Positions 1 to 64,000 of a stretch of DNA of 64,000 nt are shown piece by piece. Under the pieces are notes generated by a model. It did no database searches. It had not been told where the DNA came from and saw nothing but the letters and a program-made list of their open reading frames with translations. The DNA is taken from NCBI RefSeq assembly GCF_008973715.1, contig NZ_WBOL01000007.1:1-64000 (forward strand), given 5' to 3'. The DNA comes from Nitrincola schmidtii (GTDB lineage: Bacteria; Pseudomonadota; Gammaproteobacteria; Pseudomonadales; Balneatricaceae). Position numbers and translations under genes: made by a program. Each line of letters starts with the position of its first letter. The first letter of the stretch is position 1.

Positions 1-268
1 ACTATTCTCCAACAAATACCCATTCACTCATCAAAACTGAATCCGTCGAACACATTAAGTGAAATTAGGAAAAAACTAACGAGGAAGATATTCGGCAAAT
101 ATACGCGGTTTTAGAGCAGCGTTTACAACTGTAAAACGTGTAAATATTTTTCCAGTCAAGAATGAATTGTTATTAAAAATAAAAAGGACTTTGAGTTGGT
201 TTTTTGACTTTTAGTTATAGCTTGGCTGCACCCCCTCGTAATTTAAAAACATCATATGGGGAAAGATA
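1..268. other. Non-coding 5' flank of the usp gene
   Basis: No credible reading frame is seen here. The stretch is AT-rich and holds a near-palindrome, CGTTTACA-AC-TGTAAAACG, at 120-138, which could bind a regulator of the stress gene that follows. A GGGGA ribosome binding site sits just before the ATG at 269. I cannot assign a clear -35/-10 pair. Confidence 0.4.
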
Positions 269-700
269 ATGGTCAAAACCTTTATAGTCGGCTTCGATGG
301 CACTGATGCATGCCAACGAGCTTTAGACTTTGCAATTGCCTGTGCTGTGCATCAATCCGCTTCAATCCACCTAGTCCATGTACTCGAATGGTCTCCCTAC
401 AAATTCATGTCCAGTGATGAAATGCGTGAACGACACGAGCGAAAGAAGCAAGAAGTTGCTAGCGCTGAGAAGTTCATCGAACCTATTGTCGAAAAAATGC
501 GCAAGGCTGGTGTCGAAATCACTAGTGAAGTTCAGTACGGCAATCCAACTGAAATTATTTGTGGAATCGCAAAGGGCAAGCCTGATTCGCAGATTTTTGT
601 TGGCCGTAAGGGTGCTTCTAAGCTAACCAAACTATTAGTCGGAAGCGTTGGCATGTCCTTAATTCAGAGCTCTCCGGTGCCTGTCACTATTGTTCCCTGA
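269..700 (+). CDS. Universal stress protein, UspA family
   Basis: This 143-residue protein is a single UspA domain, the usual family size. The N-terminus starts a beta strand followed by an Asp (IVGFDGTD), typical of the fold. Near the C-terminus there is the ATP-binding signature G-2X-G-9X-G-S, visible as GRKG, nine residues, then GS. That places it with the nucleotide-binding Usp proteins rather than the UspA type lacking ATP binding. These are cytoplasmic dimers that help cells survive starvation or other stress; the exact role here is unknown. The start has a good GGGGA ribosome binding site. It stands about 80 bases before a Na+/alanine symporter gene on the same strand, so cotranscription is possible but not shown. 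Confidence 0.9.
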   Translation: MVKTFIVGFDGTDACQRALDFAIACAVHQSASIHLVHVLEWSPYKFMSSDEMRERHERKKQEVASAEKFIEPIVEKMRKAGVEITSEVQYGNPTEIICGIAKGKPDSQIFVGRKGASKLTKLLVGSVGMSLIQSSPVPVTIVP

Positions 701-779
701 AAAAAACACATGCCCTTTTGATTTGACTGTTTTTATACAGTTCCTGGTGTAAGCAGTTCTCTCTACTGGAGATTTTCGG

Positions 780-2297
780 ATGCATAATTTCATATTACGT
801 TTGAGTACGATTGCAATACTTCTTGGCTTTTCTTCACAAAGCGTTGCGCAAAGCGGCGGTCTTGATGAAGCAATCAGTCGTGTTTTTGAGCCCATAGCCA
901 ATCCTATCGTCAATGTTATTTTTTATTCAGTACCCATTGGTGGCGTTCAATTCCCACTCATCGTTGGCTGGCTGGTTATTTGTGGGCTTGTCGCCACTCT
1001 ATTTTTTAAATTTATACAGTTTCGCGGCTTCAAACATGCGATTGATCTCGTTCGTGGCCGCTATTCAAAGCCTGGCGATGCAGGTGAGGTTTCTCATTTC
1101 CAAGCACTGACAACAGCCCTCTCGGGTACGGTTGGCTTAGGTAATATTGCAGGGGTTGCGGTGGCTGTCTCTATCGGTGGTGCTGGGGCAACCTTCTGGA
1201 TGATTCTTGCAGGCTTGTTGGGTATGGCCTCTAAATTTACCGAGTGTATTTTGGGTCAGAAATACCGCAACGAATTACCTGGCGGCAAAGTATCAGGTGG
1301 TCCCATGTATTACTTAGAGCGCGGCCTAAGAGAAGAGCGCAATATGGGCGGCTTGGGCAAATTTTTTGCTGTTGTTTTTGCGATTTGCTGTATTGGTGGA
1401 GCGCTGGGTGGTGGCAATATGTTTCAGGCAAACCAAGCCTACTCTCAAATTGTAAACGTCACGGGTGGTGATGAAAGCTTCTGGGTAGGCAAAGGTTGGC
1501 TGTTTGGTTTACTCATGGCGATAGTGGTTGGCAGTGTCATTATTGGTGGCATTAAATCCATTGGTCGTGTGACAGAGAAGCTAATACCGACGATGGCAGG
1601 TCTATATTTTCTGGCAGGGCTGGTTATTATCGGTGTCAATATTGATATGGTGGGTTGGGCTTTCGGTGAAATTTTCCGAGGTGCTTTTACTGGTGAAGGT
1701 GTTGTGGGTGGTGTGCTCGGCGCCATGATTCAAGGGTTTAGGCGCGCAGCGTTTTCTAATGAGGCCGGCATTGGGTCGGCTGCCATTGCTCACTCTGCAG
1801 CACGCACCAGCGAGCCTGTTTCTGAGGGCTTTGTTGCCTTGCTTGAGCCTTTTATTGATACCGTTGTGATTTGTACGATGACCGCTCTTGTCATCATCAT
1901 TTCGGGTGCGCTGTTAACGGATTTGACTGGGGTTGAATTAACTTCTGCTGCATACGCTACGGTTCTTCCATGGTTTCCTGTGGTGTTGGCTGTTGCTGTC
2001 GTGTTATTTGCGCTATCAACCATGTTCGCATGGTCTTACTACGGGTTGAAAAGCTGGACGTATCTTGTTGGTGAGGGTAAGGCTAAGGAAAATGCCTATA
2101 ACTTTGTCTTCTGCCTATTCATCATTATTGGTGCCAGCATGAGCTTGGGCCCTGTGATTGACTTCTCAGACTCCATGCTGTTCGCTATGGCAATTCCCAA
2201 TATCATTGGTATTTATTTGCTGCTTCCGGTTGTTAAGCGCGAAGTGAACAAATATTGGGCTAAGATTGAAAGTGGTGAGATAGAAAAAGTGAAATAA
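780..2297 (+). CDS. Sodium:alanine (AGCS family) symporter
   Basis: A 505-residue polytopic inner-membrane protein of the alanine/glycine:cation symporter family, which imports alanine or glycine with Na+. The family signature is clear at about residues 110-160: TALSGTVGLGNIAGVAVA, then an FWM motif and GMASKFTE. A second conserved block, RAAFSNEAGIGSAAIAHSAA, lies near residue 325. The first about 23 residues look like a signal sequence ending in VAQS, which some family members carry before the core helices. A GGAG site precedes the ATG. A weak hairpin follows the stop. The substrate could be alanine, glycine or another small neutral amino acid; sequence alone does not decide. Confidence 0.9.
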   Translation: MHNFILRLSTIAILLGFSSQSVAQSGGLDEAISRVFEPIANPIVNVIFYSVPIGGVQFPLIVGWLVICGLVATLFFKFIQFRGFKHAIDLVRGRYSKPGDAGEVSHFQALTTALSGTVGLGNIAGVAVAVSIGGAGATFWMILAGLLGMASKFTECILGQKYRNELPGGKVSGGPMYYLERGLREERNMGGLGKFFAVVFAICCIGGALGGGNMFQANQAYSQIVNVTGGDESFWVGKGWLFGLLMAIVVGSVIIGGIKSIGRVTEKLIPTMAGLYFLAGLVIIGVNIDMVGWAFGEIFRGAFTGEGVVGGVLGAMIQGFRRAAFSNEAGIGSAAIAHSAARTSEPVSEGFVALLEPFIDTVVICTMTALVIIISGALLTDLTGVELTSAAYATVLPWFPVVLAVAVVLFALSTMFAWSYYGLKSWTYLVGEGKAKENAYNFVFCLFIIIGASMSLGPVIDFSDSMLFAMAIPNIIGIYLLLPVVKREVNKYWAKIESGEIEKVK

Positions 2298-2304
2298 ACT
2301 GAAT

Positions 2305-2322
2305 GGGCGTAAGGACGCGCCC
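2305..2322 (+). terminator. Weak hairpin after the symporter gene
   Basis: GGGCGT pairs with GCGCCC around an AAGGAC loop, with one G-T pair. Only a short TT follows, so this is at most a weak or Rho-assisted terminator. Confidence 0.3.
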
Positions 2323-2355
2323 TTCCACTATATTGACCCTAGTGAAATAATTGTA

Positions 2356-2709
2356 ATGCGTAATTACCTGTTTCTTTTTCTTGTAGTTATTTTCCTATCG
2401 TTATTAACGGGCTGTGACAACATGCGTCCAGCACCTATTGAATCTGCATTGTCGCACTTAAGTACTGCAGAGCTGATTGATCGCACAGATACGTCTCTTG
2501 AACGACTTGAATACAGTGATGGAAAGGTAGGCGTTAATCTTGGGCGAGTTGGAATGCGGATGGAATTGCGAACATTACAGTCTTGTTTAGAGCAGCTAGG
2601 CTATTTCAAAGGCCCGCGTTTGGGTATTCTAGATGAGGTAACTATTGACGCCATAGAGCGCTACTTAGAAAACCGCCATACTCTTCTTTTGGAGACTTCG
2701 TCATTATGA
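2356..2709 (+). CDS. Small lipoprotein with a peptidoglycan-binding-like region
   Basis: A 117-residue protein with a type II signal peptide: hydrophobic residues 5-17 and lipobox LTGC with lipidated Cys20. Residue +2 after the Cys is Asp (CDN), which in the E. coli Lol rule keeps lipoproteins in the inner membrane. Residues about 73-107 (LRTLQSCLEQLGYF...GILDEVTIDAIERYL) resemble the peptidoglycan_binding_1 three-helix repeat, with the spaced Leu/Gln, the LGYF turn and the T-x-x-A-I helix. The stop overlaps the start of the LysE-type gene by ATGA, so the two are probably translationally coupled. I do not recognise a named family and infer no function beyond envelope location. Confidence 0.7.
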   Translation: MRNYLFLFLVVIFLSLLTGCDNMRPAPIESALSHLSTAELIDRTDTSLERLEYSDGKVGVNLGRVGMRMELRTLQSCLEQLGYFKGPRLGILDEVTIDAIERYLENRHTLLLETSSL

Positions 2710-3323
2710 GTTTAAGCCTTTGGCTTGCCTTTATTGCTGCTGCTGTTGTCATTGCCATTACCCCAGGACCCGGTTCAGTTCTTGTATTGGCTACGGGGCT
2801 ACGTTATCGCTACAGCTATGTGTTTCGAACTCTATTGGGGCTGGAATTAGCTTTACTGGCTCACCTTGGGATTGTTGCACTTGGCTTAGGCGCACTGCTG
2901 GCGACGTCAAGCACTGCTTTTTTAATCATGAAAATTGTTGGTGCAGCCTACCTGATCTGGTTAGGTATCCAAAAATGGAGAGCAACCGTTAAACCCATTG
3001 ATACAGACCACGTTCACGTTTCCAGAGGGAGTAAACTGTTTAGACAGGGGTTGTTTGTCAATTTGACCAATCCAAAAGCGGTTATCTTTATCGCTGCATT
3101 GGTGCCTCAGTTTATTAATGTGAATGAACCGCAGTTGCCTCAATATCTAATTATTGGAGCAACAATGGTGGGCGTTGATTTAGTGATGATGACAGCCTAT
3201 GCGCTGCTGGCCGGACAGTTCCGGCACTGGTTTCAAAATCCTAGAATGTTGAGCATACAAAATCGTATATTTGGCGGCATGTTTGTAACTGCAGGTGTGT
3301 TTCTGGCGACTTCATCTCGTTAG
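2706..3323 (+). CDS. LysE/RhtB family amino-acid exporter
   Basis: A 205-residue inner-membrane protein of the LysE/RhtB translocator family with about six hydrophobic segments. The N-terminal signature ITPGPGSVLVLATG (about residues 18-31) is the family hallmark, and LTNPKAVIFIAALVPQF (about 120-136) is the second conserved block. Such proteins export amino acids or homoserine lactone-like compounds using proton motive force. The start codon sits within the ATGA overlap with the preceding lipoprotein gene, an unusual partner for an exporter. The substrate is unknown. A second member of the same family lies at 6072-6683; the two are clearly diverged. Confidence 0.88.
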   Translation: MSLSLWLAFIAAAVVIAITPGPGSVLVLATGLRYRYSYVFRTLLGLELALLAHLGIVALGLGALLATSSTAFLIMKIVGAAYLIWLGIQKWRATVKPIDTDHVHVSRGSKLFRQGLFVNLTNPKAVIFIAALVPQFINVNEPQLPQYLIIGATMVGVDLVMMTAYALLAGQFRHWFQNPRMLSIQNRIFGGMFVTAGVFLATSSR

Positions 3324-3490
3324 ACACATCATCACTTAACAAAGCAATTACACCACTGTGCAGACAGTCTTTACAAAACGGTGCACTCTAACCTTTAGCT
3401 TTACGGGTTTATACAAGATTTACATGGACAGCTCAGGTTAGTTTTGGTTTTTGAAAGATAATCATCATAGTCAGTTGTGCATTCCACCTG

Positions 3491-3496
3491 TATAAT
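3491..3496 (+). promoter_or_regulatory. Probable -10 element of ybiT
   Basis: A perfect TATAAT lies 52 bases upstream of the ybiT start and is preceded directly by TG. No good -35 is seen at 17 bases (TAGTCA). The 224-base gap 3324-3547 holds nothing else that I can support. Confidence 0.4.
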
Positions 3497-3547
3497 CGCC
3501 GCTTTTCGTTATGCGATACGACTCGCCCTACTCTTAAAGGTTCTACT

Positions 3548-5137
3548 TTGATCTCTACCGCTAATCTCACCATGCAATTTGGTGCGGCTCCTCTGTTTGA
3601 AAATGTTTCTGTAAAGTTTGGCAATGGCAATCGTTATGGCTTGATTGGTGCTAATGGCTGCGGCAAATCTACCCTAATGAAAATTTTGGGTGGTGATCTA
3701 GAGCCTAGTAGCGGCCAAGTGATGCTCGATGCGCATACGCGTTTGGGTAAACTGCGTCAGGATCAGTTTGCTTATGAAGACTGCACAGTCATTGATACCG
3801 TCATTATGGGACATGAGGCGCTGTGGAAAGTTAAAGCAGAACGAGATCGCATCTACGGGCTTGCCGAGATGTCTGAAGACGACGGCATGGCGGTTGCTGA
3901 GTTGGAGGTCGAATTTGCTGAAATGGATGGCTACACCGCTGAATCTCGTGCGGGTGAGTTACTGTTAGGTTTAGATATCCCAATAGAGCAGCATTTTGGT
4001 TTAATGAGCGCCCTCGCCCCTGGATGGAAATTACGTGTCTTATTGGCACAAGCGCTGTTCTCAGATCCTGATGTATTACTGCTTGATGAGCCGACTAACC
4101 ATTTGGATATCAACACGATTCGTTGGTTAGAAAGTATTTTGGTTGCGCGCAACAGTACCATGGTGATCATTTCCCACGACCGTCACTTTTTGAATCAAGT
4201 CTGTACGCATATGGCAGATTTGGATTACGGTGAAGTGCGTTTGTTTCCGGGTAATTACGATCAGTATATGACCGCAGCAACTCAAGCGCGTGAACGTTTA
4301 CTCAGTGATAACGCCAAGAAGAAAACGCAAATAGCAGAATTACAGAGCTTTGTTAGCCGTTTCTCGGCGAATGCATCCAAGGCAAAACAAGCCACTTCGC
4401 GTGCGCGACAAATTGATAAGATTCAGCTTGATGAAGTAAAACCTTCAAGCCGCGTCAGTCCTTTTATTCGCTTCGAACAACAGAAAAAGCTGCACAGACA
4501 AGCCGTCACCCTATTAGAATTAACTAAAGGTTTCGATGCTAAGCCACTGTTTAATAAATTAAGTATTAAGATTGAGGCGGGTGAGCGTGTTGCGATTATC
4601 GGTCCTAACGGTATCGGTAAAACGACCCTGCTTAATTGCATGGCGGGTAAATTAAAAGCCGATTCGGGTGAAGTGAAATGGACAGACAGTGCCGAGGTTG
4701 GTTATTTCGCTCAGGATCATGCGGATGACTTTAGTAACCCGGCTACGTTGTTTGAGTGGATGTCACAGTGGACTCAGTCTGGTGAACAAGCTATTCGTGG
4801 TGCCTTAGGTCGAATGCTCTTTTCCGGCGATGATATACACAAATCCGTTAAAGTGATTTCGGGTGGTGAGCAAGGTCGCATGCTATTTGGCAAACTGACT
4901 CTCTTAAAGCCTAACGTGATGCTGATGGATGAGCCGACCAACCACTTGGATATGGAGTCGATTGAAGCCCTCAACTTAGCACTGGAAAACTACCCAGGGA
5001 CATTAATTTTTGTCAGTCATGACAGGGAGTTTGTATCATCGCTGGCGACCCGTATTCTTGAAATAACACCGCATGGAATCACAGATTTTAGTGGTAGTTA
5101 CGATGATTACCTTCGCAGCCAGGGAATTCTTAATTAA
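3548..5137 (+). CDS. ybiT: ABC-F family ATPase YbiT
   Basis: A 529-residue soluble ABC-F protein with two nucleotide-binding domains and no membrane segment. Walker A motifs are GANGCGKST (about residues 34-42) and GPNGIGKTT (about 355). Walker B/EPTNHLD occurs in both halves ([11 protein letters not shown] and [10 protein letters not shown]). The linker contains the [20 protein letters not shown] arm seen in E. coli YbiT, and the whole protein recalls YbiT closely from the first residues on. ABC-F proteins bind the ribosomal E site and help stalled translation. The start is TTG with an AAAGG ribosome binding site seven bases upstream; the N-terminus [12 protein letters not shown] aligns with E. 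coli YbiT, so the non-ATG start is sound. Confidence 0.95.
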
Positions 5138-5151
5138 GCGTTAAGCCAATT

Positions 5152-5982
5152 TCAGTTAGAAGAACGACTTAAAATCACATCCAACCACCTAGTGGGTAGT
5201 ATGCGTTTAAGAAAACCAAAAAGGTAAGTCGGTGTTGTAACGTAATAGCGCGCTTTGGGTCTTGGGCTTTCCAACGCGTGCTTAAGTGATTTAAAGACTG
5301 ATTCAGGGGGTAAGGTGAACGCCCCTGACTTGGGATCTCCATCCGATAAGCGCTGCATCACTTGCGTATACACGGCTTTGTGTGGGCTGTTTTCGATGAC
5401 GATATTGCGCTTAAATGCAGCTAAGGCATTTTGACGAAAATCACTTTCAACGGGACCGGGTTCTATCAAGCATATATCAATACCACTGCCCTTCAGTTCC
5501 AACCGATAGGTGTCTGTTATGCCTTCGATGGCAAATTTTGACGCATTGTAAGCACCGCGATATTTTAAGGCGACGAATCCTAATACCGATGAGTTCATGA
5601 TAATGCGTCCATGCCCTTGCTGGCGCATGATCGGTAAAATGCGGTTGGTCAGCTCTACCCAGCCAAAAAAGTTACTTTCAAATTGCTGTCGCAATACATC
5701 ACGAGTTAAATCTTCGGCAGCTCCGGGTTGACCGTAAGCACCATTATTGAACAACGCATCCAAGCGTCCACCGGTTTGTTCAAAAACTTCGTTAACAGCC
5801 TGTTGAATGGACTCGGATGAGTCGAGATCCAACTGCAGAGCATTGAAACCATCAGCCTTCAGCGCTTTGACGTCATCGTAATGACGCGCTGTCGCAAAAA
5901 CTTGATAACCGAGTTCCTTTAAGCGAATTGCACAGTGTTTGCCAATGCCGCTTGAACATCCTGTAATCAGAATCGTTTGCAC
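5152..5982 (-). CDS. Short-chain dehydrogenase/reductase (SDR)
   Basis: A 276-residue classical SDR. The Rossmann nucleotide-binding motif TGCSSGIGKH is at residues 8-17, NNGAYG (the NNAG-like structural motif) near 100, a catalytic Ser near 151 (MNSSVLGFV) and the YxxxK pair in YNASKFA at about 165-169. The residues after the second beta strand (TARHYDD) suggest preference for NADP. SDRs of this size with a C-terminal extension act on lipids, sugars or ketones; the substrate cannot be read from the sequence. It converges on ybiT with only 14 bases between stops, and diverges from the LysE-type gene at 6072. Confidence 0.88.
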   Translation of the reverse strand: MQTILITGCSSGIGKHCAIRLKELGYQVFATARHYDDVKALKADGFNALQLDLDSSESIQQAVNEVFEQTGGRLDALFNNGAYGQPGAAEDLTRDVLRQQFESNFFGWVELTNRILPIMRQQGHGRIIMNSSVLGFVALKYRGAYNASKFAIEGITDTYRLELKGSGIDICLIEPGPVESDFRQNALAAFKRNIVIENSPHKAVYTQVMQRLSDGDPKSGAFTLPPESVFKSLKHALESPRPKARYYVTTPTYLFGFLKRILPTRWLDVILSRSSN

Positions 5983-6071
5983 GGTCTGCCTCCCATTTTT
6001 ATGATCAAAAGGATATTATGCCTAAGCTTTTATATCTCAGATATGACAAATGATTTTTTCTGTAGGTAATT

Positions 6072-6683
6072 ATGTCGTTAATGTTGTGGTTTTCGTTGTT
6101 ACTCATTTGTGTATTGGGCGCTATGTCGCCAGGTCCTAGCTTAGCCGTTGTGTTACGTCAAACCGTCAGTAATGGCCGTGCTCATGGTATTTTAGCGGGT
6201 GCTGCACACGCATCAGGTGTGGGTCTTTGGGCCATCGCCACTGTTTGGGGTTTAGGTTTGTTAGTAAGCCAAAACCCTGTGGCATATCAGCTTTTAAGCT
6301 GGCTAGGTGCAGCCTACTTGGTGTGGATGGGTTTTAACGCGTTGCGTTTTGCAGCAGCACCACATTTGCAAGCTGAGGCCGGTGCAAAAGAAAGTTATTG
6401 GAGTGCGATACGCTCAGGTGCACTCATTTCATTATTGAATCCGAAACTTGCAGTCTTTTTTGCAGCTTTATTTTCTCAATTTGTCACAGCAGACCAAACA
6501 TTTCAGACTCAAATTATTATGGTGCTTACCGTCGCTATCGTCGATGGTCTTTGGTATGCACTGGTTGCGTTACTCTTCTCTCAAGCTCATTTACTCACCT
6601 GGTTACGTCGCCACATGAAGCGCATAGAGCAATTAACCGGTGTCGTGTTGATCGGTTTGGCAATACGAGTGGTTCTGCCCTAA
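6072..6683 (+). CDS. LysE/RhtB family amino-acid exporter
   Basis: A 203-residue inner-membrane translocator with the family block MSPGPSLAVVLRQT (about residues 18-31) and LLNPKLAVFFAALFSQF (about 119-135). It has about six hydrophobic segments. It lies 52 bases upstream of the lysine-degrading pair davA-davB on the same strand, so an amino-acid export role linked to lysine or its product 5-aminovalerate is a reasonable guess, but the sequence does not show the substrate. A TAGG ribosome binding site precedes the ATG by a few bases. Confidence 0.88.
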   Translation: MSLMLWFSLLLICVLGAMSPGPSLAVVLRQTVSNGRAHGILAGAAHASGVGLWAIATVWGLGLLVSQNPVAYQLLSWLGAAYLVWMGFNALRFAAAPHLQAEAGAKESYWSAIRSGALISLLNPKLAVFFAALFSQFVTADQTFQTQIIMVLTVAIVDGLWYALVALLFSQAHLLTWLRRHMKRIEQLTGVVLIGLAIRVVLP

Positions 6684-6735
6684 CGTCTTAAAAATAGACT
6701 ATGCTTCAGATGTCTTTTGAATTTGGAGCATCTCT

Positions 6736-7590
6736 ATGCGTTTAGCAGTGGCTCAAATTGCGCCTAAAGCGTTACTTAATAATGATTTGGTACGCTTATC
6801 TGATCTTTGTATCAAGGCAAAACAGCAAGGCGCAGAATTATTACTCACGCCTGAAATGGCACTTAACGACTATGAATTAAAAAAACAAGATCTGGGTCGT
6901 AACGCCTTATTTATTAATACCAGCGAAACACTTCATAAGGTTCAGCAACTGGCTATGCAACATCAGATTGCACTGGTGGTGGGTTTTGCAGAACAAGATG
7001 ATCAAGGTCGATTTTACAATTCAGTAATTTTCATTTCAGCCAATGGGGAATTGTTACAGCACTATCGAAAAGTGCATTTGTACGGTGATCTCGATCGTAG
7101 TCGTTTTGAGCAAGGAAATCAGCTGCTTAAGCCTGTTTTCTATGGTGGATTATACATCAGTTTAGCAATTTGTTATGACATCGAGTTTCCTGAATTGGCG
7201 CGCTTTCATCGGCAACAGGGTTGTGATCTATTGTTGGTGCCTACGGCAAACATGCATCCCTTTCATCAAGTGGCTACCCATATGATTCCCGTCAGGGCAA
7301 TGGAAAATGCCATGGCAATTGCTTATAGCAACTTTGTTGGAATGGGTGATCAGCTTGATTATTGTGGTTATTCATCGATCTGCGCTGCTAATGGCAAGCG
7401 CCTTGCCCTTGCTGATGATAGGCAAGAGGTCTTATTGATTGCTGATATTAACGCATCTGACATACAGCAAATACGTGAAGAGCTGACCTATTTGAATGAT
7501 CGTCGCTTGGATCTGTATCCTTCCTTTGAACATAAAACAAACACAAATAATGATAAAAAAAGTAGCCTTTATGGAGCCGATTATGTCTGA
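6736..7590 (+). CDS. davA: 5-aminovaleramide amidase-like, nitrilase superfamily
   Basis: A 284-residue carbon-nitrogen hydrolase. The catalytic triad is visible as Glu40 (LLTPEM), Lys112 (HYRKVHLYG) and Cys146 (AICYDIEFPE). The blocks YRKxHLxGxLDRSxF and ICYDIEFPExAR agree with what I recall of Pseudomonas putida DavA, which converts 5-aminovaleramide to 5-aminovalerate and ammonia. The downstream gene strongly resembles DavB, which makes that amide from lysine, and the two overlap by eight bases. So davA is the best call; a related amidase acting on another amide is possible. In P. putida the order is davB then davA; here davA comes first. A GGAG site precedes the ATG. Confidence 0.82.
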   Translation: MRLAVAQIAPKALLNNDLVRLSDLCIKAKQQGAELLLTPEMALNDYELKKQDLGRNALFINTSETLHKVQQLAMQHQIALVVGFAEQDDQGRFYNSVIFISANGELLQHYRKVHLYGDLDRSRFEQGNQLLKPVFYGGLYISLAICYDIEFPELARFHRQQGCDLLLVPTANMHPFHQVATHMIPVRAMENAMAIAYSNFVGMGDQLDYCGYSSICAANGKRLALADDRQEVLLIADINASDIQQIREELTYLNDRRLDLYPSFEHKTNTNNDKKSSLYGADYV

Positions 7591-9238
7591 AGCCCCTTTT
7601 TCAATGTTTGGTCCAGATTTTCCTTTTGCTTATGATACCTGGTTGCAGCACCCGAAAGGGTTAGGTTCTATTCCTGAGCAAGCACAGGGAACCAAAGTGG
7701 CGATCATTGGTGCTGGGATTGCAGGATTAGTCTGTGGCTACGAACTGATGAAGCTGGGATTACAACCAATATTTTATGAAGCTGGACGCTTAGGTGGTCG
7801 TTTGCGCTCTGCTCATTTTGATGGCAACGATCAGGTTGTAGCAGAACTTGGAGGGATGCGGTTTCCTCGTTCATCGAGAGCCTTTTATCATTATGTAGAC
7901 GCGATGGGCTTGAACACATCACCCTTCCCTAACCCTTTAACCCCTGCGGCTGGTTCTACCGTTATTGAATTAGAAGGTGAGCGGTTTTATGCCCAAACGC
8001 TAGATGATCTTCCTAATATTTTTCAAGAAGTTGCCAAGGCTTATGACAGTGCTTTAGAGGAAGGTGCACGATTTAGTGAGCTTCAAGATGCGATACTGCG
8101 TCGAGATGCGAAAGCGATTAAAGCTATTTGGAATCCTATTGTGAAACAATGGGATGAACGAACCTTTTATGATTTTATTAGCACTTCTTCAGCATTTAAA
8201 GCACTGAGCTTTCGTCATCGTGAAGTGTTTGGTCAAGTCGGCTTTGGAACCGGAGGATGGGACTCAGATTTTTCCAATACGATGTTGGAAATTTTACGTG
8301 TTAACGTCACCGGTTGTGATACCGATCAACATCTGATTGTCGGGGGTGCAGAGCAGTTACCTCGCCGTTTATGGCAGCATCAACCTGACAAGCTTGATTA
8401 TTGGCCATCCGGTACCTCCCTTCAGTCATTGAACCAAGGTGCACCTCGACCCGGAGCGGCAAAGATCTATCGAAATCCACAAACCGGTGACTTAGCCGTT
8501 ACCGACACACGTGGTTATACAGAAGAGTTCGCTGCCGTTGTTTGTACGTGTCAAAGCTGGCTGTTAACCACGGCCATCGATACTGAAGAAAATTTGTTCA
8601 GCCACCCTTTATGGATGGCGTTAGATCGGACTCGATATATGCAATCGGCTAAAACCTTTGTGATGGTTGATCGTCCTTTCTGGAAAGATAAAAATCCAAT
8701 TACAGGTCATGAGCTTATGTCGATGACCTTAACTGATAGATTAACTCGAGGAACCTACCTTTTCGATCACGGCGAAGGTCAGCCCGGGGTGATTTGCTTG
8801 AGCTATTCATGGATGAGTGATGCACTGAAAGTGCTGCCGCTGGATGCCGAACAGCGCACAAAGTTAGCCTTAAGCGCCCTTGCTAAAATCTACCCTGACG
8901 TTGATATTTCAGAGCATATTCGTAGCAACCCTATCACGATTAGCTGGGAAGATGATCCGAACTTTCTAGGAGCGTTTAAAGGCGCTTTACCGGGGCATTA
9001 TCGTTACAACCATCGAATGTATGGCCATTTTATGCAGCAAGACTTACCAGAGCACCAGCGCGGATTGTTTTTAGCGGGTGATGATGTCAGCTGGACGCCT
9101 GCATGGGCGGAAGGTGCAGTACAAACCGCATTGAATGCTGTCTGGGGTGTGATGCATCAAATGGGAGGTTCCTCAGCGACTGATAACCAAGGTCCTGGTG
9201 ATTATTATCCTGAATGGGGACCTGTTGCATTGGATTGA
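7583..9238 (+). CDS. davB: L-lysine 2-monooxygenase (flavin amine oxidase family)
   Basis: A 551-residue FAD enzyme. The FAD-binding Rossmann motif AIIGAGIAGLVCGYEL is near residue 40, followed by YEAGRLGGRLRS. The N-terminus (MFGPDFPFAYDTWLQHP) and blocks such as VFGQVGFGTGGWDSDF, TRYMQSAKTFVMVDRPFWKD and the C-terminal FLAGDDVSWTPAWAEGAV match what I recall of P. putida DavB nearly residue for residue. The reaction uses O2 to turn lysine into 5-aminovaleramide, CO2 and water. The frame is open further upstream, but the ATG at 7583 has a GGAG six bases before it and gives the family N-terminus, so it is preferred. It overlaps davA by eight bases. No downstream davD/davT is present here. Confidence 0.92.
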   Translation: MSEAPFSMFGPDFPFAYDTWLQHPKGLGSIPEQAQGTKVAIIGAGIAGLVCGYELMKLGLQPIFYEAGRLGGRLRSAHFDGNDQVVAELGGMRFPRSSRAFYHYVDAMGLNTSPFPNPLTPAAGSTVIELEGERFYAQTLDDLPNIFQEVAKAYDSALEEGARFSELQDAILRRDAKAIKAIWNPIVKQWDERTFYDFISTSSAFKALSFRHREVFGQVGFGTGGWDSDFSNTMLEILRVNVTGCDTDQHLIVGGAEQLPRRLWQHQPDKLDYWPSGTSLQSLNQGAPRPGAAKIYRNPQTGDLAVTDTRGYTEEFAAVVCTCQSWLLTTAIDTEENLFSHPLWMALDRTRYMQSAKTFVMVDRPFWKDKNPITGHELMSMTLTDRLTRGTYLFDHGEGQPGVICLSYSWMSDALKVLPLDAEQRTKLALSALAKIYPDVDISEHIRSNPITISWEDDPNFLGAFKGALPGHYRYNHRMYGHFMQQDLPEHQRGLFLAGDDVSWTPAWAEGAVQTALNAVWGVMHQMGGSSATDNQGPGDYYPEWGPVALD

Positions 9239-9240
9239 CA

Positions 9241-9311
9241 AAAAACGAGGCCAAAGTACAGGATACGTATTGTGTATTATTAATACATACTCTTTAGCCT
9301 CGCTTGTTTTA
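9241..9311. terminator. Bidirectional terminator between davB and gntP-type gene
   Basis: CGAGGC (9247-9252) pairs with GCCTCG (9298-9303), extended by AAAG/CTTT after one mismatch. Inside, TGTATT (9274-9279) pairs with AATACA (9283-9288). A runs precede and T-rich sequence follows, fitting the convergent genes on either side. Confidence 0.65.
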
Positions 9312-9390
9312 CAATGCTTACCTTCTATCTGTGCTAGCTTTTACAAAGACTTTATCTAAGTCTTTATCTAAATTCTGTTATGAGTACCTT

Positions 9391-10842
9391 TTAAAAAGAA
9401 CCAAACAAACTTCCCAGTGTGACGAGTAAGACTAATGACAGTATTGGGAAAAGCACGGCAACCATAAAGATATCTTTGTAGGCTTCTCGGTGTGTTAAAC
9501 CACAGATAGCCAATAGCGTCACCACTGCTCCGTTATGAGGTAGACTGTCTAACCCTCCGGTCGCTACTGTGGTTACTCGATGCAACAAGTCAGGTGATAT
9601 ACCCAGCTGATTTGCAAGGAGCAGATAATCAGCCCCCAGAGTTTGCAGCGCGATACTCATACCACCAGACGCAGATCCCGTGACCCCTGCCAGTACGTTA
9701 ACTGATAACGCCAGCGATACCAGTGGATTACCACCACCAATACTGTCTACTGCCGATTTAATCAGATCAAACGCCGGTAACGCGGCTATGACTGCACCAA
9801 AACCAACCAAGCTTGCCGTGTTAAAAATCGGTAGAACGGATGCATTGGCGCCATCATCGAGTGATTGACGCAAAGTCATCAAGCGCTGCCAATTGGTGGC
9901 AATTAGCAACAAAATTGCCAGCGTGAGTGATGCAATGATCGACCAGACACCGACAACAGAGTCGATGGAGGTATTACCATACAACGACGAAGCTAAGTAC
10001 TCAGTATCAAAGCGAGGAAATAAATGTGCGCTAAACACATAATTCAGCACGATCACTAACACCACCGGCGCAATGGATAACGCAAAAGGTGGTAGTTGAT
10101 CACTGATTTTTTCGGGTTCGATTAATGTGACATCAAAACCTTCACCGCACGCCTGCTCTCGTTGTTTTTTATCAAACTGAACGGGTTGATCTTGATGGTT
10201 GCCATAACCCTCACCTCCCGCTTTTGCTAGCGATGCTTGTCTAGATAACCACCACTGCCCCATGGCAAACATGACCGCGGCGGTGATGATACCTAAAATA
10301 GGTGCTGCAAAAGGCGTTGTGCCAAAGTGTGGCATCGGAATCGCGTTCTGAATGGCAGGAGTACCCGGAAGCGCCGTCATCGTGAAGGTGAAGGCACCTA
10401 AGGCTATCGTTGCTGGTATCAAGCGCTTGGGGATGTCTGCCTGCCTAAACAGAGCCGCAGCTATCGGGTAGACCGCGAAGGCCACCACGAAAAGTGACAC
10501 TCCACCATAAGTTAACACTGCACAGGCTAACACGACTGCTAAAATAGCTCGCTCAGAACCGAGCTTGCCAACAATGGTTTGGCTAATTGATTCGGCTGCG
10601 CGACTGTCATCCATCAATTTGCCAAAAATAGCACCTAACAAAAACAATGGAAAAAATTGCGTGATGAAGTTACCCGCAGATCCCATGAATACCTGGGTAT
10701 AACTTGCTAGTAGTGGTGTGCCTGCGGCAAACAAGGCAGCAATCAGCGCCATAATCGGCCCTAATAACAGCACGCTGACACCGCGGTAGGCAAAAAATAT
10801 CAGCAGTCCAAGAGCTAAAGAGACACCTAATAAACCTATCAT
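9391..10842 (-). CDS. GntP-family permease, possibly for 3-hydroxybutyrate
   Basis: A 483-residue inner-membrane protein with about twelve hydrophobic segments in the pattern of the GntP/gluconate permease superfamily. Blocks such as NFITQFFPLFLLGAIFGKLM, TALPGTPAIQNAIPMPHFGTT and GVTGSASGGMSIAL are family-like. The pairing with a patatin-like hydrolase, and phasin genes elsewhere in the window, suggest 3-hydroxybutyrate as a substrate, since GntP relatives sit beside hydroxybutyrate dehydrogenase in pseudomonads; no such dehydrogenase is here, so gluconate or another organic acid is not excluded. The frame opens at a GTG (10851), but the ATG at 10842 has AGGAG eight bases upstream and begins just after the patatin gene's stop. 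Confidence 0.8.
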   Translation of the reverse strand: MIGLLGVSLALGLLIFFAYRGVSVLLLGPIMALIAALFAAGTPLLASYTQVFMGSAGNFITQFFPLFLLGAIFGKLMDDSRAAESISQTIVGKLGSERAILAVVLACAVLTYGGVSLFVVAFAVYPIAAALFRQADIPKRLIPATIALGAFTFTMTALPGTPAIQNAIPMPHFGTTPFAAPILGIITAAVMFAMGQWWLSRQASLAKAGGEGYGNHQDQPVQFDKKQREQACGEGFDVTLIEPEKISDQLPPFALSIAPVVLVIVLNYVFSAHLFPRFDTEYLASSLYGNTSIDSVVGVWSIIASLTLAILLLIATNWQRLMTLRQSLDDGANASVLPIFNTASLVGFGAVIAALPAFDLIKSAVDSIGGGNPLVSLALSVNVLAGVTGSASGGMSIALQTLGADYLLLANQLGISPDLLHRVTTVATGGLDSLPHNGAVVTLLAICGLTHREAYKDIFMVAVLFPILSLVLLVTLGSLFGSF

Positions 10843-10844
10843 GA

Positions 10845-11900
10845 CTAGCACTCCTTTTTATGCTGAATGGGTTTAACCGATCCCTCTAGTAACCATTCAG
10901 GATCAAAAGTGGTACGTTCGCCAATGGCCGCTTTATTTTCAGTTAACCACTGATCTGTTCTAGTGCGCCCTAAATCTCTCAAATAACACAGATACTCCCA
11001 CTCGGCATTGAGCTTGCTTGAGGCTTCAAGTGGCCAAAGATCATCTTCTCCATGAATACAATGAAGGCGCATATCGCGATATTCTTCATGCGCTAAGCCT
11101 TCCGACTGAATTAAATCTTTTAGTAGATTAATACTACGTAATTCTTTGATTAAACTTGCATTAAACGTGATTTCATTAAGACGATTAATAATATCACGAG
11201 CACTGGTCGGTACTTCATTACGATAAAATGGGTTGATCTGCACTAGAATTAAATCCCGCGCCGCACACTCATCCACCAGCGGATAAAGAGCCGGATTACC
11301 AGCGTAACCACCATCCCAATAGGCTTCTCCGTCAATTTCAACTGCCTGAAACATAAAAGGCAACGCAGCAGATGCTAACATCGCATCGACTGAAATTTCA
11401 GGTTGAGTAAAGACTTTAGGTCGTCCAGATCTAACATTGGTAGCAGTCACGAACAGCTTCATCGCCTTACAGCGATTGACGCGGTCAAAGTCAACCTGCC
11501 CTTCAATAACATCCCGCAAAGGATTGAGATTCATTGGGTTTAATTCATAGGGTGAAAGCACACGAGACAGGTGATCAAAGAAAATATAGCTAGGGGAATG
11601 ATCAAGGCTCCAAGTGCCATTGATGCGTGACCAAATATCGCGTTGGAAAGGGCTATTTTTAGCGCCATCACTGACTGACTTCCAGAATTTCTCTAGTGAA
11701 GCTTGAGCACCCCTACGACCACCCTCTTCAAAACCGTCAGCTAACACAACGGCATTCATTGCACCTGCACTGGTGCCACTGACACCTTCAATTTGAAGGT
11801 CTTCCTCGTCCAGCAGCCTGTCCAGCACACCCCACGTTAAGGCTCCGTGAGAACCGCCACCCTGTAACGCTAATTCAATCGATTTTTGCTTAGTAGCCAT
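10845..11900 (-). CDS. Patatin-like phospholipase / acyl hydrolase
   Basis: A 351-residue protein with a patatin fold in its N-terminal half. The oxyanion loop is GGGSHG (about residue 14), the nucleophile elbow is GTSAG (Ser about 45) and the catalytic Asp lies in the DGG motif of YWDGGYAGNP (about 195), forming a Ser-Asp dyad. No signal peptide is present, so it is likely cytoplasmic. Related proteins hydrolyse phospholipids or storage esters. It precedes the GntP-type permease by two bases, so the two are an operon. An ATG at 11942 opens the frame, but the ATG at 11900 has GAGG six bases before it and directly gives MATKQKSIELAL, the usual start of the domain. Confidence 0.87.
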   Translation of the reverse strand: MATKQKSIELALQGGGSHGALTWGVLDRLLDEEDLQIEGVSGTSAGAMNAVVLADGFEEGGRRGAQASLEKFWKSVSDGAKNSPFQRDIWSRINGTWSLDHSPSYIFFDHLSRVLSPYELNPMNLNPLRDVIEGQVDFDRVNRCKAMKLFVTATNVRSGRPKVFTQPEISVDAMLASAALPFMFQAVEIDGEAYWDGGYAGNPALYPLVDECAARDLILVQINPFYRNEVPTSARDIINRLNEITFNASLIKELRSINLLKDLIQSEGLAHEEYRDMRLHCIHGEDDLWPLEASSKLNAEWEYLCYLRDLGRTRTDQWLTENKAAIGERTTFDPEWLLEGSVKPIQHKKEC

Positions 11901-12047
11901 CGTTAACCTCGGTATATCCATAAATTGGTTTTGATGCTGCATTGCAACAAAGGTTCATCCTACTCCTAAAAGAGTTAAGACTAAAGAAATACAGCGGAAG
12001 TTGCGGTATGCTTCACTTCTTATTTTAAAACTAGATATCTAACACGA

Positions 12048-13349
12048 ATGACTCTATTTTCATCACTTGGTTTATGCCCTGAATTGCAATTTACGCTTGA
12101 TCAGTTAGGTTATGCTGAGGCTACACCGATTCAAGCACAGACAATTCCTTTGATTCTTAGGGGTGATGACCTCGTTGCTCAAGCGCAAACAGGAACGGGA
12201 AAAACGGCTTCCTTTGCCTTGCCAATGATTGAGAAGCTCAAGCATCGAGAAACTAAAGATGGCTATCATGAAATTCGTGGTTTAGTGCTAACACCGACGC
12301 GAGAATTAGCCATTCAAGTCGGTGATAAAATGCTGGATTATGGTACACAACTTGGAATGCGAGTGATCTCTATTTACGGTGGTGTACGTTTTGATAATCA
12401 GTTGCGAAAAATGAAACGTGGTGCAGATATATTGGTTGCAACACCTGGCCGTTTACTGGATATGCTGCTTCAGAAAAAGCTTTCGTTAAGTCAACTTGAG
12501 ATTCTAGTATTAGATGAAGCGGATAGAATGCTGGATCTAGGTTTTGCGGATGAATTGCGTCAGTTGCTGCAGTACATTCCTACTAAGCGCCAAACTTTAC
12601 TTTTTTCAGCAACCTACGATCCCAATATCCAGTTATTAGTGGATAAGATGCTGGTCTCACCGAGTAGAGTCAGTACAACGCCAAATAAACCATCGGCATC
12701 TGGCGTTACTCAACGTGCCTTTGCAGTCGACAATGCTGATAAAGCCGATATCTTAAGTTACTTGATTCGTGAGTGTCATTGGTCGCAAACATTGGTGTTT
12801 ACGCGCACCAAAAAGCGTGCTGATCAAGTGAATGAATATCTCAACAGTGAAGGTATTAGTTCGGTTGCACTTCATGGCGATAAAGCACAGCGAGAACGTA
12901 ATGACGCCCTACTTCGATTTAGTCAAAAAGAGGTGCGTGTGTTAGTGGCAACCGATGTTGCTGCAAGAGGTCTCGATATAGAGAGTTTACCGCAAGTGAT
13001 CAACTATGATTTGCCCAACCAACCTGAAGCCTATGTGCATCGTATCGGACGTACCGGTCGTGCAGGCAAGAAAGGCTTGGCTATTTCGTTTGTTTCAACT
13101 GAAGAAAAGCGTTTTCTTCAAGACATCACGCAACTGATTCGTCAGGAAATCCTCATCGAAGCAGTCCCTATTATTGAAGATGGAAGACTGCCAACAGATC
13201 GTAAAAAGATCTCGACTCAGAAAGCATCACCATCGAAAAAACGCTCGTTCAGCAATAATCAGAAACAAGGTTCTGCAGAGGTGAAAAAGCCAAAAGCAGA
13301 GTCTCCCGCTGCTAAAGATAAAGCAGGAAGACGATCGCTGTTTGGTTAG
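12048..13349 (+). CDS. rhlE: DEAD-box ATP-dependent RNA helicase, RhlE type
   Basis: A 433-residue helicase with all the expected motifs in order: Q motif (F..LG....TPIQ), Walker A AQTGTGKT, PTRELA, TPGRLLD, DEADRMLDLGF, SAT, ATDVAARGLDI and HRIGRTGRAG. The DEADRMLDLGF form and overall length fit RhlE. The last about 60 residues are Lys/Ser-rich and low in complexity, a basic tail common in RhlE proteins and thought to bind RNA. RhlE helicases assist ribosome assembly and RNA turnover. The gene diverges from the patatin gene and converges on the YgjP-type gene with 11 bases between. Confidence 0.88.
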   Translation: MTLFSSLGLCPELQFTLDQLGYAEATPIQAQTIPLILRGDDLVAQAQTGTGKTASFALPMIEKLKHRETKDGYHEIRGLVLTPTRELAIQVGDKMLDYGTQLGMRVISIYGGVRFDNQLRKMKRGADILVATPGRLLDMLLQKKLSLSQLEILVLDEADRMLDLGFADELRQLLQYIPTKRQTLLFSATYDPNIQLLVDKMLVSPSRVSTTPNKPSASGVTQRAFAVDNADKADILSYLIRECHWSQTLVFTRTKKRADQVNEYLNSEGISSVALHGDKAQRERNDALLRFSQKEVRVLVATDVAARGLDIESLPQVINYDLPNQPEAYVHRIGRTGRAGKKGLAISFVSTEEKRFLQDITQLIRQEILIEAVPIIEDGRLPTDRKKISTQKASPSKKRSFSNNQKQGSAEVKKPKAESPAAKDKAGRRSLFG

Positions 13350-13360
13350 AACGGGTAACG

Positions 13361-14107
13361 CTACTTGGGAAGTAGATAGCGGTTAAGTAGGGTATCTGAC
13401 TCGCGCCAGTTAGGCATAAACTCAGTCATTAATGCGTGGAATCGTGCGTTGTGACTGGGTTCATGTAAGTGAACTAGCTCATGCAAAATAATGTAATCAA
13501 GGCAGATTGGGGGCAATTGAACGAGTTCTGCATTAATCCAGACTCTTGCTGCCCTAATACTGCAAGTACCCCAGCGAGTTTTCATCGCTTTGATTCGACA
13601 CTCTTTAGCTTTTGTTTGGCTGATTTTTTCAAAAACAGGTAAGCGCTCATGGATGCGTTGTTGCAGTTGAGATCTTAACCATAGATTTAAGGCATGTTGA
13701 ATCGCCTCGTCATCTTTCTTATCCATCTGCACATGAAGTTGGTTATCTTCACAGATGGAGATATGAGTATATTGGGCTTCTGAAAAGATGACCTTGTATT
13801 CCTGCCCCCAAAGAAGCACTTGATTCAAGTTTTGAGCCGAAACCGGGTTTAATTGAACTTTATGCTGTAGCTGCTTACGCTTACGCTCTATCCAGTGCTG
13901 CTTTTGTTCTAGAAACTGAGCAATTTCAGCATCTTTCATTCGTTTAGGTGCAGAAACACAGACCTGTCCATTACTCGGATCAATACGAAGATACAGATGC
14001 TTAATCGCTTTACGTTCGATTTTAAGGTTATCCACTAAAAAAGCACCGGCGTTAGGCGGGTGCTTTTCAGAGATGAGATCGAAAAGGTTGTTAAACCTGA
14101 ACATCAA
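13361..14107 (-). CDS. YgjP-like (DUF45) metalloprotease; start uncertain
   Basis: The open frame of 248 codons carries a YgjP/DUF45 domain with the zinc motif HELVHLHEPSHNARF near its C-terminus, in which two His and a later His bind metal and Glu is catalytic. A typical SprT/WLM-like arrangement of a beta-rich N-terminal part and CRIKAMKTRWGTCS precedes it. The true start is not settled. The first ATG (14107) overlaps the upstream small gene by 17 bases, and the frame would then run through a strong minus-strand terminator at 14037-14067. A GTG at 14035 comes right after that terminator and leaves the domain intact, but has no clear ribosome binding site. Substrates of YgjP proteins are unknown to me. 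Confidence 0.75.
   Translation of the reverse strand: MMFRFNNLFDLISEKHPPNAGAFLVDNLKIERKAIKHLYLRIDPSNGQVCVSAPKRMKDAEIAQFLEQKQHWIERKRKQLQHKVQLNPVSAQNLNQVLLWGQEYKVIFSEAQYTHISICEDNQLHVQMDKKDDEAIQHALNLWLRSQLQQRIHERLPVFEKISQTKAKECRIKAMKTRWGTCSIRAARVWINAELVQLPPICLDYIILHELVHLHEPSHNARFHALMTEFMPNWRESDTLLNRYLLPK
14037..14067 (-). terminator. Strong intrinsic terminator inside the 5' part of the ygjP frame
   Basis: Stem AAAAGCACC (14039-14047) pairs with GGTGCTTTT (14059-14067) around an 11-base loop. On the minus strand it ends in six T. It best serves as the terminator of the small YjfB-like gene, which stops at 14091. Confidence 0.7.
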
Positions 14108-14288
14108 TAATTTGACCTACAGCACTGGTTGGGTCTGCTTTGACTCCGGCTGGAGCATCGGGAATTAAGTTGACGATCATCTCACCTTGAGTTTCCATTT
14201 GATCTACAACCATTTTATTCACTTTTGATGCGTATTCCATTTGAAAATTCAAAGCACTGATTGCTGAACCTGTGGCAGCAATATTCAT
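14091..14288 (-). CDS. Small YjfB-like putative motility protein
   Basis: A 65-residue soluble protein. The N-terminal part (MNIAATGSAISALNFQMEYASKVNKMVVDQMETQGEMI, read in pieces) has the pattern of the YjfB family: a short helix, then VxxxKMxxDQxExQGxxx. YjfB proteins of Bacillus and others are described only as putative motility proteins. The start is supported by a GAGG about ten bases upstream. It has its own promoter region after the strong hairpin at 14376-14449 and its own terminator at 14037-14067, so it looks like a monocistronic small gene. Neighbours are cell-wall genes, not flagellar genes, so the motility label is weak. Confidence 0.65.
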   Translation of the reverse strand: MNIAATGSAISALNFQMEYASKVNKMVVDQMETQGEMIVNLIPDAPAGVKADPTSAVGQIIDVQV

Positions 14289-14360
14289 ACAACCTCCTCG
14301 GAACTATTTTCTAAGAAAATCTGTTCCTACAAAATTCGAAACAAGCGTGATTGGCAGAGT

Positions 14361-14449
14361 TAAAAAATAAAAAAACCGTCAATCCAACTTTCCGATAGCT
14401 TAACAGATTTTTCACTGCTCATTAAGGCTATCGGCTATAAGATTGACGG
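14361..14449 (-). terminator. Long two-part hairpin terminator of the L,D-transpeptidase gene
   Basis: CCGTCAATC (14376-14384) pairs with GATTGACGG (14441-14449), and inside it CCGATAGC (14392-14399) pairs with GCTATCGG (14427-14434). Read on the minus strand it ends in seven T, A and six T, so it terminates the gene that stops at 14499. It is longer and more elaborate than needed for a plain terminator. Confidence 0.75.
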
Positions 14450-14498
14450 CTTAAGGTTATTTCGCTTACCTGTATCGCGTTGGCTAAAACAACTTAGC

Positions 14499-15230
14499 CT
14501 AACTTCCCTGCTTAGTACTTACGTTAGTAAACGGAGCAACATATTGAGCAACACGTTGTGGTTGGCAGTTCAAAAATGCAGAACTTTGTAACCAGTCTTG
14601 ATCAGGATAATAAGTGAACAAGAATTGACCACCTTTAAGGTTATCAACGACAGTATCGACTATTTCTGGTCTAACGGCAGGACAGCCTTGGCTGCGGCCG
14701 ATACGACCGTAGCGATCAATCCATTCTGGATCAACGTAATCCGCTGCATGTATCACAATGGCTCGCTCACGAGCTTTGTCATTGATGCCAGGCTCTAAGC
14801 CGTCCATGCGAAGTGAGTAACCGTGACGACCAAAATAACTTTCTTGAGTTCTAAATAAACCAATACTGGATTGGTGACTGCCAACAATATTTGAGAAATC
14901 AGTGGCATACTTGTCACCAGTATTGTTGCCATGAGCAACGAGTTCTTCAAGAATCAGTTGATGTTTTGTTAAATCAAAGATCCAAAGACGCTTGTCAGTG
15001 GAGGGTAGTGAAAAATCGATAACAGCTAAGCGATCAGCACTGGGTAAACCATTATTAGTGGCGCACTGCATTGATAAAAGGGCTTTATTCAAAACGGCTT
15101 GATTGAGTTCAGGTGCTTCAGCAGAGAGTTTTTCAGTAAGATAATGTGGAAGAAGTTGAGCGGATGAGGTGGTAGTCAAAAACAGTGACGCAATAAACAA
15201 ACCAGTCAACGGCGTGAATTTTGGCGACAT
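14499..15230 (-). CDS. Murein L,D-transpeptidase catalytic-domain family protein (YkuD_2)
   Basis: A 243-residue protein with an N-terminal signal peptide (FIASLFLTTTSSA, cut about residue 24). The catalytic region holds HGNNTGD, FSNIVGSHQSSIGLFRT, IVIHAADYV and SQGCPAVR; the last contains the active Cys of the L,D-transpeptidase fold. The arrangement fits the YkuD_2 branch rather than classic YkuD. Such proteins act in the periplasm on peptidoglycan stem peptides, either cross-linking or attaching them. A GGAG site precedes the ATG. It diverges from a second, larger L,D-transpeptidase gene, and shares a 157-base promoter region with it. Confidence 0.85.
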   Translation of the reverse strand: MSPKFTPLTGLFIASLFLTTTSSAQLLPHYLTEKLSAEAPELNQAVLNKALLSMQCATNNGLPSADRLAVIDFSLPSTDKRLWIFDLTKHQLILEELVAHGNNTGDKYATDFSNIVGSHQSSIGLFRTQESYFGRHGYSLRMDGLEPGINDKARERAIVIHAADYVDPEWIDRYGRIGRSQGCPAVRPEIVDTVVDNLKGGQFLFTYYPDQDWLQSSAFLNCQPQRVAQYVAPFTNVSTKQGS

Positions 15231-15387
15231 ATAGGCTTCTCCAGATAAAATACTTTTCCTGATGCTGGTATTAATCGTATTAGCAATGCAGGATGTGTCT
15301 ATACTAAAAGCATCGATTTATACAAAATAGCGTATAACCAATTGCTTCAAACATAAAAAATAATTAGGCAAGTGTAGCAGGCTTCGT

Positions 15388-16929
15388 ATGATAGGAAAAC
15401 ATCTGTATAAAAAAACATCACAACTAATGGTGATTTATGTCATTGGTTTGTTTTTTACGCTACAGGCAGCGGCATCGACTATCTCTACTGATCGCCATGC
15501 ATTATTGGTTGAGTTTTTATTTTTAACAGATAAGCATCCACAGTGGCAAAACCTAGAACGATTAAAAGATTTAGAGTTAGCCATTCAGGATCTTGTTCAT
15601 GACGGTTTAAACCCCTCCTCTTATCAGCTTAAAAGGATTCAACAACTGATCTCGAATCTGGATGATGGCATCTTGGATTTCTCTGCTGCGGAAGATGCCG
15701 TGATCAGTGGTGCATATCTTGAGGCGATAGCCGATCTTATGTTGGGTCGTACACGAAATAGCAACGTCGAACGCTATTTAAATTTTCAGCAACAACAACC
15801 AGATGCTGTTGCAAAAATTGTCCATCTAGCCATTAACCATATAGATGAACCGAGTATCGCATTTGAAAATGCACGCCCTAACATTGATCAATATCAAAAC
15901 CTGCGTCAAGCGCATCAAATAGTTCTAGATGAGGTTTTGGCATCACCAGCCTTACCTATAATCTCGCCTGATAGACCGTCGTTGAGACTCGGAATGACCG
16001 ACCCTAGAGTCACCCTTTTAAGGCAGCATTTACAACTTCCATTACCTGACGTTAATGCAAATATGTATGATCAAGTACTGAGCGATGCGGTAAGGCAATT
16101 TCAAGCAGCGCAAGGATTAGAGGCAGATGGTATCGCGGGACCGCAAACGATTGCTCGCTTAAATCGCACACCTGAACAAAATTTAGCTGCTATTCAAGTC
16201 AATTTAGAGCGCTGGAGAAGAGTAAACCCAGCATTAACTGACAATCGCGTTATAACTAATATCGCTGGCGCAAAACTGGAATATTATCAAGATGGCGAAT
16301 TAGTGTTTACTTCTCGAACGCAAGTGGGTCGTCGTGATCGACCAACACCTCTGATGATTAGTGAGATTAGTCACTTTACACTCAACCCAACTTGGACGAT
16401 TCCACCGACAATTTATCGACAAGACAAATTGCCCGCAATTCAGAAGGATCCAACTTACATTCAAAGCAATCGTCTAACCGTTTTGGATACTCAGGGTAAT
16501 CGCTTAGATCCTGATTCAATCGATTGGGATAACCCTGGTGCTATTTTATTAAGGCAATCAGCAGGTCCTCATAATGCGCTGGGTCAAGTGGTGATACGCT
16601 TTCCGAATCAACAAGCCATCTATCTTCATGACACCCCTAATCAGCGTCTATTTGAGCGGAATGAGCGTTATTTCAGTTCTGGATGTATTCGGGTCGAAGA
16701 TGCCAAAACGCTTGTAAATAGTCTTCTAGAAGCCACTCATAGTTCGCATGCGACTCAGTTTGATGCATTATTAAGCAGTGGACAGACTCGCAATATCAAT
16801 ATAGGCCAACCCGTGACCATTATTCTTGGATACTGGACGGTAGAAGCGCTTTCTCAAGGTGATCTTCAACTATTTACAGATGTGTATGACTTGGATAAAG
16901 CACTACTCAACGCATTAAATGCATATTAA
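15388..16929 (+). CDS. L,D-transpeptidase of the YcbB/LdtD type
   Basis: A 513-residue periplasmic enzyme. An N-terminal signal/anchor (LMVIYVIGLFFTLQAAAS, about residues 13-30) is followed by an alpha-helical scaffold, a peptidoglycan-binding repeat (LRLGMTDPRVTLLRQHL ... LEADGIAGPQTIARLN, about 200-270), and a C-terminal YkuD catalytic domain. The active site is seen as HDTPNQRLFERNERYFSSGCIRVED (read in parts), with the nucleophilic Cys in SSGCIRVED at about residue 432. This order matches E. coli LdtD (YcbB), which makes 3-3 cross-links in murein and can bypass penicillin-binding proteins. The gene is likely monocistronic. Confidence 0.88.
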   Translation: MIGKHLYKKTSQLMVIYVIGLFFTLQAAASTISTDRHALLVEFLFLTDKHPQWQNLERLKDLELAIQDLVHDGLNPSSYQLKRIQQLISNLDDGILDFSAAEDAVISGAYLEAIADLMLGRTRNSNVERYLNFQQQQPDAVAKIVHLAINHIDEPSIAFENARPNIDQYQNLRQAHQIVLDEVLASPALPIISPDRPSLRLGMTDPRVTLLRQHLQLPLPDVNANMYDQVLSDAVRQFQAAQGLEADGIAGPQTIARLNRTPEQNLAAIQVNLERWRRVNPALTDNRVITNIAGAKLEYYQDGELVFTSRTQVGRRDRPTPLMISEISHFTLNPTWTIPPTIYRQDKLPAIQKDPTYIQSNRLTVLDTQGNRLDPDSIDWDNPGAILLRQSAGPHNALGQVVIRFPNQQAIYLHDTPNQRLFERNERYFSSGCIRVEDAKTLVNSLLEATHSSHATQFDALLSSGQTRNINIGQPVTIILGYWTVEALSQGDLQLFTDVYDLDKALLNALNAY

Positions 16930-17009
16930 TTCTAAGCTTAATCTACTTCTCTGATTTTCTTGTTAGACGTAATTCGGTATGATTCTCCTTTTTGACAAGA
17001 GAAATATTT

Positions 17010-17633
17010 GTGAAAGAAGAAGTGTGCACTAGCCGTAAAGCGGCTGAGTTACTCGGTGTAACACCCCGCACGATCCAGCTATGGGCTGACGCGGGTATAC
17101 TGGATAGCTGGAAAACGCCAGGTGGACATCGCCGTTTTTATTTGTCAGCTGTTCAACAGCTTGCTAGAGAAATTCTCGATGGCTGTTCTCCTGTATTGTC
17201 TGATTCAAAAGCTGAACAACAAGCAACACTACTTTCCAGCAAAAAAACTCAAGTTGAACCCGCAAAGATACTGGTAGTGGATGATGACAAAACCCTACTG
17301 CGTCTTTACGAGTTAACCATCAATAGCTGGGGCCTACCCATTCAATTAACACTTGCCAATGACGGTTATCAGGGTTTGATAGAAGTTGGTCGCTGCAATC
17401 CAGATCTTCTCATTCTGGATCTACAAATGCCAAATATAGATGGTTTCGCTGTTGTAGAGGCGTTAGAAAGGCAGCAACTGCTTGATCAAATGTCTTTAAT
17501 GATTATCTCGGGTTTGGATGAGGAATCTTTGGCAGAGCATAAACCCCTGCCTGAAGATTGCACAGTTATTCAAAAACCCATTCCTTTCTTGAGAATCCGT
17601 GAGCAAGTAGAGAAAATATTGTTAAGCCGTTGA
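17010..17633 (+). CDS. MerR-type HTH fused to a response-regulator receiver domain
   Basis: A 207-residue protein with a DNA-binding domain first and a receiver domain second, the reverse of most response regulators. Residues about 7-55 (SRKAAELLGVTPRTIQLWADAG...WKTPGGHRRF) are a MerR/excisionase-like winged helix. After a Ser/Gln-rich linker, residues about 84-205 form the receiver: acidic pair VVDDD, phosphoacceptor Asp in LLILDLQMPNIDG, conserved Thr/Ser (MIISG) and Lys in IQKPIPF. Start: the frame opens at TTG 16992, but the GTG at 17010 has an AAGAGA site eight bases upstream and is preferred. No histidine kinase is adjacent. Nearby cell-wall genes may be targets; that is a guess. Confidence 0.82.
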   Translation: MKEEVCTSRKAAELLGVTPRTIQLWADAGILDSWKTPGGHRRFYLSAVQQLAREILDGCSPVLSDSKAEQQATLLSSKKTQVEPAKILVVDDDKTLLRLYELTINSWGLPIQLTLANDGYQGLIEVGRCNPDLLILDLQMPNIDGFAVVEALERQQLLDQMSLMIISGLDEESLAEHKPLPEDCTVIQKPIPFLRIREQVEKILLSR

Positions 17634-17648
17634 GCTTTCAGTTTAGTT

Positions 17649-18545
17649 TTATCTTAGCGCTAAACGGTTTCTCGCGTACTCGATTGCTGCCGGTGGCAAT
17701 TCACCGGGATCTTGATTTCTTAACCAGCGATTAGTGCGTCCAGCATCTCCAATCGGCGTTCGTAAACCTTCAGAGTCCAGAAACACCATCGTGACTGGTT
17801 TTCCGTTGATTTCAGCTATCATCACTAAGCATCGACCTGCTTCAGCAAGAAATCCTGTTTTGCTTAATAGTACGCGCCAATTTTCATTCCGTGTTAAAGG
17901 GTTTGTGTTGGTGTATGCAAGTGAATATGCAGGAGATCGGAAGTGCATATCTGCTTGCCCCTGCACCGATAGTTGGCGAATAATTGGATATTGATAAGTT
18001 GCCGCGGCCAGTAAAAGCAAATCATTTGCAGTCGAGACATTCGACGGGGATAGGCCCGTTGGATCAGTAAAGCGGGTATTGGTCATACCGAGTAATGCAG
18101 CGGTTGCATTCATTGCACTCACAAATGCCGCTGATCCACCGGGATAATTCTCAGCTAAGGTATAGCTTGCCAAATTCTCAGACGACATTAACGACATACG
18201 TAGCAGGTCTAAACGAGAAATTCGCGTGCCCGGACGTAATCTCGATGGTGAATTTTTACCAAAGGTATTACCTATCCGATTAACCTGTAAGGATTCTTCA
18301 AGAGGTAATCCAGATTGAAGTATCACTAAAGCAGTCATCAGTTTTGTGATGGATGCAATAGGAACAACTTCATCGGCTCGTTTGCTATAGAGTGCTTCTG
18401 TAGAGCCAAGTGGAGCAACGGCTACATAGATAGACGCCAAGGGCAAATCATTTGCTTTAGCTGGTAAAGAATAGGCAGAAAAGCAAATCAATAAGCATCC
18501 CACTAAAAATAATCGTGGAATAAAATTAAATATGTTTTTTGACAT
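17649..18545 (-). CDS. pbpG: D-Ala-D-Ala endopeptidase, PBP7 type (S11 family)
   Basis: A 298-residue penicillin-binding protein with a signal peptide (hydrophobic residues about 12-25, cut near AKA). The S11 catalytic motifs are SITK (Ser65-Lys68), SEN (about residue 122, in MSSENLASYTLA) and KTG (in LLSKTGFLAEAG, about 227). The short length without a C-terminal beta domain or amphipathic anchor fits PBP7/PbpG, an endopeptidase that cuts DD cross-links in murein, more than the PBP5 carboxypeptidases. It starts in a TAATG overlap with the preceding small gene, so the two are translationally coupled. Confidence 0.85.
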   Translation of the reverse strand: MSKNIFNFIPRLFLVGCLLICFSAYSLPAKANDLPLASIYVAVAPLGSTEALYSKRADEVVPIASITKLMTALVILQSGLPLEESLQVNRIGNTFGKNSPSRLRPGTRISRLDLLRMSLMSSENLASYTLAENYPGGSAAFVSAMNATAALLGMTNTRFTDPTGLSPSNVSTANDLLLLAAATYQYPIIRQLSVQGQADMHFRSPAYSLAYTNTNPLTRNENWRVLLSKTGFLAEAGRCLVMIAEINGKPVTMVFLDSEGLRTPIGDAGRTNRWLRNQDPGELPPAAIEYARNRLALR

Positions 18546-18835
18546 TAACGCGACCAGGCCTTAGCTTCTTTTAATAATCCACTAATATCTAGACCTAATG
18601 ACTCTGCCAATTGTTCCGTGCTGTTATAGCCTGGTGAAGTGGGAATTTTAAAAGTCGATTCTTTGGGCGTATTAGTTGTCGAACTTGTTTTAGCGCTAGG
18701 AGAAGAACAGCTTTCCGTTTGTTTGGCCAGTTGTTGAGACTGTTTGCGTTTAATGATGCCTTCAATCCTTTTCTCGACCTCGCAAAGTTGGTCGTAGCTA
18801 TACTGTCCCAGATAATCTGAAACGGGATCTGTCAT
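18545..18835 (-). CDS. Unknown small protein coupled to the PBP7-type gene
   Basis: A 96-residue soluble protein that I do not recognise. The N-terminal third (SDYLGQYSYDQLCEVEKRIEG) is predicted helical and could form a short coiled coil; the middle (residues about 35-65) is Ser/Thr/Pro-rich and likely disordered; the end (LAESLGLDISGLLKEAKAW) is again helical. No signal peptide or membrane segment is seen. Its stop overlaps the pbpG-type start by one base (TAATG), implying coordinated synthesis. The frame opens at 18859, but the ATG at 18835 has a GAGGA some 11 bases upstream and is preferred. Confidence 0.65.
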   Translation of the reverse strand: MTDPVSDYLGQYSYDQLCEVEKRIEGIIKRKQSQQLAKQTESCSSPSAKTSSTTNTPKESTFKIPTSPGYNSTEQLAESLGLDISGLLKEAKAWSR

Positions 18836-18914
18836 CTTATTTATTATCCTCAAATACAATCAAAATGCAGGCTGAATAATACTTCAGCTTTAAGAAGTTT
18901 TAAACCTTTTCCTG

Positions 18915-21900
18915 CTATCGTTCACGGGTATAGAAGAAATCAGCACCACTGCCTACGCTACTACTTTGTGTTTCTACTTTCCACATCGATGATAGGCGAT
19001 AGGAAAGCGTGAGTACCTCAACTGACTCCAATAAACTAACACCATAACGTATGTATAATCTAGGCGTCAGATATTTGCCAATAAAAAAGGCTGAAGAGCC
19101 AGCATCGTCAGTATCAAAACCGAACTCATCAAGACTTAACTCTTCACGAAGTTGTCCGGTTATCGTATTACCACCCTGCATCGTGAGCGCCATGGCTGCT
19201 TGCAGCATCATTGATTGTTCTGATGCAGATGACTCTCCAGGCCCCCGTCCTAACACGAGGTATGACATGATACTACTGTCAGGCATTGCCGGCACCGAAA
19301 ACAATGAGAACTCAGGGTTTAACAAGGTTCCTACAATCCTTGCGCCGGCTTCTACTGTGTCAACGGTTCTTGAAACCCGTAAATCCAGACCTGGGTTATC
19401 GATAGGTCCACCGCTAAATATTAAGCTACCACGCTGAATTGTCATGTTTTGACCAAACAAACGATAGTCACCGCTTTCTACTTGGATAGAACCTGATGCT
19501 CGAGTTGCTGTCATGCCATCATCTTGAATACGAAGTCGCCCTAATAATCGACCATTAAAGCCAAAAGCGTTAACAACAACAGAGTCACCCAGAATCAATT
19601 GTAGATCCGTGATCAAAGGGAGGTTTCTTTCGGAAAAGCTTTCAGCTTCATCATCAACAAACACAACATCTTCAGAGGCTCTAATGGCATTTTGGGCTTG
19701 CTGTCTCGGCGGAGTGATATAGGCGTAAGGAACGGTAATACTACCTCCTACACGAATGGCATCATCGACTCTGATAGACATATCGGGTGATATAAGTAAG
19801 TTAATCTCAGTGGCCATGGCCTCAAAATCTTCACCCTTAATGGTGAGCAAACCTTCCATTGAAGCTAAATTAAATTCACCATTCAGGCGAATCTCGCCAT
19901 TTCCAGATCCGATTAATCCTTGTAACGTCATTTTTTCGCCTTCTTCACCTTCGGAGCGAATAGATAGTTGCAAAGGAGAAAGTCGGATACCCTGAGCAGG
20001 CAGTTCAGCAGCGCCATTTTGTAGATCAAAGAATCCGCGAATGATCGGTGCGGTTAAACTACCCGCTAAGGAAAAACGCCCCTCAAGTTGACCTTCGATT
20101 GCTTGTACTGCAGGCGCAAAAACACTAATCATAGCAAGATCATTTAAAGACAGATTAATATCGCCTGTTAATAGCTGCTGCCTAGATAATTGCTGAACAT
20201 TAATATTCGCTAACACCTGTCCATCCATTTCGGAAAAGAGTGCTGATAACTCTGCTCTAAGGTTATCGCCACTGAGGTTAGCATCGAGACGAATAGGATC
20301 TAGATCAAAGTCAGGTTGGTCGTCGGGCGTCATTAATCGCCCAGGCGTTGTTGAGACTACAAATTGAGCTTCTGGATGTTGTGTCCCTTGTTGAGAGAAT
20401 TGACCTGATACATTCAGGTTGGACTCAACTTCTACACCCTGTAAAAACGGATCAAGCAATCTGAGGGATAGATCCGATAAACTAAAATCGGCACTTAAGC
20501 GATTGGAATTATTACGATTAGCGCTTAAGCACAACTGGGCCTCGCCTTGTGACTGAACGAGACAGGTTTGCTCCAATCTAAAGCTAGGTGCTTGAAAACT
20601 GAAATTTGACGTATTTGATTGCGTCCAACGCCCTATTTCGCTTCTATCTAGTTCTAAATCTGATAGACGCCCAGCATAGGATGATTGAGCTTGATCAAAG
20701 CGACCATTAATCTCGGCATAAAGATTAATTAACTCTCCAACTGTCGTTAGTTTTAATCTGTGTGCGTCAGGCTTGCCATTCAGTGTTAGTTGAACGCTAT
20801 CTAATAGGTCGCCGGCTACATTAACATTTGTTAAGGTTAAATCAATGTCAGAGTCTGAAGCACCACTGATATCAGCACGAATACGACCGGTAATCTCTGC
20901 AACCTTATTTTCTTGGAAAGCCAGACCCTCTCCTGAAATGTCTGCTCTAATTTCAGGTGTCATCATGGGGCCATTGACTTGACCAGAGGCTCTCAATTGA
21001 CCGGCTAAATCCGGTAGTAACGTGGATAAATTTGGCGCATTTAGATTGAAATTAAGCGCAAGCTGTTCGTTTTGCATGGTGCCGTTGACATCAAGTTGAG
21101 TGACACCTAATCCCAAAAGAAGTGAGTCAATATCAATAGCATTAGTCGAGTAAGCAACTTGCCCTTGACCCCTTAACGTTTGCTCGCGAAAGACGCCGGA
21201 TAGATCTATCAGATCAATGAATAGGTTGGGACCAGACTCTTCTAGCTGACCACGAGTGACCAGCTCAACTTGTACATTTCCTTCAAGCTCTGGATTGAAT
21301 TGACCTGGATTTAAATTTCTAACCCAAACACGGGTATCCCATGAGATCTGTTCAGCCCAATTAGCACTACCCTGTATATCTATTTCACCGCCTAATAGTG
21401 CTGCTGAAAGAGTAAACTCGTTAAAAGACTCTAGATTACCAGAACCATTAAAGTTAACCGTAATCTCAGGGATATCATGACCTGATAAGGATGTTTGCAA
21501 TCCCATCTGAAAATCAGATAGTTGCCCTTTTAAGGTAAGATTTGCTTCAGGAACCTGAACAATCGTCGGCTCCCCTTCATCAATCAAGGGGTAAATTATT
21601 TCTTTCGCAGTTAACGCAAAGTCCATTTCAGGGTCAAACCAGTTGTTCAGTTCACCTGTCAGCGAAATTTCAGCTAAGGTATCAGTCAATTTTATCAGGA
21701 AATTTTCAATCGTTAAGGTTTCTTGATAAGGCGCTACTTTTGAGAGAAGTTTTAGAGACACAGGCCCTGTTAACTCAGTGGACAATTGGTTTTCAAGAGC
21801 AACGCTCAACTCTTGTAGATCACCATTAATCGCTAAACTGCCAACGATGGGTGAATTGACGGGAAGATCAAGAGCTTGGTTTAGAATGTTTTCAATATCG

Positions 21901-22520
21901 GCTGTTTCAATAAACCAGTTTAGATTTGACGATAGATCATAATGACCACTGGGTTGAATCTGTGCTTGCCAATCGATCCGTGTGTTGCCTTGCTGTAACT
22001 GAAATGAATCAATACTTAATTGATCAGTGAAAGCGACAGATAGAGCAACTTTTTCTAAAGTAAACTGCTGTTCACCCAAAAACACCTCAATGTCGTTGAT
22101 CTGAAAAGCATCCAGTTGCAATGTAATCGGCAAGGTGATGTCGGGTAGATCGGGTAATGAAAACGGCTCAGTAGAGGGTTCTGTTTCATTTTGTGATTCT
22201 GGAAGGTGTAGGCTAAGTCCGTCTAGCTGAATGTTATCAATACAGAGGTGCGAGCGAAGCAGACAAGACGGCTTCCACTCTAGTAAAGCACTATCTAATG
22301 TTATTAATGTATCATCTTGTTTATATTGAATATCTTTAAGTATTAGTACTCCAGAGAAAGAGCCTGATATAGAGCCTATGTGAATGTCTTCAGGTATGAA
22401 GCCTTTACTTACTTTTAAGGCTAGCGAAGGAACACCTGGTACATACACGATAGATAACAATAGATAGATCAGTATAAAAATAAGCAGTAATGGATATAGA
22501 AGAAGACGTTTCAAAATCAC
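18915..22520 (-). CDS. tamB: Translocation and assembly module subunit TamB
   Basis: A 1201-residue protein anchored in the inner membrane by an N-terminal helix (LLLYPLLLIFILIYLLLSIVY read in part, residues about 6-26). The rest is long, beta-rich and repetitive, as expected of the periplasm-spanning AsmA-like groove family, and the C-terminal about 350 residues form the TamB (DUF490) domain, ending in an Arg-rich/aromatic tail (ADFFYTRER). TamB works with TamA to move outer-membrane proteins, or lipids in newer models, across the envelope. The GTG start overlaps the tamA stop by four bases (GTGA), so the pair is one operon. Length is in the normal range. Confidence 0.92.
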   Translation of the reverse strand: MILKRLLLYPLLLIFILIYLLLSIVYVPGVPSLALKVSKGFIPEDIHIGSISGSFSGVLILKDIQYKQDDTLITLDSALLEWKPSCLLRSHLCIDNIQLDGLSLHLPESQNETEPSTEPFSLPDLPDITLPITLQLDAFQINDIEVFLGEQQFTLEKVALSVAFTDQLSIDSFQLQQGNTRIDWQAQIQPSGHYDLSSNLNWFIETADIENILNQALDLPVNSPIVGSLAINGDLQELSVALENQLSTELTGPVSLKLLSKVAPYQETLTIENFLIKLTDTLAEISLTGELNNWFDPEMDFALTAKEIIYPLIDEGEPTIVQVPEANLTLKGQLSDFQMGLQTSLSGHDIPEITVNFNGSGNLESFNEFTLSAALLGGEIDIQGSANWAEQISWDTRVWVRNLNPGQFNPELEGNVQVELVTRGQLEESGPNLFIDLIDLSGVFREQTLRGQGQVAYSTNAIDIDSLLLGLGVTQLDVNGTMQNEQLALNFNLNAPNLSTLLPDLAGQLRASGQVNGPMMTPEIRADISGEGLAFQENKVAEITGRIRADISGASDSDIDLTLTNVNVAGDLLDSVQLTLNGKPDAHRLKLTTVGELINLYAEINGRFDQAQSSYAGRLSDLELDRSEIGRWTQSNTSNFSFQAPSFRLEQTCLVQSQGEAQLCLSANRNNSNRLSADFSLSDLSLRLLDPFLQGVEVESNLNVSGQFSQQGTQHPEAQFVVSTTPGRLMTPDDQPDFDLDPIRLDANLSGDNLRAELSALFSEMDGQVLANINVQQLSRQQLLTGDINLSLNDLAMISVFAPAVQAIEGQLEGRFSLAGSLTAPIIRGFFDLQNGAAELPAQGIRLSPLQLSIRSEGEEGEKMTLQGLIGSGNGEIRLNGEFNLASMEGLLTIKGEDFEAMATEINLLISPDMSIRVDDAIRVGGSITVPYAYITPPRQQAQNAIRASEDVVFVDDEAESFSERNLPLITDLQLILGDSVVVNAFGFNGRLLGRLRIQDDGMTATRASGSIQVESGDYRLFGQNMTIQRGSLIFSGGPIDNPGLDLRVSRTVDTVEAGARIVGTLLNPEFSLFSVPAMPDSSIMSYLVLGRGPGESSASEQSMMLQAAMALTMQGGNTITGQLREELSLDEFGFDTDDAGSSAFFIGKYLTPRLYIRYGVSLLESVEVLTLSYRLSSMWKVETQSSSVGSGADFFYTRER

Positions 22521-24277
22521 AAATCAGGTCCTAGAGTAAAATGTATTCTAAAGCCACTGTCTTCAATGGGTTTAGCTAAATCAAGACGAATCGGGCCAAC
22601 GGGTGATTGCCAACGCACACCGACTCCAACACTGGTTTTCACCGGTTCACTAAAGTCATCAAAGGCATTACCCGCATCCATAAAAGCGGCCATACGCCAG
22701 TCAGGACGAAACATATAATCTGCTTCTACACTACCTACCATTAAGTATTGACCACCGATGACATTTCCTTTGGCACTGGTTGGGCCTAAATTTTGAAAGT
22801 CATAGCCACGAACGCTGTTATCACCGCCGGCATAAAAACGCATACTGGCAGGGACTTTCTCAAAACTCTCTGTGTAAGTAGCACCCAGCTCAAACCGACT
22901 TAATAACCGCCAGTTATCTCCCAAAGGATCTACACGCTTTCCGTTGAGGGTCAATTGTAGCAAGCTGATGTCAGAAACTAATGAGTCTGAGGTGGCTGCG
23001 ACACTAAAACCTAAACTATGTCCTTTGCGTGTATTAAAAAGATCATCAGCGACTGTTTTGCTAAACTTGGCTCGTGGAATAAGCAGTAAAACATTTTGAG
23101 TATCGTCATCAAACGTAAATTGCTCCTGTTCAAGGTCCAGTGTTAGCACCCGCTCCCAGTCTCCAATTTGCTTTTGCCAGATACCGCCAACTGAATAAGT
23201 TTGTGATTCGATAGTATCTGAGTTTTCATCGCTGTAACGCCCGCGTATGCCATATTGATCTGAACGGGGATCCGTTCCCGGAATCATATAACTTCCACTA
23301 ATATCATTACGTATCTGAGAAAGCCTCAAATTGGTATTTAAGCGATGTCCTCGGGAGTTGACATAACGCCGGTCCATACCGAGCTGAACTCTTGCGCCGG
23401 TGTCTGTACCAAAACCAATACCGGCACGGTAAAGAGTTCTAGGACGAGGAGTTAAAGAGATCTGTAAGGGAATCTCACCCTCTTCTAGCTCATTAAGCAA
23501 AGGCAATACTTCGACGTCGGCGAAGTAATTACTGTCGATTAAGGCGGATTGCAGATCAATTAACTGTGTTACATCAAGAAAATCACCCTCAGTAAAGCGG
23601 GGATAGCGCCGAAGTAGATCTTCAGAAATCGGCGATTCAGAAAAGCGTATTTCACTAATGCGAGTTCGTTGACCAGTGGCAAAGGTGACATTGATTTCAG
23701 CGGAGTTATCGTCACGATTAACAAAAATACTTGAGCGCTGAAAACGAGCACGATAGTAACCACGTTCAGCAGCAACTGATTGAAGTCGATTTTTCAATCG
23801 ATTGTAGGCTTGATGATCCAGTGCTGAACCAGTTTTCAAAGGCGTTGTTTCAACAATTTCATTAAAAAAAGGATCGGTTTTACCTTCGCCTAACAGCTGT
23901 ATATTCACCTGTGTCAGCATGACCTGAGGACCCGGTGTAATCGTGTAAATCGCTTGCCAATTACCGTCACTAAGCTGGTTTAGCTCAGTTTTAATTTCAG
24001 GATTGTAAAAGCCAAAAGGTTCCAGTGCCTCACGAATTTCATCCATGGCACGTCTGTGCAAAAACCGCAAACGACTTTCACTGGTGATGGACTGATCCTC
24101 TAATGAAGCGATACTGAGAAAGGCCCTAACGTTACCAGCAATTTCATCACTGACACCATTTACGCTTAACTGCAACTGATCCGCAGAGACCTGCCATGAA
24201 CTCAGCATTAATGCTGAGCTGAATCCTGCACATTTAAGCCATTTTCGTAAATGAGGGTGGTAAGGTTTGGTCAGAAT
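22517..24277 (-). CDS. tamA: TamA, Omp85-family outer-membrane protein; probable ATT start
   Basis: An Omp85 protein with three POTRA domains (about residues 35-285) and a C-terminal 16-strand barrel containing the RGYDFQNLGP region (the conserved VRGY/F loop) and ending in FTLGPDL. It is the outer-membrane partner of TamB. The first ATG in frame (24208) would leave only eight residues before the mature part and no signal peptide. The frame stays open upstream to a TAG and encodes a good signal peptide (positively charged HLRKWLK, hydrophobic CAGFSSALMLSSW, cut at VSA). No ATG, GTG or TTG lies there, but an ATT at 24277 has AGGGAG eight bases before it. CTG at 24274 is a second option. Confidence 0.85.
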   Translation of the reverse strand: MLTKPYHPHLRKWLKCAGFSSALMLSSWQVSADQLQLSVNGVSDEIAGNVRAFLSIASLEDQSITSESRLRFLHRRAMDEIREALEPFGFYNPEIKTELNQLSDGNWQAIYTITPGPQVMLTQVNIQLLGEGKTDPFFNEIVETTPLKTGSALDHQAYNRLKNRLQSVAAERGYYRARFQRSSIFVNRDDNSAEINVTFATGQRTRISEIRFSESPISEDLLRRYPRFTEGDFLDVTQLIDLQSALIDSNYFADVEVLPLLNELEEGEIPLQISLTPRPRTLYRAGIGFGTDTGARVQLGMDRRYVNSRGHRLNTNLRLSQIRNDISGSYMIPGTDPRSDQYGIRGRYSDENSDTIESQTYSVGGIWQKQIGDWERVLTLDLEQEQFTFDDDTQNVLLLIPRAKFSKTVADDLFNTRKGHSLGFSVAATSDSLVSDISLLQLTLNGKRVDPLGDNWRLLSRFELGATYTESFEKVPASMRFYAGGDNSVRGYDFQNLGPTSAKGNVIGGQYLMVGSVEADYMFRPDWRMAAFMDAGNAFDDFSEPVKTSVGVGVRWQSPVGPIRLDLAKPIEDSGFRIHFTLGPDL

Positions 24278-24291
24278 GGTTCGATCTCCCT
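24275..24291 (-). promoter_or_regulatory. Ribosome binding site and ATT start codon of tamA
   Basis: AGGGAG at 24291-24286 is a strong Shine-Dalgarno, eight bases before ATT (24277-24275). It decides the start because no standard start codon exists between the upstream TAG and the signal-peptide region. Confidence 0.55.
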
Positions 24292-24384
24292 GCTACAAAG
24301 CTAATACTTTATTCATCCATTATAAGCATGTCACAAAACAGGTATCTGGATCTAGATCTGAGGGGTAAGTATTTCCATCTTTCT

Positions 24385-24416
24385 AAAAGAACAAGGCAGC
24401 CGAAGCTGCCCTGTTA
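24385..24416 (-). terminator. Terminator of prpE
   Basis: On the minus strand GGCAGC and GCTGCC pair around a TTCG tetraloop, extended by AACA/TGTT after one mismatch, and are followed by CTTTT. It lies just after the prpE stop. Confidence 0.75.
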
Positions 24417-24442
24417 GATCCAAAAAGTAATGAATTTACGGG

Positions 24443-26338
24443 TTAAGACTTAGTCACCAAACCTTGCTCGTTCATAATACCTTCAATTTCCGCAAGACTC
24501 GCTGGATCATCAATTGTAGAAGGAATAGTGTACTCCTTACCATCAGCGATCTGGCGCAGCAGTTTGCGGAGGATCTTTCCGGAGCGGGTCTTTGGCAAGC
24601 GCTGAACGACAATCGCACGGTTAAAGCAAGCGATAGGACCTATCTCTTTACGTACCATGGCAATCAGTTCTTTTTCCAGTACCTCTTCTTCCGTTTCCAC
24701 CCCATCTTTCAACAAAACAAGACCTATTGGTGCTTGTCCCTTGAGCGGATCGTTGACGCCGATCACGGCGCACTCTGCTACAGCGGGATGCGCTGCGACA
24801 ATTTCTTCCATTTCACCTGTGGACAGTCGGTGACCTGCCACATTGATGACATCATCGGTACGACCCATAATAAAGACGTAACCTTCTTCATCCATGTAAC
24901 CACCATCACCGGTGGTGTAGTATCCGGGTGCTTCGGTTAAGTAACCGGTACGGAAACGTTCAAAATCACCCCAAACGGTTGCTAAACAGCTAGGTGGAAG
25001 CGGTAATTTTATCGCGATTGAACCCTGTTCGCCGCGTGGTAATGGATTACCTTCTGCATCAAGAATTTCAATGTTGTAACCTGGAATCGGTAGTGTTGAA
25101 GAGCCAGGCTTAGTTGGCTTTAATTCAATTCCAGTCAAGTTACCGCAAATAGCCCAACCGGTTTCCGTTTGCCACCAGTGATCAACAACCGGCTTACCGG
25201 TTTTCTCGACAGTCCAGTCATAGGTTGGTGGATCTAAACGCTCACCTGCCATGAAGATAGTTTTCAATGCAGAGGTATCGTATTTTTTGAACTCTAGTGC
25301 TTCAGGATCTTCTTTCTTGATAGCACGGAAAGCAGTCGGTGCAGCAAACAGGGCTTTAACCTTGTAATCGGCACATACACGCCAGAAAGCACCGGCATCC
25401 GGAGTACGAACAGGCTTGCCTTCATACACAACGGTGGTGCAGCCAGCTAATAGCGGTGCATAAACAATATAGGAGTGACCTACCACCCAGCCAACATCGG
25501 ATGCTGCCCAGAAGACATCGCCTGGCTCCATGTCGTAGATGGCTTTCATGGAATATTTAAGCGCAACGGCATGACCACCATTATCACGCTGAACACCTTT
25601 CGGCTTACCGGTAGTGCCCGAAGTGTAAAGCACATATAAAGGATCGGTACCCTTAACAGGAACACAATCAGCAGGTTCTGCTTTAGCCATGGCTTCGTGC
25701 CAATCGATATCTTGACCATCGATTAATTCAGCTTTCGCTTGTGGACGCTGAATAACAATACAAGAGTCAGGCTTATGCGCTGATAGTTGAATTGCCTCAT
25801 CCAACATAGGCTTGTATTCGATAATCTTTTTAACTTCGACGCCACAGGACGCTGACACAACCACTTTGGGCTCAGCATCTTCAATACGTACAGCCAATTC
25901 GTGTGGAGCAAAGCCGCCAAATACAACAGAATGGATGGCACCGAGGCGTGCAACTGCAAACATCGCAATTAAGGCTTCAGGGATCATCGGCATATAAAGA
26001 ACAACACGATCGCCCTTTCCTACGCCTTGGTTTTTCAATACCCCTGCAAATAATGCAACTTGATCACGCATCTCTTTGTAGGTCAGAGTGCTGCGAGTAT
26101 CCGTTACAGGCGAATCAAAAATAATCGCAAGTTGGTCACCACGACCTTGCTCAACATGGTAATCAAGCGCCATGTAAGCGGTATTCATTTCACCATCGGC
26201 AAACCAACGGTAGATTCCATTTTCATCTTTTGACAGGATCTGTTCCGGCTTTTTGTACCAGGGCACATCGGCTGCTTTTTCTGCCCAAAAGGCTTCAGGA
26301 TTTTCGACAGACTTAGTGTATTCAGCATGATAGGACAT
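24443..26338 (-). CDS. prpE: Propionyl-CoA synthetase (propionate--CoA ligase)
   Basis: A 631-residue AMP-forming acyl-CoA synthetase. Conserved parts in order: ACS N-domain (YHAEYTKSVENPEAFWAEKA), phosphate loop YTSGTTGKPKGV (about residues 245-256), WWQTETG (about 400), TGDGGYMDEEGYVFIMGRTDDVINVAGHR and the C-terminal catalytic Lys region PKTRSGKILRK. The Asp-Asn-Gly-Gly-His after the P-loop (QRDNGGHAVAL) and start MSYHAEYTKSVENPEAFW are PrpE-like rather than Acs-like. It activates propionate, and perhaps acetate. The open frame extends to 26416, but the ATG at 26338 gives the family N-terminus and has AAGGG upstream. It diverges from metH across about 370 bases. Confidence 0.88.
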   Translation of the reverse strand: MSYHAEYTKSVENPEAFWAEKAADVPWYKKPEQILSKDENGIYRWFADGEMNTAYMALDYHVEQGRGDQLAIIFDSPVTDTRSTLTYKEMRDQVALFAGVLKNQGVGKGDRVVLYMPMIPEALIAMFAVARLGAIHSVVFGGFAPHELAVRIEDAEPKVVVSASCGVEVKKIIEYKPMLDEAIQLSAHKPDSCIVIQRPQAKAELIDGQDIDWHEAMAKAEPADCVPVKGTDPLYVLYTSGTTGKPKGVQRDNGGHAVALKYSMKAIYDMEPGDVFWAASDVGWVVGHSYIVYAPLLAGCTTVVYEGKPVRTPDAGAFWRVCADYKVKALFAAPTAFRAIKKEDPEALEFKKYDTSALKTIFMAGERLDPPTYDWTVEKTGKPVVDHWWQTETGWAICGNLTGIELKPTKPGSSTLPIPGYNIEILDAEGNPLPRGEQGSIAIKLPLPPSCLATVWGDFERFRTGYLTEAPGYYTTGDGGYMDEEGYVFIMGRTDDVINVAGHRLSTGEMEEIVAAHPAVAECAVIGVNDPLKGQAPIGLVLLKDGVETEEEVLEKELIAMVRKEIGPIACFNRAIVVQRLPKTRSGKILRKLLRQIADGKEYTIPSTIDDPASLAEIEGIMNEQGLVTKS

Positions 26339-26711
26339 AGAGCGGGCCCTTTTGATTAGTTTTAGAACACGAATTGAGGGGCTGGTCTTATTATTGTTGA
26401 CACTTGACCCTTTCATAGGCTGACACTTTAACCAAACTAGCCCACAATTTAACTAAGACAAAAGGATGATTTTTGACTATATACCTCCGCAGCCCCCTTG
26501 ATATGGGCTTGTGCAAAAATAAAATATTTTTAGCTCAACTCATCAATGTGTCGACAATCTAAGCCAAGCTGATGTTGATAATCAAGTTTTTCAATTTTCA
26601 CTATTAGAAAGTTTTTCATCCCATCATGAATAGGGTTCAGACAACGCAGTGATTTTTTCAGGTACAATTCACGATTATTTTTGTGTCAGTTATTTATAAA
26701 GGCCAAGCTTC

Positions 26712-29700
26712 GTGAGCAGATCCAGCACTTTTGTCTCTTTAGAAAAAACGTTGAACCAGCGCATTATGATTTTGGATGGTGGTATGGGTACCATGATTCA
26801 AAATCGTAAACTTGAAGAAGTAGACTATCGCGGTAGTCGTTTCGCGGACTGGCACACCGATGTCAAAGGCAATAATGACCTGTTAGTGCTAACACAGCCT
26901 GATCTGATACGTGATATCCACTTAGAATATTTACGTGCTGGCGCCGATATTATTGAAACCAACACGTTCAATGCGACCGTGATTGCCATGGCTGACTACG
27001 AGATGGAAAGTCTCAGCCGAGAAATCAATGTGGCGGCTGCGCGCTTAGCAAAAGAAGCCGGTGATTTGGTGAGTGCTGAGACACCGGATCGCCCTCGTTA
27101 TGTGGCTGGTGTATTAGGCCCGACCAACCGAACTGCTTCTATTTCTCCTGACGTTAATGACCCCGGTTATCGAAATGTATCATTTGACGAGTTGGTGGAA
27201 GCCTATACCGAGTCCATTGATGGATTATTAGAAGGTGGTTCGGATCTGATTTTGATCGAAACCATCTTTGATACTCTAAATGCTAAAGCAGCTATCTATG
27301 CTGTTGAGCAGTATTTTGATGATCACCATATCCGTATTCCTGTGATGATCTCTGGCACCATTACTGATGCCTCTGGCCGCACCCTGTCTGGACAAACAAC
27401 AGAAGCCTTCTGGAACTCCGTCAATCACGCTCGCCCTATCAGTATCGGCTTGAACTGTGCTTTGGGTCCCAAGGAACTGCGTCAATATGTAGAAGAGCTG
27501 TCACGTATTGCCAATACCTATGTGTCGGTTCACCCCAATGCGGGCTTGCCGAATGCCTTTGGCGAGTACGATGAAACGCCAGAGCAGATGGCGGTGGAAA
27601 TTCGTGAATGGGCTGAGTCAGGTTTTGTCAATATTGTTGGTGGTTGCTGTGGTACCACGCCCGATCATATTCGCGTCATTCGCGAAGCGATTGAGTCTTG
27701 CCCTCCCCGCCAAATCCCTGATATTGCCGTTGAATGCCGACTAGCAGGTCTTGAGCCGTTAAATATCGGTGCCGATACCCTGTTTGTTAACGTCGGTGAG
27801 CGAACTAACGTTACCGGCTCAGCCCGCTTTCGTCGACTCATCAAAGAAGGTGACTATGAAACAGCACTCGATGTAGCCCGTCAGCAAGTTGAATCCGGCG
27901 CGCAGATTATCGATATCAATATGGACGAAGGGATGCTCGATGCTGAAGCAGCCATGATTCGCTTCTTGAATCTGATCGCTTCTGAACCCGATATCTCTCG
28001 CGTACCGATCATGCTCGACTCTTCCAAGTGGGAGATTCTAGAGCAAGGCTTAAAACGGATTCAGGGTAAAGGGATTGTTAACTCCATCAGCTTAAAGGAA
28101 GGCGAAGAAAACTTCATCGAGCAGGCGCGTAAAATTCGTCGCTATGGTGCGGCGGTTGTCGTCATGGCATTTGATGAAACCGGACAAGCCGACACCTATC
28201 AGCGCAAGACCGAAATTTGCGAACGTTCTTATAAAGTATTGACTGAAAAAGTTGGCTTTCCACCCGAAGACATTATTTTCGATCCAAATATCTTTGCGAT
28301 CGCCACCGGTATTGAAGAACACGACAACTATGCGGTGGATTTTATCCAAGCGACTCATTGGATTAAAAAGCATCTACCCCATGCAATGATTTCAGGCGGT
28401 GTGTCCAACGTATCCTTCTCTTTCCGTGGTAACGATAAAGTCCGTGAAGCGATTCACTGTGTTTTCCTGTATCACGCCATTCGTAACGGCATGGATATGG
28501 GTATCGTTAACGCAGGACAGTTAGCGATCTATGATGACTTACCCGCTGATTTAAAAGAACACGTTGAAGATATCGTCTTGAATCGTCGCAGTGATGCCAC
28601 CGAGAGAATGCTGGAATTGGCAGAAAAATATCGTGGTGGTGCCAGTGAATCCTCTTCAACTCAAGATTTATCATGGCGCGAACAGGGTGTCGAAAAGCGC
28701 CTTGAGCATGCATTGGTTAAAGGCATTACGGATTACATCGACGAAGATGTCGAGGAGTGTCGTCAAAAGTTCGAACGCCCTATTCAGGTGATTGAAGGCC
28801 CTTTAATGGATGGTATGGGTGTGGTCGGTGATCTGTTTGGTGCCGGTAAAATGTTCTTACCACAGGTGGTTAAATCGGCACGCGTGATGAAAAAAGCGGT
28901 CGCTTATTTAATGCCCTATATCGAAGCTGCTAAAGCCGATAATGCCAGCAGCTCCGCTGGTAAGGTGATCATGGCAACCGTAAAGGGTGACGTGCATGAT
29001 ATTGGTAAAAACATTGTCGGTGTAGTGTTGCAATGTAACAACTTTGAAGTGATCGATTTGGGCGTCATGGTGTCTAGCGAAACCATCCTAAAAACCGCTC
29101 GTGAACACAATGCCGATATCATCGGGCTGTCCGGTTTGATCACGCCATCACTGGATGAAATGGTGCATGTTGCCAAAGAGATGCAACGCCAAGGTTTCCA
29201 TATTCCTTTAATGATCGGTGGTGCGACTACCTCTAAAGCCCATACCGCTGTAAAGATCGAACCTCACTATAAGAACAACCAAGTGGTGCACGTGACTAAT
29301 GCATCCCGCTCTGTTGGCGTTGCTTCTTCTTTACTTTCTAAGGAAAAGAAAGATAAATTTATCAAAGAGATAAAAGATGAATATCAAGCAGTGCGCGAAC
29401 GCCATGCAGAACGCCAACAGGACTCAAGACGCATCACCTTAGAAGCAGCCAGAGCCAATCATTACCCCATTGATTGGGATGCTTACACACCACCTAAGCC
29501 GCTCAAACCCGGCATTCACGTATTCAAGGACTACGATTTACATCTGCTTAAAGATTACATTGACTGGACGCCTTTCTTCCAAGCCTGGGAGCTTGCGGGT
29601 CGATATCCACGCATTTTGACGGATGAAGTGGTCGGTGAAGAAGCCACCAAACTCTTTGCTGATGCTCAAGTGATGTTGGATGATCTGATTAACAACAAAC

Positions 29701-30422
29701 GGCTTCAGGCTAATGCGGTGATCGGGCTTTTCCCTGCTAACCAAGTGGGACATGACGATGTTGAGCTGTATACCAGTGACGATCGCGACCAAACGTTGAT
29801 GAAAACTCACCACCTTCGCCAGCAAATGTTTAAGGTAGAAGGCAAACCTAACCTTTGCTTAGCGGATTTTGTTGCACCGAAAAGCAGTGGTAAAGATGAT
29901 TGGATTGGCGGCTTTGCCGTTAGCACCGGTTTTGGCGTAGATGAATTGGTCGCAGAGTATGAATCTCGCCAAGACATTTATAACAGCATCATGGTAAAAG
30001 CCTTAGCCGATCGTTTAGCAGAAGCCTTCGCAGAGCATATGCACAGTCGCATTCGTAAAGAGTTCTGGGGTTATGCAGCTGATGAAAAGCTGGATAATGA
30101 TGCGTTGATTAAAGAACAGTATCAAGGTATCCGCCCTGCTCCTGGCTATCCAGCTTGTCCAGAGCATTCCGAGAAAGGACTGTTATGGCAACTCCTGAAT
30201 GTCGAAGAAAATACAGGAATTACACTGACGGATAGCTTTGCCATGTTACCGACTGCTGCCGTGAGTGGCTGGTACTTTAGCCATCCAGATTCGCAGTATT
30301 TTGGTGTCGCTAAACTGAGTGAAGATCAAGTTGAAAACTATGCACATCGCAAAGGTTGGACCATGGATGAAGCCGAGCGCTGGTTATCACCCAACCTAGG
30401 TTATGAGCCTGAACAAAAGTAA
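26712..30422 (+). CDS. metH: Cobalamin-dependent methionine synthase
   Basis: A 1236-residue enzyme with the four modules of MetH in order. The homocysteine domain (residues about 1-330) has zinc-ligand cysteines in GLNCALG and [11 protein letters not shown]. The folate domain follows ([14 protein letters not shown] near 365). The cobalamin domain carries the axial-ligand motif [10 protein letters not shown] (near 760). The C-terminal reactivation domain contains [15 protein letters not shown]. It transfers a methyl group from methyltetrahydrofolate to homocysteine. The start is GTG with an AAAGG site nine bases upstream. No B12 or SAM riboswitch is evident in the 270 bases upstream. tpm follows by 28 bases. 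Confidence 0.97.
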
Positions 30423-30450
30423 TTTTCATCTCATCTGGAGACAGTTCTAA

Positions 30451-31098
30451 GTGGAACATCAATTCTGGCAAGATCGTTGGGAGCTGAATCAAATCGGTTT
30501 CCATCAAGAAGAGATCAATGAGTATTTGAGCAGCCATTGGCAAGCATTAGGTATCCGTGATGGTGCTCCTGTGTTTGTTCCTTTATGTGGTAAAAGCTTG
30601 GATATGCTCTGGCTTCGCGAACAAGGTCATGCAGTGTTGGGTATAGAACTGAGTGATAAGGCGCTAGAGCAGTTTTTTACGGAAAACCAACTTCCCTATA
30701 CGCGTGAACAGCAAGGTCACTTTACTCGCTTCAACAGTGATCAAATGACTTTATTGGCCGGTGATTTTTTTAACCTAACCGCAGAAGATATCGCTCCCAT
30801 TGAAGCGGTGTATGATCGCGCCTCCTTAATCGCTCTTCCTCCGAATATGCGTCCTGACTATGCCCAACATATGGCCAAACTGCTTCCTGAAGGCGCTCAT
30901 ATCTTATTAATCTCGTTAGAATACGATGATGGCATGCTTAAAGGTCCGCCTTTCTGTGTTCGAGAAGATGAAGTAGAACAACTCTTCTCAGAAGCCTTTG
31001 ATATTGTTCGACAGGGTCGTTTTGACGGGGTTTGGGCTAAGAAAAAGCCTGCAACGGAAGTGGTTTATACGCTAACACGTCGAGCTAAGGCCAAATAG
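30451..31098 (+). CDS. tpm: Thiopurine S-methyltransferase
   Basis: A 215-residue SAM-dependent methyltransferase of the TPMT family. The start region (FWQDRWELNQIGFHQEEIN) and PLCGKSLDMLWL, with VLGIELS as the SAM-binding core, match bacterial Tpm. YDRASLIALPPNMRPDYAQHM is also a family block. Bacterial enzymes methylate thiopurines in vitro and are linked to selenite and tellurite detoxification. The start is GTG with a GGAG ten bases upstream. It lies 28 bases behind metH and may be read from the same transcript; the shared SAM/methionine theme is suggestive only. Confidence 0.9.
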   Translation: MEHQFWQDRWELNQIGFHQEEINEYLSSHWQALGIRDGAPVFVPLCGKSLDMLWLREQGHAVLGIELSDKALEQFFTENQLPYTREQQGHFTRFNSDQMTLLAGDFFNLTAEDIAPIEAVYDRASLIALPPNMRPDYAQHMAKLLPEGAHILLISLEYDDGMLKGPPFCVREDEVEQLFSEAFDIVRQGRFDGVWAKKKPATEVVYTLTRRAKAK

Positions 31099-31103
31099 TA
31101 ACA

Positions 31104-31131
31104 TCCCATCATCTGAACCCAGATGATGGGA
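31104..31131. terminator. Perfect 12-bp hairpin between convergent tpm and EF-hand gene
   Basis: TCCCATCATCTG pairs exactly with CAGATGATGGGA around an AACC loop. Neither strand has a long T run after it, so it may work with other factors or simply protect RNA ends. Confidence 0.5.
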
Positions 31132-31163
31132 CTCATTACCCACGACAAGATTTAGGAAGAGTG

Positions 31164-33437
31164 TTACTCGGTCGTCGCGTCATCTTCCGATACTGGAGTG
31201 GCTTCTGACTCTACCACCGTTACATTGACTGTTGTGTTGCCAGAAACTGTTTCTTTTTCTATCAGAGTCGTTGTTTCCAGAGTCGCCTCATCCTGAGGAT
31301 TCAAGTAACGATCAAACCATCCAAAAGAATAACCAACACCGCCAATGACGCTAAACAACACAATCCAAAACAAGACTTTAGGCCATGGAGATTTTTTATC
31401 CGCAAACGGATCTTGAAAAGTACGCTTTGACCCTTTAGGTAAGCTGGCAACGCCAGTCAACGCCCCTCCAAAAGGAATATTGATTCTAGCGCGTGTATTA
31501 ACTGCCCAACCATTCGCATCCAGAAGTGGTCCTAGGTTACGCTGACGTAACTTTAACGATGCCAGTAACATCGAAGGACCAGATATCAACAGCATAATAA
31601 TGATAAACACTAAGGGTATCTGCCAAATTGGCAATTGCACGATGGAAGACACAATTGCGGCTAAAGCGGTGCCTAACGCACCAAAAGCCAAACCAACAGC
31701 GGCAAAAATACCAGCGAATTTAGCAATATCGAACGCTTGAGCAGCGTTTGGTACTTTGGCATCGGCAACATTTGCAGCTGATTTTTCTTCAACCGCTTTA
31801 TCTTTAGCCGCTGCAAATTTTTGAATTTGCTCACTGATCATGCGTGCAATACGCTTGTAGGGAGACCAAAAGGCTTGTCTAACACTGATAGGATTTTCAA
31901 TGACCTTCACGACGGATGCATGCCAGTCATTGCCTTCGCGATCATAAAATATCCCGTTACGACCAACCACCATCATGTCATCCACATCGCCGCCAGTCAT
32001 GGCAGCCACAATTGTCATCGGGGCTTCACCTAATCGAGTGCACAAGCAGTAAACCAGATAAGCACCACTTAGGCTGGCTTGTTGTGAGTGCTGATTAAGG
32101 TCTGCAACACGCAAGCAAAGCTCGCAACTGCGCTGATCTAAATAGAGAGTTCCCGCTTGGAAAATTGCTTTATGTTCTGCACCATAAAAATCTGCCAAAT
32201 TAACGTAGTTTCTCAGTAGCGTGACTAAGTCCCTGTTATAACGAACTAAGCGCTCAATACTATCCACTAATTCAGCGGCTGTATCTGCATGTAGATCTTG
32301 CTGAATCAAGTTGGTTAATGACTCTTGAGTGTGATCAGTTAACAGGGGTTTTAGTTCGCTAATATCCAACGAGGCGATCGGTGAAGCGGGTTTATCTAGC
32401 ATCCATTGTCGATAAGCTTTAAAGCGGGATGATAGGTCTGTCCAAGCTTCTAGACTCAACTCTTCACAGGTACCTAAAATAGGTTCTACTACCGCTAGGT
32501 TGAATTGCTGAATAAGTGTAGACCACGCAGGATTAATGCCCGACACTAACGGTAGGCCTTTTCCTGCTTCAACAATCGCAATAGGCAGTGCCGCAATCCC
32601 CTCCGTTTTACTATCTAACGCTAACACAGAGAGTGACTGATACAGCTCATCTGCAGGGTTTAATGAGACTGCTGCCTTTTCATCGAATGTAGCAAGCTGA
32701 CAGCGTGTAAAGTAGTCATCCACTTTCGCTTGAATCTGTTCAAAAAGGTCAGCAGCTGATGCGGTTTTATCACCTAGCGGGAGAACTTCATCAGCGGATG
32801 TTTCAGCTTTATCAAACCACTCAACCAGCGCCTGAGCATCTACAAAAAATTGATCAACTTTTTCTTGATTGACACCGGGCTCACCACTGCGATCCTTCTC
32901 TTCACCATAACAGTTAATGATATGCGTGATAATTTGAATCAGTTTTTCATCGGAAGTCAGTTGGACAGGAATAATACCATCGCCATTAAAGTGCTCTGGT
33001 GTAAACAGTTGAGTGGTATCGGAAATATCGTCAATGCTTATTTCTTCTGAGTCGTTTTTACCAAGGTACTGCAATATCTGTTTAGCGGTTGCCAGTAGCC
33101 TTGCTCCTTCGGAATCTTCATGATTTATTGCAGCAAGAGGTAAGGTGTTTTTTTTCTCGAAAAGTATCTCCGGGGTTTTTAGCACTTTACAAACCCATTG
33201 AACCGCTCGAATAATTTCAGGTGCTCGAATACGACCATCACCATCGTGATCTAAAAGCGCTAAGGTGCGTCGATCGAATTCTAACCCAACCGTAGGGCAG
33301 GCTAATACGGACCATAACTTTTGATCTAATGTTGCTAAATGCTTTAAGTCTTCGGCTGAATTGATCTGTACTTGATCAAAGCCACCCGAGCGAAAAAAAC
33401 GCCACGAGTAGGAACGGGTTTGATTTGATGAGTCCAT
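31164..33437 (-). CDS. EF-hand membrane protein of unknown function
   Basis: A 757-residue protein that I do not recognise. Residues 63-74 are a textbook EF-hand calcium loop (DHDGDGRIRAPE: Asp at 1, 3, 5, Gly at 6, Ile at 8, Glu at 12), flanked by helices. A second, degenerate candidate is HFNGDGIIP near residue 150. The long middle is helical and charged. Two hydrophobic hairpin segments at about 570-630 and one at about 690-710 suggest a C-terminal membrane anchor, and the last about 45 residues are acidic and Thr/Val-rich. No N-terminal signal peptide is seen, so the EF-hand part is probably cytoplasmic. It stands alone, facing tpm. A calcium-responsive role is possible but unproven. Confidence 0.8.
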   Translation of the reverse strand: MDSSNQTRSYSWRFFRSGGFDQVQINSAEDLKHLATLDQKLWSVLACPTVGLEFDRRTLALLDHDGDGRIRAPEIIRAVQWVCKVLKTPEILFEKKNTLPLAAINHEDSEGARLLATAKQILQYLGKNDSEEISIDDISDTTQLFTPEHFNGDGIIPVQLTSDEKLIQIITHIINCYGEEKDRSGEPGVNQEKVDQFFVDAQALVEWFDKAETSADEVLPLGDKTASAADLFEQIQAKVDDYFTRCQLATFDEKAAVSLNPADELYQSLSVLALDSKTEGIAALPIAIVEAGKGLPLVSGINPAWSTLIQQFNLAVVEPILGTCEELSLEAWTDLSSRFKAYRQWMLDKPASPIASLDISELKPLLTDHTQESLTNLIQQDLHADTAAELVDSIERLVRYNRDLVTLLRNYVNLADFYGAEHKAIFQAGTLYLDQRSCELCLRVADLNQHSQQASLSGAYLVYCLCTRLGEAPMTIVAAMTGGDVDDMMVVGRNGIFYDREGNDWHASVVKVIENPISVRQAFWSPYKRIARMISEQIQKFAAAKDKAVEEKSAANVADAKVPNAAQAFDIAKFAGIFAAVGLAFGALGTALAAIVSSIVQLPIWQIPLVFIIIMLLISGPSMLLASLKLRQRNLGPLLDANGWAVNTRARINIPFGGALTGVASLPKGSKRTFQDPFADKKSPWPKVLFWIVLFSVIGGVGYSFGWFDRYLNPQDEATLETTTLIEKETVSGNTTVNVTVVESEATPVSEDDATTE

Positions 33438-33534
33438 CGTTTAATCCTTAGGTATACGACCAAGAAGTTATGTCTAAGCGATTTTATTCGGTTGTGTTGA
33501 GTTAAATAGCTTATAGTACTGTTGGCTCTCGCAT

Positions 33535-34383
33535 TCAAGCAGTAGATTTGCCTCGAAGCATGATCACCGCAGCTAAGCAAACCACTGCAATACCGATAAA
33601 GGTCAACAGATTGACCGCTTCCTGCCAAAGCAACCAACCCATTAAGGTTGCAAATATCACCGATGCGTAGGTAAAAGGACCCAGTTGTCCTGCTGGCGCT
33701 AAGCCATAAGCTCGGGTTAATAAAAGCTGCGCTAGCGTTGATGTAGCCGCTAATCCAAACAGCCAAATGAATTGTTCAAGATTCGGCATTACCCAATTCA
33801 TTGAGGCTGGAATCGCCGCCAGTAACGAACCAAAGAAAGCAAAATAAAAGACAATCTTATTTGCCGATTCACTCCCCCGCATAGAACGAATGGTCACTTT
33901 TGCCAAAGCGCCTAGCATGGCACCCGCTAAACCCACAAACACGGCAAGATGTATCACCCCTTCTTCTGGCTGTAGAATAAAAGCAACCCCTGTAAATCCA
34001 ACCAAAATGGCAACTTTTACCCGTGTCGAAATGGATTCTTTCAACCACCATAGGGCAATAATAGGTAGAAAAAATGGTGCGGTTTGTTTGATCATTGCCG
34101 CCTGCCCTAAAGGCAAATGAGCCCAAGAGTAAAACAGACAGCTCATGGCGGTTACACCGATCAGTGCTCGAGTAAAATGCAAGTGAATACGTGCGGTGGG
34201 AAGTTCTTTTCTACCATATTTTAGAATCCAAGGAAGCAGCCAGACTAAACTGAGTAAATTGCGCATTAACACAATGACCTCAGTCGGCAGGTCTGCGCTG
34301 ACCTGCCGGATAATCATGCCACTGCATACCAGAAAAATTTCTGATAAAACAATGAGCAGCGCTCCTTGCGTCAGTGGAGTCAA
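33535..34383 (-). CDS. EamA/DMT-family transporter
   Basis: A 282-residue inner-membrane protein with about ten hydrophobic helices in two EamA repeats of the drug/metabolite transporter superfamily. The repeat border is at about residue 145; a Pro-rich/small-residue turn (PLGQAAMIKQTAPFFLPI) in the first half and LGPFTYASVIFATLMGWLLW in the second are family-typical. Substrates vary widely in this family (amino acids, nucleotide metabolites, drugs), and none can be named. The start is TTG with AAGG seven bases upstream; no ATG is available near the first helix. It follows the M16C peptidase gene by 23 bases and may share its transcript. Confidence 0.85.
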   Translation of the reverse strand: MTPLTQGALLIVLSEIFLVCSGMIIRQVSADLPTEVIVLMRNLLSLVWLLPWILKYGRKELPTARIHLHFTRALIGVTAMSCLFYSWAHLPLGQAAMIKQTAPFFLPIIALWWLKESISTRVKVAILVGFTGVAFILQPEEGVIHLAVFVGLAGAMLGALAKVTIRSMRGSESANKIVFYFAFFGSLLAAIPASMNWVMPNLEQFIWLFGLAATSTLAQLLLTRAYGLAPAGQLGPFTYASVIFATLMGWLLWQEAVNLLTFIGIAVVCLAAVIMLRGKSTA

Positions 34384-34406
34384 AGTCTGACCTTATCCTT
34401 GATAAG

Positions 34407-37361
34407 CTAGATTTCTATACGCTCATAACTCTCTGGTAAATCAGATGACAGTTTTGTGTTGGATAAAATCGCAACACTTTGCTTTTCAGGTATTAACCAA
34501 GTTTTAGCAACACGCTGAAGATCTTCACCTGTCACACTGAGGATGCGAGCACGAAAGGCTTTGCGCATCTCTTGAGTTCGACCAAAGAGTTCCGCATGGA
34601 AATCTTTCTTAGCTTCACCCGCTGGAGATCCCGGTTTGTCGATTGAACTGACTACACCCAAGATCGCCTCTTCCACTTTTTTCGGATCAGGAAGTTCAGA
34701 CAATAACCATTCTTTAGCAGCTAAAAAGTCCGCCAATGTGCCTTCTATTCGTGGATCTCGGTAAGAATAAAAGCGGAACACAGCATCGCTATTATCCTGA
34801 GCAGCACCACCCCCATAAGCGCCACCTTTTTCACGTATCGAACGATGCAGATAACCGTTGCGTAAATAATCACCGAGTACAGTTAACGCAGCTGCATCGG
34901 GATGAGACGATGTGACGGTTGGAAAAGCCATGGCACAGAAGTTCACCTGAGTATCGGTAATCCATATTTGCTGAACGGCAGATCGAGTTTCCGGTAACGA
35001 TATGGCTACAAAGTCACTGTGCACGTCAGGTAATGCTTGATTAACCTGCTGATAGGCTGTGTCCATTGCCTGTTGATGCTCAGCCTCACCCACCATCAGA
35101 TAGCGTCTAGGTGCTGATTTAATACGTTGATGAAGCGCAGCCATCGACTCGGCTAGTGTGTTCAATTCACTGTTATCTGCTAGTGAATTATCCAATGCTT
35201 TTAAGCGACGGATGCCTTCAAGCCCTGATGTTATGTGTGAAAGCTTGGCTGCCGGACTAAAGTTTGCAGAAGCCGCCTGCATCGCAAGGGCATGACCTCT
35301 TCCGGTGATGCTATTCACTCGACGAGAGCGCATCTGCGAGACAATTTCTTTAATCCGCTTGTGTTCATCAAAGCGAGCTGCATTCAGGGTTTCTGCCATC
35401 AAATCCGCTAAACGATGTTGATTAACCGCTAAGGCTTTACCCGACAAGACTAAAAAGCCAGACACTTTTTGAGCGTCTTCCGGTTCGCCTCTGACTGAAC
35501 AGCTGGCACTAAAGCTTCCTGAAATTTCACTTTGATAAGCTTGGTTTTCACGATAGTTGCGATCGCCGCAGCCTAGCTCAGTTAAGCAATGACTATAAAG
35601 CGGCAGCAATTGCAGTTCAGCTTCAGATAGATCCGGTAGTTCAACAATCACTTGCTGATAGGATAAACCATTCGTTCCCGCTGCATACCAGCAAGAGCCT
35701 TTTGATAAATTGGGCAGTCCTACCTGGGTTGGGAAGTTTAATTCCACCGGAACATCTTCTAGGGTAACACAGGGTAAAACGCTATCATCGTCAATTTGAA
35801 GTTGACGTGCCTCAAGCGCTTTAGCGCGCTCTACAATGGCTTGAGCTTGCTCTGTACTTAACTCAGCCTTGATCGCACTTAATCGAGCCTTTTCTGCCTC
35901 TTCGCGACGCACACTTAACTCTGCATCGGGTCTTAAGGTAACACGGACGCGATGAGGATTGTCCAGTAACCAACGCTTGATCAGTGACGGGATAAAATCA
36001 GGTGACTTCACTTTTTCACGCAAAGATTCCAACGCCGGATCGATATTCAGTGCTTTTAGCGGATCACCTCGGTGAATACCTGCAGAAAGTCCTGCCAAAA
36101 TTAGTTGCAAACCAAATGGCATTCCATCCCCAGTAATTTCTCGTTGCGACAACTCTAATTGATGCAACTGCGCTTCAACCATGGATTGATCAACACCGTC
36201 TTCAACAATCTGTTGAAGGGTTTCTAATACCAGTGTTTCGAATGCATCGGCATGTTCTGGTTCACTTCCTTCGATACCACACAGAAAACTCATTTCACGA
36301 TTAGAGTCTTCCAAACCACACATAGGCGATGGAGAAGAGCCTAGCTCGGAAGACTCTAAAGCTGCTCTTAAGGGAGAACTGGAGTTATCGAGTAACACTT
36401 GTGACAATAGATGTGCTTCCATCAACGCTTCAGTGTCAATCGAGCGAGGTAACAACCAACCCATGACATGATGCGTTTGTTTTTCCATACTTGGCTGATC
36501 GCAAGCGTATCCCTCTTCTACACGAACCGGAGAGAAATAACGTTTTTCATCTTCCACTTGAAGCATCAATTCACTGCGCTGGAAACGCGATAAAGCTAAG
36601 GTATCAATTCGTTCTTGAATTTCACTGACCGGTAAGTTACCAAACGTCATAATGACGGCATTGCTAGGGTGATAATGACTGCGATAGAAATGTAGCAAAT
36701 CATCATAGGTTAAATCGGGAATGCATGACGGCTCACCACCGCTGTTATGATGATAAGTCGTTTGTGGAAATAAATAGCGGGTTATGGTTTGCCAAAGGGT
36801 TGAAACAGGCGAACTCATCGCTCCTTTCATCTCGTTAAAAACGACACCTTTGTAAACCAGTGGCGATTCTGGATTTTCAGGATCTTCAAATTCAACGCGA
36901 TGACCTTCTTGAGCAAAGTCTAACGGATCAAGACGCGAGAAAAACACCGCATCTAAATAGACATCTAATAAATTAAAAAAGTCTTTTCGATTTTGGCTGG
37001 CAAATGGATAAGCAGTCCAATCGCTACTGGTAAACGCATTCATAAAGGTATTCAACGAGCGTCGTGTCATCATAAAGAAAGGATCACGAACCGGATAGCG
37101 TTCACTGCCACACAACACCGTATGCTCTAAAATGTGAGCAACACCAGTAGAGTCCTCAGGCATGGTTCTTACTGCCACAAGGAAAACATTTTCATCATTA
37201 TCCGCCTGAATATGATAATGCAAAGCCCCAGTTTGACGGTGCTCAAACTCCATCACTTCAATGGCGAGAGATTCTATCCATTGGCTTCGACGGAAATCAA
37301 AACTTTGATGAATTTCGGCTTGGCTGTTAGTGGATGCTGATGAAATATTCAAATCTGACAT
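34407..37361 (-). CDS. M16C-family zinc metallopeptidase (presequence-protease-like)
   Basis: A 984-residue insulinase-superfamily protease. The inverted zinc motif HxxEH is His76-Ile-Leu-Glu79-His80 in GVAHILEHTVLCGS, and the following DPFFMMTRRSLNTFMNAFTSSDWTAYPF is the M16C hallmark; a distal Glu in the next helix completes the site. Four M16 half-domains and an M16C-associated linker are expected at this size, making a closed chamber that degrades peptides. No signal peptide is seen, so it is likely cytoplasmic. Relatives are eukaryotic PreP/Cym1 and bacterial homologues; the physiological substrate is unknown. It diverges from the phasin genes. Confidence 0.9.
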   Translation of the reverse strand: MSDLNISSASTNSQAEIHQSFDFRRSQWIESLAIEVMEFEHRQTGALHYHIQADNDENVFLVAVRTMPEDSTGVAHILEHTVLCGSERYPVRDPFFMMTRRSLNTFMNAFTSSDWTAYPFASQNRKDFFNLLDVYLDAVFFSRLDPLDFAQEGHRVEFEDPENPESPLVYKGVVFNEMKGAMSSPVSTLWQTITRYLFPQTTYHHNSGGEPSCIPDLTYDDLLHFYRSHYHPSNAVIMTFGNLPVSEIQERIDTLALSRFQRSELMLQVEDEKRYFSPVRVEEGYACDQPSMEKQTHHVMGWLLPRSIDTEALMEAHLLSQVLLDNSSSPLRAALESSELGSSPSPMCGLEDSNREMSFLCGIEGSEPEHADAFETLVLETLQQIVEDGVDQSMVEAQLHQLELSQREITGDGMPFGLQLILAGLSAGIHRGDPLKALNIDPALESLREKVKSPDFIPSLIKRWLLDNPHRVRVTLRPDAELSVRREEAEKARLSAIKAELSTEQAQAIVERAKALEARQLQIDDDSVLPCVTLEDVPVELNFPTQVGLPNLSKGSCWYAAGTNGLSYQQVIVELPDLSEAELQLLPLYSHCLTELGCGDRNYRENQAYQSEISGSFSASCSVRGEPEDAQKVSGFLVLSGKALAVNQHRLADLMAETLNAARFDEHKRIKEIVSQMRSRRVNSITGRGHALAMQAASANFSPAAKLSHITSGLEGIRRLKALDNSLADNSELNTLAESMAALHQRIKSAPRRYLMVGEAEHQQAMDTAYQQVNQALPDVHSDFVAISLPETRSAVQQIWITDTQVNFCAMAFPTVTSSHPDAAALTVLGDYLRNGYLHRSIREKGGAYGGGAAQDNSDAVFRFYSYRDPRIEGTLADFLAAKEWLLSELPDPKKVEEAILGVVSSIDKPGSPAGEAKKDFHAELFGRTQEMRKAFRARILSVTGEDLQRVAKTWLIPEKQSVAILSNTKLSSDLPESYERIEI

Positions 37362-37538
37362 AGATGTTTTTTAGTCCTGTATGTTAACCATGACGCTGAT
37401 CAATTTTTAATCAACTAATATGTGCTAAACTTTCGGTACGATTGTACCTGTTCATTAGATTAATTGCTCTGATCTTTGGCACAATCCACAGCCAGAATGA
37501 TGCTGTAATGTCATCACTAAGCCGTCATCATTTAAACA

Positions 37539-37590
37539 TTGACATAGAGGCTAGTCCTGACTACATTAGCATTTTTGCTGCAATGCACAA
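37539..37590 (+). promoter_or_regulatory. Promoter and PhaR-like operator of the first phasin gene
   Basis: TTGACA (37539-37544), a 17-base spacer and TACATT (37562-37567) form a good sigma-70 promoter. Nine bases after it, GCTGCAATGCACAA (37577-37590) carries TGC-N3-GCA, nearly the CTGC-N3-GCAG site I recall for PhaR in Rhodobacter. A bound repressor here would cover the transcription start. Confidence 0.65.
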
Positions 37591-37614
37591 TAACTCAAAA
37601 TAGAGGTGATGCCG

Positions 37615-37977
37615 ATGTACGATCAGATGAAAAATTCTATGAAGCCTATGATGGACATGGCCGAGATTAACAAAAAAACTGCTGAGAAATTAATCAGTTT
37701 GCAGTCTCAATATGTCAGTGACTTCGTAAACTCTAGCCTTGCTCAAATGAAGGCGTTGACTGAAGTTAAAGATCCAAAAACAGCCATCGAAGCCCAAATT
37801 CGTTACATGAAAGAGATTGAAGCGAAAGCATCTGATATCGCTCAGCAAGAAATCTCTGCGTTGAGTGAAGCAAAAGCTCAACTAACTATTCTGATGGAAA
37901 AAACATTGGAAGAGATGGGTGATAACGATTACCTAGCTGAAGTTCAGAAAGCCATGCAAGGTTTCGCTAAAAAGTGA
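37615..37977 (+). CDS. Phasin family protein
   Basis: A 120-residue helical, Lys/Glu/Ala-rich protein of the phasin_2 type. The core MAEINKKTAEKLISLQSQYVSDFVNSSLAQMKAL is nearly shared with the next gene. Phasins coat polyhydroxyalkanoate granules and control their number and size. The open frame starts with GTG and ATG at 37606 and 37609, but AGAGG (37602-37606) is eight bases from the ATG at 37615, which is taken as start. A promoter plus PhaR-like operator lies just upstream. It is the first of two tandem paralogues. Confidence 0.88.
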   Translation: MYDQMKNSMKPMMDMAEINKKTAEKLISLQSQYVSDFVNSSLAQMKALTEVKDPKTAIEAQIRYMKEIEAKASDIAQQEISALSEAKAQLTILMEKTLEEMGDNDYLAEVQKAMQGFAKK

Positions 37978-37999
37978 TGATCTTTTGTGCAGCATACTT

Positions 38000-38042
38000 A
38001 AAAATTGTGCAGCGCAATAAAAATTTGACAGCACAATTTTTA
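38000..38042. repeat. Perfect 11-12 bp inverted repeat between the phasin genes
   Basis: AAAAATTGTGC (38000-38010) is an exact reverse complement of GCACAATTTTT (38031-38041), with one more T-A pair outside. It frames a TGC-N3-GCA site (38008-38016) and the -35 of the second phasin. It could be a weak terminator of the first phasin gene or a protein-binding site. Confidence 0.5.
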
Positions 38043-38075
38043 TACTGTAGAAAGACACTATGCTGCACTGCACAA
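38008..38075 (+). promoter_or_regulatory. Promoter and two PhaR-like operators of the second phasin gene
   Basis: TTGACA (38025-38030), 17 bases, then TAGAAA (38048-38053) gives the same geometry as the first phasin promoter. GCTGCACTGCACAA (38062-38075) follows eight bases later and differs from the first operator at one base. A further TGC-AGC-GCA (38008-38016) lies upstream of the -35. TATACT (38041-38046) is an alternative -10. Confidence 0.6.
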
Positions 38076-38102
38076 ATTAATGGATAGTTTGAGGATCACA
38101 CC

Positions 38103-38801
38103 ATGACAGACCCGATGAAAGACCTGAAGAAAAGTTTTGAAGATGCGATGAAGCCAGTTACTGACAGCATCAACGAAGCCATGAAGCCAATGAAAGAGAT
38201 GTCTGAAAGCTTGATGAAGCAAGCTGAAGAACACTTCGAGCCGGTTAAAGAGAAATTTTCTCCTGCTATCGAAATGGCTGAAATTAATAAATCCACCGCA
38301 GAAAAGCTAATGGCGATTCAAGCGGAGTATGTGTCTGACTTTGTTAACTCAAGTCTGGCTCAGTTCAAGTCACTTGTTGATGCTAAAGATCCTAAAGAAG
38401 CGATCAAGCTACAAGTTGAGTTCTTGAAAACCCTCGATGCCAAGTTTACAGACGTTGCTGAAAAAGAATTAGCAACCATGAGCGAAGCTAAAGACAAACT
38501 GTCTGAAATCGTTGAAAAGAGCCTCTCCGAACTAGGTGATGTTCCTTTCATGAATGAATTCAAAGAGTTTGATCTAAGCAAATTTGATCTCTCTAAGTTG
38601 ATGCCTAGCACTGCTGAAAAAGCTAAGCCTAAAGCGGCTGCTGCGAAACCAGCTCCTGCTAAAGCTGAAGCTCCAGTTGAAGCTGCGCCTGCCGAAAAGC
38701 CTGCTGCTGCCGCTGCTAAACCAGCTGCTAAGCCAGCCACTGCTCGCAAAGCATCTGCTCCAACTCCAGCAGCCGCAAAGCCTGCTGCAGATAAGAGCTA
38801 A
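38103..38801 (+). CDS. Phasin with a Lys/Ala/Pro-rich, PhaF-like tail
   Basis: A 232-residue protein. Residues about 55-150 repeat the phasin core of the preceding gene (MAEINKSTAEKLMAIQAEYVSDFVNSSLAQFKSLVDAKDP in pieces). The last about 60 residues are a low-complexity Ala/Lys/Pro tail with AKPA-type repeats like the histone-H1-like tail of Pseudomonas PhaF, which binds DNA and helps share granules between daughter cells. The likely role is granule coating plus nucleoid contact; the second part is inference. A GAGG site precedes the ATG. A hairpin terminator follows. Confidence 0.88.
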   Translation: MTDPMKDLKKSFEDAMKPVTDSINEAMKPMKEMSESLMKQAEEHFEPVKEKFSPAIEMAEINKSTAEKLMAIQAEYVSDFVNSSLAQFKSLVDAKDPKEAIKLQVEFLKTLDAKFTDVAEKELATMSEAKDKLSEIVEKSLSELGDVPFMNEFKEFDLSKFDLSKLMPSTAEKAKPKAAAAKPAPAKAEAPVEAAPAEKPAAAAAKPAAKPATARKASAPTPAAAKPAADKS

Positions 38802-38831
38802 GCGTTGTAAAGATTTCATTCGCTGATATGA

Positions 38832-38863
38832 TGCAAGGGTCCTTTTTAGGGCCCTTACTTTTG
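38832..38863 (+). terminator. Terminator after the phasin genes
   Basis: AAGGGTCC (38835-38842) pairs with GGGCCCTT (38849-38856) with one G-T pair, loop TTTTTA, followed by ACTTTT. Confidence 0.7.
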
Positions 38864-38880
38864 CATAAACATAATCATGA

Positions 38881-40197
38881 ATGAATTTAAATACAGCACC
38901 CCTTCATAAAGCCTTTTGGCACTATACCCTTCCCTCCCTTGCCGCACTGTTAGTCAGCGGTACTTATCAAATTATTGATGGCATTTTTGTGGGCCACTAT
39001 ATCGGTGCCGATGGATTAGCGGGGATCAATTTTGCTTGGCCTTTCATTGGTGTCATGCTGGCTGTCGGTATGATGATCGGAATCGGTAGTGGCGCTCAGG
39101 CGTCACTTTCATTGGGTGCGGGTGAGACGACAAATGCCCGTCGTTATATCGGTGCGGGAATACTCTTACCACTCATTGCGGGTCTTCCTATAGCGTTCAT
39201 ACTTTTAGCTACCATCGATGGCTTTCTTAACATACAAGGGGCCACTGGAGACGCTGCAGAATTTGCCACTGAATATTTAGTCATGATGAGTTGGGCAGCA
39301 CCCATTGTTTTAGCGAGTATTGTTTTTCCATTTCTAGTACGAAATCTGGGCTCCCCACGAATGGCGACCGTAGCAATTCTAGTCGGCGCTATCAGCAATA
39401 TCTTTTTTGATGCTTTATTCATTGCATGGCTGGGCTGGGGTTTAATGGGTGCCGCACTGGCAACCATTCTCGGAGAAAGCTTGTCGATACTGGTATGTGT
39501 CTATGCATTGTTAAAAAGGCAGAAGCTCGTCACTTTTTGCCTGCAAGACTTACTGCCTAATCTTACCCTTATTCATCGAATCACGACCACTGGCTTCTCT
39601 AGCATGATCATGTATTTATACATTAGCTTTTCAGTGGTGTTGCATAATTTACTGTTGATGAAATACGGCAGCAGTCTTGAAGTGGCAGCCTACAGCATTA
39701 CAGGTTACTTGATGGCATTTTATTATCTCGCTGCTGAGGGCGTTGCGGGCGGTATGCAACCACTTGTAAGTTATTATTATGGTGCAAAACAGATTGAAAA
39801 AGTGAAGCAAACCTTTACCTTGGCGCTCAAAGTTGGTGTTGGTAGCGGCATCGTATTTACCTTCGCTTTACTAATCTTCCCTACCTTCTTTGCAACTGTT
39901 TTTAATCGTCATGATTCAGAATTACTGGATATCACCACTTGGGCGATCCGATTACAGCTCTTCGCACTCTTTTTAGATGGATTTTTAGTGATTGCCGCTT
40001 GTTGGTTCCAAGCCCTTGGTAAAGGGCGTCCTGCTATTTTTGTAAGCATGGGAAACATCATTATTCAGCTTCCCTTCCTGGGTATTTTACCTGCTCTAAT
40101 AGGTCAATCTGGAGTATGGTTAGCGATGCCTGTTTCAAATATCTGCTTATCGGCTGTGGTTATTTACTTACTGATAAGACAGATTAAGTCGTTGTAA
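38881..40197 (+). CDS. MATE-family efflux transporter
   Basis: A 438-residue inner-membrane protein with about twelve helices in two MatE repeats (about residues 14-175 and 230-395). The first helix FWHYTLPSLAALLVSGTYQIIDGIFVGHYIG (read in part) is family-typical, as is AAYSITGYLMAFYYLAAEGVAGGMQPLVSYYYGA in the second repeat. Such proteins export drugs or metabolites with H+ or Na+. The substrate is unknown. It lies some 80 bases beyond the second phasin gene, beyond the terminator, so it is probably a separate unit; no strong ribosome binding site is evident. Confidence 0.88.
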   Translation: MNLNTAPLHKAFWHYTLPSLAALLVSGTYQIIDGIFVGHYIGADGLAGINFAWPFIGVMLAVGMMIGIGSGAQASLSLGAGETTNARRYIGAGILLPLIAGLPIAFILLATIDGFLNIQGATGDAAEFATEYLVMMSWAAPIVLASIVFPFLVRNLGSPRMATVAILVGAISNIFFDALFIAWLGWGLMGAALATILGESLSILVCVYALLKRQKLVTFCLQDLLPNLTLIHRITTTGFSSMIMYLYISFSVVLHNLLLMKYGSSLEVAAYSITGYLMAFYYLAAEGVAGGMQPLVSYYYGAKQIEKVKQTFTLALKVGVGSGIVFTFALLIFPTFFATVFNRHDSELLDITTWAIRLQLFALFLDGFLVIAACWFQALGKGRPAIFVSMGNIIIQLPFLGILPALIGQSGVWLAMPVSNICLSAVVIYLLIRQIKSL

Positions 40198-40295
40198 GTA
40201 AATTAATTGCAACAGCCTATGAACTGAAACGACGCCACGAAGTCAATCAAAAATTGAAATTGGAACTCAATAATCCTCAATAGGAAGCACAATGA

Positions 40296-41015
40296 ATGAT
40301 CGCTAGTCGTTTGATTGCCCATCGTGGTTGCGCCAAACTTGCACCAGAAAACACCTTAGCAGCTATGAATCTTACCCAAAAGCTAGGTGTCGATTGGGTA
40401 GAGATAGATGCAAACCTCATGGCAGATGGGTCTGTTGTTATTTTTCATGATGACACACTTGATCGTTTAACCGATCACTCGGGTGAGTTGAAGAGCTTAA
40501 GCTACAGCGATGTTGCTGATGTCGATATCGGCAGTCATTTCTCTGCGGTTTTTAAAGATGAACGGATCTTAACCCTAGAGGCGATGCTGGATGTTCTTGC
40601 TAAGCAAGAAATGGGGCTTAATTTAGAGATCAAACGTTATGAACATTTTGCTCCAACGGACATTGTTAACCCAACGATTACGGCAATAGAGCAGTGCTGG
40701 AAAGATTTTGATCGCTTGATTATCTCAAGCTTTGATCACGAGATATTGAAACTGATTTATCAGGCAAAACCCGATTGGCAACTCGGTCAGTTATGGGAAG
40801 CACTGCCTGATGATTGGCAGAAAAGGGTCGACGCGATACAAGCGGTGAGTGTTCATTTAGACCATACCCTGCTAACACCGCCTCAAGCTAGGGCTATAAA
40901 AGATGCTGGGCTGGATCTGTATGTTTATACCGTAAACGATGTTAACGAAGCCACTCGTCTATTTGATATGGGCGTTGATGGTATCTTTACAGATGATCCA
41001 ACAATATTTAGGTAG
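40296..41015 (+). CDS. ugpQ: Glycerophosphodiester phosphodiesterase
   Basis: A 239-residue TIM-barrel enzyme. The first catalytic stretch is IAHRGCAKLAPENTLAA (His and Arg at residues 8-9, Glu18), then EIDANLMADGSVVIFHDDTLDRLTD with the metal-binding Glu/Asp and second His, and NLEIKRYE near residue 110. It splits glycerophosphodiesters into an alcohol and glycerol-3-phosphate. The cytoplasmic location fits UgpQ, as no signal peptide is present. It converges on a glpR-type repressor gene whose inducer is glycerol-3-phosphate, a natural functional link. AGGAAG lies eight bases before the ATG. Confidence 0.88.
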   Translation: MIASRLIAHRGCAKLAPENTLAAMNLTQKLGVDWVEIDANLMADGSVVIFHDDTLDRLTDHSGELKSLSYSDVADVDIGSHFSAVFKDERILTLEAMLDVLAKQEMGLNLEIKRYEHFAPTDIVNPTITAIEQCWKDFDRLIISSFDHEILKLIYQAKPDWQLGQLWEALPDDWQKRVDAIQAVSVHLDHTLLTPPQARAIKDAGLDLYVYTVNDVNEATRLFDMGVDGIFTDDPTIFR

Positions 41016-41029
41016 ATTGTTGGGTTAAT

Positions 41030-41791
41030 TTAAGACGCGATATGCAAATTAATCTTTTCGCGCTTGAGTAATGCGACTATTTTTTCCGGTGGTTTTTGAT
41101 CAGTGAACAAGGCCGTGCATTGATCAAGATTACCTAAGCGAACCATGGCATTACGACCAAACTTAGAATAGTCAGCGGCTAAGTAAACATAGCGAGAATT
41201 ACCAATAATCGCTTGCGCAATTCGCACCTCTTGATAATCAAAGTCCAACAAGCTGCCGTCTTCATCGATACCACTAATACCGATGATGCCGTAATCTAAT
41301 TTGAACTGATTGACAAAATCTCGCGTCGCTTCACCCACGATACCGCCGTCCCGGTTGCGCACTTCTCCCCCAGCGATGATGACCGTAAAGTCAGGTTTAC
41401 TGGCCAGTATGGATGCCACCATTAAATTGTTGGTCACTACCTTTAAACCTGAACGCTCTAATAGCGCCTGTGCAATAATTTCATTGGTGGTACCAATGTT
41501 TATGAAGAGTGATGAATGATCGGGAATATGACTGGCGATACAAGCGGCTATTCGCTGTTTTTCTTCAGCATGATCATGCTTACGAGTTTGGTATTCCGCA
41601 TTTTGCGTACTGGAAACTGGCCCTGCTCCGCCATGATGACGTTCCAGATCACCTCGTTCAGCCATTTGATTCAGATCACGACGGATAGTTTGTGGCGTGA
41701 CCCCTAAAAACTCTACTAACTCATCAATGGTTTGATAACCTTTGAGTCTTATCTGTTCTAGAATTTTAGCTTGTCTTAGTGTCTGGCTCAT
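41030..41791 (-). CDS. glpR: Glycerol-3-phosphate regulon repressor, DeoR family
   Basis: A 253-residue repressor. The N-terminal winged helix holds the DeoR helix-turn-helix ELVEFLGVTPQTIRRDLNQMAERG (read in parts, residues about 25-50). The C-terminal sugar-phosphate-binding domain contains IGTTNEIIAQAL, LKVVTNNLMVA, GGEVRNRDGGIVGEAT and KFGRNAMVRLG. These blocks match E. coli GlpR almost word for word. It represses glycerol catabolic genes until glycerol-3-phosphate binds. The glp catabolic genes themselves are not in the window; only a phosphodiesterase giving the same compound is next door. Confidence 0.9.
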   Translation of the reverse strand: MSQTLRQAKILEQIRLKGYQTIDELVEFLGVTPQTIRRDLNQMAERGDLERHHGGAGPVSSTQNAEYQTRKHDHAEEKQRIAACIASHIPDHSSLFINIGTTNEIIAQALLERSGLKVVTNNLMVASILASKPDFTVIIAGGEVRNRDGGIVGEATRDFVNQFKLDYGIIGISGIDEDGSLLDFDYQEVRIAQAIIGNSRYVYLAADYSKFGRNAMVRLGNLDQCTALFTDQKPPEKIVALLKREKINLHIAS

Positions 41792-41835
41792 GATTTTAGG
41801 TTCAGGCTTCCAGTTAGGTAAAGCTTAGCACAATG

Positions 41836-43047
41836 CTAAGTTCGACGTGCAAGACTCGGTACCGGTCCTTCCAGGCCCATGGCAAAACGGGTGATATGTG
41901 GTTTGGCAAAAGGTAACTTATTGGCGACGCCCAATCCCAGATTACGCAATAGTTTTAGTGGTAAGTTGTCATTGCTGAATACATGATAAAAGGCATCCAT
42001 GGTTTGCATCATCAGTAGATTCTGATGACGTCTAGCCTTTTCATATTTAGCTAGGGTCTCTTTACTGTAAAAGCGATCACCCTGTTCCTGAGCATCCAAT
42101 AACACCTCTGCTAACATGGCTACATCCATAAAGCCGATATTCACCCCTTGACCTGCTAGCGGATGAATCATATGGGCAGAGTCACCTGCTAAGGCAACGC
42201 CTTCAGCAACATAAGATTGAGCGTGCTGACGTCTTAACGGAAAATAGCTTCGATCAAGAAGCTGATCAATTTTGCCTAAACAACTGGGAAATTCTTGATG
42301 GACTGCTTCAAGAAATACGTGATCAGACATTGCCATTAGACGCTTAATTTCATCTGGAGTGTTATACCAGACCAAAGACGCGTGATTGCCAGATAAGGGT
42401 AAAAATGCCAGCGGTCCTGTTGGCGTAAACTGTTGCCAGGTAATATCCTGTTGCGGATAGCTGGTGACAACAGAAGCCACTAAGGCCTGTTGATTGTAAT
42501 CCCATTTAGTAATGCCGATACCTGCGGCTTGGCGCACTTTTGACTCTCCGCCATCTGCACCAATCAACAAGCGCCCAACGATTTCGCGACCATCCTCTAG
42601 CTCAACGATGCTTGAACCTGATGAGTAATCCACTCGTTTGGTTTTTGCTGGACAAATCAGATCGATATTATTGTGTTGTTTTACTGTTTCCAGTAACGCT
42701 AACTGAGTCACTCTATTTTCAACAATATGACCTAGGTGGGCTTCCCCTATCTCCTCTGAATCAAACAGCGTAGCCGCTGACTCATTAGCCTCCCACACCT
42801 TCATGCGGCGATAGGGACAGCTACGACGGGAGGTAATGCCATCCCATGCACCGATGTTACGCAACAGGGTTTCAGAAGCGACACTCAGCGCTGAAACACG
42901 TAAATCGTGTGGCTGTCCTGTTTCGAACGCATCAGGATAATGGCCTTCAATCAACGTCACTTGATAGCGACTACCACCTAAAGCACAGGCGATAGCGGCA
43001 CCTACCATACCACCACCGACAATGACGATGTCATATTCAGTCTTCAT
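41836..43047 (-). CDS. ubiF: FAD-dependent ubiquinone hydroxylase, UbiF-like
   Basis: A 403-residue flavoprotein monooxygenase of the UbiH/UbiF/COQ6 family. FAD-binding motif IVIVGGGMVGAAIACAL is at the N-terminus, the middle DG motif is RLLIGADGGESKVRQAAGI and the second FAD motif is GVALAGDSAHMIHPLAGQGVNIG. Pieces such as CPYRRMKVWE, WQQFTPTGPLAFLPL and SLVWYNTPDEI agree with E. coli UbiF, which hydroxylates C6 of the quinone ring. It could be a UbiH/L relative instead. The GTG at 43056 opens the frame, but AAGAG lies eight bases before the ATG at 43047, which I prefer. It follows serS closely. Confidence 0.82.
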   Translation of the reverse strand: MKTEYDIVIVGGGMVGAAIACALGGSRYQVTLIEGHYPDAFETGQPHDLRVSALSVASETLLRNIGAWDGITSRRSCPYRRMKVWEANESAATLFDSEEIGEAHLGHIVENRVTQLALLETVKQHNNIDLICPAKTKRVDYSSGSSIVELEDGREIVGRLLIGADGGESKVRQAAGIGITKWDYNQQALVASVVTSYPQQDITWQQFTPTGPLAFLPLSGNHASLVWYNTPDEIKRLMAMSDHVFLEAVHQEFPSCLGKIDQLLDRSYFPLRRQHAQSYVAEGVALAGDSAHMIHPLAGQGVNIGFMDVAMLAEVLLDAQEQGDRFYSKETLAKYEKARRHQNLLMMQTMDAFYHVFSNDNLPLKLLRNLGLGVANKLPFAKPHITRFAMGLEGPVPSLARRT

Positions 43048-43058
43048 AGAATTCACTC

Positions 43059-44348
<1,290 letters not shown>

Positions 44349-44369
44349 TCACAGTATGAATCGGTCAAA

Positions 44370-44744
44370 TTAGAAAAATAAACGAGTGAACCACAGGCCA
44401 AGATAAAGCGCTGTGATACATAGAATTACGCTTAATAATACATAAATTAGCGCGGCTCCGGTATGCCCTTCGTTGAGCAAGGACACGGCTTCGAGCGAAA
44501 AGGTTGAAAAAGTGGTAAATCCGCCCAGCATGCCCGTCATGATTAAAGGTCTTAACTCGGGTGAAAGACGGGCTTTTTCCATAATCAACACAAACGCAAT
44601 GCCCATCAACAAAGAGCCAATGACATTAATACTCAGGGTTCCAACAGGCAAACGACCTTCAGGCGTGTTCAGCCAACCTGATATCCAATAACGCAGTAAT
44701 GACCCTATCGCGCCTCCTAGGGCAACTGCCAGAAGATGCATCAT
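44370..44744 (-). CDS. crcB: Fluoride channel CrcB/FluC
   Basis: A 124-residue inner-membrane protein with four hydrophobic helices. The signature GGAIGSLLRYWISGW at the start, then GTLSINVIGSLLMGI and GMLGGFTTFSTFSLEAV, are the conserved pore and Na+-site blocks of FluC. As a dual-topology dimer it exports fluoride. It starts one base after the rarA stop (TAA-C-ATG), so the two are coupled. No fluoride riboswitch is seen, as the gene sits inside an operon. Confidence 0.92.
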   Translation of the reverse strand: MMHLLAVALGGAIGSLLRYWISGWLNTPEGRLPVGTLSINVIGSLLMGIAFVLIMEKARLSPELRPLIMTGMLGGFTTFSTFSLEAVSLLNEGHTGAALIYVLLSVILCITALYLGLWFTRLFF

Positions 44745-44745
44745 G

Positions 44746-46101
44746 TTATGAACCCTCGTTATAGCGTTGTTGAGCGCTCAGCTGATCTCGCTCTTTCAAC
44801 ACCCGTAGTTTTTCAGAAATCTTTATCTCCAGTCCACGTGAAGAAGGCTGATAGTATTGTCTATCAGCAATCGACTCGGGAAGATAAACTTCACCGGCTG
44901 CATAGGCATCCGGTTCGTTATGAGCATAACGATAGCTATCCCCATAGCCCTGCGCCTTCATTAAAGCCGTTGGAGCATTGCGAAGATGTGAGGGTACCTC
45001 ATAGGCTGGATCTTGACGAACGTCGGCACGGCACTGATTAAAGGCTTGATAAAGTGCATTACTTTTTGGCGCACAAGCACAATACACAGCCGCTTGAGCG
45101 ATCGCTCTCTCCCCTTCCGCTGGTCCTACACGCTCAAACGCATCCCATGCAGATAAGGCGACTTGCATCGCACGGGGGTCTGCATTACCGATATCTTCAG
45201 AGGCAATCGCGACTAATCGTCTTGCCACATAAAGAGGGTCGCAACCACCTTCCAGCATGCGACAATACCAATACAAGGCTCCATCAGGGGATGAGCCACG
45301 AACAGATTTGTGAAAGGCTGAGATCATGTCGTAAAAAAGATCACCGCCTTTATCAAAGCGACGGCCACTGGACTGCATCACTTCATCGAGCACGCTGGCA
45401 CTGACTCTCTCTACACCTGCATCAGGCTCAGCTAAATCCGTGGCAAGCTCCAAAAGGTTGAGAGCTCGTCGAGCATCACCATCGGCAGCCGCTACCAGTT
45501 GTGCCAATACGCCATCAGCAAACTGAAGCTGACGATTGCCCAAACCATTTTCATTATCTGCCAGAGCCCGATCGATAAGCTGTTGAATATCGGCTGCTTC
45601 TAATGGACGAAGCAAGTAAACACGTGCTCGCGATAGCAACGCATTATTGAGTTCAAAAGATGGATTTTCGGTGGTCGCGCCAATAAAAACGACGGTACCA
45701 TCTTCAACATAAGGCAGAAACGCATCTTGTTGCGATTTATTAAAGCGATGGACTTCATCGACAAAAAGCAGTGTTTTTCGACTGCGTTGAGAGCGCACCA
45801 TTTTCGCTTCTTCAATCGCTTGACGTATCTCTTTAACCCCAGACAGTACCGCAGAGAGTGTAATAAAGTGTGCATCACTGTGATGAGCAATCAATCGAGC
45901 CAGCGTGGTCTTTCCAACACCAGGAGGTCCCCATAGGATCATGGAGTGGATCTGCCCCTGCTCAATCGCTTTTCTAAGCGGTTTATCCTTTGCTAGTAGG
46001 TGTGATTGACCCGAATATTCACTTAGCTGGCGAGGACGCATCCTCGCCGCTAAAGGTTGGTAACCCAGTGAAGTGCTGTCAGTCGAAAACAGATCGGACA
46101 T
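44746..46101 (-). CDS. rarA: Replication-associated recombination protein A
   Basis: A 451-residue AAA+ ATPase of the RarA/MgsA/WRNIP1 family. Walker A is [16 protein letters not shown] (about residues 56-71) and Walker B with sensor is [48 protein letters not shown] is the sensor-1/arginine-finger block. The C-terminal part contains the tetramerisation region ([21 protein letters not shown]). It acts at stalled replication forks. The start overlaps the lolA stop by one base (TAATG), a translational coupling. Confidence 0.95.
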
Positions 46102-46736
46102 TACAACCCAGAATCCAAAATCACATCAATATCTTCAGGGGGATCAAAGGTAAAAATAGACGAATCTATCTCCGGATTGAGTTGTTGATTACTCAACTGA
46201 ATCATAGAGCGCTGACCTAAGGTGTCATCCAATAAAAGTTCTGCTAAAACAGCATCTTTGAACAATAATCTCACGCGTGAAAACATCACTTCCTGAGCTT
46301 CTTTGGGTAACAGTTCAAATACCATTACATCATCCATTTGCTGGACTAACTCAACCTCATAACGACGATCAAGCTCATGAATACGTCCATTCAAAATGAG
46401 TGCTGGAGCGCTTTCCGTATTCTCGTCTGCTGGCTTGCGTGTTGCCTGTTCAAGATCGGGATCATAGATCCAGATGTATTCGCCATCCGAAATAATTTCT
46501 TGCGGAAAAGGCTCCACCGTAATCCATGCAAATCTATCTGGACGCTCGATGGTAAAGTGACCCGTAGAGCTTTCTCCACGAACGCCTTGTTCGTTGGTAA
46601 TAAACTGATCAAAGTTTGCGGTAAAGCGATCATAACCAGACAATAAAGATGCCAGCTGGTCAATGGGCTGTGCCTGAAGGCTTAACGATACGCTTAACGA
46701 TGTTCCTAATAGCAGTGTTGCAAGCAGTTTACGCAT
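46101..46736 (-). CDS. lolA: Outer-membrane lipoprotein carrier protein LolA
   Basis: A 211-residue periplasmic chaperone with a signal peptide ([21 protein letters not shown]-like, cut near residue 22). The LolA blocks [26 protein letters not shown] and [18 protein letters not shown] are clear. It takes lipoproteins from LolCDE to LolB. The stop overlaps the rarA start. It follows ftsK, as in Pseudomonas and E. coli. Confidence 0.95.
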
Positions 46737-46760
46737 GGTGTTTCCTTTTACTCTCTAAGG

Positions 46761-49277
46761 TCAGTCTCTCGGGGGTGGTGGTGCTAAAACTTCACGTTGA
46801 CCATTACTACCAGCGGTTGATACCACGCCAGCAGCTTCCATGGTTTCAATCATACGGGCTGCACGGTTATAGCCAATTTTCAACTTACGTTGAACGGCTG
46901 ATATCGAGGCTTTACGACTTTCAGTCACAAAAGCAACCGCCTCGTCGTACAGCTCATCCTGCTCATCATCGAACATTCCAGCTGAACCTCCGCCGAACGA
47001 ACCCGTTTCTTCAACACCACCAGACCTAATTTCATCCAGATAGTTCGGTGGTCCCATTTGTTTCCAAGCTTCCACGGTTCGGTGAACTTCATCGTCACTG
47101 ACGAACGCACCATGCACACGGTTAGGAATACTGGTGCCTGCGGGTAGATAGAGCATATCACCATAACCCAAAAGGTTTTCGGCACCAGATTGATCCAAAA
47201 TCGTTCTAGAATCGATCTTCGAGGAAACCTGGAACGCAATACGTGTGGGTACGTTAGCTTTAATAAGACCCGTAATAACATCCACTGATGGTCGTTGGGT
47301 CGCCAAAATTAAGTGAATACCCGCAGCTCGCGCTTTTTGGGCAATACGTGCAATCAGCTCTTCAACTTTTTTACCCACCATCATCATCATGTCGGCAAAT
47401 TCATCAATGACAACAACGATGTAGGGCAAGGTTGTTAAAGCGGGTGGTGGCTCATCAGCGGGCAAACCATAATCTTCCGCTTTCCATAACGGATCTTTCA
47501 AAGGCAGACCATCTGCTTCAGCTTGCAGTACCTTGTCGTTATAACCTGCAATGTTTCTGACCCCCATTTTGGCCATTAACCGATAACGACGCTCCATTTC
47601 TGCAACGCACCAACGCAGGCCACCGGCAGCTTCCTTCATATCGGTAATGACCGGCGTCAACAGATGCGGGATACCTTCATAAATGGATAATTCAAGCATT
47701 TTGGGATCCACCAAAATGAGGCGTACCTCCTCTGGTGTTGCCTTGAACAGTAAACTCAATAACATCGCGTTAACGCCAACCGATTTACCTGAGCCTGTTG
47801 TACCAGCTACCAATAAATGTGGCATTTTTGCTAAATTGGTAACCACAGGATTACCCGCAATGTCATTACCCAGTGCCAATGTCAGCTTCGATCGAGCTTC
47901 AGAGAAAGATTTTGACGTTAACACCTCGCTCAAGTGAACAATTTGTCGTGACTCGTTCGGAATCTCAACACCGACAAAGGATTTACCCGGAATGACTTCT
48001 ACTACACGAACACTAGAAACAGTCATAGAACGCGCAAGATCTTTGGATAAATTACTGATCTTACTTGCTTTCACACCCGGAGCAGGTTGAATCTCAAAAC
48101 GGGTAATCACAGGGCCTGGGTTGACCTCGACCACTTCTGCAATAACACCAAAATCCTTAAGTTTGGCTTCTAATAAGCGTGACATCTGCTCAAGCTGTTC
48201 TTCGCTATAGCCCTGTTCTTCTTTGACACCAGGTTGATCTAAAAGATCTAGAGAAGGCAGTTGCATCGGTTTTTTGGTGGTTAGTGTCGAAATACTTTGT
48301 TCGTCAGCTAGGTTATCAAGATCATCTAGGGGTTGATGAGCTTCCGATAAGGGAACAATTTTGAGTTGACGACGCTGCTCGGTTTGCTCATTGATATTTA
48401 CGTAAGAAGATTTTGGCTTACTTACCAATTCATGATCTTGGGTATCAAGTGCCATGAAATCATCCGTGTCATCAGATGGGGTATTTAGAACGGGTTCTTG
48501 TCGAACTCTAGCCACCATAGAGTCTAAACGAGGCTCTCGGCGCATTTTTTCTTGAGTTGAAGGAGGTGTTACTTTCTCTTCTGTTTTTGCAGGTTTCTTG
48601 GGTAAGCTTACCTTCGGCATGGTCACTTTTGGCAGAGAAACACTGGGAAGTTTAACTTTTTTTACCTCGCCCAGTTTGCTAGGAATGTTGATCAGAAATT
48701 TACCGACACCGTCGATAAGCGCTAACCAAGAAATTTCCATAAACAGTGTCAGACCAAATAGCAACATCACCCAAGCCAGTAATGTGCTGCCATAGACACT
48801 GAGCACGGCGATGCTTAGATCAGAAAGCGCATGACCTATTAATCCACCGGCAGTAAATGGAAAGTTAAGCGTTTGGTTTGAGATATGAATAGACAAGAGC
48901 ATCGTCAAGCCAAGTAGCATGACTATAGCCCCCGAAAACCTCAACATAAAGTAAGGAACAGCATCCAACATCCCTACTCTTCTTCTTAGCAAAAAGCGCA
49001 ACGCTGGCCACATCAACAGAACTGGAATGGCCCATGCCGCTAGACCGGTGAAGGACACGAGCAGATCCGCCAGCCATGCACCGGCGACTCCAGCCATGTT
49101 ACTGACATTGGGTTGATAACCGGCGTGTGACCATCCTGGATCGGCAGAGTCGTAACTCCATACGGCTAAACATAAAAACAGCGCAACGCCGATGATGACA
49201 ATCAAACCTGCTTCTTTAAATACACGCGCTAAATGTTGACCTAAAGGCAACGGTCGCGACATACCCTGCTCGCTCAC
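46761..49277 (-). CDS. ftsK: DNA translocase FtsK
   Basis: An 838-residue protein with four N-terminal membrane helices (residues about 20-190), a Lys/Pro/Glu-rich linker (about 200-340) and a C-terminal motor. The motor has Walker [22 protein letters not shown] (in parts), Walker [14 protein letters not shown], and a gamma winged helix ([32 protein letters not shown] in parts), which reads KOPS sites. It brings chromosome ends together at the septum and activates XerCD. The start is GTG with AAGGA nine bases upstream; an ATG five codons inside is the other choice. It diverges from trxB. Confidence 0.96.
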
Positions 49278-49320
49278 TTTACAAAATCCTTAACTTTAAC
49301 CACGGTCGGAACCTTTTTGA

Positions 49321-50409
<1,089 letters not shown>

Positions 50410-50427
50410 GCTGCCAAGTCATCATTT

Positions 50428-51153
50428 ATGGTTGTTTGGTTAGAAGATTCCGCTTCACCCTTCCCTCCAGTGAAGCGGGCATTACATAACCCCAATGGTT
50501 TACTCGCTGCAGGTGGTGAACTTTCCCCTCAGCGTCTTCTAACCGCCTACCGACAGGGAATTTTCCCCTGGTTCAACCCAGGGGAACCCATCTTGTGGTG
50601 GAGCCCAGACCCACGATGTGTGATTCACCCTAGCGAGATCCACATCTCTAAAAGCTTACGCAAATTCATTCGCCAATCAGATTACACTGTTACCTTTGAT
50701 AAGGCCTTTACCAAGGTCATGCAAGCCTGTGCTGAGCCTCGAAGCTATCAGCAAGGCACCTGGATCAGCCCAAAAATGATTGCAGCCTATACTGCCCTTC
50801 ATCATCAAGGCATTGCTCACTCTGTAGAAGTATGGGATGGCGAAAACCTTGTGGGTGGTCTATACGGTTTATCGATAGGATCACTTTTTTTTGGTGAATC
50901 GATGTTTAGCAGGCAAACGAATGCCTCAAAAATCGCATTCAGCTTTTTATGCGTACAATTGCAACAATGGGGTTTTAACTTGATAGACTGTCAAGTGCAT
51001 AACGAACACTTAGAAAGTTTAGGTGCTAAGCTTATCGAGCGAGATGCTTTCTGTGCTCTGTTGGCCAAGCATGTTGATGATCCAAGCATTTCGCAATGGG
51101 AGTTTTCCATAGATGTTAATGCTGTTGCACAATTTGCTACAGGAATTCGCTGA
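50428..51153 (+). CDS. aat: Leucyl/phenylalanyl-tRNA--protein transferase
   Basis: A 241-residue GNAT-like transferase. FPPVKRALHNPNGLLAAGGELSPQRLLTAYRQGIFPWF and LWWSPDPRC (read in parts) are the family blocks, with FFGESMFSRQTNASKIAF further on. It adds Leu or Phe to proteins that begin with Lys or Arg, making N-degrons for ClpSA. The stop overlaps the bpt start by one base (TGATG), so the two N-degron enzymes are coupled. Confidence 0.95.
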   Translation: MVVWLEDSASPFPPVKRALHNPNGLLAAGGELSPQRLLTAYRQGIFPWFNPGEPILWWSPDPRCVIHPSEIHISKSLRKFIRQSDYTVTFDKAFTKVMQACAEPRSYQQGTWISPKMIAAYTALHHQGIAHSVEVWDGENLVGGLYGLSIGSLFFGESMFSRQTNASKIAFSFLCVQLQQWGFNLIDCQVHNEHLESLGAKLIERDAFCALLAKHVDDPSISQWEFSIDVNAVAQFATGIR

Positions 51154-51869
51154 TGAGTAATATGCAAACACTTCGTTTTTATGTGACACCATCACATAAT
51201 TGTAGTTATTTGCCTGACCAGAAAGCCAAAACACTGTTTGTTGACCCTCAAATGAGAATTTCGACTGACAGCTATAGCCAGTTATCAGAGCTAGGTTTTC
51301 GTCGCAGTGGTGGACATATTTACCGACCGCATTGCGAAGGCTGTAATGCCTGCCAATCCATCCGCATTCCTGTTGAGCTATTCAAGCCAAGCAAGTCGCA
51401 AAAACGCATCCTAAATAAAAATCGTGATATTCAAGTGATTCGAAAGTTTCCCATCATGGATCACGAATACTTTGATCTTTACAAATCTTATATCGACCAG
51501 CGCCATGCCGATGGTGATATGTATCCTCCTACCCCCGAACAATTTCATCAGTTCCTGGTAGAAGGTTCGATAGACAGTTGGTTTTACGAATTCCGTGATA
51601 CTGATAAAAAGTTAATTGCAGTGGCGGTAACTGACCATTTACATCAAGACATGTCCGCACTTTATACATTTTATGATCCAGCTGAAGAACATCGAAGCCT
51701 GGGGACCTTCGCGATATTATGGCAAATTTCCGAAGCGCGTCGACGCGGCATGAATTACCTTTATTTAGGTTATTGGGTGAAAGCCTGTCGAAAAATGAAC
51801 TACAAAACAGCATTCAGACCGCTTGAAATGCTAATTGATGGTCATTGGACACACTATCGGCAAGAATGA
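51153..51869 (+). CDS. bpt: Aspartate/glutamate leucyltransferase (bacterial ATE-like)
   Basis: A 238-residue protein with the ATE N- and C-domains. CSYLPDQKAKTLFVDP, the paired cysteines in HCEGCNACQSIRIP and the C-terminal LYLGYWVKACRKMNYKTAFRP are diagnostic. Bacterial Bpt adds Leu to N-terminal Asp or Glu, unlike the eukaryotic arginyl enzyme. Together with aat, clpS and clpA it gives a full N-degron route within 5 kb. It starts in a one-base overlap with aat. Confidence 0.94.
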   Translation: MSNMQTLRFYVTPSHNCSYLPDQKAKTLFVDPQMRISTDSYSQLSELGFRRSGGHIYRPHCEGCNACQSIRIPVELFKPSKSQKRILNKNRDIQVIRKFPIMDHEYFDLYKSYIDQRHADGDMYPPTPEQFHQFLVEGSIDSWFYEFRDTDKKLIAVAVTDHLHQDMSALYTFYDPAEEHRSLGTFAILWQISEARRRGMNYLYLGYWVKACRKMNYKTAFRPLEMLIDGHWTHYRQE

Positions 51870-51871
51870 TT

Positions 51872-51899
51872 TTGATTTGTAGTGTTTTTCAGGTAGAAT
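51872..51899 (+). promoter_or_regulatory. Probable infA promoter
   Basis: TTGATT (51872-51877), a 16-base spacer and TAGAAT (51894-51899) precede infA by about 57 bases. The 5' leader is AU-rich before AGAGG. Confidence 0.5.
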
Positions 51900-51956
51900 T
51901 TGCGCCTTTAAAACCGGACAGGGTTTTAGTTAACCAGTCTCAGAGGTATTCACTGA

Positions 51957-52175
51957 ATGGCGAAAGAAGATTCATTTGAAATGGAAGGAACTGTGGTAGA
52001 CACGCTTCCAAATACTATGTTTCGTGTAGAACTTGAAAATGGTCATGTTGTCACGGCTCATATCTCCGGAAAAATGCGTAAGCACTATATCCGTATCCTA
52101 ACAGGCGACAAAGTTAAAGTTGAATTAACACCTTACGATCTTAGCAAAGGCCGTATCACTTATCGCGCACGTTGA
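51957..52175 (+). CDS. infA: Translation initiation factor IF-1
   Basis: A 72-residue S1-fold (OB) protein, full length for IF-1. The start [30 protein letters not shown] and [23 protein letters not shown] (read in parts) match the family. It binds the ribosomal A site and works with IF-2 and IF-3. It has its own promoter and terminator. Confidence 0.97.
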
Positions 52176-52178
52176 AAG

Positions 52179-52209
52179 ACGGCGGACATTTTCAGCGCCG
52201 CCGTAATTT
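52179..52209 (+). terminator. Terminator of infA
   Basis: ACGGCGG (52179-52185) pairs with CCGCCGT (52198-52204), followed by AATTTC. It lies just after the infA stop. Confidence 0.65.
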
Positions 52210-52225
52210 CATTCAGCAGACGATA

Positions 52226-52243
52226 AGCAGCCGTTAGGCTGCT
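52226..52243 (-). terminator. Hairpin holding the clpA stop codon
   Basis: AGCAGCC pairs exactly with GGCTGCT around GTTA; the clpA stop (TAA on the minus strand, 52236-52234) lies in the loop. No T run follows, so termination here is uncertain. Confidence 0.4.
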
Positions 52244-54495
52244 ACCGTCTCGCAAACCAAGGTGATCTCACCCTCATCTGCACTAATGCGCACCTCTCCT
52301 CCTTTATCAGCAAGCTCTCCAAATAGAATCATTTCAGCCAATGGCTTTTTGATTTTCTCTTGAATCAAGCGACGCATAGGACGAGCGCCCATTTTTTCAT
52401 CATAGCCATGCTCTGCAAGCCAAGCACGAGCGGATTCACTGACATTAAGCACCACTTGTTTTTCATCTAACTGAGCTTGTAGCTCGGTTAAGAACTTATC
52501 CACCACACCTTTGATAATCTCAGTATTCAGTGGTTTAAACTGAATGACTGCATCTAAACGATTACGGAACTCAGGTGTAAACAAGCGTTTCAACGCTTCC
52601 ATACCGTCGGTGCTATGATCTTGATGCGTAAAGCCTATGGAAGGACGACTCATCGCTTCTGCACCCGCGTTAGTGGTCATGACAACAACTACGTTACGGA
52701 AGTCAGCCTTTCTACCATTGTTATCCGTTAAAGTGCCATTATCCATCACCTGCAGCAGGATATTGAACACTTCAGGATGTGCTTTTTCGATCTCATCCAA
52801 CAATAAAACGCAGTGTGGAGATTTAGTAATCGCCTCAGTCAATAAACCACCTTGATCAAAGCCGACATATCCAGGAGGAGCACCGATCAGGCGTGAGACA
52901 GTATGACGCTCCATATACTCAGACATATCAAAGCGAACCAACTCTATCCCCATAATTCTGGCTAGCTGAGCAGTTACTTCGGTTTTACCAACCCCTGTGG
53001 GCCCTGCAAACAAGAAGGAACCGACAGGCTTATTAGGCTCTTTCAATCCAGCACGAGAGAGTTTAATGGCGGCTGCCAGCGTATCAATTGCTTCATCTTG
53101 ACCCAATACCACCATCTTAAGATTGCCATCCAGTTTCTTAAGCTGATCTTTGTCCGATGTAGAAACACTCTTTGGTGGTATGCGCGCGATCTTAGCAACC
53201 ACCGCTTCCACTTCGGGTACGTCAACCACTTTTTTACGATTTTCAGGCTTCTGAAGACGCTGATAGGCACCGCTTTCATCAATGACATCAATCGCCTTAT
53301 CCGGCATATGCTTATCATTAATGTAGCGATCTGCTAGTTCAGCGGCAGCTTTTAAGGCAGCATCGGTATATTCAAGCTCATGGTGCTCCTCAAAGCGTGA
53401 TTTCAGACCTTTCAAAATTTGATAGGTATCTGCCACACTTGGCTCAAGAATATCAACCTTCTGGAAACGTCTCGCTAAAGCACGATCCTTCTCGAAAATC
53501 CCCCTGAACTCTTGAAAGGTTGTTGATCCAATACAGCGAATCTCACCAGAACTTAATAAGGGTTTAAGCAGGTTCGATGCATCCATTGAACCACCGGATG
53601 CTGCACCCGCTCCAATGATGGTATGAATCTCATCAATGAAAAGTATTGCTTTAGGTTTTTGGCGTATCTCATTGAGAAGACTCTTTAATCGCTTCTCAAA
53701 GTCACCGCGATATTTGGTGCCTGCCAGCAAAGCTCCCAAATCTAAGGAGTAAACGACACTATCAGAAATAATATCTGGAACCGAATCTTCGATGATGAGT
53801 TTCGCCAAACCTTCCGCGATTGCTGTCTTACCAACACCCGCTTCGCCCACCAAAAGAGGATTGTTTTTTCTACGTCTCGAAAGTATTTGAACGACGCGCT
53901 CAACTTCTTGATCACGTCCAACCAGAGGATCGATTCGACCTTGAGCAGCTTGTTGATTCAGGTTAACAGCATACTGTGACAATGCACTCTTGCCTTGACC
54001 TGAACCTTCGCTTTCAGTGGTTTCCTCTTCGTTTCCTTGTTCATTCTCACGCATATCGCCGACACGAGAGATACCATGAGAAATAAAATTAACCACATCG
54101 ACACGCTCTATGCCTTGTTGCTGCAACACAAAAGCAGCATGGCTTTCCTGTTCACTAAAAATAGCAACCAAGACATTAGCGCCACTGACATCCGATTTAC
54201 CCGAAGATTGCACATGAAACACGGCACGCTGAAGCACACGTTGGAATCCTAAGGTGGGCTGCGTTTCAGCATTGGGAATGTTATCTGGCAATAAAGGAGT
54301 TGTTTCTTCAATGAATTGATTTAATTGGCTTCTCAGGCGATTAAAATCGGCTCCACAGGCCAGCAACACTTCTGCAGCATCACGATTATCGAGCAGTGCA
54401 AGCAACAAGTGCTCAACCGTCATGTATTCATGACGCTTATCTCGAGCACCTCGAAAGGCTGCACTCAAGGTTTCTTCAAGTTCTCTGTTTAGCAT
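52234..54495 (-). CDS. clpA: ATP-dependent Clp protease ATP-binding subunit ClpA
   Basis: A 753-residue AAA+ unfoldase. The N-domain (residues about 1-145) binds ClpS. Two ATPase modules follow, with Walker [14 protein letters not shown] (about 210) and [15 protein letters not shown] (about 497). The ClpP-docking loop appears as IGF in [11 protein letters not shown] (about 620). It feeds substrates to ClpP. clpS lies 11 bases upstream, so the two are an operon; clpP is not in the window. Confidence 0.96.
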
Positions 54496-54506
54496 AGTGC
54501 CACCTC

Positions 54507-54866
54507 TTATACCTGCTCAACTTCACATAACAACGGGTGTTTGTTCGACCTAGCGTACTGGTTAACCTGTGCCGCTTTGGTTTCTGCTACATCACGCGTA
54601 TATATACCACATACGCCTTTTCCTTGAGTATGGACCGATAACATCACTTGTGTAGCTTTTTCTTGATTTAAACTGAAAAAAATCATGAGCACTTCGACAA
54701 CAAAATCCATCGGTGTGTAATCGTCATTTAACAATACGACACGATACATGGGTGGCTTTTTTAACGCTGGCTTAGTAGAAGCCGTGATTACTTGCCCATC
54801 ACCTTGATCAGTACCTTCATGCTCATCTGCCATCTTAATGATCGAATTGCGACTTACACTGTTCAT
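54507..54866 (-). CDS. clpS: ClpS adaptor protein
   Basis: A 119-residue adaptor. The core [27 protein letters not shown] (read in parts) includes the conserved Asn-Asp-Asp and Met residues that bind bulky N-terminal residues, and [20 protein letters not shown] holds the His of the binding pocket. It hands N-degron proteins to ClpA. The frame opens at 54911, but the ATG at 54866 has AGG six bases upstream. The N-terminal arm is variable in this family, so the start is not certain. Confidence 0.92.
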
Positions 54867-55085
54867 TACATACCTAAATTGATTGTTTTCCATCATTCGC
54901 TCTATCTGCACTTTCGTTTGATCGCCTTAACGTAATATAATTCCCGCTCGCAGGAGTGATATAAGTATCTGCAGTCCCTGCAAGGATGTAAAGGAACGCC
55001 TGTTAACATTGAGTGTAACAGTTTGGCGTCATCATAGGATATCAGGTCTAAAGACTTGGATGAGAGGACTACAGGGGAAATAATA

Positions 55086-55319
55086 ATGCAGATAGGAATC
55101 GTCAAGTGGTTCAATAATGCCAAGGGTTACGGATTTATCTTGAGTGAGGCATTTGAAGAAGAAATATTTGTGCACTTTTCTGCCGTCATGGTAGATGGAT
55201 ACAAAAGCCTTAAAGCCGGTCAATCTGTTCAATTTGAGACAAAACATGGTCCTAATGGATTGCACGCCATTAATATAAAGCCGATCGAAGAATCGGTAAA
55301 AGAGCCTTTAACAGAGTAG
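55086..55319 (+). CDS. cspD: Cold-shock domain protein CspD
   Basis: A 77-residue single OB-fold protein. The RNA-binding motifs are GIVKWFNNAKGYGFI (RNP1 as KGYGFI) and IFVHFSAV (RNP2). The C-terminal extra stretch and the location next to divergent clpS mark it as CspD, a stationary-phase inhibitor of replication in E. coli. The open frame starts at 55056; ATG 55086 with AGGGGA seven bases before it gives the family start. Confidence 0.92.
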   Translation: MQIGIVKWFNNAKGYGFILSEAFEEEIFVHFSAVMVDGYKSLKAGQSVQFETKHGPNGLHAINIKPIEESVKEPLTE

Positions 55320-55421
55320 CTCGAATTAAGCTTAATTGTGGATGACTTTAAGCTGGTAATAAGCCTATAAGTAATCCCCTCGAATTGGCTAAAGACCGTA
55401 ACAAAAGTTCGCCAAGCCTTC

Positions 55422-55437
55422 GGAGATTGTCAGCATT
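55422..55437 (+). promoter_or_regulatory. Ribosome binding site and ATT start codon of rluE
   Basis: GGAG (55422-55425) is nine bases before ATT (55435-55437). TTG at 55444 would be 18 bases away, too far. The ATT start yields [10 protein letters not shown], the usual RluE N-terminus. A 14-base palindrome AATTAAGCTTAATT lies at 55324-55337 upstream. Confidence 0.5.
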
Positions 55438-56067
55438 GCCACATTGATCCTGTTTTATAAACCTTTTCAGGTACTCAGCTGCTTTACCGACACCGAAGGT
55501 CGTGCAACTTTAAGTGACTTTGTTAGAAAACCTGGTTTTTATGCCGCTGGTCGTCTCGATTATGACTCAGAAGGATTGTTGTTGCTCACAGATGATGGTG
55601 GTTTACAACATCGTTTGGCCAACCCTCGCTTTAAGCTAGACAAAACTTACTGGGTACAAGTTGAAGGTGTTCCCAGCGAGGAAGATCTTGAACCTTTACG
55701 CTTTGGAATTGAATTAAAAGACGGGATGACACGCCCTGCTTTCGTTCGTTTAATTGACGAACCTGATTTGCCAGCGCGAAATCCTCCTATTCGCTTTAGA
55801 GCCAACCAACCCACACAATGGTTAGAAATTAAAATATCTGAAGGTCGCAATCGGCAAGTGCGCCGCATGACTGCAGCGATAGGTTTTCCGACTCTGAGAC
55901 TGGTACGCTATGCCATAGGTAATTGGACAATAGAAAAGCTGATGCCTGGTGAGCACCGCTTAGATCATGTCTTTCTACCATCCGAAAATCCAGCTCGACT
56001 TCAAAAAACCTCTGGAAAGCGGACGTCTAATTCACATAGAAATAAAGCGAATAGACGACAAAAATGA
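55435..56067 (+). CDS. rluE: 23S rRNA pseudouridine synthase E; probable ATT start
   Basis: A 210-residue RsuA/RluE-family enzyme. The catalytic Asp lies in [32 protein letters not shown] and [27 protein letters not shown] are conserved downstream. RluE modifies U2457 of 23S rRNA. The C-terminal about 20 residues are basic and variable. No ATG is available at the N-terminus: TTG at 55444 gives MILFYKP with no ribosome binding site at a workable distance, while ATT at 55435 has GGAG nine bases upstream and gives [10 protein letters not shown]. In E. coli the neighbours are icd and nudJ; neither is present here. Confidence 0.85.
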
Positions 56068-56132
56068 TATACTTGGCCGTCTTTACCTAGCAAATATCTT
56101 ATCTTTTGAATTGAGACAGACATTAACAGACC

Positions 56133-57242
56133 ATGAAAGAAACCTCTTCTATAAAAGTGATTGTCGGCATGTCAGGCGGCGTTGACTCGTCCGTTTCTGC
56201 TCTTTTGTTGCAGCAGCAAGGATATCAGGTCGAAGGTCTGTTCATGAAGAACTGGGACGAAGATGACGGCACTGAATACTGCACTGCCAAAGAAGATCTT
56301 GCCGATGCTCAAGCGGTGTGTGACAAGCTAGGAATCCACCTTCATACCGCCAATTTTGCAGCCGAATACTGGGATGGTGTTTTTGAACACTTTCTTGAAG
56401 AGTACAAAGCAGGTAGAACACCTAACCCCGATATCTTGTGCAATCGTGAAATCAAATTTAAAGCCTTTCTGGAATATGCTCAGGTACTAGGGGCTGATCT
56501 TATTGCAACAGGCCATTACGTAAGACGCGCTGATCAAGACGGTCGCACCTATCTGTTGAAAGGTCTCGACGACAACAAAGATCAAAGTTATTTTTTACAT
56601 CAAGTCGGTGAAGAGCAGTTAGCTTTATCACTTTTTCCTGTGGGTGAGTTAGAAAAGGCAAAAGTAAGAGCCTTAGCGGAACAGCATGATTTAGTAACTC
56701 ACGATAAAAAAGACAGCACCGGTATCTGCTTTATTGGTGAACGTCGTTTTCGAGACTTTCTTCAGCAGTACCTGCCTGCTCAACCGGGTAAAATTGAAAC
56801 CCCTGATGGAATCGTTATAGGTGATCATCAAGGGTTGATGTATTACACCATTGGCCAACGGCAAGGTTTAGGTATCGGTGGCTTAAAAGACTTTTCTGAT
56901 GCACCTTGGTTTGCCGCAGGTAAAGACTTAAAACGAAATGTATTAATTGCTGTCCAAGGACAACAACACCCCTTGCTCTACTCAGATTGGTTAACGGCTT
57001 CTGACATTTTTTGGATTAACGGTGAAGAGCCTGAACTTCCGTTCAATTGTGTGGCAAAGGTTCGTTATCGCCAGTCAGATCAAGCCTGTCGAGTTGAAAG
57101 AGATCCACAGGGAGGATATAAAATCGTCTTTCCAGAGCCACAGCGAGCGGTTACACCAGGTCAATCAGTGGTTCTCTATCAGCGTGATCGCTGCTTAGGG
57201 GGCGGTGTTATAGAAACAACCAGCCGTTGTCATATCAATTAG
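56133..57242 (+). CDS. mnmA: tRNA 2-thiouridylase MnmA
   Basis: A 369-residue enzyme. The PP-loop is [15 protein letters not shown] at the N-terminus; catalytic Cys residues are in [12 protein letters not shown] (about 104) and [12 protein letters not shown] (about 200). It makes s2U34 in tRNA-Lys, Glu and Gln. TATACT about 60 bases upstream is a good -10 candidate. hflD follows by 13 bases, as in E. coli and Pseudomonas. Confidence 0.96.
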
Positions 57243-57255
57243 GTGAAGGCACAAC

Positions 57256-57930
57256 ATGTCCAGAGAACACGATCAACAAGTCATTGCCTTAGCCGGCATC
57301 TTTCAAGCAGCAAGCTTGGTTGACCAAATTGCACAGCGCGGCATGGTTGCACAAAATAGCTTTGAGTCAAGCATCGCCAGTTTATTTGTGATGAACCCAG
57401 AAATCACTGAAGATATCTATGGTGGTGTTGCGGACTTGCCTTACAACTTAGGCTTAGGCCTGCGTACCCTAAAAGATGTCGTTGAAAAAAAACGCAGCGA
57501 TAACAATGCCAATATTATGCGTTATGCACTCAGTGCTATTCATCTAGAACGTCAACTTCACGCTCGCCCGGATATGCTAGAAACGATTGGCACACGCCTT
57601 AACGATCTAAACCGAAAAGCACAGTATTTTGGTGATCACTCTGAACCATCAGAATCTAACACAGCAGTACCTTCCGCATTTACCCACGCCAATGTTATTG
57701 CAGGTTTAGGCGGTTTGTATCAAGACACGCTCAGTACTTTTAGTTTCAGGATTCAGGTCAGCGGTGATCCTCGCAATTTACAAAACACTGAAAATGCAGC
57801 CAAAATTCGAGCGCTACTGCTGTCTGCTGTCCGCTCAGCGATGTTATGGCGTCAAGTAGGCGGTAAACGCTGGCACTTTATCTTCTTCAAGTCGCGTGTT
57901 CGTCCATCCTTGAAACGCATTCTGAGATAA
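57256..57930 (+). CDS. hflD: High-frequency lysogenisation protein HflD
   Basis: A 224-residue helical protein with the HflD pattern from the start: QVIALAGIFQAASLVDQIAQRG, and later GLRTLKDV, RYALSAIHLERQL and IRALLLSAVRSAMLWRQVGGKRWHFIFF (read in parts). In E. coli it affects phage lambda CII stability; its native job is unclear. It is located between mnmA and purB, as is standard. Confidence 0.94.
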   Translation: MSREHDQQVIALAGIFQAASLVDQIAQRGMVAQNSFESSIASLFVMNPEITEDIYGGVADLPYNLGLGLRTLKDVVEKKRSDNNANIMRYALSAIHLERQLHARPDMLETIGTRLNDLNRKAQYFGDHSEPSESNTAVPSAFTHANVIAGLGGLYQDTLSTFSFRIQVSGDPRNLQNTENAAKIRALLLSAVRSAMLWRQVGGKRWHFIFFKSRVRPSLKRILR

Positions 57931-57972
57931 AAATCGGGTATAATTTCTTTTTTCATTAAACTGACAAATTAA

Positions 57973-59352
<1,380 letters not shown>

Positions 59353-60108
59353 ATGTTAAGTTCGATTCGTATCGTTCTGGTTGAAACCTTTCATCCAGGC
59401 AATATTGGTGCGGTCGCACGTGCGATGAAAAACATGGGGTTGTCTCAGTTGACGCTGATCAACCCTCGTGTATTTCCGGATGACGAAGCGACTTCCCGCG
59501 CCGCTGGCGCTAAAGATCTACTTGAACAAGCTCAGGTGGTCAATTCACTCGAAGAAGCCATTGCAGACTGTCAGCTAGTGATAGGTACCAGTGCTCGCGA
59601 ACGTACCTTTGATCTACCGCTGATGGATTTAGAGTCAGCTGCCGATTTTATGCTCGATGAAGCGCCCAATGGCAATATTGCCATTCTATTTGGTCGAGAA
59701 ACGATGGGGCTCACCAATGCTGAAATGCTGGCGTGTAACCGTCATCTCTTCATTGATGCAAACCCAGAATACCCTGTCTTGAACATTGCTCAGGCGGTTC
59801 AATTAGTCTGCTACGAGCTATGGCGCAATCATCGTAAGCGAATTGCTTTACCCGTAAAAGAAACAAAGATTGAAGCCCATCCAAGACAAGATGAGATGAG
59901 GCTTTTTTATCAGCACTTAGAGCTGGTCCTCAGAAAAACCAGTTTTATCATTCCTCAGCATGAAGGACGGGTGCTGGATAAACTGCAACGTTTCTTCAAC
60001 CGTGCTCGACCAGAGAAAAGTGAACTCGGTATTTTACGGGGCATTTTGTCATCGGTAGAGGAAAGTTTAGAGAACAAAGATTCCTCCGCCACAAAAAAAC
60101 GATCTTAA
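59353..60108 (+). CDS. trmJ: tRNA (Cm/Um32) methyltransferase TrmJ
   Basis: A 251-residue SpoU-type enzyme. The trefoil-knot SAM site is seen in NIAILFGRETMGLTNAEM and LNIAQAVQLVCYELW, with an N-terminal VETFHPGNIGAVARAMKNMG block. It methylates position 32 of tRNA. The length with C-terminal extension fits TrmJ, not TrmL. It starts immediately after the purB stop, so they are cotranscribed. Confidence 0.92.
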   Translation: MLSSIRIVLVETFHPGNIGAVARAMKNMGLSQLTLINPRVFPDDEATSRAAGAKDLLEQAQVVNSLEEAIADCQLVIGTSARERTFDLPLMDLESAADFMLDEAPNGNIAILFGRETMGLTNAEMLACNRHLFIDANPEYPVLNIAQAVQLVCYELWRNHRKRIALPVKETKIEAHPRQDEMRLFYQHLELVLRKTSFIIPQHEGRVLDKLQRFFNRARPEKSELGILRGILSSVEESLENKDSSATKKRS

Positions 60109-60164
60109 TCGCAGATCTAATCATTTTTATGTTTTTTAAGACCCTAATGCAGGAGTCATCCCTC

Positions 60165-61349
60165 ATGAGTAACCCATTTCCCCTCGGTGAAATCAGTATC
60201 GAAACGTTTCTTCGTGAATACTGGCAAAAGAAACCCTTAGTCATCCGTAATGCCATACCTGATTTCCAATGCCCTGTGGATGCTGATGAGTTGGCGGGAT
60301 TAGCCTGCGAACAAGATATTGAATCTCGTCTGATTGCCTTTGATCCATCAGCTGACAAATGGCATATGGAACAGGGGCCTTTTGAGGAAAGTCGTTTTGC
60401 ATCCTTGCCTGAAAAAAACTGGACGTTATTAGTTCAAGCTGTTGATCACTGGGTACCAGAAGCGCACGCCCTACTTCGTCAATTTAACTTTATACCCAAC
60501 TGGCGCATCGATGACTTAATGATCAGCTATGCTGTTCAAGGCGGTGGTGTCGGTCCTCATTATGATAACTATGATGTGTTCCTGATACAGGCACAAGGCA
60601 CGCGTCGCTGGGAATTTGGTGGTCATTATGACGAGCACTCCCCCCGTCGTGATGATGCTCCGGTGATGATTTTACCTGAGTGGCAAGCTGAAACCTCTGT
60701 TGAGCTGAACCCTGGCGATCTGCTCTATCTACCGCCGCGGATTGGTCACAATGGCGTAACAACTACTGATGACTGCATCACTTGCTCGGTTGGTTTTAGA
60801 GCGCCTGCAACCCATGAAATGCTGAGAAGCTTCACGGATGAACTAGGAGAGCAAATCGGACATGACGAGCGTTATGAAGATCCTGATCTAACCATTTCTG
60901 AAGACGCAGGCGTTATTTCTGACGAAGCGATTGATCGTGCACACCAAATGCTTCTCAATCACCTTCAAGATAAGCAGCGTTTTCGTGAATGGTTTGGTCG
61001 CTTTGTGACGGAGCCTAAGTATACGGAACAACAGATAGATAGTGATGATGAGGTTAACTCTGATGAGTTGATTGAGTTCTTTGAGAACGAAGGTGTTTTA
61101 CTGATCAATGAAGGATCTCGTTTAGCCTGGTCAGGTTCAGATGCAGAAACAAATTTCTTTGCTGATGGACAGAGCTATTCGTTAAAAACGCAGGCATCAA
61201 TTTGTTTGGCGAAACATCTTTGTGAGTATCTTCCACTCACTGCTGAAACCATAGATATTGCGGATGCACAATCTGTAGCATTGGTATGTACCCTACTTCA
61301 ACGTGGTTTGCTCTACTCTGAAACAGACATAGATGAAGATGAAGCGTAA
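60165..61349 (+). CDS. roxA: Ribosomal protein arginine hydroxylase, RoxA/YcfD
   Basis: A 394-residue JmjC/cupin 2-oxoglutarate oxygenase. The iron triad is seen as His-x-Asp in VGPHYDNYDVFLIQ and a distal His in PPRIGHNGVT. The N-terminal FLREYWQKKPLVIRNA and C-terminal winged-helix region with acidic tail fit E. coli YcfD, which hydroxylates an Arg of ribosomal protein L16. The frame opens at 60129; the ATG at 60165 has AGGAG nine bases upstream and fits the family start. In E. coli it also lies near purB. Confidence 0.9.
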   Translation: MSNPFPLGEISIETFLREYWQKKPLVIRNAIPDFQCPVDADELAGLACEQDIESRLIAFDPSADKWHMEQGPFEESRFASLPEKNWTLLVQAVDHWVPEAHALLRQFNFIPNWRIDDLMISYAVQGGGVGPHYDNYDVFLIQAQGTRRWEFGGHYDEHSPRRDDAPVMILPEWQAETSVELNPGDLLYLPPRIGHNGVTTTDDCITCSVGFRAPATHEMLRSFTDELGEQIGHDERYEDPDLTISEDAGVISDEAIDRAHQMLLNHLQDKQRFREWFGRFVTEPKYTEQQIDSDDEVNSDELIEFFENEGVLLINEGSRLAWSGSDAETNFFADGQSYSLKTQASICLAKHLCEYLPLTAETIDIADAQSVALVCTLLQRGLLYSETDIDEDEA

Positions 61350-61392
61350 CAAGACAATTCAAACCTACTAACAGATCTGTTCATTTCTACTG

Positions 61393-61432
61393 AAGCCTAG
61401 CGTTATTGATGAAATACGCTAGGCTTTCCTTT
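61393..61432 (+). terminator. Terminator of roxA
   Basis: AAGCCTAGCGT (61393-61403) pairs perfectly with ACGCTAGGCTT (61416-61426), followed by TCCTTTC. A clear Rho-independent type stem. Confidence 0.8.
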
Positions 61433-61672
61433 CGACTAAAGCCTACAAACTTTGGTATAAAAATTAAGTAAATCAGCTATTTCAGATAAAAAAAACGTTT
61501 TTGTAGTCAACTTTTTATAGAATAAATTGATCTATAAAATAGCTTTTTAATTCCGGTAGTGAAGGGTAAAAGCCAGCATAAAAAGGTAAAACCAAAGTAG
61601 TAACGGAATCATAAATAGCCCTATAACGATGATATTTACTTAGCAAATCTGGCGCTAGAGTGTTAAAAGCAA

Positions 61673-61721
61673 TGTAGTAAAACTACACTTTTAAGTGATT
61701 AGCCTATGTAGTCTGACTACA
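61673..61721 (+). promoter_or_regulatory. Two palindromic operators upstream of aceA
   Basis: TGTAGT-AAA-ACTACA (61673-61687) and TGTAGT-CTG-ACTACA (61707-61721) are exact palindromes 34 bases apart centre to centre, about three helical turns. As I recall, TGTAGT/ACTACA half-sites are those of RccR, an RpiR-family regulator of the glyoxylate shunt in Pseudomonas. The spacing here is three bases. Confidence 0.7.
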
Positions 61722-61881
61722 GCATTGCTGCTATGCACAAAAACAGCTTTGACTCTGATCTCAGTTACCTCCATCATGCATCTCAACAACGCAAACAAAG
61801 CAGTTAACAGCAAGCTTTTAAAAATGTCTGCGTTAAATACGTTACCACCTCCTTAACCGAAAATAGTGAGAAGGAAAAACC

Positions 61882-63477
61882 ATGTCTACTCTTAACAAAG
61901 ACATCGACGCTGTAGCCAAGTTGGCAAAAGAGTTTGGCCCTGCTTTTGAAGGCATCAACCCTGAATATGCAGCGCGCATGCGTGCACAGAACCGCTTCAA
62001 GACTGGTCTAGAAATCGCTCAGTACACCGCTGACATTATGCGTAAAGACATGGCTGAGTATGATGCTAACAGCGCTGACTACACACAATCTTTAGGTTGC
62101 TGGCACGGCTTTATCGGTCAGCAAAAACTGATCGCTATCAAAAAGCACTTCGGTACGACTAAAAAGCGTTACCTCTACCTTTCAGGTTGGATGATCGCAG
62201 CGCTTCGTTCACAGTTTGGTCCATTACCTGACCAATCAATGCATGAGAAAACTTCTGTGCCTGCGCTGATCGAAGAACTTTACACTTTCCTACGTCAAGC
62301 TGACGCTCGTGAAATGGGCGGTCTGTTCCGTCAGTTAGACGCGGCGCGTGCTGCGGGTGATAAAGCTGCAGAAGCTGCTGTACAAGCTAAAATCGACAAC
62401 TTCGAAACGCATGTTGTGCCAATCATTGCTGACATCGACGCTGGTTTCGGTAACGAAGAAGCAACTTACCTGCTAGCTAAGCGCATGATCGAAGCCGGTG
62501 CTTGTGCTATCCAGATCGAAAACCAAGTATCTGACGAGAAACAATGTGGTCACCAAGATGGTAAAGTTACCGTTCCTCACGCTGACTTCCTAGCGAAGAT
62601 CCGTGCCGTTCGTTACGCTTTCCTAGAGTTAGGCATCGATAACGGTGTTATCGTTGCACGTACTGACTCTTTAGGTGCTGGCCTGACTAAGCAGATCGCT
62701 GTCACGAATGAACCTGGTGACTTGGGTGACAAGTACAACAGCTTCCTAGACGGTGACTACATCAACAGCGCTGATGACATCGCTAACGGTGACGTCGTTG
62801 TTAAAGCGAACGGTAAGCTGCTTAAGCCTAAGCGTTTAGCGTCTGGTTTGTTCCAGTTCAAGAAAGATTCCGGTGTTGACCGTGTTGTTCTTGACTGTAT
62901 CACCTCTTTGCAAAACGGTGCTGACCTTCTTTGGATCGAAACTGAGAAGCCACACGTAGGTCAAATCGCTGAAATGGTTAACCGCATCCGTGAAGTGGTT
63001 CCAAATGCTAAGCTGGTTTACAACAACAGCCCATCATTCAACTGGACCCTGAACTTCCGTCAGCAAGTATTTGATGCCATGGCTGAAGCTGGTGCAGACG
63101 TTTCTAAGTACGATCGCGCTAACCTGATGTCTGTAGAGTACGATGAGACTGAATTGGCTATCGAAGCCGATAACCGTATCCGTACCTTCCAGGCTGATGC
63201 ATCTCGTGAAGCGGGTATCTTCCACCACTTGATCACACTGCCAACTTACCACACTGCTGCGCTGTCTACTGACAACCTGGCTAAAGAGTACTTTGGTGAT
63301 GCGGGCATGTTGGGCTACGTCGAAGGTGTTCAGCGTAAAGAGATCCGTCAAGGTATCGCTTGTGTGAAACACCAAAACATGGCGGGTTCAGACATGGGTG
63401 ATGATCACAAAGAATACTTCTCTGGTGATGCTGCACTGAAAGCGTCTGGTAAAGACAACACCATGAACCAGTTCTAA
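61882..63477 (+). CDS. aceA: Isocitrate lyase
   Basis: A 531-residue enzyme, the length of the Pseudomonas-type isocitrate lyase rather than the 434-residue E. coli form. The catalytic loop is seen as KQCGHQDGKVTVPH (about residues 214-227, Cys at 216), with Mg2+-binding Asp residues in IIADIDAGFGNEEATYLLAKRM and NNSPSFNW near residue 380. It splits isocitrate into glyoxylate and succinate. AAGGA precedes the ATG. Codon choice looks strongly biased (many GCT, GGT, AAC), as in highly expressed genes. Confidence 0.96.
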   Translation: MSTLNKDIDAVAKLAKEFGPAFEGINPEYAARMRAQNRFKTGLEIAQYTADIMRKDMAEYDANSADYTQSLGCWHGFIGQQKLIAIKKHFGTTKKRYLYLSGWMIAALRSQFGPLPDQSMHEKTSVPALIEELYTFLRQADAREMGGLFRQLDAARAAGDKAAEAAVQAKIDNFETHVVPIIADIDAGFGNEEATYLLAKRMIEAGACAIQIENQVSDEKQCGHQDGKVTVPHADFLAKIRAVRYAFLELGIDNGVIVARTDSLGAGLTKQIAVTNEPGDLGDKYNSFLDGDYINSADDIANGDVVVKANGKLLKPKRLASGLFQFKKDSGVDRVVLDCITSLQNGADLLWIETEKPHVGQIAEMVNRIREVVPNAKLVYNNSPSFNWTLNFRQQVFDAMAEAGADVSKYDRANLMSVEYDETELAIEADNRIRTFQADASREAGIFHHLITLPTYHTAALSTDNLAKEYFGDAGMLGYVEGVQRKEIRQGIACVKHQNMAGSDMGDDHKEYFSGDAALKASGKDNTMNQF

Positions 63478-63496
63478 TTTAAGAACCGTTTCATAG

Positions 63497-63525
63497 AAAA
63501 CCCTCGCTTTTTAGCGGGGGTTTTT
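63497..63525 (+). terminator. Terminator of aceA
   Basis: AACCCTCGCT (63499-63508) pairs with AGCGGGGGTT (63513-63522) with one T-G pair, loop TTTT, then TTT. Classic form. Confidence 0.85.
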
Positions 63526-63583
63526 GCTTTACAAACCACAGATCTTTACTACACTGAAGGTAGAGAAGCTCAATTGCATCTCA

Positions 63584-63660
63584 GACCGCAAAGCTCCAGC
63601 CCTCGGGCTTGGTTGCATGGTCAAGGGCCAGTCACCTTCGGGTCGCTGGCCTTTCTAATT
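63584..63660 (+). other. Structured intergenic segment with two adjacent hairpins
   Basis: First hairpin: GACC/GGTC, GCAA/TTGC and CCAGCC/GGCTTGG (bulged) nest around a CTCG loop (63584-63622). Second: GGCCAG/CTGGCC with ACC/GGT around a TTCG loop (63626-63651), then TTTCTAATTT. It lies beyond the aceA terminator. It could be a small RNA, a repeat element or an mRNA end; no promoter is clear. Confidence 0.3.
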
Positions 63661-63682
63661 TGTGCCTTCTTGAGTCTCAGTA

Positions 63683-64000
63683 TTAAGCAATCGGCATAGG
63701 ACTCTCTGCCTTCACTGATCGAATCACAAAGTTACTCTGGATATCCTTAACATGCGGAAGCGATTGTAGCTGTCTTAGCATATTCTCGTACCCTTGCAGA
63801 TCTTTAACACGTATCTCCAAACGATAATCCGCTGAACCTGACACTAAATAACAATTAATGACATTATTTAGTCCTTCAATTGCCGCTTCAAACTCATCAC
63901 TGGCCGTATCATTGTGATGACTCAGTTTTAAATCAACGAACACAGTCATGCCAAGACCCAGCAAAGTAGCATTCAGTTGCGCTTTATAGCCACAAATATA
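63683..64000 (-). CDS. Lrp/AsnC-family regulator, partial (C-terminal part)
   Basis: The frame runs off the window edge; 106 codons are visible. YKAQLNATLLGLGMTVFVDLKLS starts the RAM ligand-binding domain, and EAAIEGLNNVINCYLVSGSADYRLEIRVKDLQGYENML holds its Gly-rich turn (SGSADY). The N-terminal DNA-binding half lies outside. Lrp-family proteins sense amino acids; the target is unknown. The neighbour is aceA, with which it converges. Confidence 0.88.
   Translation of the reverse strand, partial: YICGYKAQLNATLLGLGMTVFVDLKLSHHNDTASDEFEAAIEGLNNVINCYLVSGSADYRLEIRVKDLQGYENMLRQLQSLPHVKDIQSNFVIRSVKAESPMPIA

Follow-up and report, generated by a model that had tools for sequence, protein, structure and literature searches.

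What governs the gene for isocitrate lyase in Nitrincola schmidtii, the host, whose aceA leader carries two exact copies of a rare palindrome? The stretch of DNA analysed here (the window, 64,000 nucleotides) contains an ORF assigned to isocitrate lyase (NF005074, 1048.9 bits), the nearest to it among 80 named loci being aceA of Nitrincola sp. A-D6 (96% identity). Two exact 15-base palindromes of the form TGTAGT-N3-ACTACA (here called N3 sites; N13 and N14 denote the same half-sites with longer spacers) had been reported 34 bases apart in a leader of about 530 bases upstream of this gene, and our analysis confirmed both their positions and their rarity (Table 1). The leader measures 532 bases, and the centres of the two sites, O1 and O2, are 34 bases apart. 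Exact copies number two in the window against a mean of 0.00 in 100 dinucleotide shuffles; base composition predicts ~5.5e-5 in a 532-base leader and ~0.27 in 3.14 Mb, and O1 and O2 are the sole exact copies in the 3,140,149 bases of the genome searched.

Table 1. Features of the aceA region, in window coordinates (a dot marks features given without strand)
Feature	Position	Strand	Remarks
aceA leader, 532 bases	61350..61881	+	from upstream ORF end (61349) to aceA ATG (61882)
Far-upstream element	61449..61598	.	ACTTTGGT 61449-61456; TTTGTAGT...ATAGA 61500-61521; ACCAAAGT 61591-61598
O1, putative RccR short-class operator, TGTAGTAAAACTACA	61673..61687	.	centre ~-105 from inferred transcription start
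O2, putative RccR short-class operator, TGTAGTCTGACTACA	61707..61721	.	centre ~-71
TTGCTGC-N3-GCACAAAA block	61725..61742	+	conserved, between O2 and -35
-35 hexamer TTGACT	61749..61754	+	TTGACA or TTGACT in 16/16 tandem leaders
-10 hexamer CATCAT	61772..61777	+	17 bases after -35
aceA, isocitrate lyase, 531 aa	61882..63477	+	NF005074

Two further N3 copies with one mismatch occur genome-wide, one upstream of aceE (C12:108824) and one (C7:41897) within an ORF that we take from its sequence to be signal peptidase II, lspA. The four sites with at most one mismatch are thus distributed as two at aceA, one at aceE, and one in an unrelated ORF. Looser matches are not in excess, with 17 3-mismatch palindromes in the window vs. 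23.13 expected, and 77 2-mismatch palindromes genome-wide vs. 286 for a reversed control, so weak sites were counted solely where their position is conserved. Recurrence of the palindrome at central-carbon genes, which the original prediction had proposed to look for, held at aceE. For glcB, pckA, gap, and pntAA of the Pseudomonas RccR regulon, the N3 and N14 sites with at most one mismatch, which were the ones placed genome-wide, gave no support: those away from aceA and aceE all lie in unrelated ORFs. The N14 sites with one mismatch number four, all intra-ORF, and at this stringency long-class sites like those of Pseudomonas were rejected for the host genome. In two relatives, a 1-mismatch RccR-type site lies between divergent genes (L243 1548-1562; L245 1497-1511; L263 15591-15605), which from a look at their sequences are presumably ppsA (PEP synthase) and ppsR. 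As an RccR target in the host, ppsA/ppsR was rejected, just a degenerate TGTAA-N5-TTACA (a 3-mismatch palindrome) being present there.

The half-sites had been likened to those of RccR, an assignment that depends on an RccR homologue being encoded in the genome, and one was found. Among three RpiR-family matches in the host genome, the protein encoded at locus L011 (domains HTH_6 and SIS) has 8k3b (E 1.4e-105) and 8ju9 (E 1.4e-104) as its best PDB matches, the former being the P. aeruginosa RccR/KDPG complex (PMC10810197). One of the other two RpiR proteins matches these structures weakly (7e-7 and 8e-7), and one has no match at E 0.001. In NCBIfam, the L011 protein scores best with the HexR model (298.2 bits against a cut-off of 296), and no RccR model is among its 17 NCBIfam hits. 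However, its homologues in 30 genomes reached through the named loci split into an RccR class with at least 53% identity (20 genomes) and a HexR class with at most 45%, two genomes having neither at E 1e-40; at this threshold the host has no HexR-class match. At the KDPG-contacting position 164, the aligned proteins have H in 50/50 of the RccR class and L or V in 9/9 of the HexR class. In our view the NCBIfam name is outweighed by the nearer PDB match and by the division into two groups, and we refer to the protein as RccR. Seven of its nine KDPG-contact residues are identical to those of the structure, and two are changed from S to T.

The 700 bp upstream of host rccR contain no N3, N13, or N14 site with up to two mismatches. 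In a relative (G066), a 1-mismatch N3 site is located just upstream of rccR (L262 1478-1492), and this arrangement suggests that rccR may be autoregulated in G066, and not in the host. A perfect TGGT-N3-ACCA palindrome, presumably a PdhR-like core, lies ~140 bp upstream of host rccR (L011 1344-1354); rccR could be under PdhR control.

The published RccR operators fall into two classes. In P. fluorescens SBW25, aceE and rccR carry a 15-bp class, and aceA is among the genes with a 28-bp class (PMC5489143). The sequence of O1 matches one of the two aceE sites given there letter for letter, bearing out the supposed resemblance to RccR half-sites. The suspicion that the N3 spacing might depart from that of Pseudomonas sites proved mistaken, N3 being the spacing of the published 15-bp class (PMC5489143). 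In 80 named aceA leaders of up to 800 bp, we looked for the half-sites at every spacer from 0 to 30. An exact N14 site is present in 16 and an exact N13 site in one, together 17/17 of the leaders assigned by name to Pseudomonas or its near relatives, and all of these 17 Pseudomonas-group leaders lack an exact N3 site. Four of the 80 leaders do have one (Nitrincola, two Halomonas, and Vreelandella); the one exact N24 site, from an Oxalobacteraceae MAG, appears to be a chance match. These counts indicate that the aceA operator class differs between lineages.

The palindromes might instead be bound by PdhR, a regulator of the GntR/FadR type whose gene immediately precedes aceE. The PdhR family recognises TNGT-N3-ACNA-like palindromes, a motif that shares the N3 geometry and fits the core of O1 and O2, and a PdhR-like protein is encoded directly upstream of host aceE (NF007001, 297.8 bits, below the cut-off of 330). 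Yet across genomes the palindrome does not go with PdhR. Of the genomes with PdhR next to aceE but no RccR-class match, 6/6 lack it at aceE, while the Pseudomonas group, Halomonas, and Microbulbifer have the aceE palindrome although the locus (~1.5 kb upstream) yielded no PdhR. Together with the identity of O1 to a published RccR site (PMC5489143), this led us to reject PdhR, which we consider a very improbable binder. An aceE N3 site with at most one mismatch is instead found in 19/20 assessable RccR-class genomes (host included) vs. 1/10 without RccR, an association (Fisher p 7e-6, relatedness uncorrected) for which the p value is just a guide because the genomes share ancestry. One RccR genome (G028) was set aside, having 28 bp of aceE upstream sequence. 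The sole RccR genome without such a site (G007) has a 2-mismatch aceE site, and the exception among genomes without RccR is Endozoicomonas (no match at E 1e-40), whose aceE is preceded, at a distance of 509 bp, by a 1-mismatch site.

The arrangement of O1 and O2 is conserved in the host family. We found aceA in 53/60 host-family genomes (E 1e-100) and fetched the best 30 of the 53 loci, a sample biased to close relatives. Sixteen of these leaders, spanning five genera, carry two N3 sites (up to two mismatches each) exactly 34 bp apart and are here called tandem leaders; a further leader has two sites 24 bp apart, five have a single site, and eight have none at up to two mismatches, all eight of these genomes still carrying RccR. 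Pairwise identity in the 16 tandem leaders is 83-100% in the half-sites, 29% in the 19-bp spacer, and 31% in the 30 bp before O1. In all 16, TTGACA or TTGACT starts 26-27 bp past O2 and is followed by CATNAT as the -10 hexamer, with a spacer of 17 (18 in G066 and G044). These hexamers predict an aceA transcription start at ~61785 in the host and place the tandem sites at ~-105 and ~-71, both upstream of the -35 hexamer in 16/16 leaders. The site of the single-site leaders is held at -104 or -105 in 5/5. Class I activators typically act from near -71 and -104. A separation of 34 bp does not correspond to an integral number of helical turns. By the top promoter candidate, three Halomonas-type aceA leaders have their site at -69, -114, and -185, a scatter that gives no sign of a fixed geometry outside the host family. 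The published-class identity, the orthologue, the recurrence at aceE, the co-occurrence across genomes, and the fixed spacing and promoter distance all point, at the level of sequence, to O1 and O2 being RccR operators, which we regard as very probable. The eight site-less leaders, the lack of a site before host rccR, and the Endozoicomonas exception count against it.

O1 and O2 are flanked by two other conserved elements. The far-upstream element is AT-rich, conserved over five genera, and ends ~75 bp before O1. It contains the TGTAGT at 61502-61507 that had been proposed as an additional half-site; the hexamer is present, and belongs mainly to this other element, being kept in 16/16 tandem leaders within TTTGTAGT...TAGA. 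Read as the left half of an N13 long-class site it gives two mismatches, at -380, and a like candidate (two mismatches) occurs in four more of the 30 family leaders, but its right half is not conserved over the 16 tandem leaders. No N13 or N14 site with at most one mismatch is present in the host aceA leader. A structured RNA in the leader was rejected, as no Rfam match was found at E 1 within 61000-62000 and no consensus RNA structure was predicted for the element, which is possibly an enhancer-like site for another regulator.

The second element, the TTGCTGC block, is found (with up to three mismatches) in 22/22 family aceA leaders with an N3 site and 0/8 without. Elsewhere it occurs in 3/80 named aceA leaders (Nitrincola and two others) and 7/550 shuffled leaders. 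With PhaR considered as its binder, the S. meliloti motif (PMC12542648) fits two aceE stretches by eye, but the aceA block departs from it at one position; the likeness of the block to PhaR-type TGC-rich sites is no more than partial. Close to its RccR sites, host aceE carries TGCACTGCA and TGCGGTGCA.

Upstream of host aceE, a 1-mismatch and a 2-mismatch N3 site lie 82 bp apart, the latter being no better than chance on its own (reversed control). A second, weaker site with one to three mismatches recurs 81-84 bp upstream in 8/9 family aceE loci. In 9/9 family loci read, the proximal site contains TAGTAT as a -10 hexamer, 17 bases after TRGAC(A/T). This promoter ranks top in 8/9, another site-overlapping candidate scoring slightly higher in the host. 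Motiliproteus aceE shows the same -10 overlap, with a spacer of 18. The same hexamers and offset are not the best in eight more aceE loci (five Pseudomonas-group, two Halomonas, and one Microbulbifer), and the -10 overlap is weaker at Pseudomonas and Halomonas aceE; two aceE sites are 51-53 bp apart in 9/11 Pseudomonas-group loci scanned. A site that covers the -10 hexamer fits repression of aceE. The aceE match in Nitrincola A-D6 (L158) is in two overlapping pieces, one with an internal TGA, and this split is a frameshift or assembly error.

The original prediction went on to link Entner-Doudoroff flux to acetate use through KDPG, and this part did not survive examination of the host genome, which is rated 100% complete. 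No match to eda (TIGR01182) was found in the host, Nitrincola A-D6, or Motiliproteus among the 17 genomes searched, nor in three congeners, and eda is over the cut-off in 32/58 host-family genomes. The host's edd-family matches (TIGR01196) score 252.8 and 245.7 bits vs. a cut-off of 708.25 and are likely IlvD-type; in the 14 genomes searched for edd, scores were far below the cut-off in the host, Nitrincola A-D6, Motiliproteus, and the three congeners. Another congener (G067) has edd over the cut-off and eda present. With neither eda nor edd found, KDPG from the Entner-Doudoroff pathway is not expected in the host.

RccR is nonetheless kept where eda is missing. An RccR-class protein is present in 57/58 family genomes and in 25/26 of those without eda over the cut-off (host included), one genome (G039) having neither. 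HexR-class proteins, other sensors of KDPG, mostly go with eda: 29 family genomes have both, 23 neither, three eda only, and three HexR only (Fisher p 6e-10, relatedness uncorrected), and two of the HexR-only genomes (G075 and G088) are fragmented, so that eda may be missed there. This difference speaks for a second signal of RccR. Tandem leaders with the 34-bp distance are found in genomes that have eda (G067, five g5 genomes, G066, and G044) as well as in genomes that lack it (four of g1 and four of g7). The KDPG contacts, with S or T at two positions, are kept in 16/17 RccR proteins aligned from eda-less genomes, and Motiliproteus RccR has K270 changed to R. Two entries, G043 and G002 (Motiliproteus), are probably the same genome, having the same match coordinates, so that the named-locus and family sets would overlap by one.

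We therefore think it probable that the effector in the host is not made by the Entner-Doudoroff pathway. KDPG could still act, in an altered form of the control, if it arises by a route that the searches did not detect (e.g., 2-keto-3-deoxygluconate kinase or unrelated enzymes). All nine contact positions being kept in the host would be in keeping with this, and the conserved pocket would suit KDPG no less than another ligand; the complete genome without eda or edd over the cut-off and the tendency of HexR to follow eda make it unlikely. The host effector would then be another phosphorylated acid in the same pocket, or RccR may be mostly ligand-free, rather than respond to KDPG from the Entner-Doudoroff pathway.

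The sign of the control at aceA bears on the same point. In Pseudomonas, KDPG raises the affinity of RccR for 28-bp sites and lowers it for short sites (PMC5489143). Since ligand-free RccR favours short sites under this rule, and no KDPG from the pathway is expected, a repressor at O1 and O2 would keep aceA permanently off. The upstream placement of the sites suggests the opposite sign, with aceA activated and aceE repressed. RccR would bind both O1 and O2 and act from ~-105 and ~-71, most likely as an activator, and the geometry gives activation of aceA what we judge to be an even chance. The same RccR, in the same state, would repress aceE by covering the -10 hexamer. One operator class at two positions could in this way place pyruvate dehydrogenase and the glyoxylate shunt under opposite control, keeping the physiological logic of the shunt on and pyruvate dehydrogenase off.

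Repression of aceA from O1 and O2, either by looping or by blocking an activator at 61449-61598 or at the TTGCTGC block and relieved by ligand on acetate, is a possibility that we are inclined to doubt. In two Pseudomonas species, RccR acts as a repressor of aceA, glcB, and aceE (PMC5489143, PMC10810197), and the direct targets studied there, aceA included, are described as repressed (PMC5489143). In an rccR deletion of PAO1, most changed genes fell, but aceE, aceF, aceA, and glcB rose, so that direct activation by RccR is not shown by the available account (PMC10810197). Repression also accords with the position of O1 and O2 between two conserved features, the far-upstream element and the TTGCTGC block. 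It is opposed by the location of both sites upstream of the -35 hexamer in 16/16 tandem leaders, and by the permanent shutdown of aceA noted above. Paired RccR short-class operators with activation of aceA, repression of aceE, and an effector from outside the Entner-Doudoroff pathway are the best overall explanation, and a reasonably probable one.

More broadly, and more tentatively, RccR of this family may be a dual regulator that activates aceA from -71/-105 and represses aceE at the -10 hexamer, and that, in the many members without the Entner-Doudoroff pathway, signals another central metabolite by means of a KDPG pocket left unchanged. If so, RccR would be a sensor that has outlived the pathway making its known signal. 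Why 15- and 28-bp sites respond oppositely to KDPG is called unclear in PMC5489143, and the host family offers a natural test, with an orthologous protein acting on the same gene through the other operator class at another promoter position. RccR homologues occur in dozens of genera (PMC5489143). Judged by titles and abstract starts, the open-licence papers listed by our searches include none that deals with RccR in genera other than Pseudomonas or in bacteria lacking the Entner-Doudoroff pathway, and none on a second RccR signal.

Among known systems, enterobacterial PdhR resembles the host in its aceE-adjacent gene and differs in that the host palindrome does not follow PdhR. In Shewanella, HexR, an RpiR relative, is predicted to regulate the glyoxylate-shunt operon aceBA (PMC3223726), and it is noted in PMC5489143 as well. 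It belongs to a different protein class (42% identity to host RccR), and although PdhR adjoins aceE there as in the host, the 700 bp upstream of Shewanella aceE contain no TGTAGT-N3-ACTACA within two mismatches. The closest counterparts are the Pseudomonas 15-bp operators at aceE and rccR, which share the half-sites, the N3 spacing, and the tandem pair (PMC5489143); Pseudomonas RccR binds aceE at or near the transcription start (PMC5489143). The N3 class itself is thus already known (PMC5489143), and what differs from Pseudomonas is its placement, at aceA, upstream of the promoter and 34 bp apart. The Pseudomonas aceA operator shares with the host the gene, the half-sites, and an orthologous regulator, but has a spacer of N14 or N13 rather than N3, and its 28-bp site is at -40/-41, where RccR represses (PMC5489143). 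The opposite control that Pseudomonas achieves with two spacer lengths and opposite KDPG responses would be achieved in the host by one spacer length at two promoter positions.
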